This document shows positions 1-51,776 of a DNA stretch of 51,776 bases, piece after piece. The position numbers and the translations under genes are program-made. The notes beneath the pieces were generated by a model that was given only the letters and a program-made list of their open reading frames with translations, ran no database searches and was not told the DNA's origin. Numbering within the stretch: the stretch's first letter is position 1; the number at the start of each line of letters is the position of its first letter. The stretch is from a virus, in the IMG/VR virus record IMGVR_UViG_3300025133_000153, positions 1-51,776 of that record. One strand, written 5' to 3'.

Positions 1-2
1 CA

Positions 3-392
3 GAGAAGAAGGACACACACCACTTAGTTCATAGCTTCATTGAGGGACCGAAAGCTGACCTGATCTACAGAGGCACCGTCGATCTCTCTGGTGGTTACGC
101 TCAAGTGGATCTGGACGATGCGGCTGGCATGACTGAGGGCACATGGGAGCTTCTGTGCCGTGATCCACAGTGTTGGATACAGAATGACAGCGGTTGGGAT
201 GCGGTCAGAGGTTCAGTTGAAGGGAATACGCTCACGATTGAATGTGAGGAAACTGACTCCGATGACACAGTAAGTTGGATGGTCGTGGCAGAACGCTGTG
301 ATCCACACATAATGGAAACCGATTGGACTGATGAGGACGGCCATGTAATTGTCGAGCCTGAAAAACCAGAACCAGAGGAAGAAGAAGAATAA
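3..392 (+). CDS. Tail fibre/appendage protein, C-terminal part (5' truncated)
   Basis: The frame is open from the window edge, so the start lies outside. The visible 129 residues hold a beta-rich module (DLIYRGTVDL, AAGMTEGTWELLCRD, WDAVRGSV, TVSWMVVAERCDPHI) that I know from the C-terminal ends of tail-fibre and receptor-binding proteins in many marine phage contigs, followed by a short Asp/Glu/Pro tail. The module probably lies at the exposed end of a virion appendage, as a trimerisation or chaperone-like tip; that role is inferred. The tail genes that follow fit. Family assignment is fairly firm, exact function is not. Confidence 0.7.
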   Translation, partial: EKKDTHHLVHSFIEGPKADLIYRGTVDLSGGYAQVDLDDAAGMTEGTWELLCRDPQCWIQNDSGWDAVRGSVEGNTLTIECEETDSDDTVSWMVVAERCDPHIMETDWTDEDGHVIVEPEKPEPEEEEE

Positions 393-440
393 TGTCTAAT
401 GTACATTTGATGTCTTGGGATGAGGACGATGGAGCTTGAA

Positions 441-668
441 ATGGCTACATTATTATCCTTGCTCGCAGTCCCTGCCGCCGCTGGCGCGGCCTATGGCGGA
501 GTGAAGGCGGGTTTGAATGGGGCCAAGCAGTCCCTCGCTCAGATAGAGCGCATTGTTAACCGTTTAGACGAGAAGGTAGATACTCATGGCGAACGCCTCG
601 CATCAGTCGAAGCAGAAACAGCAAACCTTAAAGAAAGAGTCGCAAACGTCTTCAGAGCCAGCGACTAA
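441..668 (+). CDS. Small membrane-anchored coiled-coil protein
   Basis: This 75-aa protein has an Ala-rich hydrophobic N-terminus (residues 2-22) followed by a charged helix (about 30-75) with heptad-like spacing, such as IERIVNRLDEKV and LASVEAETANLKERV. I chose the ATG at 441 because GGAG at 431-434 lies six bases upstream; in-frame ATGs at 420 and 429 are possible but have weaker sites. A membrane anchor plus coiled coil recalls spanin or small virion-associated proteins, but nothing identifies it. It overlaps the next gene by 83 bases. Confidence 0.6.
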   Translation: MATLLSLLAVPAAAGAAYGGVKAGLNGAKQSLAQIERIVNRLDEKVDTHGERLASVEAETANLKERVANVFRASD

Positions 669-888
669 CGGCCATTCGCAACAAGGTGATATGCCTTGGA
701 GTGAAAAGGATAAGGTTTATCTGTCTGTACAACAGGCAGAACTAGCAAAGCAACTGCTTGCGGCTAGTAATGAAGCGCAGAATCAGGTGCAGTTCTTTCT
801 TGCAGCGGCTGGTATCTCTGGTCAAGATGTTATCGGTGGGGATCTGGATTCCGATAAGCCTTATTTCTTGGTTAAAGATCCAGAGTAA
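586..888 (+). CDS. Hypothetical phage protein
   Basis: This 100-aa protein has a Gln/Lys/Ser-rich, probably disordered N-terminus (residues 1-35) and a helical core (VQQAELAKQLLAASNEAQNQVQFFL) ending in a short acidic tail. The start is uncertain: ATG 586 has AAGG nine bases upstream but lies inside the previous gene, while ATG 691 would avoid overlap and has AAGG four bases upstream, giving 65 aa. I do not recognise a function. The position just before the tail hub gene suggests a small virion or assembly component. Confidence 0.6.
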   Translation: MANASHQSKQKQQTLKKESQTSSEPATNGHSQQGDMPWSEKDKVYLSVQQAELAKQLLAASNEAQNQVQFFLAAAGISGQDVIGGDLDSDKPYFLVKDPE

Positions 889-894
889 TCAGCT

Positions 895-3279
895 ATGGCC
901 TTTATGAAGATTGCCCCGAAGCCGGGGCTATTCACGGATGGTACTAGATACTCCGCAGAGGGTACTTGGTACGATTCTGATAAAGTACGCTTTCGTAAAG
1001 GCTTCGCGGAAAAGATCGGTGGTTGGACTAGATATGTTTCGGCAACCTATCTAGGAACCGCGAGAAAGCTTCACGATTGGGTTACCGACTCCGGCGACAA
1101 GTATGTTGGAGTCGGGACCAATCTGAAGCTGTATGTAAATCTTGGTGGTCTTTACTACGATATTACCCCTACTCGTACCACAATTACCCTTGGTACGGAC
1201 AAGATTACAACTGTCGATGAGACGAGTGTTGTCACTGTAGACACGACAAGTGCCCACGGAGCGGTTAAAGGCGATTATGTAACCATTGCTGGTGCGGATG
1301 ACGTAGGTGGTATAGACGCAGACGATTACATCAATACAACACACCGAATCGCTGCACTTGGTGATCCCAGTGACGCCAACCCTGATACCAAGTTTCGGGT
1401 TGTATGTTCTGCTCAAGCATCGTCCAGTGCGAGCGGTGGTGGTAGTGGTGTAACTGCCGCATTCCAGATCAATACCGGACTCAACACCTATGTATCGGCA
1501 TCAGGCTGGGGTGCAGATCCTTGGGGAGACAGTGGTTGGGGATCTGGTGCCGGAGTAGGACAGGCTAACCAGTTGCGTCTATGGTCGATAGCGAACTTCG
1601 GTGATGATATGCTCGCCAATGTTCGACAGGGAAATATCTACTATTGGGATGCAAGTGGAGGTACATCAACCGTCGCCACGCCACTCAGTGATGTAACGCG
1701 CCGTACTGTAACTCTTTCGACCGATCCGGTAACGGTTGCTAGTGGCTCTACCGTTGTCACGATCATCGACAAAGGTGGTCACGGAGCAACTGCCGGGGAT
1801 ACGGTTACCATATCTGGAGTAAGCGGAGCTATAGGCGGTATAAGTGCGGCGAGGCTGAATGTGGAGATGACAGTAGCCTCTGTTACAAATAAAGCCACGT
1901 TTACGGCAGATATTGGTGGATCTAATGCTAGTGGTAATGCGACAGGCGGCGGCTCTTCAGTAGTCGCGACCTATAAGGCCGGAACCTATTACACTCCCAC
2001 AGCCGCTACCCAAGTGATGATGTCGGATGTTGCCCGTCATGTTATCGCGTTCGGTTGCAATGAGATTGGCGGAACCACGATCAACCCACTGCTTGTCAGA
2101 TGGTCAAGTTCGGAAGCCGCAGGAGTATGGCAACCGCTATCGACCAACAGTGCTGGTGGTCAGGAGTTAGCGGCCTGTTCGGAGATTGTGGGTGCTATGA
2201 TGACGCGCCAAGAGACTTTGATATGGACCGATTGTGGTATTGTCAGCATGAGGTACATCGGTAGCCCCTTCTATTTCTCCTTCACGGAGACAGCCAAGGG
2301 TATGTCGATGGTATCGCCTAATGCAGCGGTAAACGCAGGTGGTACAGTCTATTTCATGGATCGCGGAGCATTCTATACCTATACCGGAACAGCACAAAGG
2401 CTGACCTGTCCTGTATTAGGTACTGTATTCGATGACTTTGATGATAGCCAAGCCTACAAGGTGGTTTCGGGATCAAATACGGACTTCTCCGAAGTCATGT
2501 GGTTCTACCCATCTGAGTCTGGTAACGGGGAAATCGACAAATATGTCATCTTCAACTATGCCGAAAATGTATGGTATACCGGAACGCTGGTGCGTGGCTC
2601 ATGGAGTCATGCTGGTACAAAAACCTACCCGCTTGCGTCTTCGATACGAGAGGACACGTTAAGTGCAAATCCGATTACTACTAATACCAATTCTACAAGT
2701 AATGTCTCAATCTATTTTCCAAGTCATGGGTTGAGGGCAAATGATACAGTTATTTTCGATGGTATGGTGGCGGTTGGTGGCCTATCGGCTGTGATATTGA
2801 ATAACCAACACACCGTAGTATCTGTCACAGATACTGATAATTATGTCATCACTATAGCGGACACTGCTACTGCGGCCACAGGAGGGGGCAGTAACATTAG
2901 GCAGATTCGTTCTAATCTGCTGTATAGCCATGAAAATGGTCACGATGACGATGGTTCTGCCATGACGGCGTATATCGAAACAGGCGACATGGACATGGGC
3001 GAAGGGGATCAATTCTGGTTCCTGCATAGGATGATTCCAGATATTCATTTCAGGGATGCTGAGTCTACAGATGAGGTTACGGTCAGTATCAACGGGCACA
3101 ACTATCCCGGCGAGGCACAGTCCTCAGTGGCTTCAGCGGCAATCACCCCCAGTACGGGTGAAGCGTTTATTCGTGCCAGGGCGAGGCAGATGTCGATGAA
3201 GGTGCAGAGTACAGGACTTGGTTACGGCTGGCGTGTCGGCTATGTACGGTTAGACGGCAGAACGGATGGCAGACGATGA
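895..3279 (+). CDS. Tail hub/DNA-stabilising structural protein (P22 gp10-like) with FCCH-like inserts
   Basis: The N-terminus (KPGLFTDGTRYSAEGTWYDSDKVRF, then EKIGGWTRY) is typical of phage proteins related to P22 gp10, which closes the head-tail junction and forms part of the short tail. The 794 residues alternate a beta-propeller-like framework with three insertions at about 111-190, 280-360 and 600-675. Each insertion has the pattern HG..GD.V.I.G...GGI followed by a Gly/Ser-rich GGGS linker. Similar modules in phage proteins are annotated as E1 FCCH-like. The stop overlaps the next start in ATGA. Structural assignment is good; exact placement in the tail is inferred. Confidence 0.7.
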   Translation: MAFMKIAPKPGLFTDGTRYSAEGTWYDSDKVRFRKGFAEKIGGWTRYVSATYLGTARKLHDWVTDSGDKYVGVGTNLKLYVNLGGLYYDITPTRTTITLGTDKITTVDETSVVTVDTTSAHGAVKGDYVTIAGADDVGGIDADDYINTTHRIAALGDPSDANPDTKFRVVCSAQASSSASGGGSGVTAAFQINTGLNTYVSASGWGADPWGDSGWGSGAGVGQANQLRLWSIANFGDDMLANVRQGNIYYWDASGGTSTVATPLSDVTRRTVTLSTDPVTVASGSTVVTIIDKGGHGATAGDTVTISGVSGAIGGISAARLNVEMTVASVTNKATFTADIGGSNASGNATGGGSSVVATYKAGTYYTPTAATQVMMSDVARHVIAFGCNEIGGTTINPLLVRWSSSEAAGVWQPLSTNSAGGQELAACSEIVGAMMTRQETLIWTDCGIVSMRYIGSPFYFSFTETAKGMSMVSPNAAVNAGGTVYFMDRGAFYTYTGTAQRLTCPVLGTVFDDFDDSQAYKVVSGSNTDFSEVMWFYPSESGNGEIDKYVIFNYAENVWYTGTLVRGSWSHAGTKTYPLASSIREDTLSANPITTNTNSTSNVSIYFPSHGLRANDTVIFDGMVAVGGLSAVILNNQHTVVSVTDTDNYVITIADTATAATGGGSNIRQIRSNLLYSHENGHDDDGSAMTAYIETGDMDMGEGDQFWFLHRMIPDIHFRDAESTDEVTVSINGHNYPGEAQSSVASAAITPSTGEAFIRARARQMSMKVQSTGLGYGWRVGYVRLDGRTDGRR

Positions 3280-3479
3280 GTATCAAGGTCTATCGTGCGC
3301 TCAATCGCGCACCACAGGAATATCAGGAATACGACGAGAGTATGTCTCGTAGAACTATCGAACAGAACTTTGAAGATGTCAGTAGTGACATCCATTCTGT
3401 GAAGATACAAGCTGATAGCGACAGTTCACTGTCACTTCGCAAATATCAATTCTTATTGCTTGGTGCTAGTAATGGCTGA
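3276..3479 (+). CDS. Small hypothetical virion-region protein
   Basis: A 67-aa protein starting in the ATGA overlap with the tail hub gene and ending eight bases inside the following gene, so translation is probably coupled in both directions. It is polar, with a Tyr/Glu-rich start (YRALNRAPQEYQEYDESM), a helical middle (RRTIEQNFEDV) and a hydrophobic C-terminus (KYQFLLLG). No family is recognised. Its fixed place between two structural genes suggests a minor tail or assembly protein. Confidence 0.6.
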   Translation: MSIKVYRALNRAPQEYQEYDESMSRRTIEQNFEDVSSDIHSVKIQADSDSSLSLRKYQFLLLGASNG

Positions 3480-3804
3480 TACCTTAAAAGTACTGGGACA
3501 AGCGGCTCCTGCGGATACTAATAACGCAGACCTGTATACGGTGCCGGATGATACCGTTACTACAGTGAGTTCGATTGTTGCCTGCAATATCACCGGGAAC
3601 ACGCCGAATTTTAGAATTGCGGTGCGTCCGTCTGGTGCAACCGTAGCAAATGAGCATTACATCTACTACGGGAAAGTCCTAGCCGCTAATGATTCCGTTT
3701 TTACAATTATTGGCATAACTCTAAGCGAGAATGATGTGATAACCGTTAGGTCTTCAGCAGCAGACGAAATAGCATTCAGCGTCTTCGGCGTAGAGACGAG
3801 TTAA
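3472..3804 (+). CDS. Small beta-rich structural protein
   Basis: A 110-aa protein starting with MADTLKVLGQ. The ATG at 3472 is preferred over the TTG at 3460. It is predicted almost all beta (DLYTVPDDTVTTVSSIVACNITG, then FRIAVRPSGATVANEHYIYYGK), with a late hydrophobic strand pair. Proteins of this appearance recur next to tail genes in marine phages, where they are usually listed as hypothetical or virion structural. I infer a minor tail component. Codon use matches the neighbours. Confidence 0.6.
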   Translation: MADTLKVLGQAAPADTNNADLYTVPDDTVTTVSSIVACNITGNTPNFRIAVRPSGATVANEHYIYYGKVLAANDSVFTIIGITLSENDVITVRSSAADEIAFSVFGVETS

Positions 3805-3806
3805 TT

Positions 3807-6800
3807 ATGCCTAGACGATTTGTTAGATCTCAGCATCCCGGCGATATGGGTGGCAGGTGGGTAGAAGACGAATATCAGGCTGGAGCAGAAGGTGGGCGAC
3901 AGGCCACTCAAATGAGTGAGCGCGACATTAAGCGCATGATAAAGGAGTCTCAGGAACGTCAAGCGGCAGCAGCCTTAGCAGATCAGGCAGAGGTGTCCTT
4001 GGATGAATCATTAGAGTATGTGCATGAGCTTCCCAGTGATGACAGGCCGACAGTAGCAGATTATAAGCGGATGAAGGCAGAGCGACAGCCTTGGCGAGCC
4101 CCCATGCTTCTTTCGGAAGGGCGTAAGCCAGAGCCCGAAGGTCCGGTGTATCCTGACTTGCCGTCTTCTCTTGGAATTGACACATCAAAACTATCACTTG
4201 GGGCTGCTATTGCAGCGGCACAAGATGGGACTTTAGGAAAACCTGAAGAAGTGCCCTTTTCCTTATTAGGTGATGGGTTCCGTCCCTCAGCGGAGGATAT
4301 AAAAGAAGATATTTCTGATCTGCGAGACGAGCTTCCCTTATCTACATTAACTAACGAGGATCATTACCTATCAGGATTTCCATGGCAAGATACTGGTGGC
4401 AAGTTCTCTGAACCAGTAAGTCAAGAACAGGGAGATTATTCTATAAGTGTGGACGATATAGAAGAGTCTCCTGACGGTCTTTCTCGCGTAACTATTACGG
4501 TTACACTGCCAGATGGCTCCGAAAGAAGAATTATTAAAGAATCTACTGAACTCAGAGTAGCAACAAGCATGGCTCAAGAGGAAGCGGCGGGGATAGCTGC
4601 TCGTTATAAGCGTGATGTAAGAGAAAGACCGGGAAGTTTTGGTGTGGAAGATCCACATCATAGGGAAATTGGGAATGCTTATGGTGGAATTATTGGCCTA
4701 GCAGGTGGTGGCTATGTGCCGATGTATGCATCTGGTGGAGTCCCCGGTTATGGAATAGGTGGATTCCTGAAGGGACTAGGTAAGTTTGCACTGAAGGCAG
4801 CACCCATGGCACTTAGTTTCATTCCAGGCGTTAGCGGGTTGTCTGGATTAGCTAAGGCAGGAATAGGTGCTGCTCTTACAGGCGCAAGTGATCTAGCTGA
4901 AGGAAAGGGTTTTGACCCAGGAAGTATGTTGAGGGGTGCTACCAGAGCACACGGGATGGGAGAAGCTGTAGATAGGATGAGAGGTATTGAAGGATTAAAG
5001 GGTGAAGGGTTGTGGGGAGGGATTGGGAAGATGTTGACTGATAAGGATGTTGGGAGAGAAGCAATGGGAGCACTTGCCGACATTCCGTTTGGTGAGGCTC
5101 TGGCATTAGGTGTAGGTGAGGCTGCTGGTCAACGTGCTGATGCAAGACAAGATCCTGGGAGCGGGAGTTTAGTTAACCCGATGGGTACTGCGGGTCGTAC
5201 AATGCCTGGACAGGCTCCCGCAGGTGCTGATCCTGCTGGATTTATCGCTGATCCTGCTGCCGGATATGCAGGCCAAATGACTTATGGTTCTCAGCAACCA
5301 GTTGTATATGAAGCAGCAGGTGGTGTAATCCCAGGCTTTCAGATGGGTGGATTCCCCGGAGAGGGGGCACTAATGCCGATGCCGGGAAAACAATTTGGCC
5401 GTAGCGGACCAAGAAGAGGGCGTAGCGGTATGTCGCGTCCGTCCCCTATGGCACCATGGGGTCCACCACCTCCGCCTCCACCTCCACAGATAGGGCCTCC
5501 ACAGGCAGGGCCAGGGTTCGCACCACCTCCGCCAACGGGTGGGGGAAGTGGTGGTCCTCCCGGTGGGGTTCAGCCGATAGGTCCGCAGGCGATTCCTGCT
5601 TCTGGAACGCCAATAGCACCACCGCCACCACCTCCGGGTGGTGGAGGTCAGCCAATAGCTCTACCAGCATTGGGGGGGCCACAACCAGCATCTCCTCCTC
5701 CTAGAATACCGGGGGCTATAACTGATGATATGCCTATGCCATCACCTCCACCCGCGCCTGTTGCACAACAGATACAAGATGTAATTCCAAATACACCACC
5801 GCCTCCGGCTGCTCCACCTATGCCGCCTCCACAGATGGCTCCACCTCCACCTCCACCTCCACCTCCTCCTATAGAGGAAAATGGTGCGGTTTGGCGTCCA
5901 CCACCTACTGCGTTGCCTAATGTTCCGCCACCTTCGGTAGCACCTCCACCTCTGCCTAAGCGTATACAGAAAAAGATAAAAGGAGGAAAGCCGCTTACTA
6001 AGAAAGATCAAAAGAAAATTGAGGAGGTTAACTTTGCTCCGGGTGGCAAATGGTTTGGAACTGGTGGTCCGGGTGCGGTTGCACCATCTGAAAGAGGTCC
6101 AGCACCTGCCTTTGATCCACCTCCTGCACAAGTTGGTGTACCTCAAGCTCAAGTTGATCCATCCATGGTGCCTGAGTGGGGAGATCTACAGCTTGATCCA
6201 CGGATGACACCACCTCCTCCAACTGATATAGGAAGTGCGCGTCGGCCACCCGGAGGATATGTAAGACCGGGAGGTACGGGTGGAGACTTAGGCGGAGATG
6301 TAGAAATTGACCTTGAAGGTATTGAGGATGTACTACCAGACACGGCAGGCAGGGCTAAACGTAAGAAGTCTAAGAAAGCTAGAGGACGAGAAGAACAACA
6401 ATTACCTGATTTCCCAGAAGATGTTGAGCCAGGGGTTCCCGGCGTACCATCCGGCTATAATCCCTTAACAGGACAAGGATATGTACCGCCGGGTGGACAA
6501 GGTGGTCCTGAAGGTCGCGGAGATATTGGTGGGCCTGCTGCTCCAACGGGATACAATCCTTTGACTGGAACGGGATATGTACCGCCGGGTGGCGTACCAC
6601 AGGAACCTGCACCATTACCGCAAGGAGCGGGATTAGCCGATACCAGTGGTGGTGTCAAACCTACGGATTGGCTAAAGGCTGAGTATAAGAGACAAAATCC
6701 TGATTCTGAGTTTAGTGATGCTGATATTATTCGGTGGGCCGCTAGAACTGGTACACCTAATACCGAAGGTGGCTATGAGGGTGGTACACAAGCTGGTGTT

Positions 6801-7796
6801 GGACCTGATTCAGATGCCTCTGCACCTCCTCCAGATCCAAATCAGCAGTTTGGGGGAGAATTGCCCGGAGATCCGGGCGGTGAACCTGAAGATGGTGGAG
6901 ATGAGGGCACGTTAGTTGGTAGTGAGGACGAGCGTCATCGACCTTCAACTGCACCTGTTCCGGGTAGTACAGCTAGGCCTCCGCAACCACAGCCTTATAT
7001 ACCACCACCACCTGATCGCATTATACCCGGAGGCGGTCCTCCGACTGGTGGACCCCCGACTGGTGGTGGTCCCTTAGCAACTAGGGCAGGAACAGGTGCG
7101 GGATCTGGCTTCTATGGTGAACAGAAATGGTTTGATCCAAATGCTGCTGCTCCAGCCGAAAGAGATATTGGTGGGTTTAATCCACACGAACTTCCAAGAA
7201 CTGCTGCTGACTTTGCTGCGGCAGGTGATGCGGGTGGCGCAGGTCTATTGGACAGACTGAACGCTCCTGCTGCTCCAGTTCAGGATTATTTAACTCCTCA
7301 AGGTGCGGCAGAAGGTGGCTTAATTGACCAAGTTCCTCCAGAAATAGTTCAAAAGTTAGCAGAGGCTGCACAACAGATAGAAAGCCCCGGTTCACAGCAG
7401 ATCATACAAGAGGCCATCAAAATGTTGGGCGCAGATGTTGTTAATGAAATCATAACAATGGTCCAGCAACAGGGGCCGATGATGGGGCAACCTCAAATGG
7501 ACAGAGGTGGCTTGATCAATGGCGGTGGTGGTGATGCGATGGCTGATGACATTTATGTAAATGCTGAAATGGGCATGAATGGTGAAAAACAAACAATAGC
7601 AGTTTCAGCAGGTGAATACATCATTCCCGGTGATGTTGTAGGCCATCTGGGTAGTGGCAACACACAAGGTGGTGCAGAAGTGTTAGACCAGTTTGTAGAA
7701 GATGTCAGAGTTGATAGAACTGGTTCACCAACACAGCCGGGGCCTATTGATTTAAGAGACGTATTGCCAGGTACATACGGTGAAAGACATGCCTAA
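3807..7796 (+). CDS. Very large Pro/Gly-rich virion protein
   Basis: A 1329-aa protein. Residues 1-270 are charged and helical. YGGIIGLAGGGYVP begins at residue 292 and is followed by a hydrophobic Gly/Ala segment (about 310-350). From about 530 the protein is dominated by polyproline runs, PPGG repeats and two copies of a GYNPLTG-GYVPPGG unit (about 880-935). The C-terminus holds a folded-looking module, GEKQTIAVSAGEYIIPGDVV, seen near the ends of many marine phage structural proteins. It probably acts inside the virion or in the tail, but this is inferred from position. Antisense and shifted frames here are artefacts of the CCN/GGN composition. Confidence 0.65.
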   Translation: MPRRFVRSQHPGDMGGRWVEDEYQAGAEGGRQATQMSERDIKRMIKESQERQAAAALADQAEVSLDESLEYVHELPSDDRPTVADYKRMKAERQPWRAPMLLSEGRKPEPEGPVYPDLPSSLGIDTSKLSLGAAIAAAQDGTLGKPEEVPFSLLGDGFRPSAEDIKEDISDLRDELPLSTLTNEDHYLSGFPWQDTGGKFSEPVSQEQGDYSISVDDIEESPDGLSRVTITVTLPDGSERRIIKESTELRVATSMAQEEAAGIAARYKRDVRERPGSFGVEDPHHREIGNAYGGIIGLAGGGYVPMYASGGVPGYGIGGFLKGLGKFALKAAPMALSFIPGVSGLSGLAKAGIGAALTGASDLAEGKGFDPGSMLRGATRAHGMGEAVDRMRGIEGLKGEGLWGGIGKMLTDKDVGREAMGALADIPFGEALALGVGEAAGQRADARQDPGSGSLVNPMGTAGRTMPGQAPAGADPAGFIADPAAGYAGQMTYGSQQPVVYEAAGGVIPGFQMGGFPGEGALMPMPGKQFGRSGPRRGRSGMSRPSPMAPWGPPPPPPPPQIGPPQAGPGFAPPPPTGGGSGGPPGGVQPIGPQAIPASGTPIAPPPPPPGGGGQPIALPALGGPQPASPPPRIPGAITDDMPMPSPPPAPVAQQIQDVIPNTPPPPAAPPMPPPQMAPPPPPPPPPPIEENGAVWRPPPTALPNVPPPSVAPPPLPKRIQKKIKGGKPLTKKDQKKIEEVNFAPGGKWFGTGGPGAVAPSERGPAPAFDPPPAQVGVPQAQVDPSMVPEWGDLQLDPRMTPPPPTDIGSARRPPGGYVRPGGTGGDLGGDVEIDLEGIEDVLPDTAGRAKRKKSKKARGREEQQLPDFPEDVEPGVPGVPSGYNPLTGQGYVPPGGQGGPEGRGDIGGPAAPTGYNPLTGTGYVPPGGVPQEPAPLPQGAGLADTSGGVKPTDWLKAEYKRQNPDSEFSDADIIRWAARTGTPNTEGGYEGGTQAGVGPDSDASAPPPDPNQQFGGELPGDPGGEPEDGGDEGTLVGSEDERHRPSTAPVPGSTARPPQPQPYIPPPPDRIIPGGGPPTGGPPTGGGPLATRAGTGAGSGFYGEQKWFDPNAAAPAERDIGGFNPHELPRTAADFAAAGDAGGAGLLDRLNAPAAPVQDYLTPQGAAEGGLIDQVPPEIVQKLAEAAQQIESPGSQQIIQEAIKMLGADVVNEIITMVQQQGPMMGQPQMDRGGLINGGGGDAMADDIYVNAEMGMNGEKQTIAVSAGEYIIPGDVVGHLGSGNTQGGAEVLDQFVEDVRVDRTGSPTQPGPIDLRDVLPGTYGERHA

Positions 7797-10700
7797 GCGT
7801 TATCCAGAATATCAAGAAGGCGGGATGCCTTCTCAGGTGCCTACAGACATTCAGCGGCTCATCAAGAGAATGATGGAGGCGAAAACAGACAGGGCTGAGG
7901 AAGTGATTCCTGATATGGCCTATGGCGGTATTGTCGGGTTACAGGGTGGTGGTATGCTACCGAAAAAGCCGAAGAAGCGTTCGCTTGCTGATCAACTCTC
8001 AAGAGAGCAGTTAAGGGAGTTGTTCTATCGCCCTAGACTACGTCAAGACATCCCTATGGAAGACCATCCTCAGATTACTGAGGATATGTTGCCAGGTATA
8101 GAAGAACAGTTTAGTAGATTACAAGGAGAATTAGGTGGTGGTGCAATACGAAGACCAGAGTATGGTGGTAGTATAATACCAAGACCAGAATGGGGTGGTG
8201 GTGGTGGTGCAGTACCAAGACCAGAGTGGCAGGGGGAAATAGATCCAAGTTCTGTTGAAGAGAATTTTCGTAGATTACAAGGAGAATTAGGTGGTGGTGC
8301 AATACGAAGACCAGAGTGGCAAGGTAAGATAGATCCAAGTTCTGTTGAAGAGAATTTTCGTAGATTACAGGGACGATTAGGTGGTGTGACACCAAGGATA
8401 CCTCCGCAAGTTACTCCGGGGATGTTGAAAGAGTTAGAGAGGTCTAACCTTCTCAGAGGCAACGCCTCTGGCGGTATTATTGGGTTACAAGATGGTGGTG
8501 TTATAGGAGCGTTTCAGGATAAGCTTGGTGGGTTACGAGACCGTATACAATCTATACGAGATATACCCGGAGCACTTAGGGATCGTATACCAGAAGGAAT
8601 CAGGGAAAGAATTGGGGATTATATGGAGGATCTTCCTAGACTCCCCGGACCCCGTGCAGAGAAAATAGACTTTGATGACCTTCCTAGCCGTCGAGAAATG
8701 TTAGAGTTCAGACTCCCCGGACCCGGACAAGGTTTGGGAGAAGGATCATTATTGGACCCTGATCGGGAGAAACGTAGAGGTATAATTCCTTTGTTATTGG
8801 ATCGTATCAGGGGACGGGCTGGTGGTGGTGTTATAGGGTTCCAAGCTGGTGGCAACCCTTATCAGCAGCAAATGGTGCAATCTTATGTGTCACCTGAAGT
8901 GGCACAGCCTTATGCTGATCTGACCAGTAGAATCCAGCAAGTAGGCGCACAACCTTACACCCCATACGGTGGACAGCGTTTAGCTGCTACAACTGGTGAT
9001 CAAGCACTAGCACGGGCTGCTTATGGAGCCTACGGGCGTGGTGCTGGTCCGGCTGGAACACAGCAAGCAGCAGGCACCATGGGACAAGCTGGTCAAATGC
9101 TTGGCGGTGCCTATCAGGGCATGGCCGGGCTACAGCCGCAGTATGCTCAGATGGCTGGACAGTTTGGACAAGCTGCTCAAGGAGCATTAGGACAAGCACA
9201 GCAAGATGCTGGAGCTTTGCGTGGTGCTGCTGGTCAGGCTCAAATGCGTGGAGATTTGGCCGCTGCCGGAATGAGACAGACCGGAGCGGCTGCTCAGGCC
9301 CAACAGCAGGCTTTGGGTGCTGGACAAGCGGCTCAGGGATTACGGGCACAGCAAGAACAACAGCAGTTGGGTGCCCAACAAGAAGCTAGAGGTAGAATAG
9401 CCCAGACGCAGATGCAGGGATTGGGTCAGCAGATGGGTGCGGCTGGTCAGCAGGCTTTAGCGGCACAACAGCAATTTGGTGCTGGTCAGCAGGCTCTAGG
9501 TGCTGGCGCAGCAGGTCAAGCGCAAGCCCGTGAAGCTCAGGCGGCAGCATTAGGACGGCAGGCACAACAGGCTGGTGCAGCAGGTCAGGCTCAGATGGGC
9601 CAGATGGGTACTCAAGCTCAACAGCTTGGGCAAACCGCTATGGGCCAGATGGGTGCTACCGGACAACAAGGGATGGGCATAGGCCAACAGGCTATGGCTC
9701 AGATGACTGGTTTGGCTGGTCAAGCGGGGCAGTTAGGCGGAGACATTAGGGGTCAGTTGGGTGGTACGGGGGCGGAAGCTAGACAAACTGGGCAGATAGG
9801 TGCAAAGGATATACGACAGGCTGGTCTTGAGTCACAGCAACTTGGTCAGCAGGCACTTGCAGGTATAGGAGCCGCTGGAGGAAGGGCTGAACAGGCTAGT
9901 GCAACAGCCGCAGAGCGTATGCGTGGTATAGGTGCTCAGGCACCTCAATTACAGAAGGGTGCTGATCTATCTCAGTATATGTCTCAGTACACCAAGGGTG
10001 TCACTGATCCTCAGTTGCAACAGCTTCAAGAGTTCCAGAGACAACAGCAACAGGAGTTGGGATCACAAGCCGCACAGGCTGGTGCCTTCGGTGGTTCTCG
10101 CCAAGGTGTTCAGGCGGCAGAGCAGGCGAAGGCAGCTTCACAGCAGGCTGCTGATATTATTGGTAAAGGGCAACAAGAGGCGTTCCAGAGCGCACAAGCG
10201 GCATTCCAGGCTGACAGGGCGGCACAGCAACAGGCCCAGCAAACCGGACTTAGTGCAGAGCAACAGGCTGCTGCTGCACAGCAGACAGGAATAGGTGCTG
10301 CCCAACAGGCGGCTGCACAGGGATTCGGGGCTGCACAGCAAGGTCAGGCGGCCCGTCAGGCTGCGGCACAACAAGCTGTACAAGCACAGCAACAGGGACT
10401 TGCCGCCCAACTACAAGCTCAAACGGCTGGTGGTAGTGCCGCACAGCAGGCCATGGGCCAGCAAGCGCAATTAGCGCAACAGGCTGCGGCTGCTGGTCAG
10501 CAAGGTGTATCGCAGTTGCTGGCAGGACAGCAAGCTGGTGTTCGCGCTGGACAGCAGGGTATGGCACAACAGCTACAGGCTGCACAGCAAGGTATGGCCG
10601 CAGGTCAGCAGGGCAGAGATGCACAGATGAGAGCATTGCAAACGGGTATTGCTGCGGGTCAGTATGGCAGTGATGCTCAGATGAGAGCAGGACAGCAAGC

Positions 10701-11676
10701 TGCTGCTATGGGACAGGCTGGTGCAGGTGCGTTACAACAGGCTCTCGCAGGACAAGGCGCACTTACCGGACAAGGTATTGGCATGGGCATGCAGGGACTC
10801 GCGGCACAGCGAGCCGCTGCACAAGCAGGTGCAGGACTTGGTGCTCAGGGACTTGGAGCGCAACGTGCTGCTGCAACCCAGGGTGCTCAACTAGGATTAC
10901 AAGGACAACAGCAAGGGTTCCAGGCTGGTCAGGCAGGCGCACAACTTGGCATGACCGGACTACAACAGGCTGGTCAATTAGGGCAACAGGGTTATGGCAC
11001 GATGGGCAGAATGCTAGGACAGCAGCAAGGTGCTATAGGCGCACAAGGTCAGGCGTTTGGTCAAATGGGCCAGATGGGTGCTCAGATGGGTCAGCTTGGT
11101 GGACAGCAGATGCAATTAGGCCAACAGCAACAGCAACAGCAGTTGCAGAGACTACAGGCGATGGAACAGGCTGGTGCTCGTACCCAGCAGGAACAGCAAC
11201 GCGACTACGATATCGCTTATCAGGATTTCCAGAGACAGCAGCAATGGCCTCAACAGCAGATCGGATGGCAGTTGGGTGCTATGAGACAGTTACCGTACCA
11301 GAACACGCAGGTAGTTGGTCAATATGGTCAGGCTCCAAGCACTGCTTCAGATCTTGCTGGAGCATACGGTGCCTACAGTGATTATCAATCGGGTCAAACT
11401 GCTGATCCTGCGGCTGATGCTGCTGCGGCGGCTGGAGATGTCGCGCCTACGCCAGATGCTGCTGCTGCGGCTGGAGATGTCCAACCAGATAATGTCCCAC
11501 CACCAGGTGACGATCCAACTAACGTGTCTGATTTCGTAGAAGATCCGTCATCACCTTGGGCGGGGGGTGGATATATTGGTGCCCACGGTGGCTACTTATC
11601 AAGCAGTGGCATCCTAGCACCATATCATAAGAAACTTATAGACGGACTATATGCAGGCGGGAGGATAAACTACTAA
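7789..11676 (+). CDS. Very large Gln/Ala/Gly-rich virion protein
   Basis: A 1295-aa protein. ATG 7789 overlaps the previous stop by eight bases and is preferred to the GTG at 7780. Residues 1-400 contain three Gly-rich motifs of the form GGIIGLQxGG (near 45, 228 and 345) and a tandem 30-residue repeat. Residues about 400-1190 are almost entirely Ala, Gln, Gly and Met in helical heptad-like runs, a composition expected of a long extended or coiled-coil protein. The C-terminus repeats a DAAAAAGDV unit and ends AGGRINY. A tape-measure or internal virion role is plausible, but no known family is recognised. Confidence 0.65.
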   Translation: MPKRYPEYQEGGMPSQVPTDIQRLIKRMMEAKTDRAEEVIPDMAYGGIVGLQGGGMLPKKPKKRSLADQLSREQLRELFYRPRLRQDIPMEDHPQITEDMLPGIEEQFSRLQGELGGGAIRRPEYGGSIIPRPEWGGGGGAVPRPEWQGEIDPSSVEENFRRLQGELGGGAIRRPEWQGKIDPSSVEENFRRLQGRLGGVTPRIPPQVTPGMLKELERSNLLRGNASGGIIGLQDGGVIGAFQDKLGGLRDRIQSIRDIPGALRDRIPEGIRERIGDYMEDLPRLPGPRAEKIDFDDLPSRREMLEFRLPGPGQGLGEGSLLDPDREKRRGIIPLLLDRIRGRAGGGVIGFQAGGNPYQQQMVQSYVSPEVAQPYADLTSRIQQVGAQPYTPYGGQRLAATTGDQALARAAYGAYGRGAGPAGTQQAAGTMGQAGQMLGGAYQGMAGLQPQYAQMAGQFGQAAQGALGQAQQDAGALRGAAGQAQMRGDLAAAGMRQTGAAAQAQQQALGAGQAAQGLRAQQEQQQLGAQQEARGRIAQTQMQGLGQQMGAAGQQALAAQQQFGAGQQALGAGAAGQAQAREAQAAALGRQAQQAGAAGQAQMGQMGTQAQQLGQTAMGQMGATGQQGMGIGQQAMAQMTGLAGQAGQLGGDIRGQLGGTGAEARQTGQIGAKDIRQAGLESQQLGQQALAGIGAAGGRAEQASATAAERMRGIGAQAPQLQKGADLSQYMSQYTKGVTDPQLQQLQEFQRQQQQELGSQAAQAGAFGGSRQGVQAAEQAKAASQQAADIIGKGQQEAFQSAQAAFQADRAAQQQAQQTGLSAEQQAAAAQQTGIGAAQQAAAQGFGAAQQGQAARQAAAQQAVQAQQQGLAAQLQAQTAGGSAAQQAMGQQAQLAQQAAAAGQQGVSQLLAGQQAGVRAGQQGMAQQLQAAQQGMAAGQQGRDAQMRALQTGIAAGQYGSDAQMRAGQQAAAMGQAGAGALQQALAGQGALTGQGIGMGMQGLAAQRAAAQAGAGLGAQGLGAQRAAATQGAQLGLQGQQQGFQAGQAGAQLGMTGLQQAGQLGQQGYGTMGRMLGQQQGAIGAQGQAFGQMGQMGAQMGQLGGQQMQLGQQQQQQQLQRLQAMEQAGARTQQEQQRDYDIAYQDFQRQQQWPQQQIGWQLGAMRQLPYQNTQVVGQYGQAPSTASDLAGAYGAYSDYQSGQTADPAADAAAAAGDVAPTPDAAAAAGDVQPDNVPPPGDDPTNVSDFVEDPSSPWAGGGYIGAHGGYLSSSGILAPYHKKLIDGLYAGGRINY
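8211..8390 (+). repeat. Two tandem 90-bp units in frame
   Basis: Units 8211-8300 and 8301-8390 are near-identical and encode about 30 residues each (PRPEWQG-IDPSSVEENFRRLQG). Positions 8241-8279 are repeated without change at 8331-8369. A partial older copy of the LQGELGGGAIRRPE segment lies 156 bp upstream. The high identity implies a recent duplication. Confidence 0.9.
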
Positions 11677-13220
11677 TGAGTATTCTTGACTCCCAACGAT
11701 ATGTAGAGAACATGACCCGCAAGGAGATAGCGGATGCACTGAAGAAAGGTCATCCGCTGGTTCCGGGGTTCTTGTTAGCTGATAGAGCCAAACAGCTTCA
11801 GCAGAACGAAGCTCTATTGAAGGTTCTGGAACAGCAGGCTGGACTTCCACAACCCGGTCAAACGATTACCGATAAGCTGGAAGCATACTTGCGTAACCCG
11901 GATGCAGCCCAGCAACAGCCCCCCGGAGGTCCACCTGGAGGACCACCTCCACCCGGAGGTCCGCCACCCGGCGCACCACCCGGAGGACCAGGGCCGCAAG
12001 GTGGTCCACCACCACCGCCCGGAGGCCCTCCGCCCGGACCCCCTCCCCCACCGGGAGGACCACCACCCGGACCACCACCACCTAGAGCAGGCGGCGGTAT
12101 AGTCGGGTTCCAAGATAGAGGTTTGGTTGAAGATCCAGAACAAGAGTATAGGTATGAATACGACCCCGATATTGGGGGTCGTTGGAGTCTTGGTACACCA
12201 GAAGGGGAGTATGGCGCAGGGGAAAGGTCTGTTTTAGGGGATATTGGTCGCTTTATTGGACGTAGAGGTATGGATGTTTATGAGATAAAACAGGCAGGTA
12301 TATATGGGCTTGCAAGTCTTTTGGAGGGACTTATCCCAGGTCAACAGTTTAAGGGAGAGCATAGAGGTTCAGAAGGACAACTTTTAGCAAGACATCCTTT
12401 TACAGATTCATATTATGATCCTCGCGAAAAAGGTTGGAGTGGGCTAATGCGTAAGGTGCCTGTTGAGCCTAGCGCGGACGAGGCAGCGGCAGACTATGAG
12501 CGTAGAGTAGCTGGATCGGGATCTAGGTCTGGATCTGGTGGATCTATGTACCAAGATCTGTTTGAAAAGATTGATGAATACGAAGAGATGTCTTCTATCC
12601 CCACAGAATCAGAAAAGAATCGCATCAAACTAGATGCGGATCGTGCCAATTTGCTTAGAGATCGCAGGACTGGAATTGAAGCATTGATGCCTACCGAAGA
12701 GCAATACAGACAACGTAAAAGAGGTGTCGGCTTCGGTGCATTGAGTAAAGTTCTCGCCAGAACAGGCGATCCTAGAAAGCGTCAGGACTTTGGGCAGATA
12801 GGAGAAGATATTCGCGGTGAGCTAGACAGACAGTTGAGCCAGAAGCTGGGATTTGAAGAGAAACTCGCTGGTATCGATACGGACATCTATGGCGTAGAAG
12901 GTGGCTCATTAGACAAACAGGCTGCAAGAGAGCAGGCTGGTAGGGCGTTCTGGCAACCTAGACTAGAAGCGATGCAGTCTGAGCTAGAAGGAAGACAGTC
13001 GATGGCTGTAGCAAGGCTGAAGCAGCAGCAGGAGGATGAATTCATCACTCCATCAAACCTTTCATCTATCCTCAACTTCTTAAATCAACCAGAGGCTATG
13101 GAGTCTATTGACCCACAATCAAGACAGATAATCATTAGACGTATAGAACAGGCACTACTTGGTGGTGGTAATGTGCCACCGGAAGCACAAAGGTTGATGC
13201 AGATACTACAGGGTGGGTGA
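11676..13220 (+). CDS. Virion-region protein with Pro/Gly-rich linker
   Basis: A 514-aa protein starting in a TAATG overlap with the previous gene. Residues 1-75 are helical (RKEIADALKKGHPLVPGFLLADRA), about 78-135 are a PPGGPP-type linker, and AGGGIVGFQDRG follows at 138. The C-terminal half is charged and helical with coiled-coil character (residues about 270-420). The same Gly motif occurs in the two preceding proteins, so the three probably share a location in the virion. No enzymatic motif is visible. Confidence 0.6.
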   Translation: MSILDSQRYVENMTRKEIADALKKGHPLVPGFLLADRAKQLQQNEALLKVLEQQAGLPQPGQTITDKLEAYLRNPDAAQQQPPGGPPGGPPPPGGPPPGAPPGGPGPQGGPPPPPGGPPPGPPPPPGGPPPGPPPPRAGGGIVGFQDRGLVEDPEQEYRYEYDPDIGGRWSLGTPEGEYGAGERSVLGDIGRFIGRRGMDVYEIKQAGIYGLASLLEGLIPGQQFKGEHRGSEGQLLARHPFTDSYYDPREKGWSGLMRKVPVEPSADEAAADYERRVAGSGSRSGSGGSMYQDLFEKIDEYEEMSSIPTESEKNRIKLDADRANLLRDRRTGIEALMPTEEQYRQRKRGVGFGALSKVLARTGDPRKRQDFGQIGEDIRGELDRQLSQKLGFEEKLAGIDTDIYGVEGGSLDKQAAREQAGRAFWQPRLEAMQSELEGRQSMAVARLKQQQEDEFITPSNLSSILNFLNQPEAMESIDPQSRQIIIRRIEQALLGGGNVPPEAQRLMQILQGG

Positions 13221-13229
13221 TAAGTACCC

Positions 13230-16200
13230 ATGCCTAACGAATGGTATAATCTGCCTGATGGGACGGAGATCAACATACCGGACAGTGCTACTCCCGACCA
13301 ACTAAACGCCCTATTCAGCCAACTCTCCACGGAATTTCCAGACACTATCGGGTCAGCGTGGCGCACTTACGGCCCAGGTGTGCAACAAGAAGAGGAAGAA
13401 GAGGGCAATATCTTCGGGGCACTCTATCAAGCGATAGAGAATATCCCCCGTGGAATCGCAAGTGTACCACTCATGGGAGCGCAGGGTATTGCTGCGTTGC
13501 TCACGCCCCACAAGGACACAGCCGTAGAAAAGAAGCTCAGAGGAGCTAAAGACTGGCTGTATAGCGGTATCGATCCCAAGTATCGTGATTCCAAGATAGC
13601 AGGTATCGGAATGGGAGTGGGACAAATTGTTCCAATGATGCTTGGCGGTCAGGCTTTGGCTGCTCTTGGTGTTGGCGTAGGTGTGCCTGCTATGCTCGCT
13701 GCTCGTGGAATACCTATGACCAGCAAGGCCATGCAACTCATAGGTGGTGCAAAAGGAGTCCAGAGTATAGCTGCTGGCTCATTGATCAGTGCTCCCATGA
13801 TGATGGGTGATGCAGCCACTAGGATATCCGACTACGAAGAGCGTACTGGTCAGGATGTATCCGCTCTCAAGGAACTAGCGGCCATGCCGCCAGCCGCATT
13901 GATGGGTGTCTTTGAGATGCTACCGCTCTCTCTGATGCCGGGTGGTTCAGCCGCGTCGAGAAAGCTGGCACCGCTGATAGGTGCTGGTGGTGCGGACAGT
14001 GCAAGACTGGCAGCAACGAAAGCATTTATAACAGGTGCTGCAACGGAAGCCGCTCAGGAATCCACCTCAGAATTGGCACAGATGGCAACAGCCAGAGCCT
14101 TGTATGACGATGAAGCTCTGGCAGAGATGGGCTCCGATATGTGGGATGCCGGAATCATAGGTGGTGGTGCTGGTGGTATTGTCAGTGTTCTCACGAACTT
14201 GGCGATGCGTGGAGCAGGTAACAGATGGATGGGTAGTGATTTCCGGGCTGAGGACAGCATACAGCGGGAATACAAGAAGGGTCGCCGCAGTATGGCGGAC
14301 CCGATGGACCGTGGTCCGGCTGTTCAAGAAGAGGTCGTGGACGAGATCGGATTCCTATCGGACCCAGAGATATCCGAAGATGAACGAACCCAGCGTTACC
14401 ATAACCGTATTGTAAACCATTACGATCAACTCCTGGCCCATGAAAAAGCACGGGCGGAGCAATCAGGACAAGAGCCTATCACGTTTACTACAGAACGTGG
14501 CAGTGTATATGAAGTGTTACCGGGCCAGACCACAGTAAGGCAGCGCGTTGTAGATGAAGACACAGGTCTGGTAGATCCCAGAAGGGAAGCGCAACCGCCA
14601 AGTCAGAAAACATTTTTTGTTAGGCCAGAAGACGCGACTAGACTATCTCAACTTCAAGTGGCTTCTCCTATATCCTATGTGTTGGCAGAGATGCCAGGTC
14701 TCCCCGGAATGGTGGGCATCAAGGTTGCTAGTGGGGAATCAGCGGGACAATGGGTTCCGGGTGCCACACATCCAAGCCAATTGGAGTATAGTGATTGGCT
14801 CACTCAAAATGGATTAGAGCCTAGTGATGAAAATACGCGAGCATATATGGCAGAAGCTTTCGTTCCTTACAGCAGTACGCCAGAAGTAGGACTACATCCA
14901 CTTGAATCTTGGGTTGACCCGTCATTGGCAGCAGAGCAACTCGCTACGGAGGCGGCGAAACACCGTACTGGTGAAGGTTACGGTAATACTGCTCACTTTG
15001 GTAACGTGATCACAGAAGTTGTCGGTGTTGAACCATTTGTGCCACAAACTCCGCAAGAATTACGCGCTCAAGCGGAAGCACAAGCCCAGGCAGATGTCGC
15101 CAGACATACTAGACAGCGGGAAGAAGCTCAACAAGCAGAACTAGAACAGAGGCAGGATGCTGGTGCCACGTTCCTAGAACTAGACGAACTAAGTGGCAGG
15201 TCTGTCGAAGAGATCATGGCTCTGGTGCGAACTGAAACAAATCCCGAAGGGCCTATTACACTAGAAACTCTCTCTGAACTGATTCTTTCTGATCGTCTTA
15301 GCCATCTTGGTGGTGATTCCAGAAACGAACTACGGGACTTTGCGGTTCGTAATGCAGAGTCCAGCAACAGATACAACTCAGGTGCTGTTGCAGCCGCTGT
15401 TATAGGAGGTATCCCATCCATAGTTGCTGGTGCAGAGACTAGCTCCGATCTGTTTGGTGACGGTAATCAACCTATTGAGCAGCGGTTTGCAAATGCGGTC
15501 AACATGCTGGCACCACTTCTGCCTGAGACAGGAGCACTCTTAACGCAGCAAGCAAGCCTAAGCCCGGCAGATATAAATCGGATTATCCAAGAAGCTTCTA
15601 AATCTTCTGATAAGGGTGGTATTGAGGGCTTCAATAAAAAGGCGGCAGACGATCTCATATATGGCTTTGAAGGCCAGGTAGGAATGTATGATCGGGTACA
15701 GCGGTACTATCAGGACAAAGAAGTGGAGTGGCGAGAGAGTGATACTGGTCAATTGGAATTGCGTTTGGCTAATCCTACTGAGCAAGATGCTACAACCTTT
15801 ATACAAGAGGTTGTGGGAGATCAGGAAAACTCGAAAGTGTGGAGTAACCACAGCAATTTCGAGAAGCCGTTATTAGAACTTTTAGGTACAAAGAACATTG
15901 AACTCCATGCAAACAGTGATACGGGTCTGACAGGGTTTGATAGCGAAGGGTTCAAGGCATTGGTACGGGCAGTTACCGGAACAAGTGATGTTAAGGATCT
16001 AACTCCGGGTCAAAGAAAGGCTTTGTTTGGGCATATCGCCAACATGCCCACCTTCAGGACTCTCACCCGTCTTCCCGATCTTTCAAGGCCAACTTATACA
16101 ACGTCACAGATGGCAGGAGTGTTGCAGCAACTGCAAGCAAAACGTGACAATGCGACCAGAAAGGGTCCAGCATGGGTAGATATCAAAGAGTTGATTGATG

Positions 16201-19200
16201 CCACAGATCCAGAAGGGAGAGCACAAGAGTTTAACCAGGCAAAGCAGCTTGTAAGGCATTTAGATGAAGCTGGATACATCACTGCCGGAATCAGGAAGAG
16301 CCGTATTGACGGTCAGAAGAGGCTGCATTTGTATCTCAACGATGATACACGCCAGTTCACTGTGGAAGCTACTGATGCGGATACCGATCAAGAGAGACAA
16401 GCAGCCGAAGAAAAAGCGAATGAGGAAGCTAGGGTCCAGAATGAACTAGTGACCAAGATTAGCAGGGTTAAGGCCGCAGTGAGACAGCACCTAGACCGTA
16501 TGAACCTTCCGGGTCTGGATTACCAGTTGTCCGCTGATATAGATCCTGTTTACGAAGCCATCATGGGGCCTGAAGGGATTATCGCCAATCCTGAGAACAT
16601 GGCGAAATCGCTGGCAATGCTAGACGGTCCTAACACTAGGCTGTGGATCAACCTTTCACAGATTGATCCTGATGGCACTAGACCAATCAGGGATATCATT
16701 CAGGATCTTACCGAAGAAGTGGTCCATGCTTACGACCAAGAAGGTTACTGGTTTGAGAATGAATTAAATACAATGGACAGCAGGGCTTTCGATACAGTTG
16801 TTCCTGCGTCTGTCAGTGAAGAGGGCCATAAACTTGGGCTGAACTTCGTGCAGTTTGCTGAGAAGTTGTATCCTAATTTGAATCAGCAGGATCTGATGTC
16901 TGAAGCACGAGCTAAGTATATGACGGCTCTGGCTAAAGATCAGATTCCAAGAAATAGAACTGCTGGCAAGGTGCGTACTCTTAGAGAGAAGCTGGTCTCA
17001 TTCTTGACGGCTGGTATCGAATCTGGACGCGATACCGGAATGCAGGACATCTTGTCTATTTTCTCTCAATTTCAAACCGGAGAAGTAGGGCGGAGAGGGG
17101 CTCCCATCCCAGGTCAACCTAGATCTCTACGTTTATCACGGTATGCTGACCCAAGGCATATCAGAGAATTAAAGAAGGCGATAGAAGAGGGTGATACAGA
17201 CGCTGAACAACGTATTACACGGGCCATACTAGACGAAGAACAATTTAATATGGTCCAATCTGACATCCCCGAATTGACTTGGCGTGACAGGCTGTTCAAC
17301 CAATTTATGATGGACGAGGAGCTTGCGAACACGAAGCCCGGAGAGATTCCCCCTATAGGAATCAACGCCTCCGATAGAGCAATCAACGAGTACTTTAGGC
17401 AAAAGCAAGGAACACAGAAGTACACGATGCCAGAGCCCATCAAGCATAGGTTCCGCAACCAAGAACGATGGGCACCGTCCGCAGAACTTCAGGATCTTGT
17501 TGACAAACGTGCTCCAGAATTAAAAGCCGATGATGAATTGGTGGGCGAAGTTGTACTTGACGCTCTAGAAGCTCTGGTCAATCCGCTTGATGCGACAGAC
17601 CAAGAAGCTTGGAATAAGAAAAACGAAAAACAACAATTAAAGGAAACCACTGGAATTATAACACGGTTTGCCGATTCTTGGCTGAAGCCGTGGGAAGGCT
17701 TGTCTAAGGGGACACGCAGAAGGGCGTTCGCAGATTACCTAAGACGCCGTATCGCAGATGGTGCCTATCCGGTAGAGAAACTAGGGCAGCTTGTTGATGG
17801 GGTGAGAGACGGGATGCGGTCCTTAGCCGATACCAGTGCGATAGCAGCATTAAGATGGCGCAATAGTGCTGGAAATATATTTGAAGGTGTGCTACATAAA
17901 GGTGCGATTCAGTGGATTGGTGATCCGTTGGACGGATATCATCAATTCAAGGTTTACGATGAAGGTCAAGAGACATTATTGCAGATGGTTGGCAACCTCC
18001 AAAGCAAGCAGGATAGGGAATTCGCCAAACAGTACATAGTTGCACGGCGTTTTCTTGATATGAACCGAAAAATAGTTGAAGCACAGGCCGCACTGGACCG
18101 CGCAACGCAAGCAGGTGACCAAGCGAACATCGGCTTTTTCAAGCAACAAATCAAAAAGAGACCCTATAAAAAGGGCATGAAGCTTGAAGAACAGGTTCAG
18201 GCTGCACAGGAAATGGTGGACTCAATTACGGTTGAAGCTCCACACATAATTGAATTCAATGAATCCTATCAGGCACACAACATAGACAATCTAGATTTCA
18301 TGCTGTCGAAGGGTATGATCACACCGGAGATGCATGCATTCTTGCAAGACATGACCTATCTGCCACTCTATAAAGATGTGGGCATGATGCCAGCGTGGCC
18401 GTTAGGCAGTAATGGCCGCAAAGGCGGCTATATTGAGAAGTGGCTGCAATTCGGACGCATGGTCGAATCCAAAGAGCACCAGTTTGATCATGCAGTGGAA
18501 GGCTTTGATAATCTGGAAAATGTAGATTTGGTACGAAACATTCTGTACTCCGAAGTAGCTATGATCCGTGACTCTTTCACTAATACAGCCGCACGGAGAG
18601 TCGTTCGTGATACTCAGGAGCTAACAGAAAAGGGCTTCGGTGTACAAAGTATGCAGGTGGACGAGGCTGGCCCGGATGTTCTCCGCATCATGGTAGATGG
18701 TCAGGAAGAGTTTCATAAACTAGCCGATCCCCTCCTCGCTAATGCCACCATGATGTATGGATTTTCTGGTGCAAACGGATTCCTGCAATCTGCCAGGATA
18801 GCTGGTCAGGCTCTCAGATGGGGGATCATCAACTTCCCTGCCTTCATCTATAGAAACTTCTTGAAGGACGCCAGGCATACAAACATAACATACGGAGGTG
18901 CTCCGAATGCTTTCTTCCCCTCACTCAAGTCTATGCAAATAGCCGTAGCAGATGGCACCCTTGAACGAGCTAGAGAATATAGTCTCATAGCAGGTGGTGG
19001 TGGTGCTTATTACAGTCCCCAGGATTTGATAGCGGGTACGGGGCCATTCCAAGAACTAATGGAGAGTGACACACCATTAGGTAGAAGCTTGAGGACGTTG
19101 GGCCTTGGCGATGTCGGTCAAAGGATGGCGAGGAGGTCCAAGCAGCAGGAACGGTACGAAGAAATATCAGCGGAGCTTAAAGAGGGAAGAGTACCATTCA

Positions 19201-20570
19201 GAGATATTCGCGACTACATGTCGTTTATTCATGTCATGTACAGAAATATGAGGGATGTAGGCGAGATATCTGCCAGAGTAGGTGTTCACGACACGACTCT
19301 AGCTGCAACTGGTAGTCCGGCTCAAGCCATGCTGGACGGCTTGGAGGTCATGAACTATGGCAGGCGTGGTGATTCACCGTTACTCAACGCCATTATTTCT
19401 ACGATACCATTTATGGCTGGTGGTATTACCGGAATCGATAGCTTTGTACGAAGCCATGTTGGTTCCCCTGATGCCCTGGGTGCTCATCTAGTAGACCCCA
19501 GAATGAATGACGAAGCGGCCAAGTCTATCAGAAATCGTACCGTGATTCGTGGACTGCACATGGCTGCGGCATTGTTCGCCTATTACATGCTGATGCGTGA
19601 CGATGAAGCATATAAGAGGGCTGGGGAAGTTGAGAAAATGAACAACTACCTCATACCAATCGGTGATAAATATATTAAGCTGCCTATCTCTTTCACGGCA
19701 GGGATGTTTTACAAAGCCATGCCGGAATCTATCCTCAGAATGATAGACGAAGAGGATTACACGCTAGGGGATGTTGGGGCAGAGTTTGTAGATCAAACCA
19801 AAAGAAACCTTGATTTCCATGTTATGCCGCAGATCATGCGCCCGATATGGGCCGCTATGCGTAACCAGAATGCATATACGAGGGAGCCGATAGTTCCTTC
19901 CTATATGAAAGATCTGCCTTCAGAGTTTCAACGCACCGAATATACAAGCAATATGGCAACAGGATTGGCAAAGATCCTTGGTGTACTTCCGGGCGACAGC
20001 ACGTTTTCGTCTCCAATGAAGATCGAATATATGATCAGGCAGTACTTCGGTAATGCTGGTATGTACACCATGCTCGTCAGTGACCGTATTACCAGAGAGT
20101 TTACTGGACAAAATATAGTCGGTACTCGCTACGACTGGGCTCCATCGTCCCTGTTAACCGGAGAAGGTATCGAAAACTTCCCCGTCATAGGCGACATCGT
20201 GGGCGACTGGAGAACAGGGAGAAGCAATGTAGACAAGTTTTATGAGCTTAAAGAAGAAGTTGATATCTATGTGTCCATAGTGAACAAGCTCAGGAAAGAG
20301 GGCTCTCCAGAAGAAGTACAAAAATGGATTGCAGACAATGTGGATACGCGCAACTACCGTAGTAAGGTGAATGCCTTCGGAACGTATATGCAGAGATGGC
20401 GTCAGCGCAGGGACAACTTGCTGAGAAGCACTTGGATCACCGAAGATCGTAAGCGCGAACTCCTCTTCGATATGATAGAAGAACGTGACCGGATCTTGGA
20501 TGACCTGACTAGCGTTAAGGCTGGGATGAGAGGATTAGAGCCACACAATTGGGAAAGGGCCGTAATATGA
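13230..20570 (+). CDS. Giant internal virion/ejection-type protein with LPD38-like region
   Basis: A 2446-aa protein. The N-terminus (LPDGTEINIPDSATPDQLNALF) resembles the short beta-alpha unit opening many phage internal virion proteins, followed by a hydrophobic Gly-rich stretch (about 120-220). A zincin-like segment at 1145-1235 has EEVVH (1162-1166) where HExxH is expected and SEARAKYM at 1224. Residues about 1850-2240 (FIYRNFLKDARHTN, then IPIGDKYIKLPISF) match my memory of large polyvalent protein-associated domain 38. Such proteins are thought to be packaged and injected, with T7 gp16-like roles; that function is inferred. It is followed directly by the lysis genes with an ATGA overlap. 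Confidence 0.65.
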   Translation: MPNEWYNLPDGTEINIPDSATPDQLNALFSQLSTEFPDTIGSAWRTYGPGVQQEEEEEGNIFGALYQAIENIPRGIASVPLMGAQGIAALLTPHKDTAVEKKLRGAKDWLYSGIDPKYRDSKIAGIGMGVGQIVPMMLGGQALAALGVGVGVPAMLAARGIPMTSKAMQLIGGAKGVQSIAAGSLISAPMMMGDAATRISDYEERTGQDVSALKELAAMPPAALMGVFEMLPLSLMPGGSAASRKLAPLIGAGGADSARLAATKAFITGAATEAAQESTSELAQMATARALYDDEALAEMGSDMWDAGIIGGGAGGIVSVLTNLAMRGAGNRWMGSDFRAEDSIQREYKKGRRSMADPMDRGPAVQEEVVDEIGFLSDPEISEDERTQRYHNRIVNHYDQLLAHEKARAEQSGQEPITFTTERGSVYEVLPGQTTVRQRVVDEDTGLVDPRREAQPPSQKTFFVRPEDATRLSQLQVASPISYVLAEMPGLPGMVGIKVASGESAGQWVPGATHPSQLEYSDWLTQNGLEPSDENTRAYMAEAFVPYSSTPEVGLHPLESWVDPSLAAEQLATEAAKHRTGEGYGNTAHFGNVITEVVGVEPFVPQTPQELRAQAEAQAQADVARHTRQREEAQQAELEQRQDAGATFLELDELSGRSVEEIMALVRTETNPEGPITLETLSELILSDRLSHLGGDSRNELRDFAVRNAESSNRYNSGAVAAAVIGGIPSIVAGAETSSDLFGDGNQPIEQRFANAVNMLAPLLPETGALLTQQASLSPADINRIIQEASKSSDKGGIEGFNKKAADDLIYGFEGQVGMYDRVQRYYQDKEVEWRESDTGQLELRLANPTEQDATTFIQEVVGDQENSKVWSNHSNFEKPLLELLGTKNIELHANSDTGLTGFDSEGFKALVRAVTGTSDVKDLTPGQRKALFGHIANMPTFRTLTRLPDLSRPTYTTSQMAGVLQQLQAKRDNATRKGPAWVDIKELIDATDPEGRAQEFNQAKQLVRHLDEAGYITAGIRKSRIDGQKRLHLYLNDDTRQFTVEATDADTDQERQAAEEKANEEARVQNELVTKISRVKAAVRQHLDRMNLPGLDYQLSADIDPVYEAIMGPEGIIANPENMAKSLAMLDGPNTRLWINLSQIDPDGTRPIRDIIQDLTEEVVHAYDQEGYWFENELNTMDSRAFDTVVPASVSEEGHKLGLNFVQFAEKLYPNLNQQDLMSEARAKYMTALAKDQIPRNRTAGKVRTLREKLVSFLTAGIESGRDTGMQDILSIFSQFQTGEVGRRGAPIPGQPRSLRLSRYADPRHIRELKKAIEEGDTDAEQRITRAILDEEQFNMVQSDIPELTWRDRLFNQFMMDEELANTKPGEIPPIGINASDRAINEYFRQKQGTQKYTMPEPIKHRFRNQERWAPSAELQDLVDKRAPELKADDELVGEVVLDALEALVNPLDATDQEAWNKKNEKQQLKETTGIITRFADSWLKPWEGLSKGTRRRAFADYLRRRIADGAYPVEKLGQLVDGVRDGMRSLADTSAIAALRWRNSAGNIFEGVLHKGAIQWIGDPLDGYHQFKVYDEGQETLLQMVGNLQSKQDREFAKQYIVARRFLDMNRKIVEAQAALDRATQAGDQANIGFFKQQIKKRPYKKGMKLEEQVQAAQEMVDSITVEAPHIIEFNESYQAHNIDNLDFMLSKGMITPEMHAFLQDMTYLPLYKDVGMMPAWPLGSNGRKGGYIEKWLQFGRMVESKEHQFDHAVEGFDNLENVDLVRNILYSEVAMIRDSFTNTAARRVVRDTQELTEKGFGVQSMQVDEAGPDVLRIMVDGQEEFHKLADPLLANATMMYGFSGANGFLQSARIAGQALRWGIINFPAFIYRNFLKDARHTNITYGGAPNAFFPSLKSMQIAVADGTLERAREYSLIAGGGGAYYSPQDLIAGTGPFQELMESDTPLGRSLRTLGLGDVGQRMARRSKQQERYEEISAELKEGRVPFRDIRDYMSFIHVMYRNMRDVGEISARVGVHDTTLAATGSPAQAMLDGLEVMNYGRRGDSPLLNAIISTIPFMAGGITGIDSFVRSHVGSPDALGAHLVDPRMNDEAAKSIRNRTVIRGLHMAAALFAYYMLMRDDEAYKRAGEVEKMNNYLIPIGDKYIKLPISFTAGMFYKAMPESILRMIDEEDYTLGDVGAEFVDQTKRNLDFHVMPQIMRPIWAAMRNQNAYTREPIVPSYMKDLPSEFQRTEYTSNMATGLAKILGVLPGDSTFSSPMKIEYMIRQYFGNAGMYTMLVSDRITREFTGQNIVGTRYDWAPSSLLTGEGIENFPVIGDIVGDWRTGRSNVDKFYELKEEVDIYVSIVNKLRKEGSPEEVQKWIADNVDTRNYRSKVNAFGTYMQRWRQRRDNLLRSTWITEDRKRELLFDMIEERDRILDDLTSVKAGMRGLEPHNWERAVI

Positions 20571-20878
20571 TTGAGATTGTAAAAGACGAACGAGGATCTC
20601 TTAGTGCAGCCCGTGTCTTTTTGGCAGCATCATTGGTGTTTACGGGTGTAATCATTGTTCTTGATTCCACCGTATGGGATGTCCCCGAAGCTGTATACAG
20701 TCTTCTAGGTGGATTAGCGGTAGGGCTTGTCGCATGGGCCGGAGGTCCAAGGGTGGCACAGTACCTGGGTCCGCAAGTAGCAGGTGTAGCGTCAGGCATT
20801 GCTCACGCAATTAAGGGACCACGGCAACCTGACCTGTTAGACAACGATGTAAGGTTCAAGGAACATGACGAGAGGTGA
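20567..20878 (+). CDS. Holin-like small membrane protein
   Basis: A 103-aa protein starting in an ATGA overlap with the giant gene. It has two predicted transmembrane helices (about residues 13-33 and 41-61), a Gly/Ala-rich C-terminal helix and a charged tail (FKEHDER). It sits immediately before, and overlaps, an M15-type endolysin, the usual holin position. Holins share no conserved sequence, so the call rests on topology, size and context. Confidence 0.6.
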   Translation: MIEIVKDERGSLSAARVFLAASLVFTGVIIVLDSTVWDVPEAVYSLLGGLAVGLVAWAGGPRVAQYLGPQVAGVASGIAHAIKGPRQPDLLDNDVRFKEHDER

Positions 20879-21320
20879 TTGGGTCACCCTGTGTGACGGG
20901 CGGCTGAAGCAGAGGGGTACTACCAATTTCAGTGCGTTGGAGATATGTGATGTAGGGCGCACTGCATACGGCGTAGCACTTGGTGCCCCTCCTATAGAGA
21001 AGCTGGGCAACGCATTCAAGCTGATCGACGTTCTTGAATGGGTACGAAGGGCTGATGGTGTCGCACCTGTGCTGGTTTCTAGCTGGTATCGTGATCCAGA
21101 GTACAATGAGACTATCGGCGGCGTGTCTCATTCTATGCACATCACGTTGGGTGCCGCAGACATAGTAAAGGTTGGATGGTCGCCGTCTGATGTTGCTGAT
21201 TTAATCGAAGACAGTCCGTGGAAAAAATTATTAGGCTTAGGTCGCTACGAATCGTTTACCCACGTTGATGTGAGGGGTATGATTGGTAGACCGTCGCCAG
21301 CTAGATGGGGTACATCGTGA
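20865..21320 (+). CDS. Endolysin, M15-family zinc peptidase
   Basis: A 151-aa protein with the M15 D-Ala-D-Ala carboxypeptidase pattern: SSWYRDPEYN, then MHITLGAADI giving zinc ligands His92 and Asp99 with the usual seven-residue spacing, and THVDVRG with His133 and Asp135. The family cleaves peptide cross-links in peptidoglycan and is widely used as a phage lysin. The length fits a single catalytic domain with no separate wall-binding domain or signal peptide, so it needs a holin for release. It overlaps the holin-like gene by 14 bases. Confidence 0.85.
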   Translation: MTRGDWVTLCDGRLKQRGTTNFSALEICDVGRTAYGVALGAPPIEKLGNAFKLIDVLEWVRRADGVAPVLVSSWYRDPEYNETIGGVSHSMHITLGAADIVKVGWSPSDVADLIEDSPWKKLLGLGRYESFTHVDVRGMIGRPSPARWGTS

Positions 21321-22162
21321 AGCGTGAACATGGGATAGGAAGTCTAAGGGGCTACGCCAACGGTGGTGACCCTAGTGGCGTATCCTATACGGGAATTTCT
21401 GGACTGCCAAGGTTACCCTTGGCTTTCAAACAGATTGTAGGTGACGTTATAGGCAAGCAGGTCCGCGAACGCCTTGGGATGGATTGGCTGGGCAATCTCA
21501 TTGGCTCAAGACCCATCACCGAACACAGTATGTCTCAGTCAGAACACAGGGCACTGCAAGATGCGGTACTCAGGGGCATGGGCGGGACACTTCAGGATAG
21601 AGGCGTTCTAGAGTACGAGGATTACGCTACTTCAGGAGACGATCCTTACGCCGATGTAGGTGGAAGTGAAGGCAGTGGAATCATAAGTAAGTTTTTTGAT
21701 CCAAGCTTTTCCATGAAGGCGACCTTCGGGCAGGCGGAAATAGAAAAAGATCCAGAAACTGGCGACTACTACATGACCGACCAGTATAACTTTAATGAAC
21801 GATTACCGGAGCCCACGGACTTCGATAGGTTCCAAGAGATTTTAGAGAGTCGTAAAGAACAGGGGGCATACGGTATTCCTCGTGCTTTTGGAGAAGCATA
21901 CGGTAGCCCAGAAGGAGAGGGCAGTCCTGTTCGTGTGAACCTTGGCGATCTTGAAGAAGCTCTCGCACGAAGCCGTGGGGAAGAACGCCCTTCTAGGTTA
22001 GCTAGAAGTCTTGATTGGCTGGGAGGCTTAATCGGCAGAGATCGTGATGTAGAGGTGGCTGAAGCAGAGCCTAGACGGGCTCCAGTTGCTGCGCCCCAAG
22101 TTGATGAGTTGGAAGAACTGAAAGCAAGACTGCAAATATTGCAAGACCCACGCATTCAGTAA
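21317..22162 (+). CDS. Hypothetical protein of the late region
   Basis: A 281-aa protein. GTG 21317 is chosen because it gives a GTGA overlap with the lysin stop and has GGGG at a normal distance; ATG 21305 is the alternative and adds four residues. The sequence has a Gly motif near the start (LRGYANGGD), an amphipathic middle, a segment FGQAEIEKDPETGDYYMTDQ of a type I have seen in marine phage proteins, and an Arg/Glu-rich helical C-terminus. The function is unknown; it may be a minor virion protein, because it shares the Gly-motif style of the large structural proteins upstream. Confidence 0.6.
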   Translation: MKREHGIGSLRGYANGGDPSGVSYTGISGLPRLPLAFKQIVGDVIGKQVRERLGMDWLGNLIGSRPITEHSMSQSEHRALQDAVLRGMGGTLQDRGVLEYEDYATSGDDPYADVGGSEGSGIISKFFDPSFSMKATFGQAEIEKDPETGDYYMTDQYNFNERLPEPTDFDRFQEILESRKEQGAYGIPRAFGEAYGSPEGEGSPVRVNLGDLEEALARSRGEERPSRLARSLDWLGGLIGRDRDVEVAEAEPRRAPVAAPQVDELEELKARLQILQDPRIQ

Positions 22163-22176
22163 ATGGAAGGCAGCTA

Positions 22177-23088
22177 GTGAGCCTCACTACTCTCAACGCC
22201 TTTCAACAGGGTGGCCCGGTCCTCGACAAGCTAAAACAGCTATGGGAGGGTATCAGGGGTAAGGCTGATGATCCCAGCCTGGGCTATATCGGTGCTTCGA
22301 TGCTACCCGGTATAGGTGAAGCCACTGATCTAGTTGAGATAGGTGCGGGATTACAGGATCGTAGCTTAGGCCGTGTTGGATTAGGTCTAGCCGGACTCAT
22401 GCTACCGTTTGTTGGAGCAGCAGGTGTAAGAAAGCTTTTGAAAGGTAGAAGAAAGCTACCTATGGATGAGGCCAGCCGCTTGAAACGGGCTGAAGAAATG
22501 GGGTTTGATATGGATTTGGAATTGGCCCATGGCACTAATCGTCCAGTTAAAGGTGCAGATGATTGGACTGCACTTGAACCAAGTTCCGTGGGAGATTTTG
22601 GTCCGGGTATATATTTAAGTAGTCCCGGTTTCGCTGAGAAGTATGCCAGTTCCGGGCTTTTTAACCGCCTGGGAGGTAGTCCGCGATTGTATCCAGCCAG
22701 GGTTCGCAGCAAAAAACTTCTTAAACACGATAGTGATGAGTGGAAAGAGTTAGTTGACAAGGCTTATGCAACCCCTAGACCTCCACTTGATAGACCAGCA
22801 AGATCTTTTGCGACTATTTCTGGAATCCAAGACGATGACGTTTTAGAAATATTGGTAGATCTTGCTAAAGAGGCCGGATATGAAGGAATGTATAGGGGTA
22901 CTTTAAGATCAGGCTCCTCTTGGGGCGGTGCCCCAGTCGTAAGTATTTTTGATTCCAAAAATATACGATCACCTTGGGCTGCGTTTGATCCAGCTAAAGC
23001 AGGAAGTAGGAACTTACTAGCTGGCATAGGCGGTCTTACAGGTGCCAGATATATGTCCAACGCGCTTCGTGAGGACCGGGAAAATTAA
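22177..23088 (+). CDS. ADP-ribosyltransferase-like protein (ART-PolyVal type)
   Basis: A 303-aa protein with a GTG start supported by GGAAGG seven bases upstream. Residues 1-85 are a Gly-rich hydrophobic region (FQQGGPVLDKL). Residues about 112-285 resemble the ART-PolyVal fold: AHGTNR with His118, FGPGIYLSSPGFAEKYA with Tyr146, and FDSKNIRSPWAAFDP near the end. Such domains transfer ADP-ribose from NAD to a target and are often carried in phage virions. The acidic or Gln residue usually found four positions before the conserved FD is Val254 here, so activity is uncertain. Target unknown. Confidence 0.65.
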   Translation: MSLTTLNAFQQGGPVLDKLKQLWEGIRGKADDPSLGYIGASMLPGIGEATDLVEIGAGLQDRSLGRVGLGLAGLMLPFVGAAGVRKLLKGRRKLPMDEASRLKRAEEMGFDMDLELAHGTNRPVKGADDWTALEPSSVGDFGPGIYLSSPGFAEKYASSGLFNRLGGSPRLYPARVRSKKLLKHDSDEWKELVDKAYATPRPPLDRPARSFATISGIQDDDVLEILVDLAKEAGYEGMYRGTLRSGSSWGGAPVVSIFDSKNIRSPWAAFDPAKAGSRNLLAGIGGLTGARYMSNALREDREN

Positions 23089-23285
23089 TGGATTGCCCCC
23101 GTTGTGCCTCAGACAACGACAAGGATGACCGATTCTGCTGGCTGTGTGGCTGGGACTTCAACAAAGGATCGGAGATTTGTCATGAATGTGGTATTGAAAT
23201 AAAAAAGAACGAGGAATGTACTGTTTGTTTTGACCCCACATCAGGATGGGGAGATTGGGAGACACCGGAAGAGGATGATGAATGA
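23088..23285 (+). CDS. Small zinc-ribbon protein
   Basis: A 65-aa protein with four Cys pairs (CPRC, CWLC, CHEC, CTVC), enough for two zinc-ribbon knuckles, and an acidic C-terminus (WETPEEDDE). It starts in a TAATG overlap with the ART-like gene and overlaps the phosphoesterase gene by four bases, so the three are co-translated. It may be an adaptor or nucleic-acid-binding accessory to either neighbour; no specific function is known. Confidence 0.7.
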   Translation: MDCPRCASDNDKDDRFCWLCGWDFNKGSEICHECGIEIKKNEECTVCFDPTSGWGDWETPEEDDE

Positions 23286-24121
23286 AACATATAGTTGTGT
23301 GCGTAGGAGACACGCATTGTGGCTCCACGGTTGGGCTGTGTCCCCCCGAAGGACTAGAGCTAGATGATGGCGGAATGTATGAACCCAACAAATCCCAACG
23401 CTGGTTATGGGATAATTGGGAAAAAGCATGGGCTGTAATCAAGTCGGTTAAACGCAAGAATAGAAAGGCGAAGCTACACTTGGTTCTTAATGGTGATCTC
23501 ATTGATGGAGATCATCATCGTACTACGCAGATCGCAAGCGGATTGACAGGCGTCCATATGAGTTGCGCGATTGAATCACTCAGGGTTCCGCTGGCACTCA
23601 AGCCCCAGACTATCCATGTACTCAGAGGTACACCTAGCCATGTAGGCAGGGCTGGTGGGTCAGAGGAAGGGATCGCACGGGCACTCAGTGCCCAAGGCTG
23701 GAAGGTTGTAGGAGATCCCGACACTGGGAACAAATCATCGTATTCAAGATTGATCCAGATCGGTCCAGTTCTATTCGATATCAAGCACCATGGACGCATG
23801 GGAAGACGGGCGCACACCAAGGGTCCATACATCAGATGGTTCGCTCAAGACATCTTCTTCAACTACATGATGGACTATGAAGAGCCGCCTGACATTGCTG
23901 TGCGTAGTCACTTCCATCAGTTCGCTGATAGTGGAAGGATTCACAAGGTGAAGACTAGGGTCGTAGCACTCCCGGCCTGGCAACTTGCTACGGAGTATGT
24001 ACATAGGGTGGCTGAGTCATTGGCTGACATAGGACTTGTTTGGTTTGAGATAGATGATGATGGTTATGATATGAAAACCGTACTCTATAAACCCAACAGG
24101 CCAACGACTGTGGAGGTGTAG
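23282..24121 (+). CDS. Calcineurin-like metallophosphoesterase
   Basis: A 279-aa protein with the metal-binding motifs of the superfamily in order: GDTHC (Asp10, His12), NGDLIDGDHH (Asp72), RGTPSH (115-120, replacing the usual GNHE/D), KHHG (168-171) and RSHFHQF (His210, His212). These bind two metal ions and hydrolyse phosphomono- or diesters. Targets in phages range from DNA ends to nucleotides; this one cannot be assigned. It follows a zinc ribbon and precedes a winged-helix protein without gaps, which suggests a joint role. Confidence 0.85.
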   Translation: MKHIVVCVGDTHCGSTVGLCPPEGLELDDGGMYEPNKSQRWLWDNWEKAWAVIKSVKRKNRKAKLHLVLNGDLIDGDHHRTTQIASGLTGVHMSCAIESLRVPLALKPQTIHVLRGTPSHVGRAGGSEEGIARALSAQGWKVVGDPDTGNKSSYSRLIQIGPVLFDIKHHGRMGRRAHTKGPYIRWFAQDIFFNYMMDYEEPPDIAVRSHFHQFADSGRIHKVKTRVVALPAWQLATEYVHRVAESLADIGLVWFEIDDDGYDMKTVLYKPNRPTTVEV

Positions 24122-24370
24122 ATGGGAGAGATCACTGAATCGGAACTACTTCAACAGGTTAGAGATGCCTTAGTTTTTACCGAAACAGAAGACGGTGCCA
24201 TGTCGGTACTTCAACTAGCAAGTGCCTTAGATATGAGTCCAAATTCTGTACGCACTCGACTACGAAAGTTGTTAGAGGAAGGTATCGTAGAAACTGTACG
24301 GGTTAGAAGAAAAAAGATGAACGGGGTTGTATCGCCCATGATAGCTTACGCTCCAGTTAAAACACAATGA
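24122..24370 (+). CDS. Winged-helix DNA-binding protein
   Basis: An 82-aa protein with a clear helix-turn-helix: SVLQLASALDMSPNSVRTRLRKLLEEGIVETV (about residues 28-59), followed by a basic wing (RVRRKKMNG). It begins directly after the phosphoesterase stop and ends in an ATGA overlap with the spanin-like gene. It is likely a small transcription regulator, or a DNA-binding partner of the phosphoesterase. The target is unknown. Confidence 0.75.
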   Translation: MGEITESELLQQVRDALVFTETEDGAMSVLQLASALDMSPNSVRTRLRKLLEEGIVETVRVRRKKMNGVVSPMIAYAPVKTQ

Positions 24371-24990
24371 GTCTTAAAGAAATAGCCATCGTAGTGGGAG
24401 TCGTGGCTCTCTTGGGGCTAGGCTTTACCTACATTGATGCATCACGGGCAGACGCTTTGATCGCAGAAGAGAAGGTCAGGCTCCTTGAGATAGAGCGTGT
24501 GGACCTTGAACGTCAGGTCGAGGAAGCACTCCAAGGTTATGAAGTTCTCAGAGATAGTCTTGATCATGCTCATGATTCTATTGCTGAAGTTAGAGCAGAA
24601 GCTGCTGAGAGGGCCTTAGACGCCTCTATAAGCTTTGAAGAGGGCATAGAGGTACTCAGAGATAGCCTGGAGGCTCACGAAGGTTTAGAAACGATCCTTG
24701 ATGAGATCCAATCTAACCATCGTGTTCAGGTACAGGCTTACGAAGTCCAGATAGAAACGCTTGAGGCTGACAAGTCACTACTGTGGCAGCGTGTCGAGGC
24801 CCTTGATTCCATGTGGATCAGGGAGCAAGAAGTGAATGATGCTCTGAGGCGTGAGATCACGGCCTTGAACGAAGAGGCAGATGCCTGGGAAGCTATAGCC
24901 ACCCCCAGTATCATGCGTCGAGTCGGTCGAGCAGTGCCCTATGTCTTAGCGGGAGTTGGGATCGGAACACTGTTAGTCCAGAGTTACTAA
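24367..24990 (+). CDS. Spanin-like membrane/coiled-coil protein
   Basis: A 207-aa protein with an N-terminal hydrophobic segment (about 6-24), a long Glu/Leu-rich coiled coil (about 30-180, with two copies of EVLRDSL) and a C-terminal hydrophobic helix (about 185-204). An inner-membrane spanin has the first two features; the second membrane segment is atypical, and there is no lipobox as in single-protein spanins. It lies at the 3' end of the late operon after the lysis genes. A spanin role is inferred from topology and position only. Confidence 0.55.
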   Translation: MSLKEIAIVVGVVALLGLGFTYIDASRADALIAEEKVRLLEIERVDLERQVEEALQGYEVLRDSLDHAHDSIAEVRAEAAERALDASISFEEGIEVLRDSLEAHEGLETILDEIQSNHRVQVQAYEVQIETLEADKSLLWQRVEALDSMWIREQEVNDALRREITALNEEADAWEAIATPSIMRRVGRAVPYVLAGVGIGTLLVQSY

Positions 24991-25227
24991 AAAGCCGGGG
25001 GTCTTATCGCCTACCCAAGACCCCAACTGATTGTACTCGTAGAATTCCAGGGCTTCCTCATGTGTGCAGCCCTCAGCCATGAGCTTCTCTATCACCTTTT
25101 TCTTGTCGTATAGGATGATCGGCTCCATACCAAACCGTTCTAGGATACCTACGATGCAGTCATCGTAGCCGTCCATGAGGAGCCCTTCTTCTAGGCCAAT
25201 GTCATACAGTTGCTGGAAGAGATCCAT
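24973..25227 (-). CDS. Conserved small phage protein
   Basis: An 84-aa protein with the pattern LYDIGLEEGLLMDGYDDCIVGILERFG, YDKKKVIEKL, EEALEFYEYNQLGSWVGDKTP, which I recognise from hypothetical proteins in many tailed phages. It starts exactly after the TAA of the PAPS-reductase-like gene. Its last codons overlap the convergent late gene by 18 bases, and an apparent terminator hairpin lies within its 3' end. Function unknown. Confidence 0.75.
   Translation of the reverse strand: MDLFQQLYDIGLEEGLLMDGYDDCIVGILERFGMEPIILYDKKKVIEKLMAEGCTHEEALEFYEYNQLGSWVGDKTPGFLVTLD
24987..25024 (-). terminator. Putative intrinsic terminator inside the 3' end of a gene
   Basis: GGGGTCTT (24998-25005) pairs with AAGACCCC (25017-25024), loop 11. 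Read leftwards, the stem is followed within a few bases by five T. It would end the 24973-29822 transcript, but it lies before the stop codon of the last gene, so leakiness or a coding coincidence is possible. Confidence 0.4.
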
Positions 25228-26049
25228 TTAACGATTTACGCAGGCAACACATAAAGGAAGTTCTTCTTGTAAAGGGTCTAAGACAGGAGTGTCAGGTGGA
25301 GGATGTCCCCACTTACACGGAAGCCCCCGTTCTTTTACTTGCTTCTCAAGTTGTTTGATGTGTTCGTATTCCTCTGGAAACCACATACCGATTTCTTCAA
25401 GCTCACCCGGTTTGGCAAATGCACCACACAGACACTCACCACTCATATGCAATAGATCAACTACTTCATTGCGAGGGATGTTGTGTGTGGTCATATATTC
25501 ATTCTTTGTTTCCCCGGTCCAATCAATCAAAGGTGCAGCCCACACTCGCGCCCCTTCCCGATTGATAGTCTGACTTGTAGCCATTCTACGCACACTTTCT
25601 TCTCGCCGTACACCAGTCACGCAAATAATACGGTCAGAACGCTTTGTCTTATGCTCTCTGGTGAGGGCAGCAATACTACGTTCCTTCAAGCGATTGTACA
25701 TCTTAGTGTGGTGAAATGGGCCAGGGAACCCACGTTCTAATACAAGTTCCTCATAGCTTTGCGTGTAATCAGAAGACTTATATTCTAGTAAGGGCCACCC
25801 AAAATCCTTACAAGTCTTTCTGACATATTCTCTGGTCTGTTCTATACCGATACCAGTGTTGATGTGAACACAGGCCGTGAATTGTGGGTGACGGCTTGCA
25901 ACGTGCGCGGCACATACTGAATCGTGCCCCCCGGAAAACATCGCAAATACTGCTACAGCCTTATGTCGTCTTATTGCGATATCTAATATGCGATCCGCTC
26001 GTTTGATTGGATCACGGACTGGACGTTTGAAAATGTCAATCTGACTCAC
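25228..26049 (-). CDS. PAPS-reductase/ATP-pyrophosphatase family protein
   Basis: A 273-aa protein with the ATP-binding loop SGGHDS (residues 39-44), VHINTGIG, VTGVRREESVRR and a late Cys set (CLCGAF, PLCVACVN) that could bind zinc or an Fe-S cluster. The family transfers or reduces sulfur-linked substrates; phage members are proposed to act in sulfur metabolism or nucleic-acid modification. I place the start at GTG 26049: AGGTGG lies five bases upstream and the codon overlaps the previous stop in GTGA. The longer GTG at 26058 falls inside the ribosome site. Confidence 0.8.
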   Translation of the reverse strand: MSQIDIFKRPVRDPIKRADRILDIAIRRHKAVAVFAMFSGGHDSVCAAHVASRHPQFTACVHINTGIGIEQTREYVRKTCKDFGWPLLEYKSSDYTQSYEELVLERGFPGPFHHTKMYNRLKERSIAALTREHKTKRSDRIICVTGVRREESVRRMATSQTINREGARVWAAPLIDWTGETKNEYMTTHNIPRNEVVDLLHMSGECLCGAFAKPGELEEIGMWFPEEYEHIKQLEKQVKERGLPCKWGHPPPDTPVLDPLQEELPLCVACVNR

Positions 26050-26219
26050 ACATACCACCTATCGTCAGGCTGATCCCGATTCCGAAGTTGCTGCGTTACC
26101 CAATGTGTGTGACCAGCCAACCATCCATATTTTGCGGCATAACGTAGGGCTACTAGAGTGGATGCACCCAGTAACAATGTGAGTGCGCCAATCTTAGCTA
26201 ACCTTTTACCCCGTAACAC
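26046..26219 (-). CDS. Small single-span membrane protein
   Basis: A 57-aa gene with a GTG start, AAGGAGG at normal spacing, a 14-base overlap with the upstream gene and a GTGA overlap with the PAPS-reductase-like gene. It reads MLRGKRLAKIGALTLLLG at the start, a membrane helix (about 8-28), then a polar tail (QQLRNRDQPDDRW). The coupling at both ends argues that it is real. Function unknown. Confidence 0.7.
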   Translation of the reverse strand: MLRGKRLAKIGALTLLLGASTLVALRYAAKYGWLAGHTHWVTQQLRNRDQPDDRWYV

Positions 26220-26712
26220 CGTTGCCTCCTTGCATTAACTCATTGTAGTCAAATCGTTCCTTCAGAACATCATGTATAGTAACAAGGTCATCCTCAAATC
26301 CAAGTATGACATGGCCTGGCACACTACAGAATGCATGGCTTGGTATCTCAGTTCCGTGGAGCACGAAGGAAATACCTCTATTGGTTACACGCCATACGCC
26401 AGAGGATCTCTTGGAGGTGTCAGTATTCTCTTGCCTTTCAACTAAGTTCCAGTAGGCGAGCCTGCCAACCTCGTGACCCCTGTCGATCTCCGCAGGGATC
26501 TTGGCAATGTGGGTCCACTGGCCCATCCGGTTGGCTACGAGCCAGCAGAGTACTCGTGCCATGCCTGAGTTAAGCACCCGGCGATAGACACGGATATTTC
26601 CTCCGCAGCACTTGCACTTCTTTGAGCCTTCTGCCGACATCTGCCTCAACTGTGAAACAGTGTAGTGGTTATCAAACAGAGGCTCATTAAACAACGATGT
26701 CTGAACGAGCAT
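26206..26712 (-). CDS. Conserved phage protein with CxxC pair and winged-helix-like region
   Basis: A 168-aa protein. ATG 26712 sits in a TGATG overlap and has GGAG six bases upstream. It contains CKCCG near residue 34, a helical basic stretch (YRRVLNSGMARVLCWLV), then RLAYWNLVER and SGVWRVTNRGISFV, a pattern I know from hypothetical phage proteins that look like zinc-plus-winged-helix DNA-binding proteins. It is likely a nucleic-acid-binding early protein; exact role unknown. Confidence 0.65.
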   Translation of the reverse strand: MLVQTSLFNEPLFDNHYTVSQLRQMSAEGSKKCKCCGGNIRVYRRVLNSGMARVLCWLVANRMGQWTHIAKIPAEIDRGHEVGRLAYWNLVERQENTDTSKRSSGVWRVTNRGISFVLHGTEIPSHAFCSVPGHVILGFEDDLVTIHDVLKERFDYNELMQGGNGVTG

Positions 26713-27017
26713 CACTCACTCCTTTTTCCAAATCGCTTCTCCATACGCTGCTGCCAGTACCAGCTATAGTCCATCCCAGGCAGACGCTTTGGTTTGTTGC
26801 CCTCTATTTGGTTTAGTGCGTCCAGAATTCCGGCCTTAGTTGGTTTGATATCGATGGCATCAATCAATGCAACTCGACTGTCTTCAGGTAATGAAACCGC
26901 ATCAGTTGATCCTTCCCACTCTCGCTTGCATTTAGTAGCATCAGCCTTGTTACTGAAGTATTGATAACCATGATTACCCGACATTGATCGCATTAGCGAC
27001 ACTGCATAGAACCTCAT
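26712..27017 (-). CDS. Small hypothetical early protein
   Basis: A 101-aa protein whose ATG lies in a TGATG overlap after a GAGGAG site; the in-frame GTG one codon earlier is less likely. It has a mixed fold (FYAVSLMRSMSGNHGYQYFSN), a middle segment LPEDSRVALIDAIDI and a basic C-terminus (YWQQRMEKRFGKRSE). No family is recognised. It is part of a tightly coupled reverse-strand operon with recombination genes upstream. Confidence 0.65.
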   Translation of the reverse strand: MRFYAVSLMRSMSGNHGYQYFSNKADATKCKREWEGSTDAVSLPEDSRVALIDAIDIKPTKAGILDALNQIEGNKPKRLPGMDYSWYWQQRMEKRFGKRSE

Positions 27018-27328
27018 CACTCCTCCTCTACCGAAAAGGGGGCGTTGTAGATGCTATCGCTACCGTCTCTACAGTTACATATCATAGCACTGTGGAAGTA
27101 GTACAACATGTTCGCCTTGTTGACCAAAACCGTTGTCGAGTGCGGATGTATCTTCGCAGGTTCCCACCAATAGCCATCATGGCGTTCTTCGTTGAACTCC
27201 TCATCCGCTCGCCGCGCATTAATAGTGTTGTGCTTGTTCACTGCCGCTACCGCTTCCCTCCTTGTTGTGAAGTATTCGGTAAGTTTTTCGCCTTCATAAT
27301 TCCAGTAATCTGCTCCCCATATTTTCAC
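27017..27328 (-). CDS. Small hypothetical early protein
   Basis: A 103-aa protein with a GTG start and GAGGAG eight bases upstream. The sequence has aromatic-rich segments (WGADYWNYEGEKLTEYF, DGYWWEPAKIH) and a single CNC near the C-terminus, ending in acidic residues that overlap the next start. No known family. Its start follows five bases after the stop of the small lipoprotein gene. Confidence 0.6.
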   Translation of the reverse strand: MKIWGADYWNYEGEKLTEYFTTRREAVAAVNKHNTINARRADEEFNEERHDGYWWEPAKIHPHSTTVLVNKANMLYYFHSAMICNCRDGSDSIYNAPFSVEEE

Positions 27329-27333
27329 GATAA

Positions 27334-27465
27334 CTACTCCTCAGTCGGACATTCTTCATTAGTTAATTGGTTACCCCACCAACATTCAGGATTGTGAGCA
27401 GCACATGAACTCAATGTCAAAAACAGCAAGAGATAAAATAATTTACTGAGCCCGTTGACTCTCAT
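27334..27465 (-). CDS. Very small lipoprotein
   Basis: A 43-aa gene starting six bases after the TAA of the ribbon-helix-helix gene. It has a basic start (MRVNGLSK), a hydrophobic h-region (LFYLLLFLTL) and a lipobox LSSC with Cys21, leaving a mature lipopeptide of about 23 residues with two more Cys. Signal peptidase II processing and outer-membrane or inner-membrane lipid anchoring are predicted. It could be an outer-membrane spanin partner or an exclusion-type lipoprotein; both are guesses. Confidence 0.7.
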   Translation of the reverse strand: MRVNGLSKLFYLLLFLTLSSCAAHNPECWWGNQLTNEECPTEE

Positions 27466-27468
27466 TTT

Positions 27469-27660
27469 TTAATTCCACCAGGGCTTTGTCTTCGGGGCTT
27501 TCAATCGCTCCTTCTGGCCCGTGAAGTCGTAGCTTTCGATGATATCCTTAAACATCTGGGTGACACTGATATTCCTGCTTTGCGCCTCACGCCTGATCAT
27601 GTTCAGGATCGTGCGCTCAAGACGCAGCAGGAACGCTTCCTTAGAAGGGGAGACCGTCAT
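27469..27660 (-). CDS. Ribbon-helix-helix-like DNA-binding protein
   Basis: A 63-aa protein. ATG 27660 is preferred because AGGAGG lies upstream; the longer frame would start inside the next gene. The pattern FLLRLERTILNMIRREAQSRNISVTQMFKDIIESY fits a short strand plus two helices of the Arc/MetJ type. Such proteins usually repress their own operon. It overlaps the SSB-like gene by 20 bases. It is a good candidate regulator of this early operon. Confidence 0.65.
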   Translation of the reverse strand: MTVSPSKEAFLLRLERTILNMIRREAQSRNISVTQMFKDIIESYDFTGQKERLKAPKTKPWWN

Positions 27661-27946
27661 CCTCTTCCTCCTGATCAACAGGCTCCTCAACGGCAGCCCC
27701 GTTACTCTGTTTAAGCTCCAGCCTCATGAACTGATAAGGCTTGCCGCTTTCACGGCCCTCTCGCGCCCACATAGCCACCTTGAGCGTGGGCATTGTGCCA
27801 CTCTTGGCTTCCTCGACCATCGCCTTGAGGAAAGGACGAGTAAACTCAATCACACCTGTCATGCTTGGGTGCTTAGAGGTTGTCGCAAACCTGTTCTCAA
27901 AGATAGAGAAGTCCAATTGGGGTTGGTTGTCGTACTTCGTTGCCAT
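27641..27946 (-). CDS. Putative single-stranded DNA-binding protein with SSB-type tail
   Basis: A 101-aa protein ending in EEEDDGLPF, which closely resembles the acidic tip (DDDIPF) through which bacterial SSB recruits partner proteins. The body (NRFATTSKHPSMTGVIEF, TLKVAMWAREGRESGKPYQF) is short and beta-rich, compatible with a small OB-like fold, though not a canonical SSB sequence. It starts in a TAATG overlap after the annealing-protein gene, as expected for a recombination partner. The tail is seen; DNA binding is inferred. Confidence 0.6.
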   Translation of the reverse strand: MATKYDNQPQLDFSIFENRFATTSKHPSMTGVIEFTRPFLKAMVEEAKSGTMPTLKVAMWAREGRESGKPYQFMRLELKQSNGAAVEEPVDQEEEDDGLPF

Positions 27947-28725
27947 TAGTTGGCCTCCTGGGTGTCATTGTTAAGTTTAAGTAAGGGTTGTTCTGCTTGT
28001 TGCAGCGTGTCGATGAGTGATGCCATCGCCTTAACATCAAGGGATGTTACCGCAGTTTTGATCTGAGCTTTGGTAGCATCATCCGGTATCCATCCGCCAT
28101 CGTTCAGCGTGTGGGTTAGCTCAATCAACTTGTCCTTCAGGCCATCGGCGTCCTCTTCCACCACGACTTCCTCTGCCTTTGGGGCATCGGCCTTCTTCTT
28201 GGCGGCTGGCTTCTTTCTCTTGGGCCGCTTCTTCTTGGGCTTCGCAATGGTCTGCGGATCATCCGCTATAAGGTTAGGCGGAACGTCTTCACCGCTGTAC
28301 AAGTAGTGTCCCAATCCAAAAGCTGCCAGACATTTTACTAAGCACCTTTGTTTTGCATCGGAAATCTGTCTGGCGTCAGGGCCAGTAGGTCTGCCGTCAG
28401 CACCAACGGTGCCTACAATAGCATTGTTCCGGTAATCCATAACCGGAAGCCACATCTCTCGCTTCACATCACCGATAGTGATCGAACAGCACACGGAACA
28501 CGAGCCGTCTTCGTAAGTTGTAACATCCCGTGTTACACCATCCTTGTCAGTCATACCGTGCCATTTGACGGTAAGCTCAGGATAGTGAGTCATGGCATAC
28601 GCCCAAGCGTTGGCCCATGACAGATAGCTCAGTTCGATAGTGCCCTGTCTCCGCTTCTCAACGTGTTTACTTACGTCGATAGAAGACAGGGTCTTCCAAA
28701 TCTCACCTGCGGTTGGATTGCTCAC
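27946..28725 (-). CDS. Single-strand annealing protein (Sak3/DUF1071-like)
   Basis: A 259-aa protein. Residues 1-140 show the DUF1071 pattern: LSYLSWANAWAYAMTHYPELTVKW, SITIGDVKREMWLPVMDYRN, DARQISDAKQRCLVKCLAAFGLGHYLYSGED. These Rad52-like phage proteins anneal complementary single strands. A Lys/Pro-rich basic linker (about 155-185) leads to an acidic helical tail. The start is GTG with AGGAGG upstream; it overlaps the exonuclease gene by 23 bases, an exonuclease-annealase pair like lambda Red. Confidence 0.8.
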   Translation of the reverse strand: MSNPTAGEIWKTLSSIDVSKHVEKRRQGTIELSYLSWANAWAYAMTHYPELTVKWHGMTDKDGVTRDVTTYEDGSCSVCCSITIGDVKREMWLPVMDYRNNAIVGTVGADGRPTGPDARQISDAKQRCLVKCLAAFGLGHYLYSGEDVPPNLIADDPQTIAKPKKKRPKRKKPAAKKKADAPKAEEVVVEEDADGLKDKLIELTHTLNDGGWIPDDATKAQIKTAVTSLDVKAMASLIDTLQQAEQPLLKLNNDTQEAN

Positions 28726-29548
28726 CTGCTCCTCCTCTCCATTGTGGACAATGATCTGATACTGGGCACCAACCTTCGCAACGCACGAATTTTGCGCCCC
28801 CTTCTTTGATGGAAAAAGTTCTTCCGGGCTTCTGCTTAGTGTTGATGTAGTTAGCAGCTTCGTTCAGTGTGTCGAACGACTTTGGTTTAAGCCCCCCACC
28901 AAGCACTGTGTAGCCCCCTCGCGCCCATCGCTCTTCGGGGGTACATGGTATGGTGTTCTCCATGGTGTGGACCCTTACACGGCCTGCTACGAAGTCATCC
29001 TGCCGTTCAGGACGCCACAGTGGCACCTTGATTGGAACGATGGGGCTCTGTGGATAGTCTCTCTTCGCTTCTGCGCGAGACTTTACCCAGTCACGACACA
29101 ACCCCACAATAGTGAGGCTCGTAGCGGTGATGTCGTTTTGTCTAAGCAACCAAGCATAGATGTTCAGTTGCTGTTCCCAGTCGGTCTTCAGACCTCTCTG
29201 GATAGTAAAGACACTCGTCACCTTGTAGTCGGTAACAGCACCATCATCACTCAGAAGATCTATAGCTCCTGAGATCTTCATTCCTTCACACTCAGCAAAG
29301 AAACGCTCTTCGCATGACCCTTCTCCGTGGCCCTCCAAGACATTATGTACACCTTTGCCTAAGAGCTTCCACCACTCATCACGCACATCACTTGTGACAG
29401 TGTCCTCGTGCTTGTTATAGAGCCTTACGATCTGGGGTGGCTTCAACAACTCTGTAGCGGAGAAGTCAGCATCCCCCTTGCTGTATGGATCATTCTCAAT
29501 CGCCCTGACAAAAGCGTCAGGTGCCTGCCAATGATTGGTTAAAGGCAT
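28703..29548 (-). CDS. PD-(D/E)XK exonuclease (RecB/Cas4-like)
   Basis: A 281-aa protein with GKGVHNVLE (64-72), SGAIDLL with Asp97, DYK (107-109) and QLNIYAWLL, the ordered motifs of the RecB-type nuclease fold. Three Cys near the end (257, 261, 267; CEGWCPVSDHC) resemble a Cas4-type cluster but lack an obvious fourth ligand. It would resect DNA ends for the annealing protein downstream. GAGGAGGG precedes the ATG. Confidence 0.8.
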   Translation of the reverse strand: MPLTNHWQAPDAFVRAIENDPYSKGDADFSATELLKPPQIVRLYNKHEDTVTSDVRDEWWKLLGKGVHNVLEGHGEGSCEERFFAECEGMKISGAIDLLSDDGAVTDYKVTSVFTIQRGLKTDWEQQLNIYAWLLRQNDITATSLTIVGLCRDWVKSRAEAKRDYPQSPIVPIKVPLWRPERQDDFVAGRVRVHTMENTIPCTPEERWARGGYTVLGGGLKPKSFDTLNEAANYINTKQKPGRTFSIKEGGAKFVRCEGWCPVSDHCPQWRGGAGEQSNRR

Positions 29549-29564
29549 TTACCCTCCTCTTGTT

Positions 29565-29822
29565 TTACTGAACTCTCCAGATACCTATTCCATACTCCGT
29601 GACACGAACTGAATACTTCTTTCCCAGCTTATTAGCAGCACGGCCTGTATAGGCTCTGATGCTATTCAGCTTCCCTTCTATCTCGTCATCCCTCAGTGGT
29701 AGTTCGATCAGATCTCCTACCTCTATGCTGTCCAAGGGAAGGTCCGCCCACTTGCTCCTTGGCCCCGGTTTTTTAGGTGGTACACCGACCCCCTCGTATA
29801 CCCTGAAACGCTGGGTGCTCAA
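29565..29822 (-). CDS. Small conserved phage protein (paralogue of 32274-32570)
   Basis: The family pattern RVYEGVGVPPKK, LDSIEVGDLIELP, NKLGKKYSVRV, GIGIWRVQ is familiar from many phage hypothetical proteins. I place the start at TTG 29822: GGAGG lies six bases upstream and the product would begin MSTQRFRVYEG. The GTG at 29858 lacks a comparable site. This gives 85 aa. It is the first gene of the leftward operon. Function unknown. Confidence 0.65.
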   Translation of the reverse strand: MSTQRFRVYEGVGVPPKKPGPRSKWADLPLDSIEVGDLIELPLRDDEIEGKLNSIRAYTGRAANKLGKKYSVRVTEYGIGIWRVQ

Positions 29823-29895
29823 GCCTTTCCTCCATGTTGTAGTTGCCCCTAACACCACTGGATGTTATCCTGACTCTCCAGAAAGGGTGAGTAAG
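29823..29895 (+). promoter_or_regulatory. Divergent intergenic region with probable promoters
   Basis: These 73 bases separate the leftward early operon from the rightward RusA/primase operon and should hold promoters for both. TTGCCC and TTATCC, 16 bases apart, are a weak rightward candidate. No convincing leftward pair is visible. Confidence 0.35.
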
Positions 29896-30357
29896 ATGAT
29901 AACATCGTGGCTAAAATCATGCAACTCTATTGACAACGACCCGGCTACCATTATGATCATTGGCGAGCCTGCCTCTAAAGCTAACTCTAGGCGACTCGTT
30001 GCTATTGGTGGGAAACCAAGGTTTATAAAATCTAAAAAAGCTCTTAACTACAGTAGAGATTTTAAGAAACAGTGCCCCACTAGAAAAGAACTGTTTGAAG
30101 AAGATGTGTTTGTAGCTATTAAGATTTACTACGCTAGTCGTAGACCAGATCTAGATGCTTCTCTAATACTAGATTTATTACAGGACTATGTATATCCCAA
30201 TGATAGATTAGTTAAGGGACAGTACATAGAGTGGGGTTTAGATAGAAAGAATCCTAGATCTTTTATTGTTGTAACAACATTAGATAACAAGGACTTAGCT
30301 ATACAGAGATTAAGTGAACTAGTTGCTGAAGAGGGGGAAGAGTGCGACAAGACGTAA
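29896..30357 (+). CDS. rusA: RusA-type Holliday junction resolvase
   Basis: A 153-aa protein with GEPASKANSRR near residue 23, IYYASRRPDLDASLILDLLQ with Asp85 and Asp87, and NDRLVK at 102-107, the acidic catalytic pattern of RusA. It would cut four-way junctions or branched DNA before packaging. ATG 29896 has AAAGGG eight bases upstream. The gene is much more AT-rich than its neighbours, suggesting separate ancestry. It overlaps the primase-helicase start. Confidence 0.85.
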   Translation: MITSWLKSCNSIDNDPATIMIIGEPASKANSRRLVAIGGKPRFIKSKKALNYSRDFKKQCPTRKELFEEDVFVAIKIYYASRRPDLDASLILDLLQDYVYPNDRLVKGQYIEWGLDRKNPRSFIVVTTLDNKDLAIQRLSELVAEEGEECDKT

Positions 30358-32084
30358 TTCCGGCAATAGAGCGAGTAGCATCCACACTAACAGTAGGCCA
30401 GTACAAGAGACATTGCCCGATGTGTCAGGGCAGTCGAACCAAGCACAAACATGACAAATCCCTGTCACTCAAAATTGATAACAAAGGTGTGCAGTATCAG
30501 TGTCATCATTGTGATATAAGTGGTGGCTGGGTCAATGATCGGGAGTGGTCACTGGAGACAGTCCCGGTGGTCAGAGAACCGATTACTAACCTGACAGAAA
30601 CTGATAATGAAGCTGCGATAAAGTACCTTCAAGACAGGCACATTGCAGATTCGGTAATCCAATCACATGCAATCACGGGCACTCGCCGTTTCAATGGCAA
30701 GACTGTTCCAGCCGTAGGTTTTCCATACCGTGATGGCGACTTAATCAATGCCATCAAATGGAGATCAGCCGACACGGACAAAAGGTTTTCCCAGGAAAAT
30801 GTGTGCGAGGATTTCTTTAACATCGACCGCTATGTCGAGGGCAATGATCTTCTAATTTGCGAAGGAGAAATAGACGCCTTAGCATGGATGACCAGTGACT
30901 TGCCTGACAACGTCAGTGTTGTGTCTATCCCCAACGGTGCTCCGGCCAAGGTCAGGGATGGTAAGATCACACCGGAAGATGATAAGAAGTTTGCTTACAT
31001 CTGGAGAGCCAAGCGAGAGCTTGAGTCTGCACCTCGTATCATCCTTAACACCGACAACGATGGTCCGGGGAATGCTCTCAAGGAAGAGATCATTCGCAGG
31101 ATCGGTAGTTCTAAAGTCTGGATCATTGACCTAGAGGATTACAAGGATGCTAGTGCTGCTCTAGAAACAGAAGGCAAAGACTATTTGGCAGGACAATTAG
31201 AAGATTGTCAGCCAGTGCCCATGATAGGACTACATGGGGCCGAAGTGTTTAGTGATGCTGTCTTGGATCTCTATGAAAATGGTCAGTTGCGTGGTGCTAG
31301 AACTGGGCTGTCCTCTCTTGATGAGTTCATCCAGATAGCACCGGGCATGGTCACTGTAGTAACTGGCTTTCCATCCAGTGGAAAGAGTGATTTCATAGAT
31401 CAACTTTGTTTGAATCTTGCCCAGTCTATGAAGTATAAGACTGTGTTCTGTAGTTTTGAGAAGCCTCCTGAGTTGCACCTCATGCAACTGGCACAGAAGC
31501 TTACTAAACGCCCCTTCTTTGAGGGTGGTGAGCAGAGGATGACCCCCGAAGAAAGGGATCATGCTCAGGCTTGGCTCAAGGAACACTTCTTGTTCATGGA
31601 CTACAGGCGTGATGGGCCTACGACCATAGAAGGTATATTGGACATAGCTTCTACTGCGGTCATGCGTATGGGTTGCAGGATTCTGGTCATAGATCCATAC
31701 AATTACATCACGCTATCTAATAATTCTAAAGAGACCGATGAGATCTCCAGTCTGCTGACTCAAGTACAGCAGTGGGCCAAGTCTCACGATGCCCATGTGT
31801 TCTTCATTGCTCATCCCACCAAGATCTCACCTGACAGAAGAGGTTCCAAGGTGGTAGTTAGCGGCCATGATATTGCCGGGTCTGCGGCATGGTTTGCAAA
31901 GGCCGATATCGGTATCACGTTATGGAGAGATCCTCATGATATAGATCCTCCAGAAGCTCATGTCTGGAAGGTGCGTTGGTCTTGGGTTGGCAGACATGGT
32001 GTGTGTCCGCTCAAGTTTGATCGGTCCATAGGACACTGGAGTGACTACGCTCCTAGCTTTGATGATGACGATTGGGACTTTTGA
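30342..32084 (+). CDS. Primase-helicase (T7 gp4-like)
   Basis: A 580-aa protein. A zinc motif (Cys25, Cys28, Cys54, Cys57) is followed by a Toprim primase core (LLICEGEIDAL at 170, NTDNDGPG at 236) and a DnaB-like RecA helicase with Walker A GFPSSGKS (342-349) and IDPYNYITL. The C-terminus is DDDDWDF, an acidic tail ending in Phe like that by which T7 gp4 contacts its polymerase. The start is GTG 30342 after GAGGGGG, overlapping rusA by 16 bases. It unwinds and primes DNA at the replication fork. Confidence 0.9.
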   Translation: MRQDVIPAIERVASTLTVGQYKRHCPMCQGSRTKHKHDKSLSLKIDNKGVQYQCHHCDISGGWVNDREWSLETVPVVREPITNLTETDNEAAIKYLQDRHIADSVIQSHAITGTRRFNGKTVPAVGFPYRDGDLINAIKWRSADTDKRFSQENVCEDFFNIDRYVEGNDLLICEGEIDALAWMTSDLPDNVSVVSIPNGAPAKVRDGKITPEDDKKFAYIWRAKRELESAPRIILNTDNDGPGNALKEEIIRRIGSSKVWIIDLEDYKDASAALETEGKDYLAGQLEDCQPVPMIGLHGAEVFSDAVLDLYENGQLRGARTGLSSLDEFIQIAPGMVTVVTGFPSSGKSDFIDQLCLNLAQSMKYKTVFCSFEKPPELHLMQLAQKLTKRPFFEGGEQRMTPEERDHAQAWLKEHFLFMDYRRDGPTTIEGILDIASTAVMRMGCRILVIDPYNYITLSNNSKETDEISSLLTQVQQWAKSHDAHVFFIAHPTKISPDRRGSKVVVSGHDIAGSAAWFAKADIGITLWRDPHDIDPPEAHVWKVRWSWVGRHGVCPLKFDRSIGHWSDYAPSFDDDDWDF

Positions 32085-32221
32085 ATCAACATTGCTATGA
32101 ATGCTAGGGGGAATTAAGTTCACCCTGACGATGCAACGTATTACTCCTCTTATGCGTTCTCGTTTTATTGGGTGATGAGAAAAAAATAGGTTTGGGTTTA
32201 CCCCTTTTTCCCACTCCTTTT

Positions 32222-32267
32222 CCCCCTGCCCCAGTCGGTTGCTCCCCGATTGGCACAGGGGGTTTTT
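32222..32267 (+). terminator. Intrinsic terminator after primase-helicase
   Basis: CCCCCTG (32222-32228) pairs with CAGGGGG (32256-32262). An inner stem CCAGTCGG/CCGATTGG with one G-T pair extends it, and five T follow. No T-run follows on the reverse strand. The 190-base gap 32085-32273 holds nothing else I can support. Confidence 0.85.
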
Positions 32268-32273
32268 CTTTAC

Positions 32274-32570
32274 TCATTTTTTCCTGCCCTTTCTCCAGTT
32301 GCCCACCCTATTTACCAACCAAATCCTAGATCCTTCGACACCATTCTCTGTTGCTAGACGTTGGCAAACTTTGAGGTGCCTAATGTTATTCCTCCACAAC
32401 CATTGACGGCCTGCCATATAGGCTAGATTACCAGTCTCACGGGCAGTCCTGCCTTCACGCTTGGGTATAAAGAATGAATCTCCTTCTTTCATCTCATCCC
32501 ACGGATATTTAGAGCTACCGTGTTGTGCTGGTGGTGCTGGCACATTTGAATCAATCTTATACTCATTCAT
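32274..32570 (-). CDS. Small conserved phage protein (paralogue of 29565-29822)
   Basis: A 98-aa protein with the motif KYPWDEMKEGDSFFIP followed by an Arg-rich helix and CQRLATENGVEGSRIWLVNR. This shares the layout Gly-Asp-hydrophobic, helix, final Trp/Arg strand with the 85-aa protein at 29565, so the genome has two members of the family. GGAGG lies upstream of the ATG. It is the last gene of the large leftward operon. Function unknown. Confidence 0.7.
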   Translation of the reverse strand: MNEYKIDSNVPAPPAQHGSSKYPWDEMKEGDSFFIPKREGRTARETGNLAYMAGRQWLWRNNIRHLKVCQRLATENGVEGSRIWLVNRVGNWRKGRKK

Positions 32571-32583
32571 TGTTACCTCCCCT

Positions 32584-32856
32584 TTATTCAGTTACAAACC
32601 ATATAAATTCATAGATGGAATGTCGCATTCTCTTCCACCAACTACGCTTCAGTGCATCAACACACGGGCTGTGCATCATCAGTCCGCTGGCATGAGTTGG
32701 GTTGTCCCAGCACTCAAGCAGGTGGAAGCAGCCCTGCTCCAAGCAGCCATATAGATGCATTGCACCTTCACCTGATATTAACTCAGGGTTGTGCCCATAT
32801 ATCCGTGCTCGTTTCAGAGCGTCTTTCTTCACACGCCTGGCTTCACGAGTTCTCAT
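32584..32856 (-). CDS. Small basic Cys/His-rich protein
   Basis: A 90-aa protein with a basic N-terminal helix (REARRVKKDALKRARIYGH) and several Cys and His residues (YGCLEQGCFHLLECW, HSPC) that might bind a metal. It ends with a hydrophobic aromatic tail (YEFIWFV). It overlaps the next upstream gene by 14 bases. No family is recognised; basic charge suggests nucleic-acid binding. Confidence 0.6.
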   Translation of the reverse strand: MRTREARRVKKDALKRARIYGHNPELISGEGAMHLYGCLEQGCFHLLECWDNPTHASGLMMHSPCVDALKRSWWKRMRHSIYEFIWFVTE

Positions 32857-33046
32857 CGGCTTCCTCCACTACGTCATAGATGTGTGCTTTGTAAGACTCA
32901 AGAATTCGGTCATGATACCCCCCTGCATCAAGAAACTTGTCATCTACTCTGTCCGAAATCCTTACCTCTGCATCACGGACATCTTCAGCTTCGATAGTTT
33001 CCTTAAAATCCACACCTACCCTGAACCACACTGTAAAATTTTTCAT
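32843..33046 (-). CDS. Small hypothetical protein
   Basis: A 67-aa protein. ATG 33046 lies in an ATGA overlap with GAGGAG just upstream, so I reject a longer upstream start. The pattern FTVWFRVGVDFKETIEAEDVRDAEVRI looks like a small ferredoxin-like alpha/beta protein of a type repeated in this operon (compare 37902-38069). Acidic C-terminus (DVVEEADENS). Function unknown. Confidence 0.65.
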   Translation of the reverse strand: MKNFTVWFRVGVDFKETIEAEDVRDAEVRISDRVDDKFLDAGGYHDRILESYKAHIYDVVEEADENS

Positions 33047-33366
33047 AGCTCCTCCTCTGTAAGCTTCAGCCATTCAAGGGCACTGTGATGTTCCGCCCAT
33101 AGTCCGGTAGGAACCTTGCCATAGAATCGTACCGTTGTCCTTACCAGTTCAGTATTGGGATGATCGTTTCTAATGTGTGCTACCACCGGGCCTATCAATT
33201 TAATTGTAGGCTGTACAAATGGACCAATATCTCCTAGCCATTTCCGTGCTGGGACAAGTTGCTCCAACCACTTGCCCCCCGATGGAGTGATCTCCCACCC
33301 TATCTCTTCAGCAAATGGGATCAAGCGTTCCATTACCTTATGAAGAGACTTGGTTCTCCTATTCAT
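33043..33366 (-). CDS. Small hypothetical protein
   Basis: A 107-aa protein starting MNRRTKSLHKVMERLIPFAEE at ATG 33366, overlapping the stop of the 53-aa gene upstream; ATG 33378 is the alternative. A helical start leads to GWEITPSGGKWLEQL and a strand-rich middle. The start region is faintly like HicA-type small RNA-binding proteins, but the key residues are not clear, so I make no assignment. Confidence 0.6.
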   Translation of the reverse strand: MNRRTKSLHKVMERLIPFAEEIGWEITPSGGKWLEQLVPARKWLGDIGPFVQPTIKLIGPVVAHIRNDHPNTELVRTTVRFYGKVPTGLWAEHHSALEWLKLTEEEL

Positions 33367-33520
33367 TGGGCTGATCATTGAGTAGCAAAAGAGCTTCCTC
33401 AAGTATGGGCTCAAGGTCATCTAACTCTCTGGTTAGAAGGGATGGATAATTCCTAACATCCTCACAGAATATCTTGGCAGACAGCAGTGCCTGATAGAGT
33501 TTGCGTGTATCAATGCTCAT
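33359..33520 (-). CDS. Very small hypothetical protein
   Basis: A 53-aa gene with GGAGG four bases before its ATG and an ATGA overlap with the gene before it. The product is helical and acidic (MSIDTRKLYQALLSAKIF, LTRELDDLEPILEEALLLL). The strong ribosome site and double coupling support it despite the short length. Function unknown. Confidence 0.7.
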   Translation of the reverse strand: MSIDTRKLYQALLSAKIFCEDVRNYPSLLTRELDDLEPILEEALLLLNDQPNE

Positions 33521-33795
33521 ACTTCCTCCGCTCCAAACCGTTCACAGTTCTTGAACTCACCCACGTTAGGGCCAAGCACGATGTGTCCTGCCATTGGAGC
33601 CAGGCTATCGGGCCATGTCTTATAGAACTCATAGTCCACGCCATCTAGCATGTCTGAAAAAACCTCGTCCAAGAATTCATCGTCTTGGTCTTGCAGGGCT
33701 GCTTCCAGACGGTTTGGCACCCACGTTTCGGATGTGTCGAGCGTGACCATAACTGGTACACTCACTGTAAGTGAGCCTTCAAGTGCTACCTTCAT
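33517..33795 (-). CDS. Small acidic hypothetical protein
   Basis: A 92-aa protein with a strand-rich start (EGSLTVSVPVMVTLD), an acidic helical middle (LQDQDDEFLDEVFSDMLDGVDYEF) and a polar end. It follows a 64-base leader containing a strong GC hairpin and GGAAG upstream of the ATG. Function unknown. Confidence 0.65.
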   Translation of the reverse strand: MKVALEGSLTVSVPVMVTLDTSETWVPNRLEAALQDQDDEFLDEVFSDMLDGVDYEFYKTWPDSLAPMAGHIVLGPNVGEFKNCERFGAEEV

Positions 33796-33823
33796 AGTTA
33801 TCTTCCTTTTTTAGAAGTTAAGC

Positions 33824-33843
33824 CGGGGGGCGACTGCCCCCCG
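33824..33843. promoter_or_regulatory. GC-rich hairpin in an intergenic leader
   Basis: CGGGGGG and CCCCCCG form a seven-base-pair stem around a six-base loop. It lies between genes 33860-34087 and 33517-33795. No T-run follows on either strand, so an RNA-processing or attenuator role is more likely than simple termination. Confidence 0.55.
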
Positions 33844-33859
33844 ACCATGTGTTTATTGA

Positions 33860-34087
33860 TTACTTCGATTGAGCCTCCATCAATTCTTCCATCAATGACT
33901 TGAGCTTGCCTACCTTGGTAACAGCACTCTGTGCGGCAAGTTGAACCATGCCTTGGTCGTAGTCCTCCCACTTCATGAGAGAGCAACAGTCACATTGTGT
34001 TTTTGTACCGTTCAGTTGGTTAGCAAAGTCATTGAGATCAGATCGAACGGAAGCAATCCAGTCGATATCACTCTTATGTATATGCAT
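33860..34087 (-). CDS. Small Cys-containing hypothetical protein
   Basis: A 75-aa protein with CDCC at residues 32-35 within KTQCDCCSLMKWEDYDQGM, then a helical Gln/Ala-rich tail (LAAQSAVTKVGKLKSLMEELM). The Cys cluster could bind zinc. The start at 34087 lacks a strong ribosome site and lies 11 bases after the previous stop, so coupling is likely. Function unknown. Confidence 0.6.
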   Translation of the reverse strand: MHIHKSDIDWIASVRSDLNDFANQLNGTKTQCDCCSLMKWEDYDQGMVQLAAQSAVTKVGKLKSLMEELMEAQSK

Positions 34088-34098
34088 TTAATCATGGG

Positions 34099-34398
34099 TT
34101 AATTGTAATCTTCGGATATGTCTGTTAGGAAAGCTTCAACGGCCTTGCTGTCATCAATTCTATTCTCAAGGTCATTGATCCATGAAGGTATCCATTCTAA
34201 AAGCTGTTCTGCGCTTTCGGTTTCGTATGATTCCACGATCTTTGCTATCCTGAGCTTTGAATAAATCACAGATATCAAAGCCGGGGCCAATTCATGGCCG
34301 TCTTCGTGAATCATTTTGAAGCCTTCAAGCATTAGCTCTTTATCTTCACATGCTATTCCTAGTATGACAAAGACAGAACCTTCACTCCAATCTGGCAT
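34099..34398 (-). CDS. Small helical acidic hypothetical protein
   Basis: A 99-aa protein starting directly after the TAA of the DUF932-like gene. It is mostly helical (LMLEGFKMIHEDGHELAPALISVIYSKL), with an acidic C-terminus. No conserved motif is recognised. The abutting stop and start suggest it is translated together with the DUF932-like protein and may work with it. Confidence 0.6.
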   Translation of the reverse strand: MPDWSEGSVFVILGIACEDKELMLEGFKMIHEDGHELAPALISVIYSKLRIAKIVESYETESAEQLLEWIPSWINDLENRIDDSKAVEAFLTDISEDYN

Positions 34399-35577
34399 TT
34401 AACCATCCAATGTGTAGGTGACTAGGTTGCGACCGATTTGATTCTTGATCTTACTAAATGAGCCGTCATACAATGAAGCAACTCGACTGGAGTCCTTCCC
34501 TTTAAGCTCACTCTCGTGATCGAAGTATTGGATCGCACCCTGCCATGCCTCCCATGCAGAATGATCGCCTTGGTGCCCTAAACCACGAGTCCATAGCTTC
34601 GTGATCTCTGCACGTTTCCCATGTGCCCTATCTAAAGCGGCACGAGTATGACCGGAGTCTTCTCGTCTTTGAATCTTCCGTTCTAGATGAAGGATCGGGA
34701 CCGCTGCATCCAGTACCAGTCTCCTAAACGGGCTCGTTGAAAGACTAATGTCTTCGGGAAGAATAGTATTCTTCATTATGGCCCTAGTCTCAGCTAAATC
34801 AACGTACCGTGTAGCGATTCCCTCAAGGAGAACCTTGGCACCCTTGGCATAGTCTTCGACTACGTTACTGGTGTGAGATACAGCAACTGAAATCCCTCTT
34901 TGCTTCGCCATAGCTACACTGAATGTGTTCGCACAAACCACACGCACCCATGTCTCCATGATTCTAGCCATAGCACTACCCGTGAAGTCATTAGAGAACA
35001 AAGCAAACGGAGCAGTCTCTAAAATCAGATCATATAAACCCTGCATAGCAAACTTCTCGTCCACATCTTCCATAGCGGACAAGGTCTGTTCAGCTTGGGC
35101 AATGATCCTTTGCAAGTTGAACTGAACCAACATCCAAACCTGCTTACCACCCCTAAGCACCCCGGCAGTCTCAATCTTTACAGACCCATCATCAACCATA
35201 GGCCGCAGAACACTAAATGCGTCATGGTTTTGAAGGGGCTTCCAGACATCACCGACTGTACCGATGACAGCTTCGGAGCCTTCACGGTCGTTCCTAACGA
35301 CTGAGTAAGCATCCTCAGACTGCACCATAACCTCTTCGGTTAGTGGTGGTCGTTGGACCACATACCCTGGCGCAACTACCAATGGCTCCTGGGGCACCTC
35401 ACGCACACGTTTTATGTAGTGAGGAACCTTCTCAACTTCCCAGTCCAAGCCACCATGTTCGATGGCCTGATCGTAAGAGATCCCATCCTCTAAGATAGTC
35501 CCCTCACGATGCCATGCCGTTTCAGTTGAAACGAACGCCGCCGTACCATCTGCGAGATAATCTAATTCCGCAGGCAT
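34399..35577 (-). CDS. DUF932/TIGR03299-like protein
   Basis: A 392-aa protein with the family's opening signature TAWHREGTIL and YDQAIEHGGLDWEVEK, then YSVVRNDREGSEAVIGTVGDVWKPLQNHDAF and VCANTFSVAMA. The family is common in phages and plasmids and of unknown biochemical function. AGGAGGTG precedes the ATG, and a 116-base structured leader lies upstream. Highly expressed early status is plausible from the leader and ribosome site. Confidence 0.85.
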   Translation of the reverse strand: MPAELDYLADGTAAFVSTETAWHREGTILEDGISYDQAIEHGGLDWEVEKVPHYIKRVREVPQEPLVVAPGYVVQRPPLTEEVMVQSEDAYSVVRNDREGSEAVIGTVGDVWKPLQNHDAFSVLRPMVDDGSVKIETAGVLRGGKQVWMLVQFNLQRIIAQAEQTLSAMEDVDEKFAMQGLYDLILETAPFALFSNDFTGSAMARIMETWVRVVCANTFSVAMAKQRGISVAVSHTSNVVEDYAKGAKVLLEGIATRYVDLAETRAIMKNTILPEDISLSTSPFRRLVLDAAVPILHLERKIQRREDSGHTRAALDRAHGKRAEITKLWTRGLGHQGDHSAWEAWQGAIQYFDHESELKGKDSSRVASLYDGSFSKIKNQIGRNLVTYTLDG

Positions 35578-35620
35578 CCGACACCTCCTGTTTTTAGTGG
35601 CTATTCGCCACCTGTGGTAT

Positions 35621-35654
35621 GCCCATATCTACTACCTATTCTAGGTAGATGGGC
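35621..35654. promoter_or_regulatory. Two-part hairpin in the leader of the DUF932-like gene
   Basis: GCCCAT (35621-35626) pairs with ATGGGC (35649-35654), and CTACCTA (35632-35638) with TAGGTAG (35642-35648) around a three-base loop; five bases bulge on one side. A smaller hairpin (TGGC/GCCA) lies nearer the gene. A processing site or attenuator is possible. Confidence 0.6.
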
Positions 35655-35693
35655 GTCATGCCAGGCCGTGTGCCCGGCAAGTCTTTGTAAGGC

Positions 35694-35873
35694 TTATCGC
35701 CTCCTCCTTCTTTCTCTTAACCATAGGCATAAGAATAAGAGAATCAATCCGGGCTGGAGGAATATAAAGATTACTAAGTTAGCTAATTTGTATCCCATCC
35801 CGGTCGATTCTCCAATTACTTCTAGAATCAAAACGCAAGCCACGAATAATGCATCTACCGCTTCGTTGTACAT
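35694..35873 (-). CDS. Small membrane protein
   Basis: A 59-aa gene with a G-rich ribosome site directly before ATG 35873. It has two hydrophobic stretches (ALFVACVLILEVIG and LVIFIFLQPGLILLFLCLWL) and a strongly basic end (RERRRRR), indicating an inner-membrane protein with a cytoplasmic tail. It shares STGMGY with TGMGF in the next tiny membrane protein upstream. Function unknown. Confidence 0.7.
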   Translation of the reverse strand: MYNEAVDALFVACVLILEVIGESTGMGYKLANLVIFIFLQPGLILLFLCLWLRERRRRR

Positions 35874-35883
35874 TTCCCCCCCT

Positions 35884-36003
35884 TTAAGGTGTTACGAATC
35901 CCATCCCTGTTCTAGCAATTTGTAATACGATTATCACTATGAGTACCAAGGCACCTATAGAAAATAATGTTTCTATTATCTTGTATTCAAAGTTGTCATT
36001 CAT
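35884..36003 (-). CDS. Very small membrane protein
   Basis: A 39-aa gene overlapping the DUF551-like gene by eight bases. It has one membrane helix (LFSIGALVLIVIIVLQIA) and the end RTGMGFVTP. The tandem arrangement with another tiny membrane protein carrying a similar TGMG segment suggests a pair acting together. Function unknown. Confidence 0.65.
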   Translation of the reverse strand: MNDNFEYKIIETLFSIGALVLIVIIVLQIARTGMGFVTP

Positions 36004-36295
36004 CTGGTTTCTCAGGCCTGTCTTGTCCCGTGTCCGGCATCCAGTGGGTAACGTCACCACCTAAACTGCCACGCTCCCCACCAAAGTAGTCGATGCCAGT
36101 GCATCCCTCACTGTAACCACAGTCAGGTAGCTTGCATCCCCTGCTCCAATCATTCCCATCTGCATCCACCATCCCCTCATAGCACCCAAAGAACCCAAAG
36201 AATTCACCTTGGCTGACGCCAGTGTGCTCAAAATAGTACCACACTGGTGCACCCTTCTCTGGATACTTGTCTTTTACTGAAGTCCACTCAGACAT
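35996..36295 (-). CDS. DUF551-like protein
   Basis: A 99-aa protein with the family layout: WTSVKDKYPEKGAPVWYYF at the start and DVTHWMP near the end. Members occur in many phages and prophages; function unknown. It also has four Cys (FGCYEG, GCKLPDCGYSEGC). ATG 36295 has GAGGAGG upstream and overlaps the previous stop. Confidence 0.75.
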   Translation of the reverse strand: MSEWTSVKDKYPEKGAPVWYYFEHTGVSQGEFFGFFGCYEGMVDADGNDWSRGCKLPDCGYSEGCTGIDYFGGERGSLGGDVTHWMPDTGQDRPEKPDE

Positions 36296-36698
36296 CACTT
36301 TCCTCCTCTACAGGTGGTATATTAGCAATACGTTCCGCTTCTTCAGCCCTGTACTGGGTTAAGCTTTCATTCCACATACGAGTGAAGCCGGGCAGGTTCT
36401 CCTCTGCACTGAGCATAGCCTGATTGGGCAGTGATGAGGAGGGGAACGCCCTCTCCCATGTGTCCGCATCACAATGCTCTCTGAGGAACACTGAAGCTTC
36501 GGTTATGCGTGGCACACTGAGTGGACTGTCACGGTGGAAGTCCACCAGTCTGGAATGGTTGGGCTCAGGTGTCGGTAGACACGCAACCCCACCCTTACAG
36601 TGCATAGCAGACTCATGTATGACATCTATCAGATGCCCTATATGCCTGACGGCATCATCTAAAGTCATGTATAGCCATTGCCGTTCATCGTTATCCAT
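36288..36698 (-). CDS. Small hypothetical protein
   Basis: A 136-aa protein starting within the stop of the DUF7227-like gene, with GAGGAGAG upstream. It is largely helical (MTLDDAVRHIGHLIDVIHESAMH; TRMWNESLTQYRAEEAERIA) and ends acidic. I recognise no family. It overlaps genes at both ends by eight bases. Confidence 0.65.
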   Translation of the reverse strand: MDNDERQWLYMTLDDAVRHIGHLIDVIHESAMHCKGGVACLPTPEPNHSRLVDFHRDSPLSVPRITEASVFLREHCDADTWERAFPSSSLPNQAMLSAEENLPGFTRMWNESLTQYRAEEAERIANIPPVEEESDV

Positions 36699-37431
36699 CG
36701 GCTCTCCTCTTTAGTTGGACATAATTCTTACCTGATCCATGTGCTTCGATGGCAATACGGTTACCTGATCCATTGCACATGCCACAGTTACTGCACGTTA
36801 CACCCTTTTCTTTGTCAGCAGGGCAGTAGATCTCACCAGGCAGTAACGAACCACCGACTGGCATAACTCTGAATGTCCCTGCATTAGCTAGGGCCGGATG
36901 TTCTAGCTCTTCTATCTCATCAATAGAAGCTTGGAATACATCCAGTGCCCATCGGAACTTCTTAGACTTCCATTGATGGGTGTATCCAGTGTAGCCCGGT
37001 GGCGACATAGCCACGAGCTTGCGCTGTACCTCTTCGGGCACACCTGCCGGGTCACCGTAAGCACCGAACCGTATCGGGTCCACTATCTGCGGTATCGGAC
37101 TGACCCCATCCCATACTGGATAGCCACCCCTCTTGAAGGTGCGGTAGATATTCAGCGGTGCTTGACCCTCCTGCACATAGCAAGATCGTACCCAACGTTG
37201 CAACTCTGCATTCCATCGCATTCGGTGTGTACATCCACCACATATTGCGCCATCCATTCGTTGCATCACGGCCTCAACTGGATTCAGTCCATCATCTACC
37301 AGTATCCATTGCTGATGCATCGCCCCCGTCTTAGCGTTCGTTGTCTTGAACGTGATTATGGAGACAATCTGAACTGAGGGATTGAGCATACTTGGCCCGT
37401 TGTAAACAACGATACCATTTGGTTTAGCCAT
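36691..37431 (-). CDS. Cys-rich phage protein (DUF7227/gp88-like)
   Basis: A 246-aa protein with ICGGCTHR, a later CYVQEGQAPLNIY, and EIYCPADKEKGVTCSNCGMCNG near the C-terminus. This pattern is familiar from a phage family annotated as DUF7227 or gp88-like. The repeated Cys sets suggest zinc or Fe-S binding; an enzymatic role has not been shown to my knowledge. GGAGG precedes the ATG. Confidence 0.7.
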   Translation of the reverse strand: MAKPNGIVVYNGPSMLNPSVQIVSIITFKTTNAKTGAMHQQWILVDDGLNPVEAVMQRMDGAICGGCTHRMRWNAELQRWVRSCYVQEGQAPLNIYRTFKRGGYPVWDGVSPIPQIVDPIRFGAYGDPAGVPEEVQRKLVAMSPPGYTGYTHQWKSKKFRWALDVFQASIDEIEELEHPALANAGTFRVMPVGGSLLPGEIYCPADKEKGVTCSNCGMCNGSGNRIAIEAHGSGKNYVQLKRRADG

Positions 37432-37434
37432 TGC

Positions 37435-37563
37435 TCATTCCTCCTCCTTGATAGGTTCATACTGTTTTGGTCCCACCCTTTTATATTCTTTAATCAAAGG
37501 ACCGTCCTTATCCTGCAATTCCCTCTCCTCTTTTGTCATCTTCTTGGGCGGTATGTATTTCAC
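37435..37563 (-). CDS. Very small basic protein
   Basis: A 42-aa gene with a GTG start in a GTGA overlap with the 53-aa gene and GGAGG four bases upstream. The product is Lys/Glu-rich (KYIPPKKMTKEERELQDKDG, ending KEEE). Coupling and codon use support it. Function unknown. Confidence 0.55.
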   Translation of the reverse strand: MKYIPPKKMTKEERELQDKDGPLIKEYKRVGPKQYEPIKEEE

Positions 37564-37721
37564 TCCTCCTCCCTTGTTGGACGAACTGATTCATCGTGAG
37601 AACGCTTGAGTGATTTCACCCATTCGGTACGTTCTTCAGGCGTCATCTCCTCTTCTGACTTGGGAGGTACGCTCCTCCTGTACCACTTCGGTCGCTCCAT
37701 CCACTCCCATAGATCAGTCAT
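37560..37721 (-). CDS. Very small charged protein
   Basis: A 53-aa gene with GGAGGTGG upstream of the ATG and an eight-base overlap with the upstream gene. It starts MTDLWEWMERPKWYRRS and continues as charged helices (MTPEERTEWVKSLKRS). Like its downstream neighbour it contains MT-EER, so the two tiny genes may be related. Function unknown. Confidence 0.65.
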   Translation of the reverse strand: MTDLWEWMERPKWYRRSVPPKSEEEMTPEERTEWVKSLKRSHDESVRPTREEE

Positions 37722-37902
37722 TGTCCACCTCTCTCTCCCATTTTTGTATCATTACTTGTAGTCCAGAGGCACACTCAAGCCTCCCTGCAAGCACACCCAT
37801 TTCAAAACCTTCTTCCTGTTCCTCGTAGCATGTGCCATCATTCGCTGAGACTTCACCTTCAAGCCAATCCGTAATTTTTTCGATCAATTCATTGTGTTTC
37901 AT
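37714..37902 (-). CDS. Small acidic helical protein
   Basis: A 62-aa protein starting at ATG 37902 in a TGATG overlap with GGAGG upstream. Sequence: KHNELIEKITDWLEGEVS, then GFEMGVLAGRLECASGLQVMIQKW. It has two predicted helices and an acidic linker. No family recognised. Confidence 0.65.
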   Translation of the reverse strand: MKHNELIEKITDWLEGEVSANDGTCYEEQEEGFEMGVLAGRLECASGLQVMIQKWEREVDND

Positions 37903-38069
37903 CAGTCCTCCCATACTTCAAAGTTTTCATCATTAAGATTGAACAGTCCCCGTGGGTCACCCTGACAACCACCAAGCTGTTTGTACATCTGCTCCATAGC
38001 ATCCGCTTCACTCTCAGCTTCGACATCAAGCTCCCCTACCCAGGTGTAAACAATCCTGTACTCTTTCAT
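37902..38069 (-). CDS. Small alpha/beta protein
   Basis: A 55-aa protein starting MKEYRIVYTWVGELDVEAESEADAMEQM, a strand-strand-helix layout also seen in 32843-33046. ATG 38069 lies in an ATGA overlap with GAGGAGG upstream; the longer frame has no such site. It ends FEVWED. Function unknown. Confidence 0.65.
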   Translation of the reverse strand: MKEYRIVYTWVGELDVEAESEADAMEQMYKQLGGCQGDPRGLFNLNDENFEVWED

Positions 38070-38425
38070 ACTTCCTCCTCTTTGAATTCTATTGCTAACT
38101 TGCGAGTATAACGGTCCATCCATTCTTCTGGCTTGATGGCATCCAACCAGTCAGACAGACTGACTAGTCGGCCCATGTCCTCTATCACATGTTGCTCACC
38201 GATCCAACGGACTGGGATGACCCGGCCATTCTCTAGGGTGATGCTGACACCGAAGGTACGTTCACATTCAAAGATCCCTTGAGTGTGATGACGTAACGCA
38301 CGATGTCTGAAGTCACCGAAGTGTGACTTGGATTCATCGAACCACGAATGGATTGCGATGTAATCCTCTACAGTACCACCCCATTTCTTTACGCTACTTA
38401 TAGCGTGGTGGTGTGGGTGAGACAT
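38066..38425 (-). CDS. DUF6915-like protein
   Basis: A 119-aa protein with the strongly recognisable start MSHPHHHAISSVKKWGG, DYIAIHSWFDESK, FRHRALRHHTQGIFECE and PVRWIGEQHVIEDMG. The same pattern occurs in many phage and some bacterial proteins. The many conserved His residues suggest metal binding. It starts directly after the previous TAA. Function unknown. Confidence 0.8.
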   Translation of the reverse strand: MSHPHHHAISSVKKWGGTVEDYIAIHSWFDESKSHFGDFRHRALRHHTQGIFECERTFGVSITLENGRVIPVRWIGEQHVIEDMGRLVSLSDWLDAIKPEEWMDRYTRKLAIEFKEEEV

Positions 38426-38851
38426 TTACCAATCCAGTTCTTGGTGTGAGTGGTTAGGTTCTTGGTAATCCTGATTCACTGTTATCTTTTCTGTGTTGGT
38501 ATCCCAAGTAACCTCACCGCTCACATAGAAGTCTCCTGCGAACGTGCCCCACAACCTATAGACTGGGGCAACCAAGATGTCAGCTAAGTGGGCCTCCTCT
38601 CGTACCTCTTCGGGATATTCGTTGGCTGTGATATATCCCTTCCCAGGTATGTATTCCCCATCAAGGTAGTGTTCCTTGATTTCTCCTGTTGTTCCATCTT
38701 CCATTATTGTGGTGATGCCCTCCGATCCACCATCATCGTTGCCTCCCGAATAATGGACGATTGCCTGGGCTATACCTGACTTTCTGAGCTTATAAAAACC
38801 CTTAGCTTTAAGTTGCCCTTCAGTCAGGCCATCGGCTTTGTTCCTACTCAT
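38426..38851 (-). CDS. DUF6878-like protein
   Basis: A 141-aa protein with VHYSGGNDDGGSEGITTI in the first half and VYRLWGTFAGDFYVSGEVTWDTNTEKI near the end. This layout (GGNDxGG, then GxFAGxFxVxGxVxW) recurs in phage and bacterial hypothetical proteins grouped, as I recall, under DUF6878. GGAGGAGG precedes the ATG. Function unknown. Confidence 0.65.
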   Translation of the reverse strand: MSRNKADGLTEGQLKAKGFYKLRKSGIAQAIVHYSGGNDDGGSEGITTIMEDGTTGEIKEHYLDGEYIPGKGYITANEYPEEVREEAHLADILVAPVYRLWGTFAGDFYVSGEVTWDTNTEKITVNQDYQEPNHSHQELDW

Positions 38852-38967
38852 ACCTCCTCCTTACTCTTTTCATCAGTAACTACCACCCATTTGGGTCTAT
38901 CGTGGTTAGGGTTCTTACATAGGTTCCGGCAATCACATGCCGGAGGATCTAATCGCCACACTTTCAT
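38848..38967 (-). CDS. Very small Cys-containing protein
   Basis: A 39-aa gene ending in an ATGA overlap with the following gene. It has CDCRNLC (three Cys within seven residues) and a short strand KWVVVTDE. The ribosome site is weak (AGGAG 11 bases away), and a seven-base-pair hairpin (38925-38944) lies inside the coding region. It is probable rather than certain. Confidence 0.5.
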   Translation of the reverse strand: MKVWRLDPPACDCRNLCKNPNHDRPKWVVVTDEKSKEEV

Positions 38968-38972
38968 TCGCG

Positions 38973-39074
38973 TCACTTCTCCTTACGGAATGTTTCATAG
39001 AGTGCTACGCATCCTAAGCATATCATCACGATTACATACACCACGATGACAAACTCAGAGTCTTGTCCGTACAT
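38973..39074 (-). CDS. Very small single-span membrane protein
   Basis: A 33-aa gene with AGGAGG four bases before the ATG, the best possible ribosome site. It reads MYGQDSEFVIVVYVIVMICLG..., one membrane helix with a short polar start and a basic tail (TFRKEK). Function unknown. Confidence 0.65.
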   Translation of the reverse strand: MYGQDSEFVIVVYVIVMICLGCVALYETFRKEK

Positions 39075-39082
39075 CAGTCCTC

Positions 39083-39316
39083 CTATGAATCGTGCGTGGC
39101 TAGTTCAGATCGGATACCGGCCTCTCTGGCTTGGTCAAGCAGTTCATATACCATATTCTCACAGTTTTTCAGAAGCTGTCTGTGTTCATCCCATAATTCT
39201 TTTTCCCGTGAGGGATTACCGAATCTGCGGTACTGATCAGATTGCAGTCTCAGATTGACTGCTCTATTGACCTCATCAAATAGATCATTGACATCACCTA
39301 CGAATGGGTGTCGCAT
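39083..39316 (-). CDS. Small charged helical protein
   Basis: A 77-aa protein with AGGAGG four bases before the ATG. It is helical throughout (VNDLFDEVNRAVNLRL; LLKNCENMVYELLDQAREAG) with balanced charge. Nothing marks a known family. Its position among membrane and zinc-binding small proteins suggests an early host-interaction gene. Confidence 0.65.
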   Translation of the reverse strand: MRHPFVGDVNDLFDEVNRAVNLRLQSDQYRRFGNPSREKELWDEHRQLLKNCENMVYELLDQAREAGIRSELATHDS

Positions 39317-39317
39317 G

Positions 39318-39401
39318 CTACCTCCTGTACTTACGCATTAAACAATCAAAGCAACTACATCTGAATAGGTTCAGAAATTTTGTAGTCCAGTGGTATAGCA
39401 T
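39318..39401 (-). CDS. Tiny Cys-containing peptide
   Basis: A 27-aa frame with GAGGAGG five bases before ATG 39401. It reads MLYHWTTKFLNLF then RCSCFDCLMRKYRR, with three Cys and a basic end. Its stop lies inside the ribosome site of the next gene, so it may be a translated leader that couples to it. Confidence 0.5.
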   Translation of the reverse strand: MLYHWTTKFLNLFRCSCFDCLMRKYRR

Positions 39402-39431
39402 TGCTACCTCCTCATATCTTTTGTGAAAGAC

Positions 39432-39668
39432 TTAGGTACTTCTTCCTGAATGACAGCCGTCATCCATAAACTTCTGAAGCCACTCATGATAGGTGACCCC
39501 AGGTAGGAACTCAGTCTGGTCACCTTCACCCTTACTGACAGGCTGACCGCAAGACCTACAGGTCATTTGCACTGAGTCTATAGTCTGGAGGGTGACATCC
39601 TCACCGAAGGTGGCGAATGCATTGCAACAGTCGGTCATACGTTGGCCGAACTTATCGTACAGTTTCAT
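39432..39668 (-). CDS. Small zinc-binding protein
   Basis: A 78-aa protein with DCCNAFATF and MTCRSCGQPVSKG, giving two Cys pairs for one zinc ribbon, and HEWLQKFMDDGCH near the end. It starts in an ATGA overlap with the upstream zinc-ribbon gene, so two small zinc proteins are made together. Function unknown. Confidence 0.7.
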   Translation of the reverse strand: MKLYDKFGQRMTDCCNAFATFGEDVTLQTIDSVQMTCRSCGQPVSKGEGDQTEFLPGVTYHEWLQKFMDDGCHSGRST

Positions 39669-39859
39669 TGATACACCTTTATTTTCTTGGGCATCGTTGG
39701 TTCTGCCAAATCAATATGGCATTGTTCACAGAACAGAGTGCCAGACTCTTGGTGTAGTCCATGTGTGAAAGAGCCAGAGTCCTCATCGATTACATCGCCA
39801 CCACACTTCGGGCACTCTAAGTACCACGCGATTGCTCCGGCTACCTTAGCCTTTCTCAT
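39665..39859 (-). CDS. Small zinc-ribbon protein
   Basis: A 64-aa protein with CPKC and CEQC separated by 27 residues, a standard zinc ribbon, and a basic C-terminus (MPKKIKVYQ). GGAG lies upstream of the ATG. It is the first gene after a 105-base gap that holds a promoter candidate. Likely a nucleic-acid or protein adaptor. Confidence 0.7.
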   Translation of the reverse strand: MRKAKVAGAIAWYLECPKCGGDVIDEDSGSFTHGLHQESGTLFCEQCHIDLAEPTMPKKIKVYQ

Positions 39860-39903
39860 CAGTCACTCTCCTTTGAGAGGCTCATCGGCCTCGTGTGATA
39901 TAC

Positions 39904-39912
39904 AGTATAGCA
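39904..39912 (-). promoter_or_regulatory. Extended -10 promoter candidate (leftward)
   Basis: TGCTATACT on the reverse strand is an extended -10 element with no good -35. It lies in the 105-base gap 39860-39964, just before the zinc-ribbon genes. Confidence 0.4.
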
Positions 39913-39964
39913 CATATCGTGCCAAGGTGATAGCACCTAGTGTAAGTCGTTGTGTTACAACACC

Positions 39965-40327
39965 TTACAGCACACCCCAACATTCACCCGTACTCGTGAG
40001 CCACACCTTTTCCAGTCTATCTACCCTCACTCCGTTCACGTTAAAGAACTTGTCACGGTGAGGATTGAATCGTATTCGTTGAGCTTCAGGTGGAATCTCA
40101 AACGGTTCATCTACGGCCCACGTTCTAGCAATCATCCAACAGAAAACATTTCTAGACTTACCGTTTAGGTGGCAGTCCCAAAAGGCTTGTGAGGTGGGCT
40201 GTTTACATGTAACCCCCCACAGTTCTGCTTGCTTGCAGTGTTGCACTGGGGGAGTGGATGTAGGGTAGAAGCTCCACCGATCACGGTTAAGATTCTTATA
40301 GAACTTACCCCTTTGTGCGCTACTCAT
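39965..40327 (-). CDS. Hypothetical protein
   Basis: A 120-aa protein starting MSSAQRGKFYKNLNRDRW at ATG 40327 (ATGA overlap, GGAGGA upstream). It has four Cys and many Trp (QAELWGVTCKQ; FWDCHLNGKSRNVFCWMIARTW) and ends with a strand-rich region. The pattern is not one I recognise. A short structured leader for the next genes follows its stop. Confidence 0.6.
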   Translation of the reverse strand: MSSAQRGKFYKNLNRDRWSFYPTSTPPVQHCKQAELWGVTCKQPTSQAFWDCHLNGKSRNVFCWMIARTWAVDEPFEIPPEAQRIRFNPHRDKFFNVNGVRVDRLEKVWLTSTGECWGVL

Positions 40328-40638
40328 TCCTCCTCCTCTCCTGACTGGAAACGGTGCGGATATACACGCTCTTCCAAGCCACGCCAACCGTATCGGTAGC
40401 CTTCAAGCCAGTCACATACATCGGTACGCCATCCACCTGCATCACCGTTACAGCACAGATGCCACCACGGTCTAGAGTTTGTCATCCATCTCTGGTCTCT
40501 CTCTTCGGTTCTTGATCCGCACATACGACACTCTTTTCTGCGTCCCAAGCGATAGACACGATAGGGGAGTTCACAATGCCACCAATCCCAGAGCCTATAC
40601 TTGATACGGAAGACCATTTTTAGATATAAGAGTTCCAT
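40324..40638 (-). CDS. Small basic zinc-ribbon-like protein
   Basis: A 104-aa protein, Arg/Trp-rich, with CRMCGSR, HLCCNGD and CDWLEGY as possible zinc ligands. It starts in a TAATG overlap with GAGGAGGG upstream and ends in four Glu residues overlapping the next start. High Arg and Trp content suggests nucleic-acid binding. Function unknown. Confidence 0.6.
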   Translation of the reverse strand: MELLYLKMVFRIKYRLWDWWHCELPYRVYRLGRRKECRMCGSRTEERDQRWMTNSRPWWHLCCNGDAGGWRTDVCDWLEGYRYGWRGLEERVYPHRFQSGEEEE

Positions 40639-40853
40639 TATCCCTCCTCTTCATCTTGAGTCAACGCTCGTTGGATAGAGTCGCATTCCCAACAGCCTAT
40701 ACTTGGGTGGTTTGTATGGACTTCGCGAATGCTTTGAAAGTCGTTTAGAGAGGCGATAGCAGACTCCTCTACATGGTGTAGCAGATAGATAAGATCACGC
40801 TTACTCAAGTCTGCTCTGATTAACGCTTCCACCAAATCATTTTGTAGTGGCAT
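40638..40853 (-). CDS. Small helical protein
   Basis: A 71-aa protein starting MPLQNDLVEALIRADLSKRDLIYLLHH at ATG 40853, with AAGGAGG three bases upstream; the longer frame lacks such a site. It is helical, with CWEC near the end. Overlaps the upstream gene by 17 bases. Function unknown. Confidence 0.65.
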   Translation of the reverse strand: MPLQNDLVEALIRADLSKRDLIYLLHHVEESAIASLNDFQSIREVHTNHPSIGCWECDSIQRALTQDEEEG

Positions 40854-40974
40854 GCTCCTCCTTAGTTGCCATACCCTTGCCATAAGAACCGTTGGATCGG
40901 AATGTCCATCCCCGATTGACCAACAGCTTCACGATGTACTTCTTATTCTGCTCTGGAGTAGGCCGTAGCTTCAT
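40837..40974 (-). CDS. Very small protein downstream of the structured RNA region
   Basis: A 45-aa protein starting MKLRPTPEQNKKYIVKLLVNRGW at ATG 40974 (GAGGG six bases upstream). The longer upstream frame reads through the tRNA-like T-arm and is rejected. It is basic and compact. As first gene after the hairpin region, its expression may depend on that structure. Function unknown. Confidence 0.6.
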   Translation of the reverse strand: MKLRPTPEQNKKYIVKLLVNRGWTFRSNGSYGKGMATKEEHATTK

Positions 40975-41002
40975 GATATTCCCTCTTCTTTGGTGAAAGA
41001 AA

Positions 41003-41123
41003 CATAGGTGTGGGGAGTCGAACCCCAAGTCAGTACGTCTACTGACTGAGCCCATCAATCCCAGTGTATTGATATGTGCTAACCCAATAGCCTCTAGGAC
41101 TACATTGACATTGCTCCACCTAC
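41003..41123 (-). ncRNA. Candidate tRNA-like structured RNA
   Basis: Read leftwards, GTAGGTG (41123-41117) can pair with CACCTAT (41010-41004), like a seven-pair acceptor stem with one G-U. The 3' half abuts a canonical T-arm: TGGGG, loop TTCGACT, CCCCA (41027-41011). A seven-pair hairpin, AGTCAGT/ACTGACT (41047-41028), abuts that arm like a long variable arm. ATCAAT/ATTGAT (41073-41054) and a weaker GTAGTC/GGCTAT hairpin occupy the D-arm and anticodon positions. At 121 nt, with no normal anticodon loop and no CCA, it is not a standard tRNA. A tRNA relic or an attachment or packaging site are alternatives. Confidence 0.45.
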
Positions 41124-41224
41124 GAAACTGAGTCAGGTAGGTGCAACCACTCTAAGTAGGACTCAGTACTGCGCCTTTATACTACGGTTTTCTACTTAGA
41201 GCCTATGCGGTATTTGCTATACCG
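41117..41224. repeat. Run of three inverted repeats next to the tRNA-like element
   Basis: CACCTAC/GTAGGTG (41117-41123 and 41137-41143, loop 13), CTCTAAGTAG/CTACTTAGAG (41150-41159 and 41192-41201, perfect ten pairs, loop 32) and CGGTAT/ATACCG (41208-41213 and 41219-41224). The first shares one arm with the tRNA-like acceptor stem, so the two folds exclude each other. Confidence 0.7.
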
Positions 41225-41547
41225 TACTTCCGCCATGCTGTGGAGTCGGTCGAGTCCCTAGTTGACGCATATCTTGAGGAGTATTTACCCCTAGATATCG
41301 TGTGAGTGTAATCACTCAAGAACTGACCTTCTTGCCTAGCTCTACGGTTGGCATGGGAACCGGAATCGTAGGAAGGAGTAAACCGAACCCGGAACCTACG
41401 CCACAGAGTCTCAGCATGGGGAGATATGATCTTGTCAGCGGTTAACTGACATCGCTCGCCATCTCCAGTGCAAGCAAACTTAGCCTCCCGGTAAGCCTTG
41501 GGATTGATTAACCGTAGCTTAGAAGGCACTATGTTGTATCGGGCCAT
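41203..41547 (-). CDS. Basic Ser/Thr/Arg-rich hypothetical protein
   Basis: A 114-aa frame starting MARYNIVPSKLRLINPKAYREAK at ATG 41547 with AAAGG upstream. It is strongly basic, with CTGDGERC and an Arg/Ser/Thr/Tyr-rich C-terminal half (THTISRGKYSSRYASTRDS). It diverges from terS with only 33 bases between starts. No family is recognised; basic charge fits nucleic-acid binding. The 3' end runs into a hairpin, so it might also be part of a non-coding region. Confidence 0.5.
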   Translation of the reverse strand: MARYNIVPSKLRLINPKAYREAKFACTGDGERCQLTADKIISPHAETLWRRFRVRFTPSYDSGSHANRRARQEGQFLSDYTHTISRGKYSSRYASTRDSTDSTAWRKYGIANTA

Positions 41548-41580
41548 ATGAACCTTTCGTTGAAGGTAAGAGGTGCTTTT

Positions 41581-42009
41581 ATGAGTAAGAGTAGAACCCT
41601 GACCCCAAAACAATCTGCATTCGCAGGCTTCGTGGCTGAAGGCAACAACTACTCCGATGCCTACCGCAAAGCCTACAACAGCAAAAATATGACTGACCGT
41701 AGCATATCAATTGAAGGCTACAAGCTCATGAAAAAAGAGCATATCAAACTTCAAGTTGACTTGCTTAGAGCCGACAATCGGACAGCTACCAAAGCCCACG
41801 AACATTCAAAGCAGACTTGGATACTTGAGCGATTGAAGGAAGAAGCATTGGATATTGATAACCCTGCTTCAACTCGTGTTCGGGCACTAGAACTATTAGG
41901 TAAAGGTGCAGGTCTGTTTGACTCGACTCAGACCGTAGTCGTAGAGAACCGCACAGCCAGTCAAATAGAAGCGGAACTGACTGAGAAGTTAGAGAAGCTT
42001 TTTAACTGA
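41581..42009 (+). CDS. terS: Terminase small subunit
   Basis: A 142-aa protein with LTPKQSAFAGFVAEGNNYSDAYRKAYNSKNMTDRSISIEGYKLMKKE, the helix-turn-helix signature of the Terminase_2 family, followed by a helical oligomerisation region. TerS binds the packaging start on phage DNA and controls TerL. ATG 41581 has AGAGGT upstream. It is separated from terL by 1.8 kb containing a reverse-strand gene cassette, which is unusual. Confidence 0.85.
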   Translation: MSKSRTLTPKQSAFAGFVAEGNNYSDAYRKAYNSKNMTDRSISIEGYKLMKKEHIKLQVDLLRADNRTATKAHEHSKQTWILERLKEEALDIDNPASTRVRALELLGKGAGLFDSTQTVVVENRTASQIEAELTEKLEKLFN

Positions 42010-42051
42010 TAGCACCCTTAGAAAGAGCCTTGGCTTGTCTACTGTCGAACG

Positions 42052-42067
42052 AACTTTCATGAAAGTT
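42052..42067. promoter_or_regulatory. Palindromic operator-like site 1
   Basis: AACTTTCATGAAAGTT is a perfect 16-base palindrome. It shares the core CTTTC-NN-GAAAG with sites at 42107 and 42986, as expected for a dimeric repressor. Confidence 0.6.
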
Positions 42068-42080
42068 GTTACGGCCTGGC

Positions 42081-42096
42081 TGACTGACTGACTGAC
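42081..42096 (+). repeat. (TGAC)4 tandem repeat
   Basis: Four exact TGAC units lie between palindromic sites 1 and 2, bounded by CTGGC on both sides. It may be a slippage-prone spacer. Confidence 0.8.
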
Positions 42097-42106
42097 TGGC
42101 TAGAAA

Positions 42107-42118
42107 CTTTCGCGAAAG
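42107..42118. promoter_or_regulatory. Palindromic operator-like site 2
   Basis: CTTTCGCGAAAG, a perfect 12-base palindrome, lies between terS and the terminator of the reverse-strand cassette gene. Confidence 0.6.
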
Positions 42119-42124
42119 AAACAC

Positions 42125-42148
42125 AAAAAAAAGGGGACCGAAGTCCCC
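42125..42148 (-). terminator. Intrinsic terminator of the reverse-strand cassette gene
   Basis: On the reverse strand GGGGAC, loop TTCG, GTCCCC is followed by eight T. The CTTCGG tetraloop makes this a textbook terminator for the gene at 42180-42953. Confidence 0.95.
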
Positions 42149-42170
42149 CTTCCTAGTGTGGCGGTCCTTC
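42149..42170. repeat. Left inverted repeat of the cassette
   Basis: CTTCCTAG and TGGCGGTCCTTC, separated by TG. The right copy (42997-43019, opposite orientation) has the same two blocks separated by CGG. Confidence 0.9.
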
Positions 42171-42179
42171 CGCACTTAT

Positions 42180-42953
42180 TTACAGCGAGGCGTGTTCGGT
42201 GCGGAGTGTCTCGCGTTCCGACTCGCTCAAGCCTTGGAAAAGGCTGTCAGCGATCTTGCGATCTACTCGCTCCCGATCCGCCTTGGTACGGCGGTCCTGC
42301 ATCAGGTCAGCGTTCTCCGCCTTAAAGTCGCGTGAGACCGCCTTAAACTGCGGTGACCATTCCGCCTTGAGTGCCGATACTTGAGCCTCTAGGCTCGCGA
42401 TCTGCTCCCGTGGCGCGATGCAGTCCCCTACGGTGAAGCTGAAGGTTACACCCTCAACATCATAATGAACCGTTCGGAGATGGCGACTCTCATCGTACTC
42501 TAACGAGTCTACAACGCTTGAGGCGTAGCTTTTCAGCTTGCCCCACGATGTACCCTCCTCCGTTGCGACTTCCAAAAGGCTCGTAACGTTGAGCCCGTCT
42601 GTATCATAAGCGATACAAGTCGCTAGGTTCCTAAATGGCGCGTTCGCTTGTTGTACGAGGTTAAGAGCGCGTTCGGAGTAGTCCGCTAGGGCTTCCTCCG
42701 AATGTCCCTCATTCTCAGCAATTCTGCGACAGTCCGCAGGAATTACAACGTTCATAACGTCCATTAATTCATTGAACGATTGTTCGTGTAAATCCTCGCT
42801 AGAAAGCGTTTCAACCACCACCTCAAGCACCTTAGCGTTCCATGAAACCTTGGCATCGCTTGCAGGTACTGAAGCTGTAAGGTGGTTGTATGCTGACTGT
42901 CCTAGATCCTGAACTAATTCCCGACCTTGGGAAACGATTTCAGAAATCGACAT
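42180..42953 (-). CDS. Moron-like protein of unknown function between terS and terL
   Basis: A 257-aa protein starting MSISEIVSQGRELVQDLG at ATG 42953 with AAGGAAGG upstream. It is acidic and mostly helical, with one beta-like segment (HYDVEGVTFSFTVGDCIAP) and a C-terminal coiled coil (EQIASLEAQVSALKAEW; KADRERVDRKIADSLF). No family is recognised. It is a single-gene unit on the strand opposite the packaging genes, with its own terminator, a palindrome 33 bases before its start, and flanking inverted repeats. Sampled 60-base blocks are 55-63% G+C against about 38% just downstream. It is expected to be expressed independently, perhaps before the late genes. Confidence 0.75.
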   Translation of the reverse strand: MSISEIVSQGRELVQDLGQSAYNHLTASVPASDAKVSWNAKVLEVVVETLSSEDLHEQSFNELMDVMNVVIPADCRRIAENEGHSEEALADYSERALNLVQQANAPFRNLATCIAYDTDGLNVTSLLEVATEEGTSWGKLKSYASSVVDSLEYDESRHLRTVHYDVEGVTFSFTVGDCIAPREQIASLEAQVSALKAEWSPQFKAVSRDFKAENADLMQDRRTKADRERVDRKIADSLFQGLSESERETLRTEHASL

Positions 42954-42985
42954 AAGTCCTTCCTTTAGAAAAAGAGATAAAGCAA

Positions 42986-42997
42986 CTTTCACGAAAG
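42986..42997. promoter_or_regulatory. Operator-like site 3 before the cassette gene
   Basis: CTTTCACGAAAG matches the CTTTC-NN-GAAAG core, with a non-symmetric centre. It lies 33 bases upstream of the reverse-strand start codon, where a repressor could block transcription. Confidence 0.6.
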
Positions 42998-43019
42998 AAG
43001 GACCGCCACCGCTAGGAAG
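42997..43019. repeat. Right inverted repeat of the cassette
   Basis: GAAGGACCGCCA and CTAGGAAG separated by CCG; the reverse complement matches 42149-42170 at 20 positions. It directly abuts operator-like site 3. Confidence 0.9.
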
Positions 43020-43024
43020 TAACC

Positions 43025-43154
43025 AAGTCTAGTCAGACTTCGCGGTTTCTATTCTCACTCTTTGGTGAGCATTTACCGTTCAGGCTACGAAACAAAGCTA
43101 CGCTAGGTCGGGCTATGGGTCAAGGACTGTAAGTCATTGCTAGACAATGACTTA
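43025..43154. other. Non-coding stretch with three hairpins
   Basis: Stems: AAGTCT/AGACTT (43025-43040), CTCAC/GTGAG (43054-43069) and TAAGTCATTG/CAATGACTTA (43130-43154, ten perfect pairs, loop CTAGA). No convincing gene lies in 42998-43312. The last hairpin and the terminator at 43244 could bound a small RNA. Confidence 0.55.
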
Positions 43155-43243
43155 GCAAACGATAACAAGCCAATATTACCACACCTTACCATATATGACC
43201 AAATCCATACCCGAACAGAACCCGAAACCGTAGAAAAGCCGAA

Positions 43244-43272
43244 GGGGGTATCCCGGACCCCCCCTTTTTTTT
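43244..43272 (+). terminator. Intrinsic terminator (rightward)
   Basis: GGGGGT (43244-43249) and ACCCCC (43257-43262) form the stem, followed by CC and eight T. It could end transcripts entering from terS, which would run antisense to the cassette gene. Confidence 0.8.
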
Positions 43273-43312
43273 CGCGCCCTCCGCGCCTGGGGAAAGGACG
43301 GTTTTGCACGTT

Positions 43313-43675
43313 CTATGGTATGATTTCATACTTTGCCATGTGTTCCCCTATTGCGATAACGCATCTTGCTAGATTAAACCATCTTCTACATGATGGGTCT
43401 TCACCTTTTTCGATGAAGTAATCGTCTATGATGTCTGATGGCGTTTTGCCTTTTGCTCTCAATTTATTTTTACTATGTCGTTCAAAGTGGTCTGGATATG
43501 CGGCCAGGTAATCTTCGCTCGACCATTTTTCATCTTTGTCTCTAAGAATTCTATTTTTGAATTTATGAATCTGGTATGCTTCGGCGGCTTGGTTGATGAC
43601 AATTTCTTCTTCTCGTGTAATCCGATATTTCGGAAGTACGTTCTCAAAAGTGTCGTTTTCGTTTTCGTGATACAT
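43313..43675 (-). CDS. Hypothetical protein before terL
   Basis: A 120-aa, AT-rich frame. The product is charged and largely helical (ITREEEIVINQAAEAYQIHKFKNRIL, then SEDYLAAYPDHFERHSKNKLRAKG and SDIIDDYFIEKGED). It looks like a genuine soluble protein but has no recognised motif, and the ribosome site before ATG 43675 is weak. It faces terL across a repeat-rich region and may be a regulator of it, which is only a guess. Confidence 0.55.
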   Translation of the reverse strand: MYHENENDTFENVLPKYRITREEEIVINQAAEAYQIHKFKNRILRDKDEKWSSEDYLAAYPDHFERHSKNKLRAKGKTPSDIIDDYFIEKGEDPSCRRWFNLARCVIAIGEHMAKYEIIP

Positions 43676-43681
43676 CTAGGT

Positions 43682-43700
43682 TCTATCTAGCTGGTATAAT
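43682..43700 (+). promoter_or_regulatory. Extended -10 promoter candidate upstream of terL, copy 1
   Basis: TGGTATAAT is a consensus extended -10 element. It ends the 17-base direct repeat TCTATCTAGCTGGTATA, whose second copy starts at 43737. Confidence 0.6.
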
Positions 43701-43736
43701 CTAGGTTTTTTAGTATTGGTATTTATCTGGTCTAGC

Positions 43737-43753
43737 TCTATCTAACTGGTATA
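43737..43753 (+). promoter_or_regulatory. Extended -10 promoter candidate upstream of terL, copy 2
   Basis: TCTATCTAACTGGTATA differs from copy 1 at one base and is 55 bases downstream; it runs into TATACT. Tandem promoters for the head operon are likely. Confidence 0.55.
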
Positions 43754-43769
43754 TACTAGTACTAGTATA
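43752..43769. promoter_or_regulatory. 18-bp palindrome overlapping promoter copy 2
   Basis: TATACTAGTACTAGTATA is perfectly self-complementary and overlaps the -10 region of the second promoter candidate, a good operator position. Confidence 0.6.
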
Positions 43770-43780
43770 GGGAGGGGTAT

Positions 43781-43815
43781 TTTTCTCAGGATAGGCCCCC
43801 CCTCTTTTCTCAGGA
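43781..43815 (+). repeat. Direct repeat in the terL leader
   Basis: TTTTCTCAGGA occurs at 43781-43791 and 43805-43815, with a C-rich run between that can pair with GAGGGG just upstream. A regulatory leader is possible. Confidence 0.55.
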
Positions 43816-43833
43816 AAATTTTTTGCATAATTT

Positions 43834-45327
43834 TTGAAAGTGGATATTGCTGCGATACAAAACCAGATCGGTTCACTGCCTGCTGAACGGCAGCATGAGA
43901 TTCTTTCGTTACTGGACGAATTATCGAATGCCCGTATCAGAGAGGAGTCGAACGAGGACTTCCTAGCATTCGTGAAAGAGGTCTGGCCTGCGTTTATTGA
44001 GGGCAACCACCATCGTGTGATGGCGGATGCTTTTAATCGTATTGCGTCAGGTGAACTGAAGCGTTTGATCATCAACATGCCTCCGCGTCATACCAAGTCG
44101 GAGTTCGCTTCACATCTCTTCCCGGCTTGGTACTTGGGAAAGTTTCCTGATCGTAAGGTAATTCAAACTGCTCATACAGCGGAACTCGCTGTTGGTTTCG
44201 GTCGTAAGGTTCGTAACCTCGTGGGCTCTGCTGAGTATGCCACGATCTTTCCGGGTGTAGCGTTGAGTGCGGACTCAAAGGCTGCGGGACGTTGGAACAC
44301 AAACAAGGAAGGAGATTACTTCGCTATCGGGGTAGGTGGTGCGGTAACGGGTAAAGGTGCTGATATTCTGATTGTCGATGACCCGCATTCTGAGCAGGAA
44401 GCGGCATTGAATGATCCTGATGTCTACAACAAAACTTACGAGTGGTACACTTCCGGTCCTCGCCAGAGGTTGCAGCCTGGTGGTGCGATCTGTTTGGTGA
44501 TGACGCGCTGGTCTCAAAAGGATTTAACGGGCAGCATACTCAAAGCTTCTATCCAGAGAGGCGGTGCTGACGAGTGGGAGATCATCGAACTACCCGCGAT
44601 CCTACCTAGCGGTAAGCCGTTGTGGCCTGGGTTCTGGCCGCTTGAACAGCTTGAGTCCCTGAAAGCAGAGCTTCCGGTTCCGAAATGGAGTGCTCAGTAT
44701 CAGCAAGATCCCACTTCCGAAGAAGGTGCGCTCATCAAGCGCGAGTGGTGGAAGGAATGGAAAGAGAAGAGACCGCCAAGCTGCGAGTTCGTGATCCAAT
44801 CGTGGGACACGGCGTTCCTTGCGAAGGAGACTGCCGATTACAGTGCTTGCACGACATGGGGCGTTTTCTATACGGAAGACGGTGATGCGAAGATTGTTCT
44901 GCTGGATGCGCTACAAGAACGACTAGAGTTTCCCGATCTGAAGGTCCGTGCGTATGAGATGTACAAGGAATACGAGCCCGATGCATTTATCGTGGAAGCG
45001 AAAGCGGCGGGTAGTCCCTTGATCTTTGAGCTTCGCAGAATCGGTATTCCCGTTTCGGAATACACGCCGGGTAGAGGCAAGGACAAGGTTGCTAGAGTGA
45101 ATGCAGTATCTGATCTCTTTTTTAGTGGGCACGTTTATGCTCCGAAGACCCGGTGGGCTGAAGAAGTGATAGAGCAGTTCGCGTCATTTCCGTTTGGCGA
45201 CCATGATGACTTGGTCGATTCCGCTACACAAGCGTTGATCAGATTCAGGCAGGGCGGCTTTATCAGTATGCACAGCGACTACCCGATGGACGAGTTGCTA
45301 CCAGGCCGCAAAGCAGACTATTATTGA
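43834..45327 (+). CDS. terL: Terminase large subunit
   Basis: A 497-aa packaging motor. ATPase: degenerate Walker A NMPPRHTKS (81-89) and Walker B DILIVDD (177-183). Nuclease: SWDTAF with Asp325, EAKAAGS with Glu388, and GDHDDLVDS with Asp459 and Asp462. It cuts the concatemer and pumps DNA through the portal. There is no in-frame ATG near the start: TTG 43834 or GTG 43840 must be used, an in-frame stop lies at 43828, and no clear ribosome site is present. Confidence 0.95.
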   Translation: MKVDIAAIQNQIGSLPAERQHEILSLLDELSNARIREESNEDFLAFVKEVWPAFIEGNHHRVMADAFNRIASGELKRLIINMPPRHTKSEFASHLFPAWYLGKFPDRKVIQTAHTAELAVGFGRKVRNLVGSAEYATIFPGVALSADSKAAGRWNTNKEGDYFAIGVGGAVTGKGADILIVDDPHSEQEAALNDPDVYNKTYEWYTSGPRQRLQPGGAICLVMTRWSQKDLTGSILKASIQRGGADEWEIIELPAILPSGKPLWPGFWPLEQLESLKAELPVPKWSAQYQQDPTSEEGALIKREWWKEWKEKRPPSCEFVIQSWDTAFLAKETADYSACTTWGVFYTEDGDAKIVLLDALQERLEFPDLKVRAYEMYKEYEPDAFIVEAKAAGSPLIFELRRIGIPVSEYTPGRGKDKVARVNAVSDLFFSGHVYAPKTRWAEEVIEQFASFPFGDHDDLVDSATQALIRFRQGGFISMHSDYPMDELLPGRKADYY

Positions 45328-45353
45328 TTCCAACCTAAGAGGGGGTAGTTGTT

Positions 45354-46262
45354 ATGATTGATATTCATCCAGTAGCAGAGAAGTTTCCGTTGTTGTTTGG
45401 TCGTGAGTATGAAGAGCTTGTTGAGGACATAAAGGATCGCGGCCAGCTACATCCCGTGGTGTTTCACGACAATCGATTGCTTGACGGACGTAACCGTGTC
45501 AGAGCGTGCACTGAGTTGGGCATCACACCCACGGAAATCGAATGGGATGCACCTGATGGTGTAACCGCTGGCGAGTGGATTGTCTCGACGAATCTTCAGC
45601 GCAGACATCTCACAAGTCAGCAACGTGCGATGATCGCGGCAGACCCCGATATCTTGGATATCTTGGAAGCGGAAGCTCGCGAAAGGCAGGGGACGCGGAT
45701 GGACTTAGATAACATTCAGGCAAAAATGCCTGAAGGTTCTCAGTCACGCGATGAAGCTGCTAAAACTTTTCAAACAAGCGCAAGATATGTGCAGGACGCG
45801 AAGAAGATACGGAAGCAGAAGCCGGAACTTGTAGAACCTGTGATCAATGGAACACTGTCATTGAAAGAAGCAAAAAAGAAAGTCGAGAGTGCTGAGTTGG
45901 ACGAAGTGCTCAAAAAGATAAACAAGGATGATCGCGGTGTGCTGTCCGATTTGGTTAATGAAGCGGAAACGAATCATACCCAAAAGTTGTCGATGGCAAT
46001 GCATTTGGCGGCTATGAGTCAGCCGGAGCGCACTCGTGTAAAGGTGCTGGCGCAGTCTAGTGATGAGTATGACCGGGATCTGGCTGCAACAACGGCTGCA
46101 CAGCTACCGCCTCCGATCCCCGCCGACATCAAAATCGTATTGGCTATCCGTTCTGTAGCTACGCAGCGTAGGAATGGTTTGGCTAAATTGGACCCCAAGC
46201 ACCGCTGGCTACCGGAGCTTGATACCATTATTGAGCGTCTCACAAACCTGATGGAGAGTTAA
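45354..46262 (+). CDS. ParB/Srx-like domain protein
   Basis: A 302-aa protein with EYEELVEDIKDRGQLHPVVFHDNRLLDGRNRVRACTELG (about 18-57), the N-terminal ParB fold, followed by WIVSTNLQRRHLTSQQRAMI and a helix-turn-helix region (DEAAKTFQTSARYVQDAKKI). The family binds nucleotides and DNA; phage copies next to terminase are common and may act in DNA processing, packaging or regulation. GAGGGGG lies upstream of the ATG. Confidence 0.8.
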   Translation: MIDIHPVAEKFPLLFGREYEELVEDIKDRGQLHPVVFHDNRLLDGRNRVRACTELGITPTEIEWDAPDGVTAGEWIVSTNLQRRHLTSQQRAMIAADPDILDILEAEARERQGTRMDLDNIQAKMPEGSQSRDEAAKTFQTSARYVQDAKKIRKQKPELVEPVINGTLSLKEAKKKVESAELDEVLKKINKDDRGVLSDLVNEAETNHTQKLSMAMHLAAMSQPERTRVKVLAQSSDEYDRDLAATTAAQLPPPIPADIKIVLAIRSVATQRRNGLAKLDPKHRWLPELDTIIERLTNLMES

Positions 46263-46263
46263 A

Positions 46264-46698
46264 ATGTCAGAACAACTAGATTCCTTTTCCAACGAGTATG
46301 TGCCGGATAGAGAGGTTTTAATGGCCGACACACTGGATTTTGCCGCGATTGTCGATGACGTTCAATCAGATGGTGTGGGGCACACAAAGGCGGATGTTGC
46401 ACGATGCATTGTCAGGGGAGGAATAGACTTGATGGAAGCTGGGCATTATCCTGAATGGGTTAAGGGTGGAATGCGAGCCCTTGTGGACAAGGGTTTGGAT
46501 GGCGTATACAGCCGTCGTGATGAGCAGGGATTGCTGCTGTGTCCTGCGGTTAATGCGAAACATGAAAGAAAATTGGAAAAATTTATGGATAGGCAGGATT
46601 ATCAGTATGTCATGCAGTCGCTATTGGATTCAATAGACCAGCGGACAGACAGATACCGGATGTGGAAAGATCGTCACGATATGCGCTTTGGAATTTGA
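46264..46698 (+). CDS. Hypothetical protein between ParB-like gene and portal
   Basis: A 144-aa protein starting one base after the ParB-like stop, with GGAGAG upstream. It has an acidic start, a helical middle (DVARCIVRGGIDLMEAGHYPEWVKGGMRALV) and a charged helical end (DRQDYQYVMQSLLDSIDQRTDRYRMWKDRH). No family is recognised. Its place in the packaging operon suggests a head-assembly or DNA-processing accessory. Confidence 0.65.
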   Translation: MSEQLDSFSNEYVPDREVLMADTLDFAAIVDDVQSDGVGHTKADVARCIVRGGIDLMEAGHYPEWVKGGMRALVDKGLDGVYSRRDEQGLLLCPAVNAKHERKLEKFMDRQDYQYVMQSLLDSIDQRTDRYRMWKDRHDMRFGI

Positions 46699-46710
46699 TG
46701 GAGACTGTAA

Positions 46711-49266
46711 ATGGCTGTAGATAAACCTCTCAACGGGATTCTCGACCAAGATGATTTCGATATGGGTCCAGAGGGGCTTATGGTCGCTGAAGAGGAAATG
46801 CCTATTGGCGACTCTTTAGTTACCGAATTGGAAGACGGCGGCGTCGAGATTGATTTCGATCCCATGGCAGATCTCATGGGAGCCGGAACAGAAGAGTTTG
46901 ATTCCAACTTGGCGGAGCATATCGATGATGATGAACTCCGCACTTTGGCACTCGACTGCATCGCAATGTTCGAGTCCGATAAGAGCAGCCGTTCGGACTG
47001 GGAGGAAACGTATAAGGAAGGTCTCGACCAGCTAGGTCTTGAGATCGAAGATCGTACTACCCCGTGGGCTGGAGCCTGCGGGGTATTCCACCCCATGCTT
47101 TCCGAAGCCGTGGTACGGTTCCAGGCGCAGACGATTCAGGAAATCATGCCAGCCAAGGGTCCGGTCAAAACACAGATCTGGGGTGTTCTTACCGATGACC
47201 GGGAAGAGCAAGCACGGCGTGTTCAAGAATATATGAACTATCAGCTTATCGAAGTGATGACCGAATATCGGTCTGAAACCGAAAAGCTTTTGTTCAGCCT
47301 GCCACTTGCTGGCTCTGCATTTCGCAAAATCTATTTCGATCCTTCGCTGGGCAGACCGACTTCGATGTTTATTCCGGCGGAAGATTTTGTTGTGGCGTAT
47401 AATGAATCTGAATTGGAACAGGCAGAACGCTATACCCATGTTATGAACAGGAGCACCAATCAGGTAAGAAAACTACAAGTCAGTGGCTTTTATCGTGATG
47501 TGGAACTCACTGCTTCACATATCGAAGACAATCCAATCACAAGCAAGTTCAACGAGATCGGTGGCGTCAGCCCTTCGTGGGATGATGACGAGCGACACCA
47601 GCTTCTTGAAATGCATTGTGATATTGATGTACCAGGGTTTGAAGACCCCGATGGAGTTGCACTGCCTTACGTTGTAACTATCGATAAGAGCAGTTCCACG
47701 ATTCTATCGATTTACAGGAACTGGGCCGAAGACGATCCACATCGAATAAAGAAACAACATTTCGTCCACTACGGATACGTTCCTGGGATCGGGTTTTACA
47801 ATCTTGGATTGATACACATGATCGGTGGACTCGCGAAGTCAGCGACGAGTCTGCTGCGTCAACTCGTTGATGCGGGCACTTTGTCCAACTTGCCTGGGGG
47901 ATTGAAAACCCGTGGGTTGAGAATCAAGGGCGATGATACGCCCATTATGCCGGGAGAATTTAGGGATGTCGATGTTCCGGGCGGCGTTATCAGGGACAAC
48001 ATCACCTTCCTTCCTTATAAAGAGCCTTCTTCGGTCTTATACCAATTGCTGGGTAACATCGTGGAGGAAGGCAGACGCTTTGCGTCTATGGCTGACCTCA
48101 AAGTAGCAGACATGAATCAGGAAGCTCCTGTCGGAACCACTCTTGCAATCATGGAACGGGCAATGAAAGTGCAGTCTGCTATTCAGGCTAGAATTCACGC
48201 CAGCCTGAAACAGGAGTATAAGATTCTTTCTGAGGTGATCCGCGACTATACATCCCCGGATTATCCTTATGAGACCGAAGAAGGGGAGGGTATTAAACTT
48301 GAAGACTTTGATGATCGTATTGATGTTGTGCCTGTTTCGGACCCCAATGCGGCCACTATGGCACAACGGATCATGCAATACCAAGCGGCAATGCAATTAG
48401 CGCAGCAGTCGCCCGGTCTTTACGACCTGCCGTTGCTGCACCGTGAAATGATGGATTTGATTGGTATTCCGAATGCGGACAAGATCGTGCCGATGCCGGA
48501 TGAGATCCATCCGACAGATCCGGTTAGTGAGAATGAAGACATTCTGACGCTGAAGCCTGTCAAGGCGTTTGAGTATCAAGATCATGAGGCTCATATGAAG
48601 GTGCACATGGTACTCAAAAATGATCCGCAAATTAAAGAACAGATGCAGAATAATAAAATGGGCGGCGCAATCAATGCTGCCCTGGATTCGCATATTCGCG
48701 AACACTTGGCATTTATCTTCCGCGATCAGATTGAAGAAGAGCTTGGTGTTCCGCTTCCGCCGACTAACCAGCCGTTGCCTGAAGAAGTCGAAAAGAGACT
48801 TAGCGCACTTATTGCTGAAGCGGCAGAACAGATGCTGGGTAAAAAGCAGGCCAAGGCTAAAGCAGAGAAAGATGCGAAGATGCAGAAAGATCCTGTCGTG
48901 CAGCAGCGCGAAAAGGAATTACAGATCAGGCAGCAGGATGTTCAACGCAAGGCTCAGGCAGATCAGGCCAAGTCGCAGTTGGAACAGCAAAAGCTTGCGG
49001 CTACGCAGCAGTCGAACCAAGAAAAGCAACAGCTTGAGCGAGAGAAGATCGCTGCTAAGGAGCGTTCTGATTCTGCTGCGCTGGAACAAGATCGTGAAGA
49101 GATGTTGCTTAAAGCTCAACTAGATCAAGAAGAGTTTAACGCTGAAAAAGAGATTGAGGGTATGAAGCTTAATTTGGAGCAGGAAAAGTTTGATGCTGAA
49201 CAGGAAATTGAAGGCGTGAAGCTTAATTTGAGTATGCAGAAGGAAGAGGAAAGTAAGGATGAGTGA
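46711..49266 (+). CDS. Portal protein
   Basis: An 851-aa protein. The body (DWEETYKEGLDQLGLEIEDRTTPWAGACGVFHPML; LPLAGSAFRKIYFDP; GRRFASMADLKVADMNQEAPVGTTLAIMERA) is typical of large portals of P22-like and marine podoviruses. The last 150 residues form a long Gln/Glu/Lys-rich helix, comparable to the barrel extension of P22 gp1. Twelve copies form the channel at the packaging vertex. It overlaps the next gene by eight bases. Confidence 0.9.
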   Translation: MAVDKPLNGILDQDDFDMGPEGLMVAEEEMPIGDSLVTELEDGGVEIDFDPMADLMGAGTEEFDSNLAEHIDDDELRTLALDCIAMFESDKSSRSDWEETYKEGLDQLGLEIEDRTTPWAGACGVFHPMLSEAVVRFQAQTIQEIMPAKGPVKTQIWGVLTDDREEQARRVQEYMNYQLIEVMTEYRSETEKLLFSLPLAGSAFRKIYFDPSLGRPTSMFIPAEDFVVAYNESELEQAERYTHVMNRSTNQVRKLQVSGFYRDVELTASHIEDNPITSKFNEIGGVSPSWDDDERHQLLEMHCDIDVPGFEDPDGVALPYVVTIDKSSSTILSIYRNWAEDDPHRIKKQHFVHYGYVPGIGFYNLGLIHMIGGLAKSATSLLRQLVDAGTLSNLPGGLKTRGLRIKGDDTPIMPGEFRDVDVPGGVIRDNITFLPYKEPSSVLYQLLGNIVEEGRRFASMADLKVADMNQEAPVGTTLAIMERAMKVQSAIQARIHASLKQEYKILSEVIRDYTSPDYPYETEEGEGIKLEDFDDRIDVVPVSDPNAATMAQRIMQYQAAMQLAQQSPGLYDLPLLHREMMDLIGIPNADKIVPMPDEIHPTDPVSENEDILTLKPVKAFEYQDHEAHMKVHMVLKNDPQIKEQMQNNKMGGAINAALDSHIREHLAFIFRDQIEEELGVPLPPTNQPLPEEVEKRLSALIAEAAEQMLGKKQAKAKAEKDAKMQKDPVVQQREKELQIRQQDVQRKAQADQAKSQLEQQKLAATQQSNQEKQQLEREKIAAKERSDSAALEQDREEMLLKAQLDQEEFNAEKEIEGMKLNLEQEKFDAEQEIEGVKLNLSMQKEEESKDE

Positions 49267-49453
49267 CGATATTCTTTCGTTGCTCAGAAAAAAATTAAGA
49301 AATCAAATGAACGAAATAGCTGATCATCTTGCCCTGGGTTCAGCTAAAGATATGGAAGAGTACCGTAAGATGTGCGGTATCATTGAGGGGTTGGCTTGGG
49401 CAGAACGTGAAGTTATTGATATAGAAGATAGACTGAATACAGATTCTTTTTAG
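49259..49453 (+). CDS. Small helical head-region protein
   Basis: A 64-aa protein: LLRKKLRNQMNEIADHLALGSAKDMEEYRKMCGIIEGLAWAEREVIDIEDRL. The pattern (helix, LALG-A-D-EYRK, GIIEGLA-AEREV-D) is common just downstream of portals in marine phages. It overlaps the portal stop. Probably a minor head or assembly factor; function not established. Confidence 0.75.
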   Translation: MSDDILSLLRKKLRNQMNEIADHLALGSAKDMEEYRKMCGIIEGLAWAEREVIDIEDRLNTDSF

Positions 49454-49501
49454 CAGGACGCAACGTCCGTTCGGGGCGCAACAATTCAACGAGAGGTCAT
49501 A

Positions 49502-49912
49502 GTGGCTACACTCGCAAAAGAAGTTCTGGATCAGATGGTCCTGCCTGAAGAAGAGGCAGGAGAGGACGGACCCCGCTACGCATCGCAATTACCGGAGCCA
49601 AAAGGCTACAAACTCTTAATTGCACTCCCCGAAATTGAAGAAGCCACTGAAGGTGGCATCATAAAGTCAGCACAGTCCCAGCACGAAGAGTCAATTGCCA
49701 CCGTTGTGGGCTGGGTTATGTCGATGGGGCCGGATGCCTATGTCAATTATAACCGATTTCCTAATGGACCCTATTGTGAAGTGGGCGATTGGGTCGTTTT
49801 TAGGGCATTCAGCGGTACAAGACTGAAAATTCATGGAAAAGAATTCCGCTTAATCAACGATGACACTGTAGAGGCGGTCGTAGAAGACCCCAGAGGCGTG
49901 GAAAGGGCCTAA
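49502..49912 (+). CDS. GroES-like co-chaperonin
   Basis: A 136-aa protein with PEPKGYKLLIALPEIEEATEGGIIKSA, ATVVGWVMSMGPDAYVN and YCEVGDWVVFRAFSGTRLKI, the Cpn10 barrel pattern seen in many marine phage genomes beside head genes. It would cap a GroEL-type chaperonin for capsid protein folding, like T4 gp31. The start is GTG 49502 with GAGAGGT upstream. The mobile-loop segment (about 50-65) is short and differs from bacterial GroES. Confidence 0.85.
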   Translation: MATLAKEVLDQMVLPEEEAGEDGPRYASQLPEPKGYKLLIALPEIEEATEGGIIKSAQSQHEESIATVVGWVMSMGPDAYVNYNRFPNGPYCEVGDWVVFRAFSGTRLKIHGKEFRLINDDTVEAVVEDPRGVERA

Positions 49913-49913
49913 A

Positions 49914-50933
49914 ATGAATGAAGAAACCGGAAGAATGACCGAAGAAGACAAGTTTTTAGGTGTTAGAACCACGATAGAACCTCCTGCGGAGACGGAAACG
50001 AGTGCCGATGTGGGTGAAATCGACATTGAAGTCGTGGATGACCGCCCGGAAGAGGACCAGAGGGGTGTTCCGGCGGCAAAAAGCGACGATGATGGGGCTG
50101 CATCGGACGAAGAGATCGCACAATTGGGTCAACGTGCCCAAAAACGCATAAAAAAGCTTAAATGGGAGTACCATGAAGAGCGTAGGGCCAAAGAAGCGTC
50201 GGACAGGCTTGCAAATGAGGCAGTAAATTACACTCAGAGCCTCCAAACGGAGAATCAACGGCTTTTAAGGCTTGTTCAAGACTCTCAGACGGCTTTAACG
50301 CAGCAAAGTAAGGATAAAGCAGATGCATCACTCGTAATTGCCCAAGAAAACTTCAAAAGAGCGCATGAATCGGGTGATTCCGACCAAATTACCCTTGCAC
50401 AGCAGCATTTGACCAATGCACAGCTTTCTCAGGCTCATGCTCCGGCTGTTTCGCAGAAAATTATTGATAATTGGAAGCAACAGGTGCTGGCAGAGAATCA
50501 ACAGATCGCTGCACAGCAACAGCAGTATATTCCAGAGCCGATTCAGCCTGATGCTAAGGCTATGGAATGGCAAGAGCGCAACCCCTGGTTCGGTGTTGAC
50601 AAGGAACTAACGAGTTTCGCATATGGTGTACACGAGAAACTAGTTGGAGATGAAGGCATTGACCCTGAGTCTGAAGAATATTATGAATTGATTGATTCTC
50701 GTATGAAAGAAGTTTTTCCTACGCAATTCGGTAGTAGCAACCAACGCACCAATAACACGATGGTTGTTGACGCCGCACCGCCTCGAAAAAAATCCGTGGT
50801 AGCGTCTGCTTCTAGAAATAGTGGAGCTAAACCACGCACCGTCCGATTGACGGAAACCCAGGTTAGACTCGCGAAACGCTTGGGACTTTCACCTCAGCAA
50901 TATGCGGCCCAGTTAATGAAGGAGATGGTCTAA
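49914..50933 (+). CDS. Capsid scaffolding protein
   Basis: A 339-aa protein with an acidic disordered start, a central coiled coil (AQKRIKKLKWEYHEERRAKEASDRL; LQTENQRLLRLVQDSQ), a Gln-rich helix and a basic C-terminus (KPRTVRLTETQVRLAKRLGLSPQQYAAQLMKEM). This acidic coiled-coil/basic-tail layout and its position after the portal are typical of scaffolds. It would drive procapsid assembly and then leave. Confidence 0.85.
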   Translation: MNEETGRMTEEDKFLGVRTTIEPPAETETSADVGEIDIEVVDDRPEEDQRGVPAAKSDDDGAASDEEIAQLGQRAQKRIKKLKWEYHEERRAKEASDRLANEAVNYTQSLQTENQRLLRLVQDSQTALTQQSKDKADASLVIAQENFKRAHESGDSDQITLAQQHLTNAQLSQAHAPAVSQKIIDNWKQQVLAENQQIAAQQQQYIPEPIQPDAKAMEWQERNPWFGVDKELTSFAYGVHEKLVGDEGIDPESEEYYELIDSRMKEVFPTQFGSSNQRTNNTMVVDAAPPRKKSVVASASRNSGAKPRTVRLTETQVRLAKRLGLSPQQYAAQLMKEMV

Positions 50934-51403
50934 TGGCTGAAGAACGCGCTACACGGGAACCCCGTGATCTAGAGACTCGTGAAAATGAGACTCGTGAAAA
51001 ATCTTGGGAACCTGCATCGATCCTTCCAGATCCCGATCCACAGGATGGATGGGTGTTCAGATGGATACGGACATCAATGGTTGGCAACCTTGATAACACG
51101 AATGTTTCAAAACGCTTTCGTGAAGGATGGGAACCAGTTCGTGCCGAAGATCACCCGGAACTTCAGATTATGAGTGATCATAAGTCGGAATGGGGTGAGA
51201 AGGGCGGTATTGAGGTTGGCGGTCTCCTCTTGTGCAAGGCACCGGAGGAATTAGTGGATCAGAGAAAAGCGTACTACAAAAGTCATGCTGAATCTCAGAT
51301 GCAGGCCGTTGACAATAATTATATGCGTGAGAACGATCCACGGATGCCAGTTCTCGCGCCTGATCGTAAAACTCGTGTGGCATTTGGTGGCGGAAGCCGC
51401 TGA
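50933..51403 (+). CDS. Conserved small head-region protein
   Basis: A 156-aa protein overlapping the scaffold stop in TAATG. It has an Arg/Glu-rich start (RATREPRDLETRENETREK), then GWVFRWIRTSMVGNLDNTNVSKRFREGWEPV, GGLLLCKAPEELV and a conserved-looking end (YMRENDPRMPVLAPDRKTRVAFGGG). The pattern recurs between scaffold and capsid genes in marine phages. Function unknown; likely capsid-associated. Confidence 0.75.
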   Translation: MAEERATREPRDLETRENETREKSWEPASILPDPDPQDGWVFRWIRTSMVGNLDNTNVSKRFREGWEPVRAEDHPELQIMSDHKSEWGEKGGIEVGGLLLCKAPEELVDQRKAYYKSHAESQMQAVDNNYMRENDPRMPVLAPDRKTRVAFGGGSR

Positions 51404-51431
51404 TGTCCAAATTAAATAGGAATTAACTACC

Positions 51432-51776
51432 ATGGCTGCTTCAGCTTCACCATACGGTGCGAGGCCAATTGGTACGTTGAGTGCCTCCGGCTCATATACG
51501 GGCAAGGTGAGACACTTACCAATTGCCAGCACCTACGGTACTGCGCTTTTCAATGGTGATTTCGTAACGGTTCACACAGATGGTACTATTGTTAAAGATA
51601 CTGGTACTACTGCGTTGAATTCCGCCGGAATCTTCGTGGGTTGTTCCTACACACCAAGTACAACAAATCAGAAGACGTTTAACACGCAGTGGCCTGCGTC
51701 TACAACGGCAACTGATGCGATGGCTTATGTGATTGACGACCCGAATGTTGTATTTCAAATGCAGGGAGACGAGGCC
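51432..51776 (+). CDS. Head structural protein, N-terminal part (3' truncated)
   Basis: 115 codons are visible from ATG 51432 to the window edge with no stop. It starts ASASPYGARPIGTLSASGSYTGKVRHLPIAS and has FNGDFVTV, GIFVGCSY and MAYVIDDPNVVFQMQGDEA. This is a beta-rich family found next to scaffold and capsid genes of marine phages, either a decoration or a capsid protein. Which of the two cannot be decided from the fragment. Confidence 0.7.
   Translation, partial: MAASASPYGARPIGTLSASGSYTGKVRHLPIASTYGTALFNGDFVTVHTDGTIVKDTGTTALNSAGIFVGCSYTPSTTNQKTFNTQWPASTTATDAMAYVIDDPNVVFQMQGDEA

What the first reader, a model, noticed from the sequence alone, without database searches (positions are those of the whole stretch)
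41003..41123. Expanded tRNA-like cloverleaf that is not a normal tRNA
A perfect T-arm with TTCGACT loop directly abuts a seven-base acceptor half, and a matching GTAGGTG occurs 107 bases upstream on the same strand. Hairpins fill the D, anticodon and long variable-arm positions, with no spacer between variable arm, T-arm and acceptor, as in real tRNAs. Yet the element is 121 nt, has no standard anticodon loop and encodes no CCA. It could be a tRNA mimic made as the leader of the leftward small-gene operon, a decayed tRNA, or an attachment or packaging signal.
Basis: partly seen in the sequence, partly recalled or inferred. Interest (0 to 1): 0.8.

Follow-up and report, generated by a model that had tools for sequence, protein, structure and literature searches.

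The report
Oversized tRNA look-alike in marine phage
A marine phage carries, between two small genes, a 121-letter RNA that copies the top half of a transfer RNA but replaces the decoding half with a long arm, the same layout shown here for a fifty-year-old unexplained RNA of phage T4, so it can help ask what such fake tRNAs are for.

Summary
On the minus strand, 41124-41003 is an 8-bp acceptor helix, a long arm (GAGC...GCTC), a perfect 8-bp variable-like hairpin and a canonical T-arm, with no spacers. The minimum-energy fold of the isolated element is exactly this (-45.2 kcal/mol, z -3.3). The combination occurs once in the window and in 0 of 200 random windows. Directly upstream lies an unreported H-type pseudoknot (10+8 bp, 41201-41127) whose loop carries CACCTAC, an anti-acceptor that can steal the acceptor's 5' strand.

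It is not the leader of the operon: it fills the gap between gene 1 (114 aa) and gene 2 (45 aa). Relatives lack it. Only one near-identical contig has it, so covariation cannot be tested on the element itself. There is no integrase, no attB match, no tRNA score and no CCA.

The closest known thing is T4 RNA C ("species 1 RNA", function unknown). Ten Tevenvirinae copies support the same acceptor / long arm / variable hairpin / T-arm layout with compensatory changes in all four helices. Another unrelated viral contig (L100) carries an independent 132-nt example in a tRNA cluster.

Best reading: an expanded tRNA mimic of T4 RNA C type, probably cut out by host tRNA-processing enzymes. Expression and function are inferred, not shown.

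The parts
41203..41547 (-). gene 1 (114 aa), first gene of the leftward operon, divergent from terS; stop codon 1 nt before the pseudoknot
   Evidence: tblastn homologues with 54-61% identity over most of their length in relatives L136, L143, L146, L150, L194
41192..41201 (-). pseudoknot stem 1, 5' arm CTCTAAGTAG
41160..41167 (-). pseudoknot stem 2, 5' arm ACTGAGTC (stem 2 abuts stem 1, 0-nt loop)
   Evidence: 10+8 bp pseudoknots with inter-stem loop <=1 nt: 0 in 60 random windows
41150..41159 (-). pseudoknot stem 1, 3' arm CTACTTAGAG
41137..41143 (-). anti-acceptor CACCTAC in pseudoknot loop 3, complementary to the acceptor 5' strand
   Evidence: partition function without pseudoknots: anti-acceptor 0.96, acceptor 0.02; energies -64.7 against -63.6
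41127..41134 (-). pseudoknot stem 2, 3' arm GACTCAGT
41003..41124 (-). expanded tRNA-like element (122 nt with terminal C-G pair)
41117..41124 (-). acceptor helix, 5' strand CGTAGGTG
41048..41116 (-). 69-nt long arm GAGC...GCTC in place of D and anticodon arms
41028..41047 (-). variable-like hairpin, 8 bp, GACG loop
   Evidence: pair probability 0.87-1.0 even in the long transcript
41011..41027 (-). T-arm TGGGG-TTCGACT-CCCCA
   Evidence: pair probability 0.78-0.99 in the long transcript
41003..41010 (-). acceptor helix, 3' strand CACCTATG; no CCA follows
40986..41001 (-). small hairpin TTCTTT-CACC-AAAGAA just before the Shine-Dalgarno-like GAGGGA (40985-40980)
   Evidence: fold of the region; similar hairpins before small genes in relatives L146 and L204
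40837..40974 (-). gene 2 (45 aa), first gene after the element
   Evidence: identical protein in L122 although the DNA differs at two synonymous sites

Best explanation
An expanded tRNA mimic ('top-half tRNA') of the same architectural kind as phage T4 RNA C. It is transcribed inside the leftward operon between genes 1 and 2. The acceptor/T-arm stack carries the features that tRNA-maturation enzymes read (RNase P at 41124/41123, RNase Z or exonucleases near 41003, possibly CCA addition). The decoding half is replaced by a long arm, so the RNA cannot decode. Processing would release a stable roughly 121-nt RNA and split the transcript, leaving gene 2's message with a 5' hairpin next to its ribosome-binding site. 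The upstream pseudoknot occupies the segment between anti-acceptor and acceptor and would favour the tRNA-like fold. Shown: sequence, fold, statistics, gene context, the parallel with T4 RNA C and with L100. Inferred: transcription, processing, stability and any role.
For: Fold with acceptor and T-arm, z -3.3. The layout does not occur in 200 random windows. Pseudoknot directly 5'. T4 rnaC, a Northern-verified RNA of unknown function (PMC9697503), has acceptor, long arm, variable-like hairpin and T-arm. Ten Tevenvirinae sequences show compensatory changes in all four helices: 90.5% of cells paired, 11 pairs changed on both sides, 0/500 shuffles as high. In L257 the acceptor, hairpin and T-arm are kept while the long-arm sequence is replaced. 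An independent 132-nt element with an 8-bp Watson-Crick acceptor, two arms, T-arm and no spacers follows tRNA-Met and tRNA-Arg in L100. Phage T-arms outside called tRNAs have an abutting 7-bp acceptor in 14 of 46 cases, against about 2 at shifted registers. Several non-tRNA RNAs, phage RNAs among them, are RNase P substrates (review PMC11143913).
Against: Only one near-identical second copy, so no covariation for this element. No tRNA cluster around it, unlike T4 and L100. No encoded CCA, which helps E. coli RNase P, though T4 RNA C lacks it too. The nested-only ensemble of the longer transcript favours the anti-acceptor hairpin, so the acceptor depends on an untested pseudoknot or on processing order. 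A covariance model of T4 RNA C does not find the window: analogy, not detected homology.
Confidence: 0.5

Rival explanations
1. A cis-acting leader switch of gene 2. The pseudoknot, anti-acceptor and tRNA-like fold are alternative states that control translation, stability or antitermination of the downstream small genes; nothing is excised and the tRNA likeness is a binding platform for a host tRNA-binding protein.
For: The element fills the 228-nt space between the stop of gene 1 and the start of gene 2, ending 28 nt before the gene 2 start codon. The two states differ by only 1.1 kcal/mol without the pseudoknot. Hairpins next to Shine-Dalgarno sequences recur in relatives.
Against: No terminator is found in the region. 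The Shine-Dalgarno-like GAGGGA is not paired with the acceptor or T-arm strands in any fold computed here. Neighbouring small genes in relatives do without such an element. The canonical T-loop is not needed for a generic switch.
Confidence: 0.27
2. A decayed or interrupted class II tRNA gene (serine/leucine-like long variable arm) in which an insertion destroyed the anticodon domain.
For: Long variable arm, canonical T-arm, G at the discriminator position.
Against: Even with the 36 nt removed there is no GG in the D-loop, the D-stem has 3 weak pairs, and the residue before the anticodon is A, not T. Default ARAGORN is negative and no RF00005 match is listed at E<=10, although one lower-scoring same-clan match was hidden. 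Four helices are intact, unlike random decay, and the long arm folds stably. The same layout is conserved in T-even phages.
Confidence: 0.13
3. A DNA-level site: attP overlapping a host tRNA 3' end, or a packaging or replication site made of inverted repeats near terS.
For: Inverted repeats near terS; a tRNA 3' end is a classical attachment site (general knowledge).
Against: No phage integrase in the record. No exact match of the 3' 22-mer in 84,980 genomes. Relatives with the same terS/terL lack it. The T-loop consensus has no reason to exist in a DNA site.
Confidence: 0.04
4. Chance resemblance in an intergenic region.
For: Only one lineage has it. Inverted repeats are common in phage intergenic DNA.
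Against: 0 of 200 random windows; fold z -3.3; ordered pseudoknot 0 in 60 random windows.
Confidence: 0.06

Closest known systems
T4 RNA C (rnaC, 'species 1 RNA', AF158101 70908-71046)
   Same: Size (139 against 121 nt); acceptor closing a long imperfect arm; perfect variable-like hairpin next to a canonical T-arm that abuts the acceptor; no anticodon; no encoded CCA.
   Different: No detectable sequence homology. T4 RNA C sits in a tRNA cluster, has a short A-rich linker before the variable hairpin and a mismatched acceptor in most copies; an upstream pseudoknot was not looked for there. The window has no tRNA genes.
Expanded tRNA-like of viral contig L100 (5468-5337, minus)
   Same: 8-bp Watson-Crick acceptor, two arms, T-arm, no spacers, 132 nt.
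   Different: The long arm is the second one, and it follows tRNA-Met and tRNA-Arg.
tmRNA (ssrA)
   Same: T-arm and acceptor without an anticodon; associated pseudoknots.
   Different: 121 nt, pseudoknot outside the tRNA-like domain; Rfam beta_tmRNA 7.9 bits against a cut-off of 84; ARAGORN tmRNA negative.
Plant-virus tRNA-like structures
   Same: tRNA-like acceptor/T-arm with pseudoknot domains upstream (from general knowledge).
   Different: Those are 3'-terminal in RNA genomes and, in the best-known ones, use a pseudoknotted acceptor; here the acceptor is an ordinary helix inside a DNA phage transcript.
MALAT1 mascRNA
   Same: tRNA-like with a reduced cloverleaf, cut out of a longer transcript by RNase P (from general knowledge); best sub-threshold Rfam match, 16.6 bits.
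   Different: Below the gathering score of 42.5; the weak match uses a different, mismatched acceptor strand; eukaryotic.

Membership tests
Canonical tRNA | 7-bp acceptor with abutting 5-bp T-stem and TTCRANY loop | tested here: met
Canonical tRNA | D-arm with GG in the loop | tested here: not met
   best D-arm has 3 bp and loop ATGTCAA
Canonical tRNA | 5-bp anticodon stem with 7-nt loop and T before the anticodon | tested here: not met
   only with a supposed 36-nt intron, and then A, not T, precedes the anticodon
Canonical tRNA | Recognised by tRNA models (ARAGORN default, Rfam) | tested here: not met
T4 RNA C-like expanded tRNA mimics (architecture) | Acceptor, long non-decoding arm, variable-like hairpin, T-arm abutting acceptor, 115-150 nt | tested here: met
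T4 RNA C (homologous family) | Match to a covariance model of rnaC | tested here: not met
   no window match up to E 10
T4 RNA C (homologous family) | Located in a tRNA gene cluster | tested here: not met
   no tRNA in the window
T4 RNA C (homologous family) | Made as a discrete stable RNA in infected cells | not testable with these tools
   no RNA data for this phage
RNase P substrate | Coaxial acceptor/T-arm stack with single-stranded 5' leader | tested here: inconclusive
   the stack forms in the isolated element but competes with the anti-acceptor in the long transcript
tmRNA | tmRNA model match | tested here: not met
tRNA-targeted attP | Integrase gene and identity with a host tRNA 3' end | tested here: not met
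   the host genome itself may not be in the collection

The most novel reading that the evidence does not exclude
Phages widely carry a class of top-half tRNA mimics (acceptor plus T-arm with an exchangeable non-decoding arm) that engage host tRNA-binding enzymes, for example as decoys for tRNA-cutting defences or as mRNA-splitting processing elements. In this phage a pseudoknot/anti-acceptor switch decides whether the mimic forms.
Probability: 0.2. Interest if true: 0.82.

Novelty: new variant of a known kind. Interest (0 to 1): 0.58.

Why it matters
T4 RNA C has been an orphan for about fifty years. Showing that it is a covarying, expanded tRNA mimic, and that similar layouts occur in unrelated phages, one inside an mRNA operon with a pseudoknot and no tRNA genes near it, turns an oddity into a possible class. 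It also gives concrete tests: RNase P cleavage, CCA addition, binding by elongation factor or synthetase, decoy activity against tRNA-cutting defences. Defences that read the acceptor end and T-arm exist (Cas12a3, PMC12851939), so a mimic lacking an anticodon but keeping the top half has a plausible use.

Tried and rejected
(1) Covariation on the element: impossible. A covariance model of it finds nothing in 83 other sources, mostly TerL relatives plus four named phages, and the only other copy is identical. (2) T-loop hairpins in relatives L194 and L179: no acceptor; not homologues. (3) Pattern scan GGGTTCGANTCCCNCACCTA: wrong register; nearly all real tRNAs. Corrected scan: 109 called tRNAs/tmRNAs and 10 others, none of which showed a comparable expanded fold among those examined. 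(4) Pseudoknot core GAGTCCTACTTAGAG: 13 viral hits, none but L122 structurally similar. (5) Downstream gene 3 as bait: only L122. (6) attB: none. (7) Intron-containing tRNA: rejected on D-loop and anticodon-loop grounds. (8) Sequence homology with T4 rnaC: not detected. (9) Relatives of L100 for covariation: one identical copy and one in which only an ordinary tRNA is seen before the contig ends. (10) Nearest named phages by TerL (Pelagibacter HTVC027P, HTVC023P; 54%) lack it.

Full report
What is there. On the minus strand the region 41547-40837 reads: gene 1 (114 aa, 41547-41203), a 228-nt gap, gene 2 (45 aa, 40974-40837). Gene 1 is real: relatives encode it at 54-61% identity over most of its length. 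Gene 2 is probably real: the second copy, L122, differs from the window at two positions there, both synonymous. The gap itself has no difference between the two copies. It contains, in order, an H-type pseudoknot, the tRNA-like element, a small hairpin and a Shine-Dalgarno-like GAGGGA.

The tRNA-like element. Acceptor CGTAGGTG 41124-41117 pairs with CACCTATG 41010-41003. A 69-nt arm (GAGC...GCTC, 41116-41048) stands in place of the D and anticodon arms. A perfect 8-bp hairpin (41047-41028) and a T-arm TGGGG-TTCGACT-CCCCA (41027-41011) follow without spacers. The MFE fold is this structure at -45.2 kcal/mol against -33.1 +/- 3.6 for shuffles. In 200 Markov windows of the same length, 71 T-arms appeared and none had an abutting acceptor; the window has one T-arm and it has both acceptor and hairpin. 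ARAGORN default and Rfam gathering find nothing.

The pseudoknot and the competing fold. Stem 1 CTCTAAGTAG/CTACTTAGAG (10 bp) and stem 2 ACTGAGTC/GACTCAGT (8 bp) interleave with 0 nt between the stems, loop 1 of 24 nt and loop 3 of 15 nt. Such pseudoknots with abutting stems occur 0 times in 60 random windows. Loop 3 contains CACCTAC, the complement of the acceptor 5' strand. Computed without pseudoknots, the transcript 41205-40975 prefers the CACCTAC:GTAGGTG hairpin (0.96) to the acceptor (0.02), while T-arm (0.78-0.99 per pair) and variable hairpin (0.87-1.0) persist. For 41201-41003 the energies are -64.7 and -63.6 kcal/mol. The 3' arm of stem 2 lies between the anti-acceptor and the acceptor, so forming the pseudoknot should block the anti-acceptor hairpin. 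This is an inference; no pseudoknot energy model was available.

Distribution. TerL relatives are mostly short viral contigs. The nearest named phages by TerL are Pelagibacter HTVC027P and others at 54-58%. In relatives with gene 1, the gene is followed directly by other small genes and the element is absent. A covariance model of the element finds nothing in 83 other sources, mostly relatives, nor in the whole records of four named phages. The element looks like a recent acquisition or a fast-changing module.

The parallel with T4 RNA C. T4 rnaC (139 nt) was followed up because of its size and T-arm. Ten sequences from T4 and other Tevenvirinae (seven genera) were aligned. The structure acceptor / long arm / variable-like hairpin / T-arm is paired in 90.5% of cells; 11 pairs have changes on both sides against 4.8 expected from shuffles, 0 of 500 as high; all four helices contain such pairs. 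The sequences are related, so the shuffle counts are not probabilities, but slid versions of the structure reach only 1-4 such pairs. In Yersinia phage TG1 the two U-U mismatches of the acceptor become U-A and C-G. In Salmonella phage CF-SP2 the long-arm sequence is replaced while the other helices are kept. T4 RNA C is seen on Northern blots, is expressed late and has no known function (PMC9697503). A covariance model of rnaC does not score the window, so the claim is shared architecture, not homology.

Other phages. Of 121 GGGGTTCGACTCCCC T-arms in viral contigs, 46 lie outside ARAGORN calls (some are tmRNA 3' ends). Fourteen of the 46 have an abutting 7-bp acceptor upstream, against 0-5 (mean about 2) at shifted registers. 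Some are unusual real tRNAs; L100 5468-5337(-) is a clear expanded mimic right after tRNA-Met and tRNA-Arg, and L058 (147 nt) is a likely one. The same arrangement as in L100 appears in a second contig, identical.

Mechanism proposed. The acceptor/T-arm stack is what RNase P, RNase Z and CCA-adding enzyme read (established knowledge); bacterial RNase P cuts several non-tRNA RNAs, including phage C4 and M3 RNA and T4 gene 32 mRNA (PMC11143913). Embedded between two genes, it would be cut out, giving a stable mimic and separating the messages. The cellular role (decoy, regulator or processing element) is open. Lack of encoded CCA is a caveat for E. coli-type RNase P, shared with T4 RNA C.

Verdict. 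Observation confirmed, interpretation partly supported, with added pseudoknot, corrected gene context and a named closest relative in architecture. Novelty: new variant of a known kind. The main weakness is that the window's own element exists in only one lineage, without RNA data.

Noticed in passing
L252 1908-2048 (T4 rnaC) and L253-L261: T4 RNA C is supported by compensatory changes as an expanded tRNA-like RNA; no Rfam family reached its gathering score on it, and the long arm is replaced by unrelated sequence in Gelderlandvirus CF-SP2 (L257).
   Followed up: yes
L099 1886-1966 (+): 81-nt element whose ends resemble the two ends of tmRNA (GGGGATGTAACGG...CGAC and GGACTGGGGTTCGACTCCCCACATCTCCA) with the mRNA-like part missing; possible tmRNA without its tag region.
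   Followed up: no
L024 8736-8797 (+): 62-nt miniature cloverleaf: 8-bp acceptor, two small hairpins and T-arm, too small for a tRNA.
   Followed up: no
L058, T-arm at 489 (+): 147-nt expanded tRNA-like with 8-9-bp acceptor, hairpins and T-arm, about 130 nt upstream of an odd tRNA call (four-letter anticodon).
   Followed up: partly
window 40988-40998, 39418-39428, 42054-42065, 42107-42118, 42986-42997: TTTCNNNAAAG palindrome-like sites are over-represented (8 matches against 1.8 expected) and cluster at 39.4-43.0 kb; similar hairpins sit before Shine-Dalgarno sequences in relatives L146 and L204. They could be operators or mRNA-stabilising hairpins.
   Followed up: partly
L194 1566 (-) and L179 1093 (-): Relatives carry extended hairpins with the T-loop sequence TTCGACT but no acceptor, in the leftward small-gene region.
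   Followed up: partly
L146 about 4290-4320, also L147, L148, L149, L185: Perfect 12-bp hairpin CAGGTAGTCAGG-TTCGAC-CCTGACTACCTG just after terS in one group of relatives.
   Followed up: no
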